Of a stretch of DNA of 43,333 bases, positions 1-43,333 are shown in pieces (position 1 is the first letter of the stretch; each line of letters starts with the position of its first letter). The notes under the pieces are model-generated. The model saw only the letters and a list, made by a program, of their open reading frames with translations, had not been told where the DNA came from and did not search any database. Source of the DNA: Candidatus Pacearchaeota archaeon (lineage in GTDB: Archaea; Nanobdellota; Nanobdellia; Pacearchaeales; GW2011-AR1); assembly GCA_016867035.1 (NCBI GenBank), contig VGKO01000004.1, positions 1-43,333 of the forward strand, given 5' to 3'. Position numbers and translations under genes: made by a program.

Positions 1-453
1 GCTTTCTTGAATAGAGTCAGCTTGTTTTCTCCAACCCGAAATATTGTCGACTTTATTTAGAGCAACGATAAAGGGAGTTTTATTTAACTTTAATATATTA
101 AGAACTTCTGCTGTCTGGGGTTTGATGCCTTCATTAATATCAATTACAACAATAGCCAAGTCTGCAAGTGCTCCTCCTCGTTTTCTTAAATTACTAAAGG
201 CAGCATGTCCGGGAGTATCTATAAATAAAAATCCTGGAATTTCAAGCTTAAGTCCTGACTTCCCAATTAGAGGACATCTTTTAAGAAGTTTATCGCTGGG
301 GAAAAGAGTAAAACTAATTTTTTGAGTTATTCCTCCTGCTTCTCCTTCTTGAACACTTGTGCCCCTAATTTGATCAAGTATTGAAGTTTTTCCATGATCA
401 ACATGGCCACATACGGTTACGATGGGCTGACGGATATTGTAATTGGTTGCCAT
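1..453 (-). CDS. infB: Translation initiation factor aIF5B/IF-2 (GTPase), N-terminal part; runs off the window
   Basis: Reverse-strand translation MATNYNIRQPIVTVCGHVDHGKTSILDQIRGTSVQEGEAGGITQKI...FIDTPGHAAFSNLRKRGGALADLAIVVIDINEGIKPQTAEVLNILKLNKTPFIVALNKVDNI: P-loop GHVDHGKT, DTPGH and NKVD motifs. Confidence 0.95.
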   Translation of the reverse strand, partial: MATNYNIRQPIVTVCGHVDHGKTSILDQIRGTSVQEGEAGGITQKISFTLFPSDKLLKRCPLIGKSGLKLEIPGFLFIDTPGHAAFSNLRKRGGALADLAIVVIDINEGIKPQTAEVLNILKLNKTPFIVALNKVDNISGWRKQADSIQES

Positions 454-503
454 ATATTCTCAAGTACAATATTGTTTTTAAAGCTTAACTTGTTTCTAAA
501 ATT

Positions 504-1040
504 ATGATTGGAACAAAAGAGCTATTGCGTTTAGTAAAAACCAAAAATTTGGTAGAAAATTTGTCAGATAGAGAACTAACTAATCCAGAAGGCGCTGGTT
601 TTGATTTGAGGGTTGGTGAGGCCTTTCTTATCGAGCAGAGCGATTCTTTTTTAGGAATAGAAGACAGAAATACTCCGGGAGTAGTTTCTTTTGCAAAATA
701 TGGAAAAGAAAAAGGCATAATCTTGAAACCCGGTAATTTCATATTAGTAAAAACTATAGAAAAGGTAAATATGCCTAATGACCTCGCAGGAATATTTAGA
801 CCAAGATCTACCTTACAAAGATCTGGAATAGCCCTGTTTACTGCTGCTTGTTCTCCTGGTTATTCTGGCGAACTAACTTTTGGCATGGCTAATTTAGGAA
901 AAAATAATTTTAAATTAGAGATGGGTGCTAGAATACTTCATATGATGTTCTTTAAAACCTCACAAAATCATTCTTCTTATAGGGGGCAGTGGCAAGGCGG
1001 CAGAGTCTCAACTCAAGGAAAGAGTGAAAAACAGGTCTAA
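504..1040 (+). CDS. dcd: dCTP deaminase / dUTPase-family protein
   Basis: PRSTLQRSGIALFTAACSPGYSGELTFGMANLG matches the dCTP deaminase/dUTPase core. Confidence 0.88.
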   Translation: MIGTKELLRLVKTKNLVENLSDRELTNPEGAGFDLRVGEAFLIEQSDSFLGIEDRNTPGVVSFAKYGKEKGIILKPGNFILVKTIEKVNMPNDLAGIFRPRSTLQRSGIALFTAACSPGYSGELTFGMANLGKNNFKLEMGARILHMMFFKTSQNHSSYRGQWQGGRVSTQGKSEKQV

Positions 1041-1519
1041 GCTCTAAAATCAACTTTTAAAAAATCAGCCCACAATCTTAATTCTCGCTCTGCACTGGAC
1101 TTAGAGTCTGAAGCGTGCGCAATACTTTTTATAACTCTAATCTCCCCAAATGTAAAAACTACTTGGCCAATTTTATCCGCATAGTCTCCTCTTATTGTTC
1201 CCTTATCGGCCCGCAAAGGGTTAGTGTGTCCTAATAATCTTCTTAGGGGTAAGATAATTCCGGATTCGTCTCTAGCCTCATAAACCGCTGTATGAATCGC
1301 TTGTTTTTCAAAGAGTCCAACCATAAAAGGAAAAAAAGGCTTATTCCTATGTTCTTCATAGTGTAGTTCAATTATTTGTCTTGGAAGATTATCGATTCGA
1401 GATTCGTATACTCTTCTGCCAATTTCGTCTACTCTTCCCAATATCTCTCTATAAAATTGTAGGGCTTCTGGTTTAACAAAAAAGAAAGTCCTTTCTGGTT
1501 TAACTTCTGGTTCAGCCAT
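1037..1519 (-). CDS. ndk: Nucleoside diphosphate kinase (divergent)
   Basis: ERTFFFVKPEAL, GHTNPLRADKGTIRGDYAD, and catalytic-His region AHASDSKSSAERE. Confidence 0.88.
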   Translation of the reverse strand: MAEPEVKPERTFFFVKPEALQFYREILGRVDEIGRRVYESRIDNLPRQIIELHYEEHRNKPFFPFMVGLFEKQAIHTAVYEARDESGIILPLRRLLGHTNPLRADKGTIRGDYADKIGQVVFTFGEIRVIKSIAHASDSKSSAERELRLWADFLKVDFRA

Positions 1520-1573
1520 ATAATTCTTGGTTTGAAATAGATTTATAAGGATTATTCTCTCAGACTATCTATT

Positions 1574-1909
1574 ATGAAAACAAAAAATCTCCAGGATTTA
1601 GAACAAAGGTACGAGCTCGAGCTACCTCGAGTTGTTAGCGAAATAAAGAAAGCCAAAGCTAAAAAAATCTTGCTACAATTCCCAGATGGAATCAAGCCTT
1701 ATGCTACTCAAATTCAAGAGAAAATTAAAAATGAGTTGAGTAAAAAAGAGCTTGGCAAGAATTCTCCAGAAATCTTAATCTACCTAGATACTTGTTTTGG
1801 TGCCTGCGACTTACCTTTAGAAACCTCGAGTTTAGGCGTAGATTTAATTATTCAATTCGGGCATTCGAATTGGGATTACTCCAAAAGAAAAGATATTAAG
1901 ATTTTGTAA
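1574..1909 (+). pseudogene. Truncated Dph2-like protein (2-(3-amino-3-carboxypropyl)histidine synthase), N-terminal domain only
   Basis: KKILLQFPDGIKPYATQIQEKI...DTCFGACDLPLE...DLIIQFGHSNWDY resembles Dph1/Dph2 domain 1; the ORF stops at 111 aa and neither downstream frame carries domains 2-3. Confidence 0.6.
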
Positions 1910-1993
1910 AGTTGTATTCTGCAAATTATCCAATAAAGAACATAAATCATTAAAAACGCTTTTTGGCTTGCCTTTTTATAAGAAATAAGAAAA

Positions 1994-2803
1994 ATGGGGT
2001 TATTTGGCCTATTTGAAAAAGATGTAGTTTATTTTCCTGGAACCTATAGCTTAGCTTATCTTAAACCGGTTGTGAATAATTATAAAAAAATCCTTAAAGA
2101 ACTGGGAATAAAATTCTCTTTAATTGAAGACATTGAGTCGGGGGGATTTTTGATCGAAGGAGGTTATGACAAACAAGCAAGAAAAATAGCAAAATCTAAT
2201 TTCGAATACTTTAATTCGCAAGGTGTAAAAAAGATAATTGTTTCGGACCCTTTTTGTTTTAAAACATTTAAGCTAGAATATCCAGAAATGCTTCCTAATT
2301 GGGATATTGAAGTGGAGTTCATTACAGATACTATTTTAAAAGCCCTGGAGCAGAGTAAAAAAGAACCTTCTAGTTTTTTTAATGAACCAATCTTTTATTA
2401 TGATTCCTGTTACCTTTCAAGATATCTAAATTTTACTGATTCTCCAAGAAAGCTACTCGAGAAAATAGGAGTAAGAATCTTAGACAACCTTGGCAATCCC
2501 GAAGATATCTTATGTTGTGGTTCTTGTGGTAATTTACCAATATATGATAATAACTTGGCAAATAAAATAGCTTTATTGTTTATCAGTCCAATAAAAGAAA
2601 AACAAGTAAAAAAATTTCTTACTTCAGATGCTAGGGCATACAGGCATTTAGTTTTAAATAAATTAAACTCAAATGATTCTGAAAAATGGCCAGAGATTAT
2701 TGAATTTTCAGAAGTTTTATGCGATTCTCTAGGAATCAAAAAAGAAGCGCCTATTGATTTAGAGGAATTAGAAAAAGAGATATTAAATAATAATCAATAC
2801 TAG
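1994..2803 (+). CDS. CCG-domain (Cys-rich) Fe-S oxidoreductase, HdrB/GlcF/LutA-like
   Basis: C-terminal CCG module FYYDSCYLSRYLN...DILCCGSCGNLP; N-terminal half follows the same fold pattern but lacks the cysteines. Confidence 0.8.
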   Translation: MGLFGLFEKDVVYFPGTYSLAYLKPVVNNYKKILKELGIKFSLIEDIESGGFLIEGGYDKQARKIAKSNFEYFNSQGVKKIIVSDPFCFKTFKLEYPEMLPNWDIEVEFITDTILKALEQSKKEPSSFFNEPIFYYDSCYLSRYLNFTDSPRKLLEKIGVRILDNLGNPEDILCCGSCGNLPIYDNNLANKIALLFISPIKEKQVKKFLTSDARAYRHLVLNKLNSNDSEKWPEIIEFSEVLCDSLGIKKEAPIDLEELEKEILNNNQY

Positions 2804-2823
2804 CAAAAACAAAAAAACAAAAA

Positions 2824-4212
2824 ATGATAAAACAAACTAAGGGGAAGATAATCTACGAAGAGAATATCAATGGAATAAAATCCAAACCTCTTGCTTATGC
2901 TATTCCTGAATCTATTGAGGAAGCACAAGCAATTATCAAAGCCAATCAGAAGATAACTCTAAGGGGTTCTGGAATAAGTTTTACAGGAGGGGTTGTTGCA
3001 AAAAACTCTCTTATTATAGACACTTCTAAGCTCGATAAAATAATTGATATAAATTCGGGTAAGAAAACAGTTTTAGTAGAAGCAGGAGTTCTTGTTTCGG
3101 ATTTAAATAAAAAGCTTGAGCCACATCAATTAGAATTTCCAATTGAGCCCCTATTTCCAGGATTAGAAACTCTGGGGGGCATGCTAGCTAAAAATTCATG
3201 TGGAAGTCGAGAAATAAAATATAACAAAATGATGAATTGGGTTGATTCGCTTGAGATAATTAATTCGCATGGAGAACTAGTCAAAGTATTAAAATCCGAG
3301 ATTAGCGATTTTGTGGGTATGGAAGGGACAACAGGTTTAATTGTTAGAGCTAGTCTAAGACTAACTAATAAAAAAATAAGAACAATTTCAATTTTAAAAT
3401 CAGGAGATTTAGCCGAGATTTTTAAAGCAAATACAAAACTCAGACTCAACCAATATATTTGTTCTATAGATTTTATAGACAAGGATATTTCTTTTCTTTT
3501 AGGCATGGAAAAAAAATATCATCTTTTTATCGAATATGAAAATGACGAAGGTGTTTTTAAAAATAAAGATTATCTTAAGTTTTTAAGATTGAAAAGCCAG
3601 GCTTATAAAAAAATAGCAGGGGAAGGTTATTATTTAATGGAGTCTGTAAAAGTATTTCAAGACAGCCTAGAAGATTTTGTAATCTATATGGAAGAAAATA
3701 ATATCCCTTTTTTCTCTCATCTTTCTTCTGGAGTTTTTTATCTATGTTTTAGAAAAGAGCAGATAGAAAAAAGACTTGAAGCCCTAAGGTTTGTAAAAAA
3801 ATTAAATGGTAGGGTTGCTTACAATTCGGGTTTTGGAGTAATTAATAAGGAATTTATAGAAAAAGGAGATTTAGAAATAATAAAACGCGTCAAGAAACGT
3901 CAAGACCCTAATTTTAAGTTTAATGAAGGTATTTTAGTAGATGATATTACTTCTGATAAAACCCCTAAGCCCAAGCAACTAGCAATTATTGAAGAAACAA
4001 ACTTTGATGAATCTAAACAGGAAAAAAATAACGATGAAAACTCAGAACAAGAAAAATATGCCGAAAATGAAGTCGAAAATAATAATGAACCTATAATAGA
4101 AACAGTAAATGTTTTAACGCAAAAACCAAAAACCGAATTAAGCGATGAGGAAAAGGAAAAGGTAAAAAAATTAGCTTCTGGTTTTTTCGGAGGAAGAAAA
4201 GAGGAGGAATAA
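2824..4212 (+). CDS. FAD-linked oxidase, GlcD/D-lactate dehydrogenase-like, with acidic low-complexity C-terminal tail
   Basis: FAD_binding_4-type: ITLRGSGISFTGGVVAKNSLIIDTSKLDKI, FPGLETLGGMLAKNSCGSREIKYN, GMEGTTGLIVRASLRL, and KKRQDPNFKFNEGIL near the C-terminus. Confidence 0.88.
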   Translation: MIKQTKGKIIYEENINGIKSKPLAYAIPESIEEAQAIIKANQKITLRGSGISFTGGVVAKNSLIIDTSKLDKIIDINSGKKTVLVEAGVLVSDLNKKLEPHQLEFPIEPLFPGLETLGGMLAKNSCGSREIKYNKMMNWVDSLEIINSHGELVKVLKSEISDFVGMEGTTGLIVRASLRLTNKKIRTISILKSGDLAEIFKANTKLRLNQYICSIDFIDKDISFLLGMEKKYHLFIEYENDEGVFKNKDYLKFLRLKSQAYKKIAGEGYYLMESVKVFQDSLEDFVIYMEENNIPFFSHLSSGVFYLCFRKEQIEKRLEALRFVKKLNGRVAYNSGFGVINKEFIEKGDLEIIKRVKKRQDPNFKFNEGILVDDITSDKTPKPKQLAIIEETNFDESKQEKNNDENSEQEKYAENEVENNNEPIIETVNVLTQKPKTELSDEEKEKVKKLASGFFGGRKEEE

Positions 4213-4213
4213 A

Positions 4214-4558
4214 ATGACCAACATAGAAGAAAAAAACACAAAAGAAGAAATACTTGAAATATTCGATAAATGTAATCGCTGTGGTTTATGCAAAGAGTTA
4301 TGTCCTGTATTCAAGGTTTTAAAAGAAGAGCAATATTCCCCGCGAGCCCATGCAATACTCTTATCAAATAAGGTTTTTGAAGAGTTGGTGTTTAAATGCA
4401 GTTTATGTAAGGCCTGCGAGAAGAAATGTCCTTTTAATCTTAAGATATGTAATGCTATTCAGAAAGCCAGGCAAGTTCTTAATTTAAGAGGTAAGGAAAA
4501 TCCTAATATGAAAGAGATGTTGCGCAAACTCGAGAATAAAGAAAATCCTTGGTTGTAA
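4214..4558 (+). CDS. 2x[4Fe-4S] ferredoxin-type protein, GlcF/HdrC N-domain-like
   Basis: CNRCGLCKELCPVF and CSLCKACEKKCPFNLK; begins 2 nt after the FAD oxidase stop. Confidence 0.85.
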   Translation: MTNIEEKNTKEEILEIFDKCNRCGLCKELCPVFKVLKEEQYSPRAHAILLSNKVFEELVFKCSLCKACEKKCPFNLKICNAIQKARQVLNLRGKENPNMKEMLRKLENKENPWL

Positions 4559-4705
4559 TTGGCAGTTAGACTTGTTTTATTAGTGTAAATTAAATTTTGT
4601 TTGTAGGTTTATTTAATCAGGACAATGCAAGCCTGCTTTAAATTAAATCATAGTTATTGTTATTAATAAAAATACACCAATAGAATAATTAAATATTTAA
4701 GAATC

Positions 4706-5011
4706 TTAATAATCTTCTACACTAGAATCTTTTGCTTTGGCTTTTTTTTCAACAGGTGCTTTTGCTTCACTTGCTTCATTAGATTGGGTTGGCTTCAAAT
4801 CCTCAAGCGGAATAGAATTAATAGCTTCTCTAAATTCAAGGAATTTTTCAGCAGGTATTCTTGTTCCTGCTTTTGTAAATCCTTTGTAGCCTGTTCTAGG
4901 ATCATTAGTGAACTCGCGAATAGTCAATCCAACTTTGCCCCCGAAATCATCTACTCTAATAACTACTTCTGTATTATCGTTCTTTTTTATTCTTGCAAAA
5001 TCTTTTTCCAT
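4706..5011 (-). CDS. PC4/Sub1-like ssDNA-binding transcription coactivator domain protein
   Basis: FARIKKNDNTEVVIRVDDFGGKVGLTIREFTNDPRTGYKGFTKAGTRIPAEKFLEFREAI resembles the PC4 fold motif, with an acidic/Lys tail. Confidence 0.65.
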   Translation of the reverse strand: MEKDFARIKKNDNTEVVIRVDDFGGKVGLTIREFTNDPRTGYKGFTKAGTRIPAEKFLEFREAINSIPLEDLKPTQSNEASEAKAPVEKKAKAKDSSVEDY

Positions 5012-5018
5012 GTTATAA

Positions 5019-5211
5019 TTATGTTAGTACTCCGGGGTTTTTAAGTATATCTAATAGTTGGGCCATCGTTTGTTCAAAACTAGTGCCTCTTGTTGGAGGT
5101 AATTGCAAGGTTCTGTGAGCTAATGCATTAGATAGCCCTATGATTTTGCAAAACTCCGTCATACTCTACGTAAACTACTCTTCCAATTTGATAATCTTTA
5201 GGTGTATTCAT
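5019..5211 (-). pseudogene. Small (~64 aa) protein apparently split by a frameshift
   Basis: MNTPKDYQIGRVVYVEYDG in one frame continues as EFCKIIGLSNALAHRTLQLPPTRGTSFEQTMAQLLDILKNPGVLT in another; total span 193 nt = 3n+1. Confidence 0.4.
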
Positions 5212-5256
5212 AATATTTCTTTAAATAATGGTTTTATAAACCTTAGTCTTTCAGAA

Positions 5257-6093
5257 TTATAATCTCAAACTTCCCTGTTGCCAATCCTTGATTATCATCA
5301 CGCTAGTTCTATTCTCATCAGCAACCCCGCCCTGTTTTAAATGATTTTTAGCAAGAGATAACTGCTCAAGTATAGCATAAGAATTTTCTTCTGTAGTTTG
5401 AATTTTATCTTGAACCCTATAAAATTCAATCAAACTTTTTAGTTTATTAGCCTTCATGAACAATTCAATTATTTTGCAAGCCAAGGTAGTAGGGTCTTTT
5501 ATTTTTTCAGGATTTCGGGCAGCAATCATTCCAAGTTTAGCTTCTTCTTCATAGCTTAAAGGAATAACTCCTGGTGTATCAATTAACTTTATTTCATCAT
5601 TAGCTTTAACCCAATGTATTCCATGTGTTGTTCCTGCTTTTTTTGAAACTTTAACTTTTTTCTTAAAACTCAGCGAGTTTATCAAACTGGATTTACCAAC
5701 ATTAGGATATCCAAGTATTCCAACAACAATATCTCCTTTAGCTTCTCTGTAGGGTTTTTTTATTATTGGTTGATTAAAATATTCTGCTCTTTTGCCGTTT
5801 TTAGCAAAAACCTGTCGAATTTTAGCTAGTAGAGTTTTAATTGTTCTTGTTTGTCTATTAGAAACATAAACTACCTCGCCTTCTTCCATTAGTTTAGCTG
5901 TTGAAAATTCTAAATCTCTTCTAGATATTAAGTCTGCTTTATTCATTACAAAAATTCTTGGCCTATTAAACCTAGCAATGATTTCTTCAACTTGTTTATT
6001 CCTAGATAATTCAGGAAATCGAGCATCCAGCACTTCCAGTATAATATCTGATTCGCGAACAATTTGCTCAATTAAATCCCAATAGCGTTCCAT
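5257..6093 (-). CDS. Circularly permuted GTPase, YlqF/RbgA/NOG-related
   Basis: Permuted order: MNKAD (G4) before GYPNVGKSSLINSL (G1), then KAGTTHGIHW and DTPGV. Confidence 0.92.
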   Translation of the reverse strand: MERYWDLIEQIVRESDIILEVLDARFPELSRNKQVEEIIARFNRPRIFVMNKADLISRRDLEFSTAKLMEEGEVVYVSNRQTRTIKTLLAKIRQVFAKNGKRAEYFNQPIIKKPYREAKGDIVVGILGYPNVGKSSLINSLSFKKKVKVSKKAGTTHGIHWVKANDEIKLIDTPGVIPLSYEEEAKLGMIAARNPEKIKDPTTLACKIIELFMKANKLKSLIEFYRVQDKIQTTEENSYAILEQLSLAKNHLKQGGVADENRTSVMIIKDWQQGSLRL

Positions 6094-6209
6094 ATAAGAA
6101 AGAGGAAATCAGGGTTTATAGGATTAACTAATGCTTTAATAAAACTCAAGTAATTTATTCAGCAAGTTGTTGAGTTTTTGTTTTAATAGATTCTGTTAGT
6201 TCCGGCATT

Positions 6210-6371
6210 TTATTTTTCTCCGAGAACTTCAATATTTAGTTGCACAATTGTTCCTGGTTTGAGCTCGTGTTCAAGAATTCTAGGAACAACTATAATTGCC
6301 TGTGAGCCATGCTTGGCAATTTTCTTTGTTATTGCAAATTTCTTTAGTTGATTAGTGTTTGCAGGAGTCAT
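6210..6371 (-). CDS. 53-aa protein, possible AbrB-like swapped-hairpin domain
   Basis: Own translation MTPANTNQLKKFAITKKIAKHGSQAIIVVPRILEHELKPGTIVQLNIEVLGEK*; sits 2 nt downstream of the 6374 ORF. Not in the ORF track because of size. Confidence 0.4.
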   Translation of the reverse strand: MTPANTNQLKKFAITKKIAKHGSQAIIVVPRILEHELKPGTIVQLNIEVLGEK

Positions 6372-6373
6372 TT

Positions 6374-7348
6374 TTATGCAAGTTTTTTAACCCTCCAGCC
6401 CCAAGATTCTAGGGGATTATATTGAAAAATTCCTTCTGTATCTAATAAGTTATAAGTAGGAGCATAAAGTGCATTTTTTAATTTTCGTGCGATTGGGTGT
6501 GTTAAATAATAATGGGCTCCAGGAATATGAGCTGCTCCAAATGTAACCATCACGTATTTTCCTTGCGCAACCTCGTCCTTATTTAAAAGTCCAGGTAACT
6601 GAAGTAATCTTTCAGCAATTTGAACATTTCTTTGGTCAACAATATGATTATAGCCAAATCTCTCGAATTCAATCTGCGAAAGTTCTTGTTTTGGACTTAT
6701 TAAATTCGCGATTCCACTTCTTAAGAAACCACCGGCCCCAGTAGAACCAAAGGCAAGCGCACCCCAACCTAAGGATTTTAATCCGTGAATTAAGGCTTCT
6801 CTTCTAGTAATTTTATCTTCTCTAAGTTTAACAGCATTTTCTCTAAAGTTCATAGCTCCCGCAACCCAGGTAAATAAATCTATAAGATGAAGACTTGTTT
6901 TAACAGCATCCAATGTAATAAGGGGTTTTCCGTATTTTCTTGCTAAATGATAAATAGTTTGAAAGTAAGAGTTTTTCATTTCTTCTGGATTTTCAACAAT
7001 ATTCCCATCTTTCCAAGCCACGGGTTTTGCGGATTCAACAACAACATGGCTACTCTCTCTTACTAATCTTTCAAGTTCATTAAAATGTCTTCTGGCGAAT
7101 TGAGGAGCATGAACTACACCAATTAATCTTAATTTTAAATCTTCAATATCTACTGTTCTTTCTACGATATTTCTTGAAGGAACATTTTCTTGAGATGTTA
7201 TGACTTGACCCTCATCTACTTCTTTATAGAGAGACAGATCGTCTATGCTTTCTTTCATTCCATAAATTAGAAGTGCTCCTGAACCTTTTGTTGCAACATG
7301 GCTAACTGCTTTTCTAAAAAAGGCTCGTCTTGAAATATTTTCTATCAT
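6374..7348 (-). CDS. TraB/Tiki(GumN)-like predicted protein with N-terminal twin-arginine signal
   Basis: SRRAFFRKAVSHVATKGSGALLIYG (Tat-like), LRLIGVVHAPQFARRHFNELERLVRESSHVVVES and MVTFGAAHIPG (two GxxH motifs typical of TraB/GumN). Confidence 0.65.
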   Translation of the reverse strand: MIENISRRAFFRKAVSHVATKGSGALLIYGMKESIDDLSLYKEVDEGQVITSQENVPSRNIVERTVDIEDLKLRLIGVVHAPQFARRHFNELERLVRESSHVVVESAKPVAWKDGNIVENPEEMKNSYFQTIYHLARKYGKPLITLDAVKTSLHLIDLFTWVAGAMNFRENAVKLREDKITRREALIHGLKSLGWGALAFGSTGAGGFLRSGIANLISPKQELSQIEFERFGYNHIVDQRNVQIAERLLQLPGLLNKDEVAQGKYVMVTFGAAHIPGAHYYLTHPIARKLKNALYAPTYNLLDTEGIFQYNPLESWGWRVKKLA

Positions 7349-7578
7349 TTTTTATCTTCAATTGTTTTAATCAAATCCTTAAGAGCATCACAAGCACATC
7401 TTCCTGATATTCTACAAGGTGCATCAGCAGGACAATGACAATCCTTTTTTGGTGCAGGTTTGGGATATCTATCTTGATTAGAATCAGCGCCAGGATTTTC
7501 TGCCTGAGATACTTTAATTGCAATCTTATAATTTTCGTCTTTCATCTTGAGGTGTTTTGAATTATGATTTTTAATCAT
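7345..7578 (-). CDS. Small cysteine-rich protein
   Basis: KKDCHCPADAPCRISGRCACDALKDLI; overlaps the start of the TraB-like gene. Confidence 0.5.
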   Translation of the reverse strand: MIKNHNSKHLKMKDENYKIAIKVSQAENPGADSNQDRYPKPAPKKDCHCPADAPCRISGRCACDALKDLIKTIEDKK

Positions 7579-7689
7579 AATTTATACATAAAAAATACAT
7601 TTTGGGTTTTTAAACCTTTCGGTTTTGTTATTATTCTAAAGTGACAACTATATAGAAAACTTTAAATACCTCTTAAATTAATCTTTTCT

Positions 7690-8199
7690 ATGATAGATAG
7701 TCTTTATGATATGAAACCTTTGGGAGAATGGTTAGATTATGCTCGAGGATGCATATGGAGAAATGACGCTGCTTTTGTTGCATTAAATCTAGTTCCAAGC
7801 ACCCTTGGACATTGTTTAGTTGCTCCAAGAAGAGTTGTTGGTAGTTTATCTGAATTAACTGCGGGAGAATTAAGGGGATTTATAGAAGCAAAAGAACAAG
7901 GATTAAAAGCATTAAAAGGTGTTATTTCAACAGATTCAAATTCTATTTTAAGAGTCTATGACCTTTGGGATATGGATGCAGAATTAGAAAAAAAAGTTCC
8001 AGGTTCTGTTAAAAGAAGGGCAGTAGTAATAAGGGATTTAGAACAAGGCCCATGTGAAGGCGCAAATTATTTTGAAAATCATGGCGAAACTGCAGGTCAA
8101 ATGATAAGGCATTTTCATGGACAACTGGTTCCAAGATATGGAATAGGCAAGGGTATGGGCGCAGCTATTTTTAATTTAACACACCCCCAACTACAATAA
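7690..8199 (+). CDS. HIT-superfamily (GalT/Ap4A-hydrolase-like) nucleotidyl hydrolase/transferase
   Basis: IRHFHGQLVPRYG (HxHxQ), NLVPSTLGHCLVAPRR; TATA-like element upstream. Confidence 0.8.
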   Translation: MIDSLYDMKPLGEWLDYARGCIWRNDAAFVALNLVPSTLGHCLVAPRRVVGSLSELTAGELRGFIEAKEQGLKALKGVISTDSNSILRVYDLWDMDAELEKKVPGSVKRRAVVIRDLEQGPCEGANYFENHGETAGQMIRHFHGQLVPRYGIGKGMGAAIFNLTHPQLQ

Positions 8200-8264
8200 T
8201 CTTTCTTAATTCCAAAACCTTTATAAACTCACTTAATGGTGTTATAACATAGTCATAAGAAGCA

Positions 8265-8314
8265 GTTTAGGCAATGCATAGTTGAGTATAACGAGTTCTT
8301 ATAGACGCCTAAAT
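8265..8314 (+). promoter_or_regulatory. Structured 5' leader (nested stem-loop) upstream of the RGG/zinc-ribbon gene
   Basis: Outer stem GTTTAGGC (8265-8272)/GCCTAAAT (8307-8314), inner stem TATAA (8287-8291)/TTATA (8299-8303) with 7-nt loop; SD-like GGAGG before ATG 8338. Confidence 0.5.
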
Positions 8315-8337
8315 TAAATGCATACGGAGGATTAAAA

Positions 8338-8669
8338 TGTACGGAAGTGGAAGTTCTTTTGGAGGATTTCGCGGCAATAGTGGCGGCGGAGGCTTCAGAA
8401 GAGGCGGTGGCGGATTTAGAAAACCTTTCAACAGAGGACCAAGAGAAATGACTAAAATCAAGTGTTCTCAATGCGGAAAGGAAGACGAAGTCCCATTCAA
8501 GCCAAGAGAAGGAACTAGCGTTCTTTGTAAAGAATGTTATTTCAAGTCAAAAGGCATAGAACCAAGAAAGCCTTTCAACAAAGAAGAACAAAAGCCTAAG
8601 AAAGAATCTCAAGAAGAATCTTTTGACGAAGCAGAAGCAAGCGAAGAATCTGAAGAAGAACAATTCTAA
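8338..8669 (+). CDS. Gly/Arg-rich (RGG-like) protein with CxxC-x17-CxxC zinc ribbon
   Basis: MYGSGSSFGGFRGNSGGGGFRRGGGGFRKPFNRGPREMTKIKCSQCGKEDEVPFKPREGTSVLCKECYFKSKG; SD GGAGG. Track gives 8337; boundary +/-1. Confidence 0.8.
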
Positions 8670-8824
8670 GATTTTAGCAGTTCATCAATTTATTTTATTT
8701 TTATTTTGCCTTTTATTTTTTAGGTATTTAATTTTAGAGATTTTTAATTTATAGAGAAGATTTAATTAGGAATTCAACAAAGCAAAAAGCGAGCTTAAAG
8801 ATAAGAGTAGAAAATCCCTAATAA

Positions 8825-9400
8825 CTAGTAATTCTCTTCTAAAACTTCATAATAAGCTTTAGGATGTGAACAAGCAGGGCACATATCAGGAGCATCCTTG
8901 CCTTCATGAACATAACCACAGTTTCTACATTTCCACTTAACAACTTTTTCTTTCTTGAAAACATGATTTTTCTTAACATTTTCTAGAAGCTTGCGATATC
9001 TTTTTTCGTGTTGCTCTTCAACTTCTGCTATCTCTTTAAAAGCCTTAGCAACAGCAACATATCCTTCTTCTCTAGCTTTTTTTTCAAATTCCTTATATAA
9101 AACGCTCCATTCCATTTTTTCTCCATCTGCTGCAGCAAGAAGATTTTCCTCTGTACTTGAGATTTTTCCAGCAGGATAGCTAGCTTCGATTGTTACTTCT
9201 CCGCCCTCAAGAAATTTAAAGAAAACTTTAGCATGTTCTTTTTCATTATCAGCTGTCTCAAGGAATATTGCTGATATTTGTTCAAATCCTGCTTTTTTAG
9301 CTACACTTGCAAAATAAGTATATCTATTTCTTGCTTGGCTCTCACCAGCAAATGCTTTAAGAAGATTTTTTTCTGTTTCACTTCCTTTTATGCTTTTCAT
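8825..9400 (-). CDS. Rubrerythrin
   Basis: EXXH diiron helices (FAGESQARNRYTYFA, DNEKEHAKVFFKFLEGG, EVEEQHEKRYRKLLEN) plus rubredoxin WKCRNCGYVHEGKDAPDMCPACSHPKAYYEV. Confidence 0.95.
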   Translation of the reverse strand: MKSIKGSETEKNLLKAFAGESQARNRYTYFASVAKKAGFEQISAIFLETADNEKEHAKVFFKFLEGGEVTIEASYPAGKISSTEENLLAAADGEKMEWSVLYKEFEKKAREEGYVAVAKAFKEIAEVEEQHEKRYRKLLENVKKNHVFKKEKVVKWKCRNCGYVHEGKDAPDMCPACSHPKAYYEVLEENY

Positions 9401-9491
9401 ATTTATTTACTATTTTTTAAGTTTAAAAGGTTTTTCTATTATCTAAAAGTACAATGGAAATACTTTAATATACTAAATATTCTTAAATTAA

Positions 9492-10091
9492 GTGGTAAAA
9501 AGATACATCTCATTTGATATTGAAGCTTCAGGTCCAACACCGGGAAAATATTCTATGTTATCCTTGGGAGCATGTGTGGTTGGAAGTACTTCAACTCAGT
9601 TTTATAGGGAAATTAAACCAATAAGTAGAAATCTAATTGTTCAATCTATGCGAGTAGGCGCAATAGGATTAAGATGCTTAAAGAATTTAAAAACGGATGA
9701 ATTTAATCCAAGAAGTGAGCAGTTTAATCCCCATAAGGTTTTGGAAGTTCTTGATAAAAAAGGCGAAGCTCCTACAAAAGTAATGCAGGAATATGCAGAG
9801 TGGGTTGAAGAGGTAACAAGAGGATTCGAACCTATTGAAGCAGCAGCCCCTTTAAAATTCGACGGCATGTTTACTTCATGGTATTTTGACAATTTTTATC
9901 AAGGTCAAAATCCATTTGGGCATAGGGGCGAAGATATAAACTCAATGTATCGAGGAGTAATGAGGGATCCCAATGCTAAGATATCACAATTGAAAATTAG
10001 GGGAAAAAATTTACCTCATAATGCTCTTGAAGATGCAATTATTCAAGCAAAAGAATTTGAAAAGGTTTTAGAATTATTAAGGCAAAGGTAG
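9492..10091 (+). CDS. DnaQ-like 3'-5' exonuclease (GTG start)
   Basis: RYISFDIEASGPTPGKYSMLSLGA and NALEDAIIQAKEF. Confidence 0.75.
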   Translation: MVKRYISFDIEASGPTPGKYSMLSLGACVVGSTSTQFYREIKPISRNLIVQSMRVGAIGLRCLKNLKTDEFNPRSEQFNPHKVLEVLDKKGEAPTKVMQEYAEWVEEVTRGFEPIEAAAPLKFDGMFTSWYFDNFYQGQNPFGHRGEDINSMYRGVMRDPNAKISQLKIRGKNLPHNALEDAIIQAKEFEKVLELLRQR

Positions 10092-10104
10092 TTCTCTTTC
10101 TTAC

Positions 10105-10647
10105 CTACTCAACAAGCACAGCAACTGCAATAGTTGTTGTCCACAAACCATCTTTATTTCCTTCTGCTGATTGGACTAAATTAGAGGTTCTAAAGATTTG
10201 TCCGCTGGCCTTATAGGCTTGCTCGCGTTCTTCCCAAGCAGTATTAGAGTCAAATTCAATTCCTAAAGTTGTTGCAAGCATTGTTGCTGCTAAGTCTTCC
10301 GCATACTCTCCTGCTTTTTCTCCTTTTTCACCAAAAGAATGATGTTCTGATAAATATCCGTAGTTATTTGTATCTTTTGGAAGAGCAGCACCTATGGCAC
10401 TCGAGATTAATCTATTTGGCTCGCAAGTTTCATTTCTCGCCATAACGCAAAAAACTATTTGTCCTGGTTTTAACAAACCAAGTCCTTCTTCTTTAGAAAT
10501 TATTTTGCAATTTGGAGGCAAGATACTAGAAACATAAACTAAATTAAATTTTTCTATTCCTGCATTTCTTAAGGCAGTCTCAAAAGAAGCAAGTTTGTCT
10601 TTATGTACGCCCACTCCTTTAGTAAAAAATATTTTCGTTGGAATCAT
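10105..10647 (-). CDS. pdaD: Pyruvoyl-dependent arginine decarboxylase
   Basis: [41 protein letters not shown] with the SS self-cleavage site; [21 protein letters not shown]. Confidence 0.93.
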
Positions 10648-10706
10648 TTATTATCTCTTAACTAAATTAAAAAACACTTATTTAAAAAACTATGCCTCAT
10701 TCTAAA

Positions 10707-10789
10707 CGCCCACGCCAGGAGTCGAACCTGGGCACCCAGTGAAGGGTTCAGCTTTCCAGGCTGATGCAATACCGTTATGCGACGTGGGC
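10707..10789 (-). tRNA. tRNA-Ser (anticodon GGA)
   Basis: Acceptor GCCCACG/CGTGGGC, anticodon arm TCAGC-CTGGAAA-GCTGA, long variable arm ACCC...GGGT, T-arm CCAGG-TTCGACT-CCTGG; no encoded CCA. Confidence 0.95.
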
Positions 10790-10915
10790 TTTACTAATTA
10801 ATTAGAAATCTTGGTTTTAAACCTTGCTATTGGGTTTTTATAAACCAATAAGGATGTTTCAATTCATATTTTTTATAACCTATTTATTTAAAAAAGCTAA
10901 AGCTTTTGTTAAACC

Positions 10916-11476
10916 ATGAATGCAAGAGAGAAACTTTTCAGAGATTGGACAAAACTAGATTGGGACGAGTACTATATGGCTCAGACTTTTTTAATAGCCA
11001 TGCGATCGCCTGATCCTGCTACTAAACAAGGTTGTTATGCTGTAGGCCCAAATCATGAGCCCCTTAGCATGGGTTATAATGCTCCGCCAAGAGGATGTTT
11101 AGATTCAGAAATTCCTTTAACAAGACCTGAAAAATATCCTTTCTTTTTACATGCAGAAGAAAACACAATTGGTAATTCAGCAAGAAGAGGAATTGCTTTG
11201 GAGGGCTCGACTTTTTATATAACCGGGCATCCTTGCGCAAGATGTTTCAGAAATATTCTACAAGTTGGAGCAAGAAGAGTTGTTTATGGACCTGTTACTT
11301 CAAATAAGCAATGCGTCTCCCCTGAAGACCTGAAAGCAATTGAATTAATGCTTAAAGGTAGAAAAGATTTTTCTTTAGAAGATTTTAAACGCGATGGGAA
11401 AAAAGCAGCAAGAATCATGCAAATGGCTATTGATTTATTTAATTTGGAGATGAGAGGGCAACCCCGAGGAGATTAA
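10916..11476 (+). CDS. dCMP/cytidine deaminase-family zinc protein
   Basis: HAEEN...TGHPCARCFRNILQ. Confidence 0.85.
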   Translation: MNAREKLFRDWTKLDWDEYYMAQTFLIAMRSPDPATKQGCYAVGPNHEPLSMGYNAPPRGCLDSEIPLTRPEKYPFFLHAEENTIGNSARRGIALEGSTFYITGHPCARCFRNILQVGARRVVYGPVTSNKQCVSPEDLKAIELMLKGRKDFSLEDFKRDGKKAARIMQMAIDLFNLEMRGQPRGD

Positions 11477-11490
11477 AACAAAACCCTTTT

Positions 11491-11697
11491 CTAAGAGCCC
11501 ACATAAGGATGCTTGGAATTTAGCATTCTATGTCTTTCTAAATTTGTCTGCACCTTAGAGAAAGCCTCTTCCAAGACTTCTCTAACTAAATTGTCTTCTG
11601 GATTCCTAATTCCTAAGCTTTCAAGTTCTTCAATAGGCATTTGTCTAAGCAAAGCATATCTTATCTTTCTTATTCCTTCTTCTAATGTTTGGTACAT
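11491..11697 (-). CDS. Small helical hypothetical protein
   Basis: 68-aa ORF, MYQTLEEGIRKIRYALLRQMPIEELESLGIRNPEDNL; no family recognised. Confidence 0.4.
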   Translation of the reverse strand: MYQTLEEGIRKIRYALLRQMPIEELESLGIRNPEDNLVREVLEEAFSKVQTNLERHRMLNSKHPYVGS

Positions 11698-11731
11698 ATT
11701 TTATTTCCTCCTGCTTTCGCTATTTATTTGA

Positions 11732-12415
11732 TTATTTGATTTGTTTCTTGATATTACGAATATTCCCTCTTGGAGATATTAAGAAAATATCTCCTGGTTG
11801 TGTTTTATCAAGTGTTTTTTTAACAATAATTTTTGCTATTCTTTTTGAACTTCCCAATTTGCAAAGCGGGATTGTTTTAATTCCAAGTTTATTAAAAGAA
11901 AGATTTACTGCTTTCAATCCGGGGGTATTCATTGAAGGCACACAAAAGCATAGCATATTAAATTCTTTAGATTTAATCCTGTTGAGCTCGATTATTTGAT
12001 GTTTGGCTATTATGTATGGCTTAATTAAATTACAATCTCTTCTAAAAGACCATTTACTTCCAAAGATAATTACTTTACCATTTACCTGATTTACGTTCCC
12101 CCTTAGGGTGTTTAATGTTTGATTAATAAAACCAATATTACATTGAAATGCTTTAACCCAATCCTCTTTAGTTAACTGATTGGGTTTTTTGGCACCTGCA
12201 AAACCTATAACGCAGAAGATTAAATTAATTTTAGGCAGTTTAATTTTAATTTCTTCCAAAACTCTCTGAAAATCTGTCTTGTTAGAGATATCTATCTGAA
12301 AATCAGCATCCTCTGATCTACCTATTGTGAATATATTAAAGCTTTTCTTCTTAAGATTATTGCATATTTCTTTTCCAAAACCCCTTGTTCCACCTATTAC
12401 TAGGGCTGTTTGCAT
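11732..12415 (-). CDS. Short-chain dehydrogenase/reductase
   Basis: ALVIGGTRGFGKEI (Rossmann) and PYIIAK (YxxxK). Confidence 0.8.
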   Translation of the reverse strand: MQTALVIGGTRGFGKEICNNLKKKSFNIFTIGRSEDADFQIDISNKTDFQRVLEEIKIKLPKINLIFCVIGFAGAKKPNQLTKEDWVKAFQCNIGFINQTLNTLRGNVNQVNGKVIIFGSKWSFRRDCNLIKPYIIAKHQIIELNRIKSKEFNMLCFCVPSMNTPGLKAVNLSFNKLGIKTIPLCKLGSSKRIAKIIVKKTLDKTQPGDIFLISPRGNIRNIKKQIK

Positions 12416-13170
12416 TCAACATTATCAACTCTTTTAAAATTTAATTCATTATTGATTTGACTTGCAGAACGAACAAAGTTTTCTCTAACTTCTTCGGCAA
12501 AAGGATTCATGGTTTGCATGTTATTGAAAAGAGCAGGAGTATCATTTTTTATAATCTCTACAATGTTCATTAAATCATCAAAGGTTTTTGTACTTAATTC
12601 TATTCGCGTAATATTAGTTTTATTGCAAACCCTACCAATAAAATGCGTAAGTGCTTGGGAGAAAGCCATTTGTCTATCATGTTCTTGGGCTGTTGTTAAA
12701 ATAACCTTTAATCCTAATTTTTCGCAAAAGTTTTTTGTTTTTTCTATAGTTTTAGGATTTGCTCTAACATTTACTAAGGCAATTTTCATTCCTTTTATTG
12801 AATTTGGTGCAGATTGTGGCCCGAATAAAGGATGTGTACCAATAATTTCTATATTTTTAGGAAGAATTTCTTGCATAGCTCGGCAAGAAAATATCTTAAG
12901 AGAACAAACGTCCAAGACAAGAGTTCCTTGAGAGATTTTATCTTTTATAGTTTCAAGTATACTAACAAGATTTTCCATTGGAACAGCCAAAATTATTATC
13001 TTACTTCTGCAGGCTTCTTCAAGACTAGTAAACTTGGCTCCAATTTTCTGCGCTTCAGGGGTTTTATCAATACTATCATTTACAAGAACTCTAGTTCCAG
13101 TAGAAACTAAATGTTTTGCAACAAGTTTTCCAAAATTTCCAAAACCAATTATGCTAATTTGGTTTTCCAT
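12400..13170 (-). CDS. tyrA: Prephenate/arogenate dehydrogenase-like
   Basis: ISIIGFGNFGKLVAKHL, VLDVCSLK, GTHPLFGPQSAPNSIKGMKIAL, EHDRQMAFSQALTHFIGR. Confidence 0.85.
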   Translation of the reverse strand: MENQISIIGFGNFGKLVAKHLVSTGTRVLVNDSIDKTPEAQKIGAKFTSLEEACRSKIIILAVPMENLVSILETIKDKISQGTLVLDVCSLKIFSCRAMQEILPKNIEIIGTHPLFGPQSAPNSIKGMKIALVNVRANPKTIEKTKNFCEKLGLKVILTTAQEHDRQMAFSQALTHFIGRVCNKTNITRIELSTKTFDDLMNIVEIIKNDTPALFNNMQTMNPFAEEVRENFVRSASQINNELNFKRVDNVECKQP

Positions 13171-13439
13171 GTTAGTTGCTCCTGAAGTTTTCTTGACTCA
13201 GATATAATTGTCTGAAAAATATTTATGCTCTGTTTTGGATTCTGGCTTAATTGAGCAATTTTCTCTAGAACTTTCTGCTCACGTAGGGGTTGGAAAATAG
13301 GTAAACCAAGATTTTGTTTTAAATCCAAGATATTCCTGACTATTTCAAATCTTTTATCTATTAGCTTTACTAGAGCTTTATCTATTTGGTTTATTTTCTG
13401 TCTTTCTATTTCAAGTGAGCTTATAGTTTTATTTTCCAT
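13149..13439 (-). CDS. Chorismate mutase (AroQ type)
   Basis: RQKINQIDKALVKLIDKRFEIVRNILDLKQNLGLPIFQPLREQKVLEKI. Confidence 0.85.
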   Translation of the reverse strand: MENKTISSLEIERQKINQIDKALVKLIDKRFEIVRNILDLKQNLGLPIFQPLREQKVLEKIAQLSQNPKQSINIFQTIISESRKLQEQLTWKTKLA

Positions 13440-13485
13440 ATTCTGAAGCTTGTTCTCTACAAGCGAGGAGCCAGAAAATATTCAT
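13429..13485 (-). CDS. Candidate 18-aa leader peptide (uORF) overlapping the chorismate mutase start
   Basis: MNIFWLLACREQASEYGK*; ATG lies in the loop/stem of a 9-bp hairpin and the stop overlaps the CM start region. Confidence 0.25.
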   Translation of the reverse strand: MNIFWLLACREQASEYGK

Positions 13486-13492
13486 TTTCTGG
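13448..13492 (-). promoter_or_regulatory. Tandem hairpins in the chorismate mutase leader
   Basis: GCTTGT-TCTCT-ACAAGC (13448-13464) and CCAGAAAAT-ATTC-ATTTTCTGG (13471-13492), both perfect stems. Confidence 0.5.
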
Positions 13493-13551
13493 ATAATCTC
13501 TTAAAAACAGGTACCTTTAAAGATATTACTGAAGAATATTCAATAATTAAG

Positions 13552-13568
13552 CGAAAAGCTTATAAATA
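13552..13568 (+). promoter_or_regulatory. Archaeal BRE/TATA promoter
   Basis: cgaaaagcttataaata, TATA about 25 nt upstream of ATG 13588, fitting a leaderless transcript. Confidence 0.6.
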
Positions 13569-13587
13569 GTTGAATATTATACAATTT

Positions 13588-13731
13588 ATGACTAAAAACG
13601 ACACGATTGTTAAAACCGAGATTCTTGATGAAAAATCGGAAAAAATAAAGAAGGCAAAGCAGCTTTATTTTATTCTTAATGAACTGACTTTTGGTAAATC
13701 AAAAACCAATAAAGCTATAGGATTAAACTAG
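13588..13731 (+). CDS. 47-aa hypothetical protein in front of the Lrp/AsnC gene
   Basis: Own translation MTKNDTIVKTEILDEKSEKIKKAKQLYFILNELTFGKSKTNKAIGLN*; well-placed TATA box. Confidence 0.5.
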   Translation: MTKNDTIVKTEILDEKSEKIKKAKQLYFILNELTFGKSKTNKAIGLN

Positions 13732-13746
13732 AATCAATCAAATTTC

Positions 13747-14199
13747 ATGAAAGATATAAAACCAAAACTAATAGAATTATTTAAGGAAGGTAATTGCACC
13801 CCCCAGATTTCAGTTATAGCTAAAAAACTCAAAGAACCAAGTACAACTATTCATTATAATATTAAAAAACTCGAACAAGAGGGTGCAATAAAAAGTTATA
13901 AGGCTGTTTTTGATTATAAAAAAATTGAAGAGGGCCACTGCACTTTTGTTTTTATTAATTTGGCTCGAGAAAGTTACGCTGATCCTGAAAAAGTAGGTGC
14001 AGAACTAGCCCGAGACTCTAGAGTTGAAAGCGTTGATATTTGTACAGGAGAATATGAACTAATTGTTAAACTAAGAACAAAAGACATAGACGAGTATTAT
14101 GCAACCATTAAAGAATGGGTTAAAAAATTTCAATTCATAAAAACAGTTAGCATGAATTCTTTAAAACAAATAAAAACAGAGTTTGTTAAACTGGATTAG
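13747..14199 (+). CDS. Lrp/AsnC-family transcription regulator
   Basis: N-terminal HTH (AKKLKEPSTTIHYNIKKLEQEGAIKSYKAVFDYKKIEEGHCTFVFI) plus RAM-like domain (VESVDICTGEYELIVKLRTKDIDEYYATI). Confidence 0.88.
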   Translation: MKDIKPKLIELFKEGNCTPQISVIAKKLKEPSTTIHYNIKKLEQEGAIKSYKAVFDYKKIEEGHCTFVFINLARESYADPEKVGAELARDSRVESVDICTGEYELIVKLRTKDIDEYYATIKEWVKKFQFIKTVSMNSLKQIKTEFVKLD

Positions 14200-14206
14200 C
14201 TATTTT

Positions 14207-15025
14207 TTATTTTTTTGTATTTGTTGGGAGAACATAAAAAACTTCATTATTGAACTCTAGTTTTCTAAATTCAAGTCCAAGTCTTTTTAACATTCTTTCA
14301 AACCAACCTCGATTGCTATAAGTCATGCTTCTGCCACCAAGAGTTTTGGTTGCAAAGCTAACCACCAGATTTTTGGTTTTTTCCCGAGCTTTTTTTATTA
14401 TTTCTTCTCCAAGTTTATGATTATTAATTCCTTCTTCAATTGTATCAATAAACTTAAACATAAAACCCAGGTCAGCTTCTGGGAGATTTTGATAGTTTTT
14501 TATATCTTTTAAATTAATAACAAAAGCTCTTCCTTCTATTCCTCTAATTTTAAAAAAATTATTAATTAGACTTGCGTCTTTTTCATTTATATCGTAGCAA
14601 TAATAAACAAGGGGTTTTTCTATAAAAACCGAGGAGATTGGGTTTAATCCGCAACCAAAATCTATTATAGCTCTTGGTTTACCCGTAATCTGAAATATTT
14701 TTTCATACAAATCCTCATAGAACTCGAGTCTTTCTTTGGTAGAGCGATTACTAGCAAGTATTTTTTTAATTAAATCTAGGTTTTTAGGATCTTTTTTTAA
14801 TTCTTCTAAGTAATCAGTTTTTTTACTATCTTTAATAAGAGAAAAGGTTGCATGTTTTTTGTGAAGCTTGGATTTTATCTGTTTTAAGATATTTTTTTCT
14901 TTTAATTCCTTCCAATTCACATTCTTCTTAATAAACTCTGCAATTTCTAATTCAATTACTTCTTTCGAGATATTTTTGTACTTCTTGCTTTTCTTTATAT
15001 TCTCAAGAATATGCTGGTGATTCAT
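14207..15025 (-). CDS. ArmA/Kgm (FmrO)-family 16S rRNA (guanine-N7)-methyltransferase-like protein
   Basis: KSKKYKNISKEVIELEI, NRSTKERLEFYEDLYEKIF, AIIDFGCGLNPIS, YYCYDINEKDASLIN, LVVSFATKTLGGRSMTYSNRGWFERML align by eye with the remembered ArmA sequence (SKKYENLDSDIVEKV, HSSTNERVATLNDFYTYVF, SILDFGCGFNPLA, YHAYDIDRAEIAFLSS, FVISFPIKSLSGKEKG..WFES). Confidence 0.82.
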   Translation of the reverse strand: MNHQHILENIKKSKKYKNISKEVIELEIAEFIKKNVNWKELKEKNILKQIKSKLHKKHATFSLIKDSKKTDYLEELKKDPKNLDLIKKILASNRSTKERLEFYEDLYEKIFQITGKPRAIIDFGCGLNPISSVFIEKPLVYYCYDINEKDASLINNFFKIRGIEGRAFVINLKDIKNYQNLPEADLGFMFKFIDTIEEGINNHKLGEEIIKKAREKTKNLVVSFATKTLGGRSMTYSNRGWFERMLKRLGLEFRKLEFNNEVFYVLPTNTKK

Positions 15026-15110
15026 ACTAAAGCCAGCAATATGGTAGTTTTAAGTTTATCGATTGATATAGAATTAAACACACCACCCTAATTATACAAA
15101 TATTTAAATA

Positions 15111-16055
15111 TTGTCTAAAAGGTATGGACTTATGGGAGAAGAGGAACAAAACGAAACTTATTTAACTAAAAGGCCAACTGTGGAAGCAGCAGAAGCTATT
15201 TTATTCAAACCATTTAAATGTCTTGACCATGGTTTTGTTAGACTTATGGATTATATGGGAAATGATGCGGCAATAGTTCAAGCAGCAAGAGTAAGTTATG
15301 GGAAGGGAACCAAGTCAGTTAGTGATGATAGGGGCTTAATTCGTTATTTACTTAGACATGAACATAATACTCCTCTTGAAATGGTAGAACTGAAGTTTCA
15401 TGCTAAGATGCCAATTTTTGTTGCAAGACAATGGGTTAGGCATAGAACCGCAAGCATCAATGAAATTTCAGGCAGATATTCTATTTTAGATAAAGAATTT
15501 TATGTTCCTGAACCTCAAGTTATAGCAGCCCAATCAACCAGTAATAAACAAGGAAGAGGAGAAGTAGTTACTCCGGAAGAAGCTGAGAGAGTTAGGAGTC
15601 TTATAACTCGCGAATCAGATAGGGCTTATGAAACCTATCAAGATTTGCTAAATGAAAGAGGTGCAGAAGGAATGCCAAAATTGGCTAGAGAATTAGCAAG
15701 AATGAATTTAACTTTAAATTCTTACACACAATGGTATTGGAAAACAGATTTGCATAATTTAATGCATTTTTTAAAATTAAGAACTGATAAACATGCACAA
15801 TATGAAATAAGAGTTTTTGCAGATGTTATGGCTGAAATGACTAAAGCCGTTGCACCTATGGCTTATGAGGCCTTTGAAGATTTTGTTGTTATAGGTAATA
15901 CCCTTAAACTTTCAAGATTAGAGAAAAAGGCACTTGGATTAATACTTGGAGGAAAATCCGCTGAAGAAGCGGCCCTTGCGATTTTCCCAGCTAAAAAAGA
16001 ACCTCTTTCCGGAGAAGGCAAGGAATTTTTAGCGAAGATGAAGGGGCTAGTTTAG
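15111..16055 (+). CDS. thyX: Flavin-dependent thymidylate synthase (TTG start)
   Basis: RHRTASINEISGRYS (ThyX motif RHRxxSxNxxSxRYS). Confidence 0.96.
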   Translation: MSKRYGLMGEEEQNETYLTKRPTVEAAEAILFKPFKCLDHGFVRLMDYMGNDAAIVQAARVSYGKGTKSVSDDRGLIRYLLRHEHNTPLEMVELKFHAKMPIFVARQWVRHRTASINEISGRYSILDKEFYVPEPQVIAAQSTSNKQGRGEVVTPEEAERVRSLITRESDRAYETYQDLLNERGAEGMPKLARELARMNLTLNSYTQWYWKTDLHNLMHFLKLRTDKHAQYEIRVFADVMAEMTKAVAPMAYEAFEDFVVIGNTLKLSRLEKKALGLILGGKSAEEAALAIFPAKKEPLSGEGKEFLAKMKGLV

Positions 16056-16086
16056 TCTTTTATTCTTTTTTACTTTTTAATAGCAG

Positions 16087-16179
16087 TTACAATAAATCCT
16101 TAATTTTACCAAAAACTTCTTCTGCAATATCCTCGCGAGTTCTAAATCCTTGGGTAATTGCTTTTAGTTGTACTTTCAT
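16087..16179 (-). CDS. 30-aa micro-ORF directly downstream of tmk
   Basis: MKVQLKAITQGFRTREDIAEEVFGKIKDLL*, starts 2 nt after the tmk stop. Confidence 0.3.
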   Translation of the reverse strand: MKVQLKAITQGFRTREDIAEEVFGKIKDLL

Positions 16180-16180
16180 T

Positions 16181-16819
16181 TTATTTGCTCAATTGTTCTT
16201 GATGGAATTTATCGAAAGCAGGAACAATTTGATTTTCAAAAATATCTATCGGTGAAGGGGTTCCATCAATTATAACTATCCTTCTTCCAGGTAAATCCTT
16301 TAATGCAAGATAATTAGCTCGGAGTTTTTCAATGAATTCTTTACTTTTCTCAAATTTTTGTTCTTCTTGTCTTTTTGCATCTTTTTTCATTCTTTGAATT
16401 GCTACTTCAACAGGAACATCAACTATAAAGGTTAAATCTGGCATCAAAATTCCCTGATGCATTGCAATAAGTTCTTGCACCGGTATTCCTTGAGCTTGTT
16501 GATAAGCAAGAGTGGATAAATCAAATCTGTCTGATATTACATGATGTCCTCTTTCTAGTTTTGGAGCAATTAATTCAGTAACATGTTCTTTTCTATCATT
16601 TACGAAAAGTTCGGCAAGTTTTCTGGCTTGACTATAGGGGTCAGAATCTTGTTTAAGTATTGCTCGAATATCTGCGTTTCTCCAAGGTTCTCTAGTCATA
16701 ACCATATGGGTATACTTGTTTAAATCAAACATATATTTTCCAAGAAGCCAGATTTGTGTACTTTTACCACAACCATCAATACCTTCAAAACTAATAAAAT
16801 ATCCTCTTTTAATCACCAT
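16181..16819 (-). CDS. tmk: Thymidylate kinase
   Basis: FISFEGIDGCGKSTQ, TREPW, DRFDLSTLAYQ. Confidence 0.93.
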   Translation of the reverse strand: MVIKRGYFISFEGIDGCGKSTQIWLLGKYMFDLNKYTHMVMTREPWRNADIRAILKQDSDPYSQARKLAELFVNDRKEHVTELIAPKLERGHHVISDRFDLSTLAYQQAQGIPVQELIAMHQGILMPDLTFIVDVPVEVAIQRMKKDAKRQEEQKFEKSKEFIEKLRANYLALKDLPGRRIVIIDGTPSPIDIFENQIVPAFDKFHQEQLSK

Positions 16820-16920
16820 CAGAAATCAACCATTTTCAGTCTTTATAAATTATTCTGTAGAAAAAAATATATGTTTTTGTTTAAGATGCTATTTAAACTA
16901 TAAAAATGGAAATTGTTATT

Positions 16921-17520
16921 ATGCCAATCGGATTTGATTTAGACGAAGTATTAGCACCACTATTAGAGCATCACTGCCGATTTCTTAGTGAAAAGTACAA
17001 TAAAAAAATTGACCTTCAAACATTTTATTCTTATAATTTCTGGGAACATTATGGAGTATCCAAAGACCAAGCAATAGCGGACTTTTTTGAATTTTATGGA
17101 TCTCCCTTCTTTCAGGATATTAGGCCCTTTCAAGGAGCTAAACAAGAATTAGAACAACTTGCCGAAATAGACGCAATGCACATTATTACTGCTAGACCAA
17201 ATGTTTTGAGACAATCAACTAGAGTTTTTGTAAAAACTTATTTTGACGGTTTATTTCAAAAAATTGATTTTGGAAATCTTTTTGGAAAGTCTGGAAAAAG
17301 CATAGGTAAAAGAGAATTATGTTTCAAAAATGGTATTTGGGTTTTGGTTGAAGATGATCCAAAACATATTGTTCCTGTTTCTAATGATATTCCTGTTGTT
17401 GTTCCAGATAGGCCTTGGAATAAGAATATTCAAGGAAGAAATATTATCAGAGCTTATAGTTGGAAAGATATAGGAAATATAATTAGGGAATTAGCAACTA
17501 ATCCTTCATCTCTATCTTAA
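16921..17520 (+). CDS. HAD-superfamily 5'(3')-deoxyribonucleotidase-like protein
   Basis: IGFDLDEVLAP (DxD), IITARP, VEDDPKHI. MPIGFD is the likelier start than 16906. Confidence 0.75.
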   Translation: MPIGFDLDEVLAPLLEHHCRFLSEKYNKKIDLQTFYSYNFWEHYGVSKDQAIADFFEFYGSPFFQDIRPFQGAKQELEQLAEIDAMHIITARPNVLRQSTRVFVKTYFDGLFQKIDFGNLFGKSGKSIGKRELCFKNGIWVLVEDDPKHIVPVSNDIPVVVPDRPWNKNIQGRNIIRAYSWKDIGNIIRELATNPSSLS

Positions 17521-17806
17521 CATTAACGCTTCTTGGAATTGGAAGCTTCATTATAGAATGTAAAACACTTTCATTTGCAGGTAAATCAATTACTCGCTTG
17601 TGAATTCTCATCTCAAAATTATCAAAAGTAGCTGTTCCGTTTCCGCAAGGTGATTTGCGTGTAGTTATTTTAAATCTTCGAGTAGGTAATGGAATTGGCC
17701 CAGAAATGTTTACGCCTGATTTCTTGGCTAATTCTTTTATTGTTCCACAGATATTATTCAATTCGTTAATATCCAAACTTCCTAATTTGATTCTTACTTT
17801 TGACAT
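17498..17806 (-). CDS. rps10: Small ribosomal subunit protein uS10
   Basis: MSKVRIKLGSLDINELNNICGTIKELAKKSGVNISGPIPLPTRRFKITTRKSPCGNGTATFDNFEMRIHKRVIDL. Confidence 0.95.
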   Translation of the reverse strand: MSKVRIKLGSLDINELNNICGTIKELAKKSGVNISGPIPLPTRRFKITTRKSPCGNGTATFDNFEMRIHKRVIDLPANESVLHSIMKLPIPRSVNVKIEMKD

Positions 17807-17877
17807 ATCTACTCTAAAAAAAATGTGTTTAAAAACCTTTTGTAAGCCCAATTAATTGCAATAGTTTCAATAATTTC

Positions 17878-18870
17878 CTAATACGCAATAGTTTTTGTAA
17901 GATGATGCTTTCCAGGAAGAGCTCGGCCTTCAGACCATAACTTATAATCCAAATGAAGTACATTAATATCCGGCAATCCAGTTTTAGATCTGATTGCATT
18001 AATTGTTTCAAGTAACCATTGAAAAGCATGAATTGTATTAGCTCTTATTTCTAATTCGTCTTGGCTTTTAGCAGGAATAAGTGCTTGAGCATCTACTTTA
18101 GCAGCCAAGGTAGGAGAGTATTGTAATATTCCTAATGCTCTAAGTGCCTTTGGTAATTGATAATCTGCAAAAGCAGTAAGTTCTTTTATTTCTGCTTCTG
18201 GGAAAGAACCAGTGTGATCTGCTAGATATCTACCGTGAAGCTCGCCAGGAAATAACTGGGCTCGCTTATTAAAACAAACTTTTCTTCCCCCAACAACGCA
18301 CGAATCATCAAAAGAAGGAAAATCTGCAACAAGTCTTTCAACTAGTCCCTTACCACAATTAAATAATTTCCAATCACTTTCGTTAGCTAAATTGATAAAT
18401 TGCCCTCCATATCTTTCAGATAAAACTCTTCCAACTTCGTTCCATATCCTTGCTCGCTCCTCAACCATTGGTATTTCAGTATCTTTACAAAAAACACTTC
18501 TAACTTGATCAAGGGTACAATCTTTTAAGAAACGAGGATCAAATATTGGAACACCACTTTCGGTTGCTTGCATTAATGCAGCATACATACCATAAGCACC
18601 CTTCCACTCTTTATCTTTGAATCGTGTCATGTATTTCTCGCCTGTTTTAAAATCAGTAAAAGCAAAATTAATAGTATTGGCTAACATAAAAAATGAAAAT
18701 AATTCTTCAGGGGTTCCATTTGGAAAAACAGGCCCTCGCCAGTCAGGAATAGTAAATGTTAGAGGGGCATAATCTCTTGCAATCTGTATTACTTTTTCTT
18801 GGCTTATTCTAACATTCTCAGAATCTTCTACAATGCCTCTTGTTGAATCTAACACCGGATTTTTTGTCAT
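17878..18870 (-). CDS. Queuosine-salvage nucleosidase homologue (QNG1 / DUF2419)
   Basis: NTINFAF, KYMTRFKDKEWKGAYGMYAALMQATESGVPI, TLDQVRSVFCKDTEIPMVEERARIWNEVGRVLSERYGGQFIN, LTAFADYQLPKALRALGILQYS, ELEIRANTIHAFQWLLETI parallel remembered human QNG1 motifs. Confidence 0.88.
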   Translation of the reverse strand: MTKNPVLDSTRGIVEDSENVRISQEKVIQIARDYAPLTFTIPDWRGPVFPNGTPEELFSFFMLANTINFAFTDFKTGEKYMTRFKDKEWKGAYGMYAALMQATESGVPIFDPRFLKDCTLDQVRSVFCKDTEIPMVEERARIWNEVGRVLSERYGGQFINLANESDWKLFNCGKGLVERLVADFPSFDDSCVVGGRKVCFNKRAQLFPGELHGRYLADHTGSFPEAEIKELTAFADYQLPKALRALGILQYSPTLAAKVDAQALIPAKSQDELEIRANTIHAFQWLLETINAIRSKTGLPDINVLHLDYKLWSEGRALPGKHHLTKTIAY

Positions 18871-18945
18871 ATTATTTTATTTTTTTAGGGTTTATAACTA
18901 TTATTATATAAAAAAGTATAATAATAGAGTATTATTAATTAATTC

Positions 18946-19710
18946 ATGAAAAACAAAAGGCTAATTATTTTTTTATTAATTATAACCTTGTTATCCCTTC
19001 TATCAGTGTATTACCCCCAACTAACAGGGCAAGCAACAAACAACCAAAATCAAGTTAAAGATTATCTCAAGGAAGAAGCCATTCTTACTCGAGTTATTGA
19101 TGGCGACACAATTAAAGTTATTTTTCCGAGTGAAGGTCAAGAAGAATCAATAAGACTTTTGGGAATAAACACTCCTGAAAAGAAAATGCCGCATGCAAAC
19201 GCTTCAAGTAGTTTTTTAAAAGAGTTTGAGAACAATACAATTTATCTCCTTAGAGATAAAGAAAATACTGACAAGTATAATCGCAAGCTCAGATATTTGT
19301 TTTACGAGGATAGATTTGTTAATTTAGAAATACTTGAAAAAGGATTTGCTAATGCTTATTATTACTCTGATTTAATTTATGAAAAAGAATTATTGCGAGC
19401 AGAAACCCAAGCTCGCGAGCTTGGGCTAGGAATTTGGGAAAAATCGCAAGAAGTTTGTGCTAATTGTATTACTTTAGTTAATTTAAACGCCACTTCTGAA
19501 ACCTTTCTTCTAGAGAACTCGTGTGACTTTAATTGTAAGCTTGAAGGATGGTTTGTTAAAGATGCAGGAAGGAATATTCTTTATTTAAAAGAAATTAAAG
19601 CCAATCAAAAAGAAGTTTTTAACTCTAGCAAGGATGTCTGGAATAACTATGGGGATGCTTTTTTCTTATTTGATAAACAGGGTAAATTAGTATTGTATCA
19701 TAAATACTAA
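18946..19710 (+). CDS. Secreted/membrane-anchored staphylococcal-nuclease-like protein with C-terminal lamin-tail-like domain
   Basis: N-terminal hydrophobic segment, ILTRVIDGDTIKV...IRLLGINTPEK...KYNRKLRYLFY...GLGIWE (SNase) followed by NATSETFLLENSCDFNCKLEGWFVKDAGRNILYL (LTD-like). Confidence 0.82.
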   Translation: MKNKRLIIFLLIITLLSLLSVYYPQLTGQATNNQNQVKDYLKEEAILTRVIDGDTIKVIFPSEGQEESIRLLGINTPEKKMPHANASSSFLKEFENNTIYLLRDKENTDKYNRKLRYLFYEDRFVNLEILEKGFANAYYYSDLIYEKELLRAETQARELGLGIWEKSQEVCANCITLVNLNATSETFLLENSCDFNCKLEGWFVKDAGRNILYLKEIKANQKEVFNSSKDVWNNYGDAFFLFDKQGKLVLYHKY

Positions 19711-19746
19711 ATAAATCTTTAAATACTTGCAAAACTCAAGTTATTT

Positions 19747-19956
19747 ATGCAAAATCCAAGAAATAGTGTTATTCGAGCAGCAACTTTTGCACTTGGGCTT
19801 GCAGGTGTTGTTGTCTGTGGTGGTTGTAAGACTAATTCACAAATTTATTTTCTTGATAGGGGATATATTGCAGAACAGGCAGCTAGAGCGGCTTATTTAG
19901 AACAAACAAGAACAGAAGAGCCAGAACCAATACCTCAACTTGTCATAAAATTTTAA
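19747..19956 (+). CDS. Small predicted lipoprotein
   Basis: Hydrophobic N-terminus ending in VVVCGGC (lipobox-like). Confidence 0.45.
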   Translation: MQNPRNSVIRAATFALGLAGVVVCGGCKTNSQIYFLDRGYIAEQAARAAYLEQTRTEEPEPIPQLVIKF

Positions 19957-20000
19957 TTACTAGTATTAAATCTTAGTTATTCTATTAAATACACAAATGC

Positions 20001-20627
20001 TTAATCAAGATTATTATAATACTCGTCTAACTTATTCTGAAATTTATTGCTAGGTTCTATAATTGAATCATACCAGTAATATCCTGCTGAAACCAAACCA
20101 ACAAAAAAAGTTATGAAAGCAAGGAGAATATCAATTGGCCAGCCCAATACAATTACTGGAAAGGCAATTCCCTGTAAGGCTGTTGTTAATTTTCCAGCTA
20201 ATCTTGCATGCGGGAAGCCTCTGGAATTTTTCTTAAAAAAACTTATTATTAAAGCAGGTATAGAAACAACCTCTCTTGATAAAAGAAGAATAAATAATAG
20301 TATTTTTTCTTGAGTTAGGGTTTGATTGACTATCATGTAAATAAATAACGCAATAATTATACTTATCATTAATAGTCTGTCTGCAAACATATCAAACTTT
20401 CTACCAAATCTTGTTTCTTGTTTATATCTTCTGGCAGTAAAACCATCTGCCCAATCAGTTAGAGCAGCAATAGCAAAAACAATTGCCAGAGTTATTAAAC
20501 TAGCTCCAATAAATGCAATGTAAATTAATACAAAACTTAAGATAACTCGTATAAGTGTTAGTGGGTTTGGAATATTAATTAATTTACTTAAAGGTTCAAT
20601 AGGCTTTTCTCTTACTCTTTTTCCCAT
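20001..20627 (-). CDS. CDP-alcohol phosphatidyltransferase
   Basis: DWADGFTARRYKQETRFGRKFDMFADRLL fits DGx2ARx8Gx3Dx3D. Confidence 0.88.
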   Translation of the reverse strand: MGKRVREKPIEPLSKLINIPNPLTLIRVILSFVLIYIAFIGASLITLAIVFAIAALTDWADGFTARRYKQETRFGRKFDMFADRLLMISIIIALFIYMIVNQTLTQEKILLFILLLSREVVSIPALIISFFKKNSRGFPHARLAGKLTTALQGIAFPVIVLGWPIDILLAFITFFVGLVSAGYYWYDSIIEPSNKFQNKLDEYYNNLD

Positions 20628-20672
20628 CTCATTATAAAGAAAGCTACTCTTAAAAGCTTTTCTTTTGATAGG

Positions 20673-21137
20673 CTAGTAATCCGTATACTCTTTTTCAATA
20701 TAATACTTTATTGGTAAAAGCATACCAATAATAAACATAACCCATCCAACAGAAGCAGCAACAATAGTAAAAATGTTTTTATCGAATATTTCAATAGTAA
20801 GGAGACTTGGCCAGAATAAAACCCCAAGAATAAACAAAACAAACCACGCGTTTTTGTCTTTTTTTCTTAGAATATAGAGCGAGAGGTAAGTAATAAGAAT
20901 ACCTATTGCAATAATGAAGATTCCTTTAAGTAAGAATAATCTAACAAACAAACCACTTATCTCGGGATTGTACTTAGCAAAAACCTGCCAAATAGCATCT
21001 ATCTGTCTGAAATTCATTTTAACGATTAATTTGAATAAAGCCAGATAAAGAACTCCTAAGACAATGGCATAAACTCCATTAAGATAGGTTATTCTTGAAC
21101 CTCGCTTTATATTTTGAACAGTTCTTATTGTTAACAT
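20673..21137 (-). CDS. Multi-pass membrane protein, hypothetical
   Basis: Four hydrophobic segments in the translation. Confidence 0.55.
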   Translation of the reverse strand: MLTIRTVQNIKRGSRITYLNGVYAIVLGVLYLALFKLIVKMNFRQIDAIWQVFAKYNPEISGLFVRLFLLKGIFIIAIGILITYLSLYILRKKDKNAWFVLFILGVLFWPSLLTIEIFDKNIFTIVAASVGWVMFIIGMLLPIKYYIEKEYTDY

Positions 21138-21207
21138 TTTATCTAATTATTAAAGATACCTTGGGTTTTAAAATATTTATATGCTCGATAGAATAATAAT
21201 TGTAAGG

Positions 21208-22434
21208 TTATTTCTTAACTACAAGATATATTTTATCGTTTTTTCTGACTCCAGGAATTTTAATTCCTATTTCATCGCCCTTACTAGCTTGAGAAACAGG
21301 CTTGTGGTGAATTTCTATTCTCTCTATATTATGTTTCAAAAATCCTGTTTTATTTCCAAGGACATATAATTCATCGCCAACCGCAAGTTTTCCAGAACTA
21401 ATATTGATTATGGCGACTTGCTTTTCTGTAAGATATTTGTTTATTTTACCAATAAACTCTTTTCTTTGACTGGCTGAACTATGTTCGGATTTAGAAAAAT
21501 CATCATTAGTTGGCGTTCCTAGAAAAAATCCACTGGAAAATCCCTTGTTATAAACTTTTTCAAGTTCTTTTAAGCTTTCTTCAATTTCTTGTTTGCTAAG
21601 TTTTTTATCAAGAGCTTTTTTATAAACTCGGGTTGTGGTAGAAACATATTCTGGTTCTCTATTTCGGCCTTCAATTTTAAGCGCCCTTATGCCGGCTTTC
21701 TTGATTTTTTCAATAAAAGGTAAAGTGCATAAGTCTTTCGGAGACATAACCATATTATTCTCAAGCTTTAACTCGTTTCCATCTTCATCTTTTACATAAT
21801 AGGTGCGGCGACAAGGTTGCAAGCACTCTCCTCTATTAGCTGACTTGCCAAAAAGAAATTGGCTTGTGTAACATCGCCCACTAACACTTACGCACATTGC
21901 TCCATGTCCAAAAACCTCTATATCTATTATTTTGGATATTTTTTTTACTTGTTCAAGATTAAGCTCGCGAGCAAGCACAACTCTTTGTGCTCCAAGTTTT
22001 TTATAAAATTTAGCAGACTCAGGATTTGCAATGCTTGCCTGCGTTGAGATGTGAAACTCTATTTTATATTTTTTACATAACTGAATTATAGCAGGGTCCC
22101 AACAGATTATTGCATCTATTTTTCCTTTTATTTTTTTTATTATATTTTCTATCTTACTAAGCTCTTCAGGATAAATAATAGTGTTTAAAGTAAGATATCT
22201 TTTAACACCCCGTGGCTTACATATTCTTTCAATCTCTTCTAAATCTCGGATTGTAAAGTTTTTAGCAGTAGCCCGCATACTAAACTCTTTCAAGCCAAAG
22301 TAAACTGCGTCTGCTCCTGCATTTACAGCAGCAATCAAGCTTGGAAAGCTTCCTGCTGGTGCTAATAATTCTATAGAATTTTTTCTAAGTTTTTCTGTTT
22401 TATTTTCTCTTGTTTTCTTTTCTTTTGTTTGCAT
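21208..22434 (-). CDS. Peptidase U32-family protein (YegQ/TrhP/RlhA-like)
   Basis: ELLAPAGSFPSLIAAVNAGADAVYFGLKEFSMRA, GAMCVSVSGRCYTSQF, NRGECLQPCRRTY. MQTKEKK is the likelier start than 22488. Confidence 0.88.
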   Translation of the reverse strand: MQTKEKKTRENKTEKLRKNSIELLAPAGSFPSLIAAVNAGADAVYFGLKEFSMRATAKNFTIRDLEEIERICKPRGVKRYLTLNTIIYPEELSKIENIIKKIKGKIDAIICWDPAIIQLCKKYKIEFHISTQASIANPESAKFYKKLGAQRVVLARELNLEQVKKISKIIDIEVFGHGAMCVSVSGRCYTSQFLFGKSANRGECLQPCRRTYYVKDEDGNELKLENNMVMSPKDLCTLPFIEKIKKAGIRALKIEGRNREPEYVSTTTRVYKKALDKKLSKQEIEESLKELEKVYNKGFSSGFFLGTPTNDDFSKSEHSSASQRKEFIGKINKYLTEKQVAIINISSGKLAVGDELYVLGNKTGFLKHNIERIEIHHKPVSQASKGDEIGIKIPGVRKNDKIYLVVKK

Positions 22435-22476
22435 ATAAATAGTAAATTTTTTATACTTAAAAACCTGTGTTTTTTC

Positions 22477-23301
22477 ATGAAAAAACACCTCTCTGCCCTA
22501 GTAGTACTTGTTCTGGCTTTAGGTCTTATTAATTGTACTACCCATCCAAAAATACAACTAAGACGCTCAAAATTAGAATATTCTTTACAAAATCGTTCGA
22601 ATGAAGATGTTTTTAATTTTGAAAATTCTTTTGAATTGGCTAGATCTTTATATTTCTGGAATCAAGGCAAAATTACAGAAGGATATTGGAACGGATTAAC
22701 TAGAAAGACTTATGATTTAAAAAATATGCAGGAACTCGAAGAAATTGCTCTCCAGCCAAGCGAGTCTGTAGATAACTTTATTCAGGCAATAAAATCAAGA
22801 TACCCTACTTTCGATAATTTACATCCGGTAAAAAAAGCACAACTTATTTACGATACTTTAAGAAAATCTATAAAACCAAAGATCAGTCCCTTTGATAAAA
22901 TAAGATTGAGTGGGAAATATTTGGCTGACCCTGAATCGAATGTCCAACTCGCTGCGATAAGAACTTCAAATGAGCAACCTTATCAAAACCCTGAAGAAAC
23001 TTTTAGATATGGTGGAATTTGTATTAATATGGCGGGTTTATTGCATGCGCTTTATACTCGGGCTGGAATTAAATGTACCTTATTATATCAAGACCACTCT
23101 CAAGGAAATGACCATATGCTCTTAGCTTTTGAAGCTTTTCCAAATAAATTTTTACCAATAGACCCCACAAAATCAAGTTTGGGATTTGTTAGAAATATAG
23201 GGGAGTCTCAGAGAATTTTAAAGAGTTCGGAAGTTATAGATTTTAGATTTCTAAATTCTAATCTAAGAAAAGAATCACTTAATCTTGCCGATTATCTTTA
23301 G
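22477..23301 (+). CDS. Predicted lipoprotein with transglutaminase-like domain
   Basis: MKKHLSALVVLVLALGLINC (lipobox-like), YGGICINMAGLLHALYTRAGI...NDHMLLAFEAF...FLPIDPTKS (Cys/His/Asp order of transglutaminase-like proteins). Confidence 0.6.
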   Translation: MKKHLSALVVLVLALGLINCTTHPKIQLRRSKLEYSLQNRSNEDVFNFENSFELARSLYFWNQGKITEGYWNGLTRKTYDLKNMQELEEIALQPSESVDNFIQAIKSRYPTFDNLHPVKKAQLIYDTLRKSIKPKISPFDKIRLSGKYLADPESNVQLAAIRTSNEQPYQNPEETFRYGGICINMAGLLHALYTRAGIKCTLLYQDHSQGNDHMLLAFEAFPNKFLPIDPTKSSLGFVRNIGESQRILKSSEVIDFRFLNSNLRKESLNLADYL

Positions 23302-23361
23302 TCTTTTTCTTCTAATTCTTCTTGCTCTATCGCTTCTTGCTCTTGAATGTCTTCTTGCCAT
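23275..23361 (-). CDS. 28-aa Arg/Lys-rich micro-ORF downstream of ferredoxin
   Basis: MARRHSRARSDRARRIRRKRLKIIGKIK*; no clear SD. Confidence 0.25.
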   Translation of the reverse strand: MARRHSRARSDRARRIRRKRLKIIGKIK

Positions 23362-23394
23362 TTTTATTTTTATCTTTGTTTTTTTTGTTTAATT

Positions 23395-23580
23395 TTATTC
23401 AGTAACGCTTATTGCATTTACTGGACAGGCTTCTGCAGCTTCTTTTTCACAAGTTATTTTTGCAACACTTGCTTTGATTTCTTTAGCTTTTCCGTTTATC
23501 ATCTTAAAACTTGCAGGACAGATACTTGCACAGCTTCCACAACCAATGCAAGTTTCTTGATTAACTTTTATTTTAGCCAT
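23395..23580 (-). CDS. [4Fe-4S] ferredoxin
   Basis: CIGCGSCASICPASF...CEKEAAEACPVNAI. Confidence 0.9.
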   Translation of the reverse strand: MAKIKVNQETCIGCGSCASICPASFKMINGKAKEIKASVAKITCEKEAAEACPVNAISVTE

Positions 23581-23662
23581 ATTATTTTTACGAAGTAAAA
23601 ATTTTAGATTATTTAATTTATTACTTCTTTATAATTTATAACAGAATTTTTGATTTATAAAC

Positions 23663-24403
23663 CTATCTTATCTCGCAACTATATCCCTGTGATTTCATTG
23701 CATCTCGAACTTTAGTCAATATTAAATCCGGAGTTTCCCACATTTCTCTAGGAAGATTATCTTTACTCAAGCTCGGGCCAATCATTTCTTCTTTGGTTCT
23801 AGCAACAAATTTTTGCAAATAATGTCTATGATTATTAGTTCCGGTTGTATTTGAAACCCATTTTACCATTTCAATGGCCTCTTGTTCACTCATCCAACCA
23901 AAGTCACCTTGAAAATCAATTGGCCATAAGGTTGTTCTAAACTCATGTTTTAGGGGGGTAATAACTCGCATACTCCTTTCTATTTGAGTAATATCTACAG
24001 GAATACCTGTAACAAAGGGATAAAGTTCTCTTGAGCCCTTAATATCCATCGCTATATAATCCACAAGTCTTTCTTGAGTAAGTTTTTCAAGCATATCAGG
24101 ATTATTCCCATTTGTGTCTAGTTTTATTTCAAGTCCTGTTTGTTTTTTTAATCTTGCTAGAAAATCCGGCAAGTCTTTATGTATGGTTGGCTCGCCACCA
24201 CAAAGAACTACTCCTTTAACCCAGCGTTTATCATAATCTCTAATATAATCTAAAACTTGTTGCTCTGATATGCCTTGGCTACCTGTAAGTTTTTTAGCAT
24301 GACAAGCAGGACATTTAAAATCACAGCCCATAGTGTATAAGATTAAGCAAGGCTTATTATCAAAATTAATTAAAGAAAAACTTGGAAGTGTTAGAAATTG
24401 CAT
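23663..24403 (-). CDS. nrdG: Anaerobic ribonucleotide reductase activating protein (radical SAM)
   Basis: YTMGCDFKCPACHAKKL (CxxxCxxC), GVVLCGGEPTIHKDL; adjacent to nrdD. Confidence 0.88.
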   Translation of the reverse strand: MQFLTLPSFSLINFDNKPCLILYTMGCDFKCPACHAKKLTGSQGISEQQVLDYIRDYDKRWVKGVVLCGGEPTIHKDLPDFLARLKKQTGLEIKLDTNGNNPDMLEKLTQERLVDYIAMDIKGSRELYPFVTGIPVDITQIERSMRVITPLKHEFRTTLWPIDFQGDFGWMSEQEAIEMVKWVSNTTGTNNHRHYLQKFVARTKEEMIGPSLSKDNLPREMWETPDLILTKVRDAMKSQGYSCEIR

Positions 24404-24465
24404 TTTTATTGTGAGGTTTTTACTTTGGTTATCTACCTAGATTTATTTTATCTAACTTTACATTT

Positions 24466-27400
24466 CTAAACTTGCGCAGGTATTAAATATTTATCTGTAA
24501 TTTTTTTTACTCTTGGAGTAGTTATACCATCCTTAGTAGCTCTTCCACCCTGATAATGTGTGTCAAGCCTTCCAATTTCTCTACCATTCGCATCAAAAAG
24601 AATTACTGCAGGTATTCTTGCAGGATTAACTCCCGCTAATAACATTTTTGTCATGCCTGCTTCTGTATCGCCCTTGTACGTATCTATTACTAGTTCTTGT
24701 CCTGTTGCCTCTCTTACTCGTTTAGCTTCTCGCATTAAAACCTGTCCTGCAGCACTACATAAAGAACAATCGGTTTTTCCAATAATCATTGCGCTTGGAC
24801 TCCCGGCTCTGCCTGTTATTTCTGGAACTCTAAATCCTGTTTCGCTAGCTGGCGCACTAGGATTCATTAAAGAATAATCTCCTTTTCTTCTATCATCTCT
24901 TTCCCCGATTTTTGAATCATTCCAATTTCTAAATTCGCTAAAATATCCGACTATTCTTGACATCGAGGTGAGGGTTTCAGGATCTTGATTTTTGCAACCA
25001 GGGCAAGTATCATGCGAACCTCGGTGGGTTGTTCTACACTTTCTACATATTGTAAATTCAGGGCTTATTGTTACTTGTGCGGATTGGGTATTTCTATAAA
25101 CATTTTCAACTAAATTCAATATTGCTCCTGCCGAGGGTTTTTCTTCACCAACAAAAGCATGAATTATTGCTCCTGATTCAATCGCAGGGTGAAATAAGCT
25201 TTGAGTTCTTATTCTTGTAACTAAGTCAACAGGAGCATCGGCTCGTAAGTGAATACTATTAGTATAGTAAGGTCTATTTCCTTCAATATCGCCTTTAACA
25301 ACTTCTCGAGATTCAGGATAATTTTCTAAATCAATTTTAGCAAATCTTCTTGTTGCAGATTCAGCAGGACTTTCTTCTAAACTGAATTTTAATCCGTGCT
25401 CTTTGCTATAACCCTTTGCTCTAACATTCATGTGACTGATAACTCCAAGTCCATATTTCTCGAATTCTTCTTGAGTAAGTTCATGTAATTCTTTACCTGT
25501 CAGAAACTGTATGGCGTCATTCAACCCAATTATTCCCATAATGTAAGTAGCTTTATCCAAATCAATATAGGGTTTTCCATCGACTCGAGTTGGTTTTGAA
25601 ACAGAGTAGTGTATTTGTCCTGGTCCTGTTGTTTTAGAAATAAAATCTTTTTTTTGTAAATGAGCTTTTAGTGCTAAGTCCATTGTAGCATCTACTTCTT
25701 CCATAAAACCTTCAAGAGTTTTCTTGCCTTTTTTTGCTGCTCTATAAGCTGCTTGAGGTAAGTTAATCGTAACATTTTGGAAACCGCAGAATCTTACTGA
25801 CTCTGGATGGGAAAGTACATAAGGGTCATCTAGGGTTGTTCTTAATCTACAACAAGCCGCGAGTGTTACAGCATCTCTATCAAAAATAAAGTACGGGCTT
25901 CCATTATGGCTTGCAGTTTCACAAGCCTCTTCTAATACTTGGCGTTGCATAGGGTCTTGGAAAGTACTTTCATCGACATGGAAATCGCATTTTGGAAAAG
26001 TAAATAGAGAACCATCTGCATCTCCTGCTTTCCAAGCTCTTAAAAGATTTAGAGCGAATCTACTTACTATTCCATTTTTATGATAATGTTCATAAGTAAT
26101 CATTCTTTCGCCTTGTTGCAAGAATTCTTCTCTTTTTATTGAAGGAACTTCTTTGCCACTTGCAGGATCTTTCCATCTCTCCATTTTTTCACGAGCAACA
26201 ACTCGGCCACTCGAGTCTAAATATTCTGAAAGTCTAAATCCGTTAGGAGTTTCTTCGCCTGTTCTTCTTTCTTCCAAGGTTAGTATTTCTCCATTTCTTT
26301 CAAGCATGTATTTTCCTTTTGGACCAACAGCTAAAGTATTTCTTAAAAATTCAGGAACACCTGCATGAATATTAAAGTCTAAGAAAAGGGTTTGTCCTCC
26401 TCTTGAGAAAGCATTCTGAGAACCATTAAAAATAACTTCTTGAGCTGTTTGATACATAAAAGCATCTATCTCTTCTTCTTTTAATACACTAATCGGATTT
26501 TTCTCAAGCTCTTGAAGTCTTAATTCTTCGTCCCTAATAATAGAATCTAATGCCCTAACATCACTATGAGTTCTCATAGAATCTGCTGCTCTTTTTTGTC
26601 TTTCAACTGCTTCTCGTATAATTCTTATTCTTTTTTTACCTTCTTCTTTTAAATCAGCTTCAATTAAAGGAGCATAAAAAATATTCATGTATCCTATTCC
26701 TAATGCACCAGAATAATAGGTTTGCATACTTGCCAAGAAAGTATTTAGGTGTCCTGTTAATGTGCTTGTGTGTCCTGCGGGTTTAGAAGTTGTTTGCAAA
26801 TTCTCCATTCTCATTCCATCTTTTTTAATATACTCAAGTGAATGTCCTGAACAATAAACCCTATCTACAAGTCCTAAGTCATGCAAATGAATTGCCCCAG
26901 AATTATGTGCTGCAGCTAAGTCAGGAGAAAAAACTTCTGTGAGAGCATATTGTTTACTAATCATTTCCCAAGCATTAAACTCTAATGCTCCAGGATTATT
27001 TGCTCTAATATTACTATTTTCTACGGCTTTAGCAAAAAACATTCTTTCTAAGTCTGATTTGGGTACGCTTAAATCAGTATATTTTCCTGCTGCAACTCCA
27101 AAACCTAATTCGAGCATTTCATGTCTTGCTAACTCGCGAATTAATCGTGTTGTAACTGCTTGCGAGCCAAGATGCACAAGTCTATTCTCGAGTCCTTTAG
27201 CTACGGCTTTAGCATCATCATACCCCAACCCTGCATGAGTAACTAAATCTTCAATAATTCTTTCTCTATGGAAAGGGTGATTTGCTTCTTCTGTAAAAGA
27301 ACTAACCATTAAAAGAGCATCTGTAACATTTCCGCGATCTTTTGAACCTCTAACTCGGATTTGTCTTCTTTGTTCTGAATAACTTTGATACGAGCTAGCT

Positions 27401-27642
27401 ACTCCTTCAAATCCTAAATTTCTTGCTGCAACAGGAACAAGGGCATTAATTTCGTCAACAGTAGGAATTTCTCGTAATCTCCCTTGCTTTAGTAACTTAA
27501 GGGTTTCATCAGTAATTTTTTGTGCATTAGCAGGATCAACTTCTTGTCTTCTACAAGCATAAGAAACTGCAGTAACTATTTTTTCTCTATTAAAAGGAGC
27601 AAGTTTTCCATCTCTTTTTCTAATTACATTAATCCCTGCCAT
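24466..27642 (-). CDS. nrdD: Anaerobic ribonucleoside-triphosphate reductase with N-terminal ATP-cone and fused C-terminal redoxin domain
   Basis: ATP-cone VIRKRDGKLAPFNREKIVTAV; Zn site CRKCRTTHRGSHDTCPGC; glycyl-radical motif RIVGYF; then SAMIIGKTDCSLCSAAGQVLMREAKRV...AGVNPARIPAVILFDANGREIGRLDTHYQGG (Trx/Grx-like). Confidence 0.92.
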   Translation of the reverse strand: MAGINVIRKRDGKLAPFNREKIVTAVSYACRRQEVDPANAQKITDETLKLLKQGRLREIPTVDEINALVPVAARNLGFEGVASSYQSYSEQRRQIRVRGSKDRGNVTDALLMVSSFTEEANHPFHRERIIEDLVTHAGLGYDDAKAVAKGLENRLVHLGSQAVTTRLIRELARHEMLELGFGVAAGKYTDLSVPKSDLERMFFAKAVENSNIRANNPGALEFNAWEMISKQYALTEVFSPDLAAAHNSGAIHLHDLGLVDRVYCSGHSLEYIKKDGMRMENLQTTSKPAGHTSTLTGHLNTFLASMQTYYSGALGIGYMNIFYAPLIEADLKEEGKKRIRIIREAVERQKRAADSMRTHSDVRALDSIIRDEELRLQELEKNPISVLKEEEIDAFMYQTAQEVIFNGSQNAFSRGGQTLFLDFNIHAGVPEFLRNTLAVGPKGKYMLERNGEILTLEERRTGEETPNGFRLSEYLDSSGRVVAREKMERWKDPASGKEVPSIKREEFLQQGERMITYEHYHKNGIVSRFALNLLRAWKAGDADGSLFTFPKCDFHVDESTFQDPMQRQVLEEACETASHNGSPYFIFDRDAVTLAACCRLRTTLDDPYVLSHPESVRFCGFQNVTINLPQAAYRAAKKGKKTLEGFMEEVDATMDLALKAHLQKKDFISKTTGPGQIHYSVSKPTRVDGKPYIDLDKATYIMGIIGLNDAIQFLTGKELHELTQEEFEKYGLGVISHMNVRAKGYSKEHGLKFSLEESPAESATRRFAKIDLENYPESREVVKGDIEGNRPYYTNSIHLRADAPVDLVTRIRTQSLFHPAIESGAIIHAFVGEEKPSAGAILNLVENVYRNTQSAQVTISPEFTICRKCRTTHRGSHDTCPGCKNQDPETLTSMSRIVGYFSEFRNWNDSKIGERDDRRKGDYSLMNPSAPASETGFRVPEITGRAGSPSAMIIGKTDCSLCSAAGQVLMREAKRVREATGQELVIDTYKGDTEAGMTKMLLAGVNPARIPAVILFDANGREIGRLDTHYQGGRATKDGITTPRVKKITDKYLIPAQV

Positions 27643-27643
27643 T

Positions 27644-28081
27644 TTATAATTCTTTTAACTCCTTTTTAAAATCTCCAATATCCTTGAAATCTCGGTATAC
27701 AGAAGCAAATCTTATGTAAGCAACTTTATCGACTTTTTTTAAGGCTTTCATAACTAACTCGCCGATTGTTTCAGCTTTTATCTCTTTTTTATTAGAACTC
27801 GAGATTTTATTTTCTATATCATACACAACGCGGTCAATTTGCTCCAAGCTTATTGGCCTCTTTTCACAAGCTCTAAGAATACCTTTCTTTATTTTTTCTA
27901 TATCAAAAGTTTGTCTTGTGCCATCTTTTTTTATAACTCGCAAATCTGCAATCTCAAGTCTTTCATAGGTTGTAAAACGTTTTTTGCATTTCAAACATTC
28001 GCGCCTTCTCTTAGTTTCACCAGAATTATCTCTTTTGTTAGTTACTTTCGTTTCTTTATGATTACAGAATGGACAATACAT
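27644..28081 (-). CDS. nrdR: NrdR transcriptional repressor
   Basis: MYCPFCNHKETKVTNKRDN...RRRECLKCKKRFTTYERLE zinc ribbon plus ATP-cone VIKKDGTRQTFDIEKIKKGI. Confidence 0.95.
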   Translation of the reverse strand: MYCPFCNHKETKVTNKRDNSGETKRRRECLKCKKRFTTYERLEIADLRVIKKDGTRQTFDIEKIKKGILRACEKRPISLEQIDRVVYDIENKISSSNKKEIKAETIGELVMKALKKVDKVAYIRFASVYRDFKDIGDFKKELKEL

Positions 28082-28132
28082 TTTACCCCTTTATTTTTCA
28101 GCTTTTTTATTACTTTTCCTTTATTTTATAGG

Positions 28133-28150
28133 TATACAACCGGTTGTATA
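28133..28150. promoter_or_regulatory. Perfect 18-bp palindrome upstream of nrdR, candidate NrdR operator
   Basis: TATACAACCGGTTGTATA; shares the C-W-A-N4-T-W-G pattern of bacterial NrdR boxes. Confidence 0.65.
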
Positions 28151-28151
28151 T

Positions 28152-28179
28152 CAATTTGTATTTATTATACCACAAATTG
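28152..28179 (-). promoter_or_regulatory. Inverted repeat flanking the predicted TATA box of nrdR-nrdD
   Basis: CAATTTGT (28152-28159) / ACAAATTG (28172-28179) enclosing GGTATAATAAAT on the minus strand. Confidence 0.55.
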
Positions 28180-28340
28180 CAGTACCTAGCAAGATTACCA
28201 TTTTGCTACTTTATAAATCTTTTGCAAATTTTTTTACTTTTTTTTAATTACAACAAAATTTAAAAATTTTTAATCGAAAAATTTTACTTGCATAAGTTTA
28301 AAAACAAAAAAATATTATAATAAATATAAAGAGAAGGCAA

Positions 28341-28648
28341 ATGGATTTAAGCACAATGAATTCGGTTACAGAATCTTACAATAATTATTTAGCAGCGTAG
28401 CCTCGAGTTTGGGAACTTCAGTAGAAACAATAACCATTTTAATGATGTTTGTTAGTTTTTGGGCTCTTGCTTGGAAAGGAGTAGCATTATGGAAAGCAGC
28501 AAAACAAAAAAGCTTAGTCTGGTTTATTATATTATTAATAATAAATGATTTTGGAATTTTAGAGATACTTTACATCTTTTGGTTCTCAAAAATTGCCAAG
28601 AAACCAATACAAGCAGGAAAGCCCCAAGCCAAGAAAAAAAAGAGATAA
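28341..28648 (+). CDS. DUF5652-like small membrane protein, apparently frameshifted near its N-terminus
   Basis: SD-like gagaagg before ATG 28341 (MDLSTMNSVTESYNNYLAA*); main ORF from TTG 28409 MGTSVETITILMMFVSFWALAWKGVALWKAAKQKSLVWFIILLIINDFGILEILYIFWF. Span 308 nt = 3n+2. Confidence 0.6.
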
Positions 28649-28738
28649 GATACTTTTATTTAATAAAATCTAGCCAGAGATACTTTTATAAACTATTTTT
28701 TGCCCATTTATACTATCAGCCCAAGGGCGATATAATAT

Positions 28739-28813
28739 GGTTCCGTAGCTCAGCCCGGTTAGAGCACCTGCCTTTTAAGCAGGGTGTCGAGGGTTCAAAT
28801 CCCTCCGGAGCCA
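28739..28813 (+). tRNA. tRNA-Lys (anticodon TTT)
   Basis: Acceptor GGTTCCG/CGGAGCC, anticodon arm CCTGC-CTTTTAA-GCAGG, T-arm GAGGG-TTCAAAT-CCCTC. Confidence 0.95.
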
Positions 28814-28949
28814 TTTCAAGTCATTGAGTAAATTGAAATGGCTATAAATCCATCGGGATTTGAATGCACAGAAGGGTTTAAATCTCTTCAAAATATACTT
28901 GTTTTGAATGAGTCAGAAAATATTATTTTCTGAACCTCCGGAGCCATTT
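28802..28949 (+). repeat. 15-bp direct repeat of the tRNA-Lys 3' end (att-like) flanking a 118-bp hairpin chain
   Basis: CCTCCGGAGCCATTT at 28802-28816 and 28935-28949. Confidence 0.8.
28810..28933 (+). ncRNA. Candidate structured RNA/element: consecutive hairpins downstream of tRNA-Lys
   Basis: GCCATTTCAA/TTGAAATGGC (28810-28842), AAATCC-ATCG-GGATTT (28846-28861), GAAGGG-TTTAAAT-CTCTTC (28871-28889), TCAAAA/TTTTGA (28888-28907), TCAGAAAAT-ATT-ATTTTCTGA (28913-28933). Confidence 0.4.
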
Positions 28950-29039
28950 AACATTTCCTTCGGGATTTGATAGGTAAAGGGTGTTGCTCACCTTAGAGAG
29001 CTTTTTCTAAGAAAACCATAAAATCGAATAAATAAGAAA

Positions 29040-29435
29040 ATGGAATTACATGAAGAGCGAGAATTAGAAAGAAGCGGGGTTAGAGTTAGAAGAAAGCAAA
29101 AGTTTTCAAGAGCAATTTCGCCCCCTAGCGCTAAGACTCATTGGGTTAATCATGCCGGAACTTATCATGATAACGAATTTAGGTATCCTAAATATTGGCA
29201 TGGTCAAAAACCAATAAGAACTTTTATTTCTATAAGGAGCCATTTAGATTTAGTCCAAGCCCTAGCAGATATAAAAGAAGGCACCCATAATCAAGACCAT
29301 TACCATAATGTTTCAGGTATTCATAGAGCAAGATTAAGAGCAGCTCAATCTTTAAGAGATAGAAATAGAGTTTATAGTCCAAGTTTTTTAGCAAGAGCGG
29401 GTTTTTATGAACTTAAATTATTAATGTATTCTTAA
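29040..29435 (+). CDS. Hypothetical protein (basic, His-rich)
   Basis: 131-aa ORF, no family recognised. Confidence 0.45.
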   Translation: MELHEERELERSGVRVRRKQKFSRAISPPSAKTHWVNHAGTYHDNEFRYPKYWHGQKPIRTFISIRSHLDLVQALADIKEGTHNQDHYHNVSGIHRARLRAAQSLRDRNRVYSPSFLARAGFYELKLLMYS

Positions 29436-29439
29436 TAAA

Positions 29440-29790
29440 ATGTCCTATCGCGCAAAAAAAATAGATACTAAGGAATTGGCTAGAGAGTTTAGGGTAGATA
29501 AAATAGAACTCTTATTAGAAGAGTCTAAAGCAGAAGAGAATTTTTACCCTGGTGTTGATGAAGAATCTGAAAGAGAATTATGTTTCCAGATTCTGCAGTT
29601 AGGGGAAAAAAGTTCTGCTTTAATATATTGGGGGCATGTTCTTATTTCAAAAGGGATTGTGAAATTTTATAATCTTTTTCCAGGACAAGAGCCAAGAGCA
29701 CCAAAAAGTTATACTGAAAATACTGCTTTCTTAAAAAGAACAGGATTAATTGTAAGAGCAATAGAAGAACTTGTTTTAACAGGCAGATAA
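29440..29790 (+). CDS. Hypothetical protein
   Basis: 116-aa ORF, MSYRAKKIDTKELAREFRVDKIELLLEESKAEENFYPGVDEES; 4 nt after the previous ORF. Confidence 0.5.
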   Translation: MSYRAKKIDTKELAREFRVDKIELLLEESKAEENFYPGVDEESERELCFQILQLGEKSSALIYWGHVLISKGIVKFYNLFPGQEPRAPKSYTENTAFLKRTGLIVRAIEELVLTGR

Positions 29791-30027
29791 TTAAGGATTT
29801 CTATGAAGATATCTGTTATTAATATATTCTCTAAATCTATGAAATGGCCCTTCTAGTGCAATAGCCGTACCAAAAACCAGAGCAGATTCTAATAAACCAT
29901 AGCAAAGATGTTTTATTGATTCCTGAATTTCTGAGTGATTAAGTCCGGCATATACGTGAAGAACCAAAGGAGTAATACCTACAGCAACTTGAAAAAGGTG
30001 TATGCCTTCCAAACTTTTGATTGGCAT
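29791..30027 (-). CDS. Small hypothetical membrane-associated protein
   Basis: 78-aa ORF with hydrophobic segments. Confidence 0.4.
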   Translation of the reverse strand: MPIKSLEGIHLFQVAVGITPLVLHVYAGLNHSEIQESIKHLCYGLLESALVFGTAIALEGPFHRFREYINNRYLHRNP

Positions 30028-30129
30028 AATTTCCTAGGTTTTCTTAGATTATAAAGCTAACCTAATAGCATTTTATCAAATCATCACATAAAACTTTAAA
30101 AACTCAGATTTTATTCCAAAAGTGTAAAA

Positions 30130-30801
30130 ATGGTGGAACAAAATCAAAACCAACAAAATAAAGGGAATAATTCTCAGCAGAATAATCAAAGACAGCCACA
30201 GCAAAAAAACCCCCAACCACAACAAAACAAACCAAATTATCAAAATAAACATGTTCAACAAAAACTTCCGCAAAATCTACAACAAGGTAATCAACACCAT
30301 TCACAACAAATGAGAAAAGTACAAGTAATTCAAATTAAGATGCAACCAAAACCCCAAACACCACAAATTAATAAGCAGAACCAACAAGCAAGCAATCAAA
30401 AGCCAAATTCCCAATTTGCGCAATCTCAACAAAGTTTGCAACAAAAGATTCAAGAGATTATTAAGCAAGCTATTCTTAGGGCTGAAATAAGAAATCCTGC
30501 TTCTATGAAGAAAAATCAAGATACTAAGGTTAATTTGCAAACCTATCAGCCAAAAAGTAACCAACCACAAAACCAAAACAAGAAACCAATGCAACAAGTT
30601 CAGAATAAAAACCAGCCTGTATTAAATAAAAAACCCCAAATAAATAATCAAAAACCGCAAAAACAACAATTTCAACAAAACTCACAAAAACCCCAACAAC
30701 CTCAAAAACAACAAGCAAAGCCACAAGGTTCAACAAGTATCAGAGATGAAATACGCAAAATAGTTCGCGAAGAATTATCTAAGCTTAAGATTAGTTTCTA
30801 A
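30130..30801 (+). CDS. Q/N-rich low-complexity (prion-like) protein with conserved-looking C-terminal helix
   Basis: 223 aa, 63 Gln by hand count, plus abundant Asn/Pro/Lys; ends GSTSIRDEIRKIVREELSKLKISF. Confidence 0.7.
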   Translation: MVEQNQNQQNKGNNSQQNNQRQPQQKNPQPQQNKPNYQNKHVQQKLPQNLQQGNQHHSQQMRKVQVIQIKMQPKPQTPQINKQNQQASNQKPNSQFAQSQQSLQQKIQEIIKQAILRAEIRNPASMKKNQDTKVNLQTYQPKSNQPQNQNKKPMQQVQNKNQPVLNKKPQINNQKPQKQQFQQNSQKPQQPQKQQAKPQGSTSIRDEIRKIVREELSKLKISF

Positions 30802-31087
30802 TTCTCTTTCTCATTAAATAGTTTATTCTTCTAATCCTATTGTTTAAAACTCTTAATTCGGGATAAGATAGGGCTCGTGAATCCCATAAAAAATGAGTTA
30901 TACTTGAACCCTCTGCTTTGTAAGCATCCATCTCACCTTGTAGAGAAGCTCTATCTTTCCTCATTGTTAGTCTATACCTTTTCAATTCTTCTCTGGCTTC
31001 AGAGATTCTGCCACTATGGGCATGTTGTTCAGCAGAACTAAGTATATCCTGATATCTTCTATAAGCTGCGCTATTTTCGTTTTCCAT
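30791..31087 (-). CDS. Small helical hypothetical protein
   Basis: 98-aa ORF, MENENSAAYRRYQDILSSAEQHAHSGRISEAREELKRYRLTM. Confidence 0.5.
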   Translation of the reverse strand: MENENSAAYRRYQDILSSAEQHAHSGRISEAREELKRYRLTMRKDRASLQGEMDAYKAEGSSITHFLWDSRALSYPELRVLNNRIRRINYLMRKRIRN

Positions 31088-31089
31088 TT

Positions 31090-31959
31090 TTAGTTTATTC
31101 CAAGTGCTGTAGCTAATCTTTCGCTTAGGATGTTTTCTCCATGATTGTCTAAAATCTTTCTTCCAAATGTAGAACCATGATAATCTGAACCATAAGTGAC
31201 TAGCATATCCTTACTTCTTACAAAATCTGCAACCATTTTTGTTTTTGCAGGATTTAAATGTCTTATATTGGGTTGAACTTCAATAAAATCGATTCCTTGT
31301 TTAACTAGGGTCCCAAGTTCAGCTACTTCTCTTATATCTTTTTCAGGATGAGCTATTCCTATTATTCCATTAGCTGCATGAACTTCTCTTATAGCCTCTT
31401 CAACACTAATTTCTGGTTCCAATTTATCAATAATTGCAACTCCTCCTTGTCCAAAGAAATATCTAGCAACATCTTGCGGATTTAAGCTTAATCCAACTTT
31501 AGTAAAATATTCTCTGCAAGCTGAATCTTTTAAGACTGTCCAAAGAAGATTATATTTTCCTAATCTTGATTCAGGGAATTCTACTTTTACTTTTTCTAGA
31601 GTTATTGGTAATCCTATTCTTCTTAAGGCTTGCACTCTTTGTTCTACGACTCTTTCTTGTATATCCTGTGATTTTCCAATAAACTCTCTAAATCTGTTAG
31701 ATTGTTGAAAACCCAAACCTAATAAGTGATATTTTGGGGTAGTTATTTCAACACCATTTATTAATAGCACGCCCAACTTTTCTGCTTCTGCTCTAGCTTC
31801 AGGGATTCCTGCAAGAGTATCATGATCTGTTTTAGCAAGTATCTCTATTCCGTTATAAGCTGCTGTTCCGACTAATTGTTGAGGGCTCTGATAAAGTCCA
31901 TCTGAGTAAAGTGTGTGGGTGTGCAAATCAAGGTATCTTGGTTTTGTTTTCATTTTCAA
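31090..31959 (-). CDS. PHP-domain phosphoesterase
   Basis: YLDLHTHTLYSDGLYQSPQQLV...ILAKTDHDTLAGIPEA...GIAHPEKD...GSDYHG. Confidence 0.9.
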   Translation of the reverse strand: MKMKTKPRYLDLHTHTLYSDGLYQSPQQLVGTAAYNGIEILAKTDHDTLAGIPEARAEAEKLGVLLINGVEITTPKYHLLGLGFQQSNRFREFIGKSQDIQERVVEQRVQALRRIGLPITLEKVKVEFPESRLGKYNLLWTVLKDSACREYFTKVGLSLNPQDVARYFFGQGGVAIIDKLEPEISVEEAIREVHAANGIIGIAHPEKDIREVAELGTLVKQGIDFIEVQPNIRHLNPAKTKMVADFVRSKDMLVTYGSDYHGSTFGRKILDNHGENILSERLATALGIN

Positions 31960-32026
31960 TATCTAAACGCAATAGAAATATTTATATACTTTCGATATAA
32001 TTTATATAAATAATATAAATATCAAA

Positions 32027-32932
32027 ATGGTAAAGCGAAAGGTAATAAAGCAAGCTAATCAAGCCTACACAATAACTCTTCCAATCGAATGGGTAAGGCA
32101 GAATAATATCACTAAGGACTCGGAAGTAGAAATAGATTTTTCTGAAAAATCTTTAATTGTAACAAACAAGGGTAGAACAGAAATAAAAAAATCTAAAATA
32201 GAATTTAATTCTTTGAACTTAAGGAAATTAGCAGTTCAGATAAAAGCCCTTTATGCCCGAGGTATAGATGAAATAGAAATAATCTCAAAAGAAAATCTTA
32301 CTCCTTTAATTTATGGAATATTAGAAGAAACAATCGGATTTGCTCTTGTCTCAAACAACAAGGACAGCTTTATTATTAAAGATATAGGCGGAACCAACTA
32401 TTCTGACTTAGATGAAATATTTAAAAGAGTTTTTCAGATGGTTTTATTGGCTTATGAATCTGCTTTCAAGGATATTTTTGGAAAACAGAAAGAGACAATG
32501 CCGAGTTTAGATGCTCGAGACAAAGAAATAAATAAGTTTTGTACTTTTTTAGAGAGAGCTATTAGTAAAATGTCTTATCCAGACCAAGTTAATAGCCGGG
32601 TGTTATTTGCATACTCTTTTGCTCTAGAAAAAATAGGTGATGAAATACACAGGCTTTGGAGAACAAATATTAAATACGGCATTAAAACAACAGAAGGCGT
32701 AAAGAATCTTGTTGAGCTCTCTAATCAGGGACTTTCTTTATCTTTTGATATTTATTATCACCCAAATACTGAAAACGTAGATAAACTCTTTAGCATAAGG
32801 AATGAAGTTAGGGAAAAATCCATGAATCTGTTTAAATTAGACGCTCATACAACCCGTTTTGTTAGACATGCTGTAAAGATAATAGAAGATGCAGCAGATT
32901 TAAGTCATTTAAGTCTTATCAAATCTCTATAA
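32027..32932 (+). CDS. AbrB/SpoVT-PhoU family archaeal regulator
   Basis: MVKRKVIKQANQAYTITLPIEWVRQNNITKDSEVEIDF followed by PhoU-like helical domain. Confidence 0.8.
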   Translation: MVKRKVIKQANQAYTITLPIEWVRQNNITKDSEVEIDFSEKSLIVTNKGRTEIKKSKIEFNSLNLRKLAVQIKALYARGIDEIEIISKENLTPLIYGILEETIGFALVSNNKDSFIIKDIGGTNYSDLDEIFKRVFQMVLLAYESAFKDIFGKQKETMPSLDARDKEINKFCTFLERAISKMSYPDQVNSRVLFAYSFALEKIGDEIHRLWRTNIKYGIKTTEGVKNLVELSNQGLSLSFDIYYHPNTENVDKLFSIRNEVREKSMNLFKLDAHTTRFVRHAVKIIEDAADLSHLSLIKSL

Positions 32933-33268
32933 ATACTTAACAAACTTATTATTATCGTCGACTAATATTGATTTTACCTCGCAAGGTTTATCTGCAATTT
33001 CAAAGCCCATAATAATTATTTCTTCGCCTTCTTTTATTAAATGAGCTGAAGCACCATTCATACATATTATTCCTGAGTTGCTTGCTCCGGCAATAACATA
33101 GGTTTCTAGTCTTGCTCCGGTGGAATTGCTTACTACAAGTACTTTTTGACCCGCAAGTATTCCAGATTTAGTCATTAAGTCCAAATCAATAGTTATGCTT
33201 CCTTCATAATTTACATTAGCTTCAGTCACTCTCGCTTTATGTATCTTTGAACTCAAAAATTCTTTCAT
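32927..33268 (-). CDS. panD: Aspartate 1-decarboxylase (pyruvoyl)
   Basis: SSKIHKARVTEANVNYEGSITIDLDLM (G-S cleavage site), GARLETYVIAGASNSGIICMNGASAHL. Confidence 0.93.
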   Translation of the reverse strand: MKEFLSSKIHKARVTEANVNYEGSITIDLDLMTKSGILAGQKVLVVSNSTGARLETYVIAGASNSGIICMNGASAHLIKEGEEIIIMGFEIADKPCEVKSILVDDNNKFVKYL

Positions 33269-33399
33269 AATCTATTAAGTTAAGTTAAATTCATAAATCT
33301 TTCCAATATGTTCCAAGATATTTTAGAGATTATTCTTCACCACAATTAAATTTATAAACAGAGATTTTATATCCAAATTGAGGTAATAAAATTAAAAAG

Positions 33400-34062
33400 A
33401 TGGTTTCAACAAAACAAGTAGACAATACTATTCCGGCTATAGAGGCTAAGCTTGCTAAGGTTGGCGGTGATATGGTTAAAATTGAGTATTTAGAAAATTG
33501 TCTGCGCCAGTTATTACCTAATGATATCAAGCGTTTTTGCCATTTAAAACTAGCAGAACTATATCAATCAAGATTAATGTATAGTGGTGCTGCAAAGAAT
33601 TATGATTTGGCAGCCGAGTCTTCTGTAACTTACAAGGATAAAATAGACTTATACTTCAAACAAATGCAGATGCTAATCAAGATGGGCGATTACTTGATGA
33701 TTGATAAACCCTTTAAGAAAGCCTATGCTGCTTCTTCAACAAATCAAGAAAAAGAAGTTGTAAAAGAATTTTTAAGAAAAGCACTTTATAGTCAGGCTCA
33801 GGAATACGAAAAAAAGATGAATAATAGAAAAGCTGCCGAAGTTTATGAAAGAATAATGGAACTGGCTTTTATAAAAGATGAAGAACGCAAGCAGATAATT
33901 CAAAAACTTGCTCAGTTAAATTCCAAAATAGGCAGGATAAAACAAGCCATCGAGTATGAGCATATGAAAGACAAGCCCATACAAAAACCTACTAGAAGAT
34001 TAGATGATTCTCCTGAAGTTAGAAGGGTTTCTTTTGAAGATTTAGGTATTGAGTGGAATTAA
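33400..34062 (+). CDS. TPR/alpha-helical repeat protein
   Basis: Helical repeats with SGAAKNYDLAAES and RKAAEVYERIMELA. Confidence 0.55.
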   Translation: MVSTKQVDNTIPAIEAKLAKVGGDMVKIEYLENCLRQLLPNDIKRFCHLKLAELYQSRLMYSGAAKNYDLAAESSVTYKDKIDLYFKQMQMLIKMGDYLMIDKPFKKAYAASSTNQEKEVVKEFLRKALYSQAQEYEKKMNNRKAAEVYERIMELAFIKDEERKQIIQKLAQLNSKIGRIKQAIEYEHMKDKPIQKPTRRLDDSPEVRRVSFEDLGIEWN

Positions 34063-34082
34063 TTATATCCTAAGATCCTTTC

Positions 34083-35867
34083 TTACTCCTTTAAGTAACC
34101 ACCTTTCTGCAAATTCCAAAGCTTTTTGTATTCCCCAAGTTGATTAATTAGTTGATAATGTTTTCCTGTTTGAACTATCTTACCGTCTTTTAATACGACT
34201 ATTAAATCAGCATGCATTATTGTACTCAATCTATGAGCAATTACAATTGAAGTTCGATTTTCCATTAATCTTGCTAAATCTTTTTGAATTTCATGTTCTG
34301 TTTCCGAGTCAAGACTTGATGTCGCTTCATCTAAAACTAAAATTCTTTTATTAGCAAGTATTGCTCTGGCAATAGAAACTCTTTGCTTTTCTCCCCCAGA
34401 TAACTTTATTCCTCTTTCTCCAACAATAGTATTTTCTTTATTAGGGAATTTTTCTATAATTCTGTCAAGTTGGGCAAATCTTATAGCTTCCATGACTTCT
34501 TTTCTACTAGCCTTAGGATTAGAGAATGCAATATTGTTATATACAGTATCATCAAATAGTACGCATTCCTGTGGAACAATTGCCATTTCACTTCTTAGGG
34601 ACTCGTGCTTAAAATCACGAATATCTTTTCCATCAATTTTAATTGAACCCTTATTAACATCGTATAATCTATAAAGCAATTTCACAAGCGTAGTTTTTCC
34701 AGAGCCAGAGTGTCCGACAAAAGCAACTTTTTTATTTCTTGGAATCTTTAGAGTAAAGTCCTTGAATATTTTCCTGTTTTCATAACTGAAGGTTACATTA
34801 TCAAATAAAACCTCACCCTCTTTTACTTCCATTTCTTCTGCAAGAGGTTTATCTTTAATGCTGCTTTGTGCTTTGCCATATTCAAACAAATCTTGGAAGT
34901 CGGTCATAGCCCTTGAGAGATTTCTAAAACCATGTACGAAACTAAACAAAGGCCCCAATATAGAGATGTAGGTTGTATAAATAAAAGTAAGAGTTCCAAT
35001 TGTTAATGTTCCTGCTAAAAATCCCTTAAATGAAAAATAAAGAAGAGTTATAGTCCCTAATCCTAAAATTAAAGTTTGTCCAAAGCTAATTACTCTCCAT
35101 AAATCCCATGCTTTCATAAGCTTTTCAATAGTATTTGTGCTTAATTTATTATACTTATTTTTTATGAATTTTTCTTTTCCAAAATACTTTATAGAATCTA
35201 TATTAGTAAATATGTCTGCAATATTTCCCTTCTCAATATCTTCTGCTTGGTTGAATATAAGGTTTCTATTATCAATTTTCTTTTGCATTATTAAACTATA
35301 AGTTAAAAAAATACAAAAAGTAATTGCTAGAATTATTGCCGAATTAATATCCAGGTAAATTAAAGAACCCAGCAAAACCGCTAGTTGCAATATAAGGGGG
35401 GCAAACTCAAATATAATAGAGTCATTGATTCTTTCCATTGCTCCAGAACCTCTTGTTAATCTTGATATAAGACTTCCGGTTTTATGTGAACTATAGAATT
35501 TGTGATCTAATCCTATAAGATGATTGAAGTATTTTTGCTTTAAGTCAAACATCATTTTAGAGTCAAGTAAATTCAAAAAATTTATTCTAACCCAATCTAA
35601 AAAAGCCGTAAGCACAGCAAGAATAATATAAGTTAAAGCAAGAGCTAACAAAATTTTTATAAGAACCGAATTAGCAAGAGTTCCTGCTAAAAACTCGGTT
35701 GATCTATCAATAGCAATTTTAAATAAAAATTTATCAACTATTTGTTTTGCTTCTTTTAATAAAACAATAAAAACAAGTAAAAAGAAAAGCCACTTATATT
35801 TCTTCAAGAACCCCAAGTATATCTTAAAATTTCCTTTAATGTCCGCTTTCTTTATTTTTCTTATCAT
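34083..35867 (-). CDS. ABC exporter half-transporter (fused TMD-NBD)
   Basis: Walker A GHSGSGKTTL, signature LSGGEKQR, Walker B RILVLDEATSSLD; N-terminal TM region. Confidence 0.95.
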   Translation of the reverse strand: MIRKIKKADIKGNFKIYLGFLKKYKWLFFLLVFIVLLKEAKQIVDKFLFKIAIDRSTEFLAGTLANSVLIKILLALALTYIILAVLTAFLDWVRINFLNLLDSKMMFDLKQKYFNHLIGLDHKFYSSHKTGSLISRLTRGSGAMERINDSIIFEFAPLILQLAVLLGSLIYLDINSAIILAITFCIFLTYSLIMQKKIDNRNLIFNQAEDIEKGNIADIFTNIDSIKYFGKEKFIKNKYNKLSTNTIEKLMKAWDLWRVISFGQTLILGLGTITLLYFSFKGFLAGTLTIGTLTFIYTTYISILGPLFSFVHGFRNLSRAMTDFQDLFEYGKAQSSIKDKPLAEEMEVKEGEVLFDNVTFSYENRKIFKDFTLKIPRNKKVAFVGHSGSGKTTLVKLLYRLYDVNKGSIKIDGKDIRDFKHESLRSEMAIVPQECVLFDDTVYNNIAFSNPKASRKEVMEAIRFAQLDRIIEKFPNKENTIVGERGIKLSGGEKQRVSIARAILANKRILVLDEATSSLDSETEHEIQKDLARLMENRTSIVIAHRLSTIMHADLIVVLKDGKIVQTGKHYQLINQLGEYKKLWNLQKGGYLKE

Positions 35868-35917
35868 ATATAGATAAAGGAAATTACCTTTTTAAACATC
35901 CCTTCTTTAGATTTTTT

Positions 35918-37057
35918 ATGCACTATCACCTTATACTTACAGATTTATGCAACTCTGAATGCAGCTATTGCTATAAAAAAAGCATGAAAGAAGCCGAGTT
36001 TGATAATGAACTTAACAAAAAATTTAAGTTCGACTTTAGCGAGCCAACTTCCAGCCAAGTTGATATAAAAAAATTAAAAGAATTCTTAGCTAAAGACCCT
36101 AGTCCTACTCTAATCTTTTATGGTGGAGAGCCTTTGCTTGAAATTGAGAAAATCAAGCAAATAATAGATGGTTTAGAAAAAGCAAAACTAAAAGTTAAGT
36201 TTAGAATGCAAACCAATGCCAAGCTTCTAAACAAGTTGCCAATTAGGTATCTAAAAAAGATAGATAAGATTTTAGTTTCGCTTGATGGTAATAAATCTAG
36301 AACAGATGAAAATCGCGGAGCAGGAACTTATGATTTAGTTGTAAGCAATTTAAAACAAGCAAGAACCCTCGGGTATAATGGCGAGATAATAGCAAGAATG
36401 GTTATTACTCAAGAAAATCCTGATTTGTTTGAACAAGTAAAATATTTACTAGAGAACAAGGATTTAGGTTTTACAAGTATTCATTGGCAGCTGGATGCAG
36501 GATTTTACAAATTCGATTATAATAAACTCGGGTTTAAGAGTTTTGTTGAAAACTATAATAAGAGCCTTACAAAATTAATTAATTATTGGATAAAAGATAT
36601 GAGAACTAATAAGAGGGTTTTAAAATTATATCCTTTTTTAGCTATTATAGAGAGTTTATTAAAAAATCAAGCCACAAAGCTAAGATGCGGAGCAGGACAT
36701 TCCGGCTATGCAATTACCACCTCAGGAAAGGTAGTGGCTTGCCCTATTATGAATTGCATTGAAGATTTTAAAGCAGGAACCCTAGATTCTAATCCAAAAG
36801 AGCTAAAGAAGTTTGATGTTTCGGGTGATTGTATTAATTGCAATTACTTGGATTTATGTGGCGGAAGATGTTTATACTGGAATCAAGCCAGTTTATGGCC
36901 TAAAGAAGGTAATCAGTTAATCTGCAAGACGATTAAGAATTACATTGATGAACTCAAATCAAGGATGCCTGAAATTAAGGATTTAATAAAAAAAGGAATA
37001 ATCAAAAAAGAAGATTTCGATTACGAAAAGTATTTTGGGCCAGAGATTATCCCTTAA
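35918..37057 (+). CDS. Radical SAM/SPASM protein (putative peptide-modifying)
   Basis: LTDLCNSECSYCYKK, IFYGGEPLLE, C-terminal SPASM Cys RCGAG...VVACPIMNC...CINCNYLDLCGGRC. Confidence 0.85.
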   Translation: MHYHLILTDLCNSECSYCYKKSMKEAEFDNELNKKFKFDFSEPTSSQVDIKKLKEFLAKDPSPTLIFYGGEPLLEIEKIKQIIDGLEKAKLKVKFRMQTNAKLLNKLPIRYLKKIDKILVSLDGNKSRTDENRGAGTYDLVVSNLKQARTLGYNGEIIARMVITQENPDLFEQVKYLLENKDLGFTSIHWQLDAGFYKFDYNKLGFKSFVENYNKSLTKLINYWIKDMRTNKRVLKLYPFLAIIESLLKNQATKLRCGAGHSGYAITTSGKVVACPIMNCIEDFKAGTLDSNPKELKKFDVSGDCINCNYLDLCGGRCLYWNQASLWPKEGNQLICKTIKNYIDELKSRMPEIKDLIKKGIIKKEDFDYEKYFGPEIIP

Positions 37058-37068
37058 GCTATAGTAAA

Positions 37069-37920
37069 TCAATAACTAAAATCAAGCCCCTCGGCTTTCT
37101 TTATCAAGCCCTCTGAACCCTTGGGCATCTTTTCTTCTCTAGCAATTTCAAGATATTGCATAAGCCTTTCTTTATTTTTCTTTAAGTTTTTACTTGAAAC
37201 AAATGGCCCACCAATACAACCGCCTTTGCAGAAAGTTACATCTAAGAATCTAACTTTTTTGTCAGGATTTTTTAAAAAACGCTCGACTTCAAGTATTCCA
37301 TCAATTATTTTTTCTTCTCCTGGCTTGAGAACTTGTTTTAAATGAGAAGTTTTACTCAATCCTCCCGAAAGCGGATATATTTTGGTATAATCGTTATAAA
37401 ATTTATCAAACCTCGAGTTTTTGCAATTTTCTGTGGTTTTTTTATTCTTCAATAATTGATTGAGCTCCTGATAGTCAATTACAAAATCAACAAATCGAGA
37501 ACTTGAACCTTCGTTTTTCTTAAAATTGCAAGGAGCAATAAAGCAAACAAGGTGTTTAGGATAGATTTTCTTGCATATTTTGGCCATTGCAATCATCGGG
37601 CTATCTACCCTAATAAGATTTTTTTTGTATTGCGGATATTTAGCTTCTATAAAACTAGAGATTCCAGGACAAACACTTGCAATTATAAGTTTATTTTTAT
37701 TCTCAGGTAACTCGAGTATTTTATGATACTCTCTGTTAATCATTTTCGCCCCAAAAGTGAGTTCAACAACACTATCAAAACCCAAATCTTTTAGCCTTGA
37801 GATTATAGCAGGATACTCATATTCGACAACAAAGCTTGGAGCAAGCATTGCTACTATCTTCTTTTTTAATTTTTTATCAAGAACTTTTTTTAATTCACTC
37901 AAGTCTTTCCTCTTTTTCAT
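37069..37920 (-). CDS. [FeFe]-hydrogenase H-cluster-domain-like protein (stand-alone)
   Basis: L1-like ASVCPGISSFIEAKYP, L2-like APCNFKKNEG, L3-like FLDVTFCKGGCIGGPF; no N-terminal ferredoxin domains. Confidence 0.82.
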   Translation of the reverse strand: MKKRKDLSELKKVLDKKLKKKIVAMLAPSFVVEYEYPAIISRLKDLGFDSVVELTFGAKMINREYHKILELPENKNKLIIASVCPGISSFIEAKYPQYKKNLIRVDSPMIAMAKICKKIYPKHLVCFIAPCNFKKNEGSSSRFVDFVIDYQELNQLLKNKKTTENCKNSRFDKFYNDYTKIYPLSGGLSKTSHLKQVLKPGEEKIIDGILEVERFLKNPDKKVRFLDVTFCKGGCIGGPFVSSKNLKKNKERLMQYLEIAREEKMPKGSEGLIKKAEGLDFSY

Positions 37921-37980
37921 AAAAGATATAATGAATTTATGTTTAATAATCTTTATATATAACCTTCGCTTTTCTTTTCA

Positions 37981-38433
37981 ATGAAAAGAGCGAAGTCAAT
38001 AGGCGTACCCATAGTCCTTCTTGGAATTTTAATAACTTTTTCGAGTCCACTAACCAGGATAACAGGTTTTACGATAGCAGGGCAAGTTCTTGATTCTTTA
38101 GGATATTGGAGTTATGGGTTAGGGCTTGCTTTAATTTTAATTGGTGCGGCATTGCGTTCTTGGGAGGATTTAGATGATATTCCTGTTTTTCAAAGAATGT
38201 GGGTAAGAGCTAGGAGAAAAGATAATCTTAGACCCGGTTCTCAAGGAGATAATATTATTATGGATGCTCACGCCCGCTATGTCTATACCCAATTATTTAT
38301 GGAGCAATATCATAGAAAACCCACAAAAGGAGAGCTACATGCTTTTATGCGAGAAGACCACAATGAACCTGGAAGAATAAATGAGGTTGTAGGGAGTTTT
38401 GATTCAGGCAGATATCCTCGAGAATTAGATTAA
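37981..38433 (+). CDS. Membrane-anchored hypothetical protein with ITGFTIAGQ motif
   Basis: Two N-terminal hydrophobic segments then a soluble domain. Confidence 0.55.
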   Translation: MKRAKSIGVPIVLLGILITFSSPLTRITGFTIAGQVLDSLGYWSYGLGLALILIGAALRSWEDLDDIPVFQRMWVRARRKDNLRPGSQGDNIIMDAHARYVYTQLFMEQYHRKPTKGELHAFMREDHNEPGRINEVVGSFDSGRYPRELD

Positions 38434-39276
38434 ATTCTCAAAAACAAATTTTTCTTTTTGGTAAAATATTCCCAGGGGGATTTTACTATTGTTGCTTGTA
38501 TAGTCAAACTCTTCTGCTTTTTCCATGGCTAGTTTAAAATTACTTTTATCATGTCCTTTTTCTTGGAGATTATAAACTCTTAATCGATAATTGCTATCAG
38601 GATGAAATATAACGCAGGGCTGTAATACTTCAATAAAAGCAAAACCCTTATGTTTCTCTGCTTCCTCTAAAACTTGTTTGATTTGATTTACATCTGCGAA
38701 AACTCTTGCAACAAAACTAGCACCAGAAGCTAACATTAACTTTATTGGATTCATTGGCTGAAGTTTAACTCCAGCAGGATTAGTTTTATCTTTATATCCC
38801 AGTTCAGTAACAGGGCTAGGCTCTGCAATTGTTAGTGCAAATACCTGATTATTATGAACCAGAAGCTTAAAATTAGAGTTATATCTCGCAGCATGTACTA
38901 AATGTTCCATGCCTTCTGCATAAGCATCACCATCCCCACAATAAACTAATAAATTTAAATCAGGCTTAGCAACCTTCATCCCTAAAGCAACAGGAATAGA
39001 TCTGCCGTGCAACGCGTTTAAGCCAGGCAAGTTTAAGTAATCAAACATTTTTCCATGACAACCAATTCCAGAAACCATTGCCCATTCTTTTCTTGGGTTT
39101 TTCTCGAGTTGTGATTTTAAGAATTGTTCTGTACCTGCAAGTATTTGAAAATTAAAACATCCAGGACACCAGGTAGGAATAGTATTTGTTCTAAAACTTA
39201 TAGGTTTTTTAGGTATATTATCGATTTGTTTGTTCATGTTTATTTTTGGTTTTGTTTTATTTTTTTGTTTTGTCAT
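38425..39276 (-). CDS. 2-oxoacid:ferredoxin oxidoreductase, beta subunit
   Basis: WCPGCFNFQIL, SGIGCHGK, LHGRSIPVALGMKVAKPDLNLLVYCGDGDAYAEG (TPP site), NNQVFALT. Confidence 0.93.
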   Translation of the reverse strand: MTKQKNKTKPKINMNKQIDNIPKKPISFRTNTIPTWCPGCFNFQILAGTEQFLKSQLEKNPRKEWAMVSGIGCHGKMFDYLNLPGLNALHGRSIPVALGMKVAKPDLNLLVYCGDGDAYAEGMEHLVHAARYNSNFKLLVHNNQVFALTIAEPSPVTELGYKDKTNPAGVKLQPMNPIKLMLASGASFVARVFADVNQIKQVLEEAEKHKGFAFIEVLQPCVIFHPDSNYRLRVYNLQEKGHDKSNFKLAMEKAEEFDYTSNNSKIPLGIFYQKEKFVFENLI

Positions 39277-39277
39277 C

Positions 39278-39457
39278 TTATTTTCCCCCTAGGGCGTCGT
39301 ATCTTGAAACTTCCCCTGTTTTTTGCAAATATAATATATCTGCAAGCAATTCCACTTTTCTATTAGCGTGAGGAGTTTGTTCAACGAGAAAAGCCAAATA
39401 TCGAATATGTTCTTCTAAGGCTTCTTCTGGTGTTCTGGCACGAGTTTCATCAAGCAT
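39278..39457 (-). CDS. 59-aa ORF between the KOR-type alpha and beta genes
   Basis: Own translation MLDETRARTPEEALEEHIRYLAFLVEQTPHANRKVELLADILYLQKTGEVSRYDALGGK*. Confidence 0.5.
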   Translation of the reverse strand: MLDETRARTPEEALEEHIRYLAFLVEQTPHANRKVELLADILYLQKTGEVSRYDALGGK

Positions 39458-39463
39458 CCCTTT

Positions 39464-40975
39464 TTATTTTAACCTCCTTTTTATTTCTTGAGCGAGCAAG
39501 TCTGAGAAGAAAGGGCGGCCATCATATTTTAATATTTTATTTTTATCTTCAATTTTAATCTGAGTTTTTTGGGTTATTAAATTACTTAATGGGCTTGTGG
39601 AGTTATTTTCTACAATAATTATGTTTTTTGCATCTTTTAGCTCGGTTTTAATTTTTTCAGGGAAAGGTTCTAAATAAAGAATCTGTACTAGTTTTGCATC
39701 TATTCCAAAATCTTTGACAGCATCAGTTACAGCCCCTTTTACAGAACCCCAGAATAAAATTACATTCTTAGAGTTTCTATTACCAAGAATCTTATAAGTC
39801 TCAAGTTTTGAAACCTCAAGTTCAATGTTTTTTTGCTTTTTCATTCTTGCCTCAAATTTTTGGTTAATCATCTTTACATCTTCTGTAACAATTCCATTGT
39901 AGTCATGCTCATAACTATTGAATTTTGCTGGCCAAATCTTATTTTTCTCTACTTTATTAATACTAGGCTTCTCAAGCACCAAGGATTTGCTTTCACCAAG
40001 ATGTTTATCTCCTAAGAGTATACAAGGAACCCCAAATTTTTCGCTTAGGGTGAAACACTCGTTTGTTTTTTCCAAAGATTCACAAAGATCTCCTGGAGCT
40101 ACAACAACCCTCGAGAACTCGCCATGTCCGGAGTAGAGTGCTAAATTCAAGTCTCCTTGCCCTGTATAAGTGGGCAATCCTGTACTTGGGCCAGGACGCT
40201 GTGCTAAATATATTACCAAGGGTATCTCTGCCATTCCTGCAAGACTTAATGCTTCTGTCATTAAATCAAAACCACCGCCGCTCGAGCCAATCATCGCGAT
40301 TGAACCAACCCCCCTCGAGCCAAGGCTTGCGTTAATTACTGCTATTTCACTTTCAAGTTCTATAACTTTATGCTTGTTGTTCTTGTTCATTTGCATTTGT
40401 CCTAATTCCATCATTAAAGGTGTAGCCGGAGTCATAGGATATGCATAATAAAACTCTAGTCCAGAACTAATTGCGGCTTTAGCAATTGCTTGGCTACCAT
40501 TTATTAATTCATCATTAAAGAATCGATTTTTTGTTTTTTCTAGGGCTATTTTTCTTTTTTCAAAATTATATCCGGCTTTTGTTTCATCAAAAAGCTCTTC
40601 ATACTTATCTAATTTTTTTAATACTTGCTCTAAACTCTCTAAAGTTAATCCCAGTATTTTAAATACGCTTCCTGCATAAAACATATTCCCTTTATCACCT
40701 TCAATAATAATCCCAGATTTTTTAAGTTGGTTTTTATGTATGCTCTTTGTATTGTTGTCTAAGCACACCAATAAATCTATTTGAGATTCATTACTATAAA
40801 CTGGTTTATCTGAAAAAGTAAGAATATTATAATTATGGCCTCCTCTAATCAAGCTTTCATACTCTCTAGAATAAAATACATAGTATCCTGCGCCAAGTAA
40901 TCCTCTGGAAACTACTTCGGATAATAAATTAGGCCCTTGCCCTGCTTTTCCCCCAAATATAATTGTTACTTTCAT
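39464..40975 (-). CDS. 2-oxoacid:ferredoxin oxidoreductase, fused gamma-alpha subunit
   Basis: IIFGGKAGQGPNLLSEVVSRGLLGAGYYVFYSREYESLIRGGHN (gamma) then AYPMTPATPLMMELGQ...GSSGGGFDLMTEALSLAGMAEIPLVIYLAQRPGPSTGLPTYTGQGDL (alpha). Confidence 0.93.
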   Translation of the reverse strand: MKVTIIFGGKAGQGPNLLSEVVSRGLLGAGYYVFYSREYESLIRGGHNYNILTFSDKPVYSNESQIDLLVCLDNNTKSIHKNQLKKSGIIIEGDKGNMFYAGSVFKILGLTLESLEQVLKKLDKYEELFDETKAGYNFEKRKIALEKTKNRFFNDELINGSQAIAKAAISSGLEFYYAYPMTPATPLMMELGQMQMNKNNKHKVIELESEIAVINASLGSRGVGSIAMIGSSGGGFDLMTEALSLAGMAEIPLVIYLAQRPGPSTGLPTYTGQGDLNLALYSGHGEFSRVVVAPGDLCESLEKTNECFTLSEKFGVPCILLGDKHLGESKSLVLEKPSINKVEKNKIWPAKFNSYEHDYNGIVTEDVKMINQKFEARMKKQKNIELEVSKLETYKILGNRNSKNVILFWGSVKGAVTDAVKDFGIDAKLVQILYLEPFPEKIKTELKDAKNIIIVENNSTSPLSNLITQKTQIKIEDKNKILKYDGRPFFSDLLAQEIKRRLK

Positions 40976-41076
40976 TGTCCTCTTTTATAGTTTTTCTGCT
41001 TATTGACTATTAGCTAATTATTGATTTACTTAGAAGGACAATCTATTTAAAGTTTCTTATATACCTTATTTTTAAG

Positions 41077-41511
41077 ATGAAAAAAGAGGTTAAAACAATT
41101 CTATTTATATGCAAACATAACCGTTTTAGAAGCCGGGTAGCCGAGGCTTATTTTAATAAACTACAAGCCGAGCTGGGAAAAAAGAAAATAAAAACTCTTG
41201 GGGCAGGATTAATTGCAGGCTCTTACCCCTTAGATAAGCGAGAGGTTATTGCTGCAAGAAATCAAGGAATTAAACTAGAAGGCAAGCCCCAAACTCTAAC
41301 CCTCGCTAAGGTACTATGGGCGGATTTGACTATTATTGTTGCTGATGATATTCCTTCTAAACTTTTTGATTATTATAGAAATCAATATCATAAAAAAATA
41401 ATTGTCTGGAAGATTCCCGATATAAAACCAGGCGATGGAGTAAAAGAAGCCGAGATTATTGTTAAAAAGATAATGAATAAAATTCGGGGTTTAGTTAGGG
41501 AACTTGCTTAA
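41077..41511 (+). CDS. Low-molecular-weight protein-tyrosine-phosphatase-like / arsenate-reductase-like protein
   Basis: ILFICKHNRFRSRVAEAYFN (Cx5R P-loop). Confidence 0.85.
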   Translation: MKKEVKTILFICKHNRFRSRVAEAYFNKLQAELGKKKIKTLGAGLIAGSYPLDKREVIAARNQGIKLEGKPQTLTLAKVLWADLTIIVADDIPSKLFDYYRNQYHKKIIVWKIPDIKPGDGVKEAEIIVKKIMNKIRGLVRELA

Positions 41512-42400
41512 TATTAAAATGAAAATACTTTATCATGGAACTAATAAACCATTAAGGGAACTAGAGCCCAAACAACCGTTTTTTGATTTAAAGAGCAATT
41601 CTATGAAGGCTATATTTGCAACATCTTATAAGAATTTTGCTCTAGCAATGGGCTTAACAACCCAAAAAGGTTCTTCGAGTTTCAAGAGTCATGATAAATT
41701 AAAAATTAATTTTGTAAAGGGAGAACCAAAAATGAAGTATGTATATTTACATTATTTGCCTGCAGAAAGTTTTAAGCTAATAAAAAAAGGTAATAATTCT
41801 GATGAGTGGGTTTCTTATAAAAAAGTAAAACCAATAAGAATAGAAAAGCATTCTACTAATAGACTTTATAATTTATGGAGAAGGTCTAATGAAGAAGAAT
41901 TAAAAGAATTCTTAAAAAATAGAGATAGATGGATAACACCCAATGATAACTTTCAAAAATATCGCAGGGGCGTTTTTATTGTTGTTTTTAGGAAATTGCA
42001 GGATAAGAAAATTGAGTATTTATTACTCAAGCGTAAACTTCATTGGAAAGGCTGGGAGTTTCCAAAAGGAGGAGTAGAAGCAAAAGAAAAGCTCTCAAGA
42101 ACAGTAGCTAGAGAATGTTTCGAAGAAACAGGACTCAAGCCCCAAAGAATAATAAAGTTTAATGTTCGCGGCAAATATCCTTATAAGCGAGTTTTCAAGG
42201 ATAGATTAGGTTTTATCGGGCAAACCTATCAGTTATTTGCTGTTGGAGTTAGCCCTGATTCTAAAAAGAAAGTAAAATTTGATAGAAGAGAGCATTCTGG
42301 TTTTGTTTGGATAGCTTTTAAGAAAGCAATTCGTTTAGTTCATTGGGGCGATCAAAAAAAGTGCTTGAGAGTTGTTGATAAATTTTTAAATAAAAAATAG
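41504..42400 (+). CDS. Nudix hydrolase with N-terminal ADP-ribosyltransferase-like domain
   Basis: C-term Nudix box GGVEAKEKLSRTVARECFEETGL; N-term ILYHGTNKPLRELEP...AIFATSYKNFALAMGL. Confidence 0.75.
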   Translation: MLNIKMKILYHGTNKPLRELEPKQPFFDLKSNSMKAIFATSYKNFALAMGLTTQKGSSSFKSHDKLKINFVKGEPKMKYVYLHYLPAESFKLIKKGNNSDEWVSYKKVKPIRIEKHSTNRLYNLWRRSNEEELKEFLKNRDRWITPNDNFQKYRRGVFIVVFRKLQDKKIEYLLLKRKLHWKGWEFPKGGVEAKEKLSRTVARECFEETGLKPQRIIKFNVRGKYPYKRVFKDRLGFIGQTYQLFAVGVSPDSKKKVKFDRREHSGFVWIAFKKAIRLVHWGDQKKCLRVVDKFLNKK

Positions 42401-42401
42401 A

Positions 42402-42560
42402 TTAAAGCCTATTTTTCTCGCTTAAGCTGATTATTGCCGTAATAATCAAGTATAACCCAATTGCCCAGGCAAGTATTTGTGGCACAGCAATTATTATGAT
42501 TCCAAGAATAATGGAAATTATTGCCCATAGCTTATTTTTATCTGTTCTATTTTTTGTCAT
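42402..42560 (-). CDS. DUF3096-like small membrane protein
   Basis: Own translation MTKNRTDKNKLWAIISIILGIIIIAVPQILAWAIGLYLIITAIISLSEKNRL*. Confidence 0.6.
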   Translation of the reverse strand: MTKNRTDKNKLWAIISIILGIIIIAVPQILAWAIGLYLIITAIISLSEKNRL

Positions 42561-42591
42561 TTTAATACCAAGTATGTTTTAATTATCAATT

Positions 42592-42903
42592 CTATTTTTT
42601 AGTAACTTTTTCTTCTTTAAAGAAATATTTTGCTATCAAAAATACAACGAAAGCAATAACAATAAAATTAATTAAGGCGCCTAAGAAGTGTCCCCAAGCT
42701 ATAATTATTGGCCCCATAGAGAATGTTGCTGTCTGCCAAGCCCCGCCAGGAATAAAAGGAGTTATTATTGGCATAACAATATCATCCACGAGTGCCTTTA
42801 CAAAAGTAGTCGAAGCAAGTCCAATTATAATTCCAACAGCAAGTCCAATCACCTTATATTCTTTTATAAATTCCTTAAACTCTTTTAATACTTGTAGTAC
42901 CAT
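42592..42903 (-). CDS. mscL: Large-conductance mechanosensitive channel
   Basis: LKEFKEFIKEYKVIGLAVGIIIGLASTTFVKALVDDIVMPIITPFIPGG...FLGALINFIVIAFVVFLIAK. Confidence 0.88.
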   Translation of the reverse strand: MVLQVLKEFKEFIKEYKVIGLAVGIIIGLASTTFVKALVDDIVMPIITPFIPGGAWQTATFSMGPIIIAWGHFLGALINFIVIAFVVFLIAKYFFKEEKVTKK

Positions 42904-43018
42904 CTTCTCTTATTAATTAATTTTTTAGTTTAAATAGGTTTTGCTTACAAAATAGAATATAATTCAATCTCCCAAATTAAAGAAAAGTTTTATAAATCTA
43001 TAATTGGTTTAAAGTAAA

Positions 43019-43200
43019 ATGTTCCTATTACATTATATTATTCCCTTCATAATTTAATTTTCGCATCTGTTTTTGCATTGCTCTCTTTATTAATATTATG
43101 TAAGAATAGAAAAATTAAATTTATAGGGTTTTTATCTTTTGGGGCTTTTCTTAATTTGGCACTAGATTATACTCATCTAATAGCCGGTTTTGGGATATAA
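43019..43200 (+). pseudogene. Small membrane protein apparently split by a frameshift
   Basis: MFLLHYIIPFII* then, in another frame, NLIFASVFALLSLLILCKNRKIKFIGFLSFGAFLNLALDYTHLIAGFGI*; TATA box tttataaat at leaderless distance; span 182 nt = 3n+2. Confidence 0.45.
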
Positions 43201-43206
43201 AAGCTA

Positions 43207-43333
43207 TTAAATTGCGAAATCTTCATCAATATCCTCGGGTTCTTGTAGCAAGTCTCCTGAAGTAATTATTCCAACAAGTTTATCGTTTTTTAAAACAGGA
43301 AGATGTTTTATTTTATTTTTAGCCATCAGTTTT
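43207..43333 (-). CDS. CBS-domain protein, C-terminal end (runs off the window)
   Basis: LMAKNKIKHLPVLKNDKLVGIITSGDLLQEPEDIDEDFAI*. Confidence 0.8.
   Translation of the reverse strand, partial: KLMAKNKIKHLPVLKNDKLVGIITSGDLLQEPEDIDEDFAI

Follow-up and report, generated by a model that had tools for sequence, protein, structure and literature searches.

A Qng1 homologue and a single bacterial-type TGT in a Pacearchaeota genome: possible salvage of a queuosine-type base

Introduction

What does a homologue of Qng1, the queuosine-nucleotide N-glycosidase, do in an archaeon? The question is raised by a 43,333-nucleotide stretch of DNA from a Candidatus Pacearchaeota archaeon. This stretch, referred to below as the window, is the entire contig C4 of a 751-kb genome that is 94.6% complete and 2.4% contaminated (features in Table 1). 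A sequence-only reading of the window had recognised the gene by its near-collinear match to sequence blocks of human QNG1. It took as its premise that archaeal tRNAs carry archaeosine and not queuosine, and proposed that the archaeon salvages queuosine (Q) from a host or community, that it recycles another 7-deazaguanine, or that the substrate has changed. Qng1 is so far known solely to release queuine from Q or from queuosine-5'-monophosphate (Q-MP) (PMC11130926).

Queuosine-type genes as such are already known in DPANN archaea, as bacterial QueA/QueH/Tgt have been described in some DPANN genomes (Castelle et al. 2021, PMC8204110), and the interest of an archaeal Qng1 lies in its setting. 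The main text of that paper makes no mention of salvage, DUF2419 or PF10343, and the part of the open-licence literature covered by our search holds no report of Qng1 in archaea.

Table 1. Location of the genes discussed in the text (positions in the window, except for tgt)
Feature	Location	Strand	Description
qng1	17878..18870	minus	330 aa, ATG start; Qng1/DUF2419 queuosine-nucleotide N-glycosidase homologue (PF10343)
rps10 (uS10)	17498..17806	minus	directly downstream of qng1; PF00338; TIGR01046 uS10_euk_arch 128 bits, cut-off 96
NT5C-type 5'-nucleotidase	16906..17520	plus	converges with rps10; PF06941 50 bits
SNase-like nuclease	18946..19710	plus	divergent from qng1; PF00565 59 bits
FmrO/Rmt-kind 16S rRNA (guanine1405-N7)-methyltransferase	14207-15025	minus	PF07091 65 bits
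Deoxynucleotide gene set	504-1040, 10916-11476, 15111-16055, 16181-16819, 23663-28081		window
tgt	L011:1471-2673 (contig C6)		bacterial-type (G34) TGT, 400 aa; PF01702, TIGR00430

Results and Discussion

The window protein is a full-length Qng1

The Q_salvage profile (PF10343) matches the window protein well beyond chance (212 bits, cut-off 25, E=1.5e-62, profile positions 4-283 of 285), and all of the blocks quoted in the sequence-only reading are present, so that its identification as a QNG1 homologue is borne out. The protein is the sole PF10343 match of its genome in a profile search. All of its sequence matches in the PDB are Qng1/DUF2419 proteins: a phmmer search aligned residues 6-330 with S. 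thermophilus Qng1 (7uk3/7u07, E=2e-50) and residues 8-313 with human QNG1 (7ugk, E=5e-41). An AF2 model, predicted from eight archaeal Qng1 sequences, has a pLDDT of 87.5. When compared with the PDB by Foldseek, the model retrieved Qng1 entries only at E<0.001; the top 11 matches are all Qng1 (TM 0.83-0.90), with TM values of 0.85-0.90 for 7u07/7u1o/7ulc/7uk3/7u91. The window protein thus shares full-length homology and the same predicted fold with the Qng1 structures 7U07, 7U91 and 7ULC of S. thermophilus and 7UGK of human.

The active site of Qng1 is marked by two mutants in the PDB, K199C (7u5a) and D231N (7ulc, with queuosine-5'-monophosphate). K202 (in KRAQ) and D236 (in FADY) of the window protein align one to one with K199 and D231 of S. 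thermophilus Qng1, and this Lys/Asp pair is invariant in the aligned archaeal Qng1 proteins (8 out of 8). The comparison with QNG1 structures that the earlier reading had suggested therefore finds the Lys/Asp pair kept, and the C-terminal Tyr is conserved as well. We conclude that the window protein is a real, apparently intact full-length member of the Qng1 family. The retention of the catalytic and other invariant residues argues for an unchanged reaction, and the activity and substrate ascribed to the archaeal Qng1 below are predictions from this resemblance. Unlike the Qng1 proteins of known structure it has an archaeal host, and its branch in the tree is distinct from that of S. thermophilus Qng1 and from those of most Qng1 proteins found elsewhere in the order.

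Archaeal residence of the gene

Both Qng1 and the Q-type TGT described below are of bacterial or eukaryotic kind, and a Qng1 relative was found in a Nealsonbacteria genome, so one may ask whether the contig is a bacterial contaminant, or the gene a recent chance transfer without function. The neighbourhood speaks strongly against this. The S10 protein encoded next to qng1 matches the archaeal/eukaryotic model, and the gene of archaeal IF-2 (aIF-2) is situated at the beginning of the contig. The likely start of rps10, at 17806, gives a protein of 102 aa, as in two other archaeal genomes, G001 (same genus) and G038, where S10 is 94% and 69% identical, respectively. The rps10-qng1-nuclease neighbourhood is found in both of these genomes. 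In G038 the SNase-like nuclease adjoins qng1 as it does here; in G001 one small ORF intervenes, and rps10 is separated from qng1 by two additional ORFs. Genome size and the archaeal markers suggest a lineage of the DPANN (Nanoarchaeota-type) archaea. The Qng1 orthologues are intact and 54% (G001) and 51% identical. The base composition of qng1 (GC 0.36, GC3 0.20) is inside the range of the neighbouring genes, and 37 out of 380 genomes sampled across the phylum have a PF10343 match that exceeds the cut-off. Given the archaeal markers, the synteny, the composition and the spread in the phylum, contamination is rejected for practical purposes, and we regard this whole explanation, chance transfer included, as very improbable. 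The sequence-only reading was right to place the gene in an archaeon, and neither loss of catalytic residues nor contamination of the contig, which it had named as findings that would overturn it, was encountered.

A single-protein scan of genome contigs returned no Qng1 relatives, and an alignment scan returned three relatives only. A viral or phage origin of qng1 was also considered and rejected, as there were no relatives among viral contigs or phage records.

Two further neighbours deserve a comment. The NT5C-type 5'-nucleotidase is present in the same neighbourhood of G001 (56% identity) and could dephosphorylate nucleotides of the same pool. The SNase-like nuclease has a hydrophobic N-terminus and is probably exported or membrane-anchored.

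The only TGT of the genome is of the bacterial type

A PF01702 search detected one TGT only in the genome. Its gene is not a neighbour of qng1; it is located on another contig, C6, where it is flanked by archaeal PheT, Kae1, L7Ae and S28e genes. The protein scores 414.6 bits with the G34 (queuosine) model TIGR00430 (cut-off 306.75), as opposed to 157.3 bits, below the cut-off of 350, with the G15 (archaeosine) model TIGR00432. Among PDB entries it is closest to 2ash (E=7e-93), which we take to be the T. maritima TGT, while the match to archaeosine TGT has E=2e-25. The TDSGGFQ and MFDS motifs, presumably bearing the catalytic Asp residues, and the presumed zinc motif CxCxxC...H are all present, and D108, D286, D289, C327, C329, C332 and H358 occupy invariant columns of the TGT alignment (A2).

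The sequence-only reading had suggested a search for tgt or arcTGT. The former was found, in its bacterial form, and the genome search gave no second TGT match that could be an archaeosine-type (G15) enzyme. Since the sole TGT is Q-type, archaeosine is not expected in this archaeon, which has in this TGT an enzyme that could make use of a queuosine-type base. The premise that archaeal tRNAs have archaeosine and not queuosine fails here, and the apparent paradox largely dissolves for this genome.

The other components of queuosine metabolism form a salvage profile. Neither QueA (PF02547) nor QueC was found in the genome at its 94.6% completeness; QueC was counted above about 80 bits only, as the search was noisy, the noise probably coming from general ATP-pyrophosphatases. 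The QPTR/YhhQ transporter (PF02592) and the ECF family PF12822 (QueT/QrtT) were not found in the genome either, so the QueT-like transporter that the earlier reading had proposed to look for did not turn up. Many bacterial salvagers are likewise without known transporters (PMC11130926). Apart from tRNAs, neither the window nor the surroundings of tgt gave an Rfam match, and no preQ1 riboswitch was found. Two radical-SAM genes of the window were also scanned; the models used identify one as NrdG2 and the other as a TIGR04084 protein, and neither as a queuosine enzyme. According to rules developed for bacteria, a genome with a TGT and a salvage gene that lacks QueA is a base salvager (PMC11130926), and by these rules the present genome, with TGT and Qng1, would be one.

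The explanation that we prefer, with about even confidence, is that Qng1 and the single bacterial-type TGT serve to scavenge queuine or a related base from neighbouring cells. Nucleotides or bases from the tRNA turnover of these cells would be taken up, and Qng1, an N-glycosidase with a DNA-glycosylase fold, would hydrolyse the N-glycosidic bond of Q-5'-MP (or of a closely related 7-deazaguanosine 5'-phosphate) to give the free 7-deazaguanine base and ribose-5-phosphate. The TGT would then insert the freed base, presumably at G34 of tRNAs with GUN anticodons. Family membership, catalytic residues, archaeal residence, the Q-type TGT as the only TGT and the lack of a match for QueA, QueC, QPTR and PF12822 are the observed parts of this explanation; we infer that the protein is active and on what substrate, how the nucleotides enter the cell, which tRNAs are modified and with which base. 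Salvage of Q from a host or community, as envisaged in the sequence-only reading, has gained a plausible acceptor in the Q-type TGT; it is weakened by the missing known transporter and by a TGT pocket without the queuine motif.

The base pocket of the TGT

In queuine-salvaging TGTs the pocket motif is typically GG[LS][AS]G (PMC11570991), and the opening of position 233 is thought to be necessary for queuine; replacement of Val233 by Gly makes room for its ring (PMC3660597). The C6 TGT has the pocket sequences IGGLALGES (GGLALG) and LDTMP, with Met in place of Cys158 and Leu in place of Val233. Both pocket-lining residues are bulky and the q-type motif is not matched, so that insertion of queuine by this TGT is a prediction against the motif rule. 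A simple queuine-to-TGT route is hence not confirmed, and the inserted base, to judge from the pocket, may be queuine, preQ1, preQ0 or another one. The rule is not absolute, since the preQ1-type TGT of Bartonella accepts queuine as well if the concentration is high (PMC11570991), a case which by analogy shows that the rule can be bent.

Thirty-six sampled TGTs of the order, our own among them, form one clade (support 100/100), and QueA was not found in any sampled genome of this clade. QueC is present in some of its members (G016, G027, G031 and G052), and so is QPTR (G016, G031 and G038). These data bear on the possibility that the base inserted by the TGT is a smaller one, preQ1 or preQ0, either freed from its nucleotide by Qng1 or, as preQ1, cut from queuine by an unrecognised lyase. 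The tRNA would stop at preQ1/preQ0 because QueA is absent. The bulky Leu (position 233) and Met (position 158) of a fully supported archaeal clade without QueA fit this idea, as do the QueC and QPTR genes of the members listed, and in Bartonella a TGT with preQ1-type pocket and no QueA goes together with trace preQ1 in tRNA (PMC11570991). However, no QueC or preQ0/preQ1 transporter was found in our own genome, and release of queuine is the one activity reported for Qng1. We consider the smaller base rather unlikely. For the sequence-only suggestion of another 7-deazaguanine the evidence is split in the same way, the pocket speaking for it and the known specificity of Qng1 against it.

Combining these elements, we tentatively speculate, with more doubt than confidence, that in the 36-member clade a bacterial-derived TGT with reshaped pocket introduces a 7-deazaguanine at some position of the tRNA, archaeosine being replaced altogether, and that our own clade would get this base through the action of Qng1 on scavenged nucleotides, the wobble base then coming from other organisms as in animals.

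In most of the 36-member clade the pocket reads GG[LF][AG][LM]G, Met stands in for Cys158, and the Arg of PTRNAR is replaced by Gln, Met or Lys. GGLAVG and PTRNAR are kept in the TGTs of genus g28 (G028, G216, G217), which have QueA near the TGT gene, and a third set (G025, G095, G192, G212, G213, G222) has a shortened GG-[SA][LW]G loop. In related archaea, a second divergent group with GG[WF]P pockets (L027-L030, L101, L102, from G077, G022, G024, G012, G148 and G151) forms its own branch in the tree, separate from the other non-archaeosine TGTs. In G015, G016 and G031 (L114, L115, L117) a QueC-like gene occurs close to a conserved gene of the 'SYNEP' family, which by eye resembles a glycosyltransferase, and in G015 and G031 a QPTR/YhhQ transporter gene lies beside this pair.

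Co-occurrence of Qng1 and TGT

Qng1 was detected in 15 of the 207 genomes of the order, and a TGT above cut-off in 55. A TGT is present in 7 out of 15 Qng1-positive genomes and in 48 out of the 192 others (one-sided Fisher p=0.07, a test that ignores relatedness), so the association across the order is weak. The Qng1 proteins fall into at least two groups in the tree. One contains S. thermophilus Qng1 and is of mixed TGT status; the other contains the Qng1 of our genome (G000), which forms a clade (98/97) with those of G001 and G038. All three of these genomes have a TGT, and in the TGT tree the three enzymes likewise group together (100/96). The functional link between Qng1 and TGT is therefore well supported in this three-genome clade and unproven generally.

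The remaining 8 of the 15 Qng1-positive genomes have no TGT match, which is more than should be expected from MAG incompleteness (roughly 75-90% complete) if the pair were obligatory. Qng1 might then be untied to tRNA modification and clean up or recycle unusual nucleotides from RNA that the cell has scavenged, with ribose-5-phosphate and a waste base as products. The wealth of genes for nucleotide metabolism in the window is in keeping with such a role. On the other hand, all three genomes of our own Qng1 clade keep both qng1 and tgt, and the catalytic and other invariant residues are conserved; nucleotide clean-up therefore seems to us an unlikely account of the present gene.

In G060 (L048:12724-14327), a genome with no TGT match, the gene of a Qng1 homologue is directly downstream of a cytidine/deoxycytidylate deaminase-like gene (by eye). 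The PF10343 proteins of G076 and G087 (L009, L010) are very divergent (77 and 27 bits, respectively), and no TGT was found in these genomes, which are 99-100% complete; the two proteins are possibly a paralogous nucleosidase.

Comparison with known systems

Three known systems can be set beside our scavenging explanation. Firstly, in the direct queuine salvage of eukaryotes and Chlamydia trachomatis a nucleosidase, or free q, supplies a q-specific TGT. Our genome resembles this arrangement with its Q-type TGT and Qng1 and with no QueA or QueC found, and differs from it in the TGT pocket, which is not q-type, in that no QPTR was found, and in the presence of one PF01702 protein only, meaning that there is no second TGT subunit. 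Secondly, the preQ1/q salvage of Bartonella henselae (PMC11570991) has in common with our genome a bacterial TGT, a pocket other than the q-type and no QueA, while here the motif is GGLALG with Met at position 158, Qng1 is present and QPTR was not found. Thirdly, the DPANN synthesis genes of Castelle et al. 2021 (PMC8204110) share with our data the bacterial-type TGT, and QueA lies near TGT in genus g28, whereas our own genome has a salvage gene and QueA was not found in it.

If the scavenging explanation is true, some DPANN archaea have abandoned archaeosine and rely on other organisms for a tRNA base, as animals and a few intracellular bacteria are known to do. Queuosine-type tRNA would then extend to the third domain of life, and there would be a molecular way into the question of what ultra-small archaea obtain from their partners. 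The TGT clade with the Leu/Met pocket is, in addition, a natural test of what sets the base specificity of TGT.

Other genes in the window

The contig carries a rich set of deoxynucleotide genes, namely dCTP deaminase, a dCMP deaminase-like gene, ThyX, thymidylate kinase, NrdD, NrdG2 and NrdR. The methyltransferase of the FmrO/Rmt kind scores 134 bits with NF000466, below the cut-off of 250; it is a relative of the aminoglycoside-resistance methylases in an archaeon, and a 43% identical copy is present in G001.
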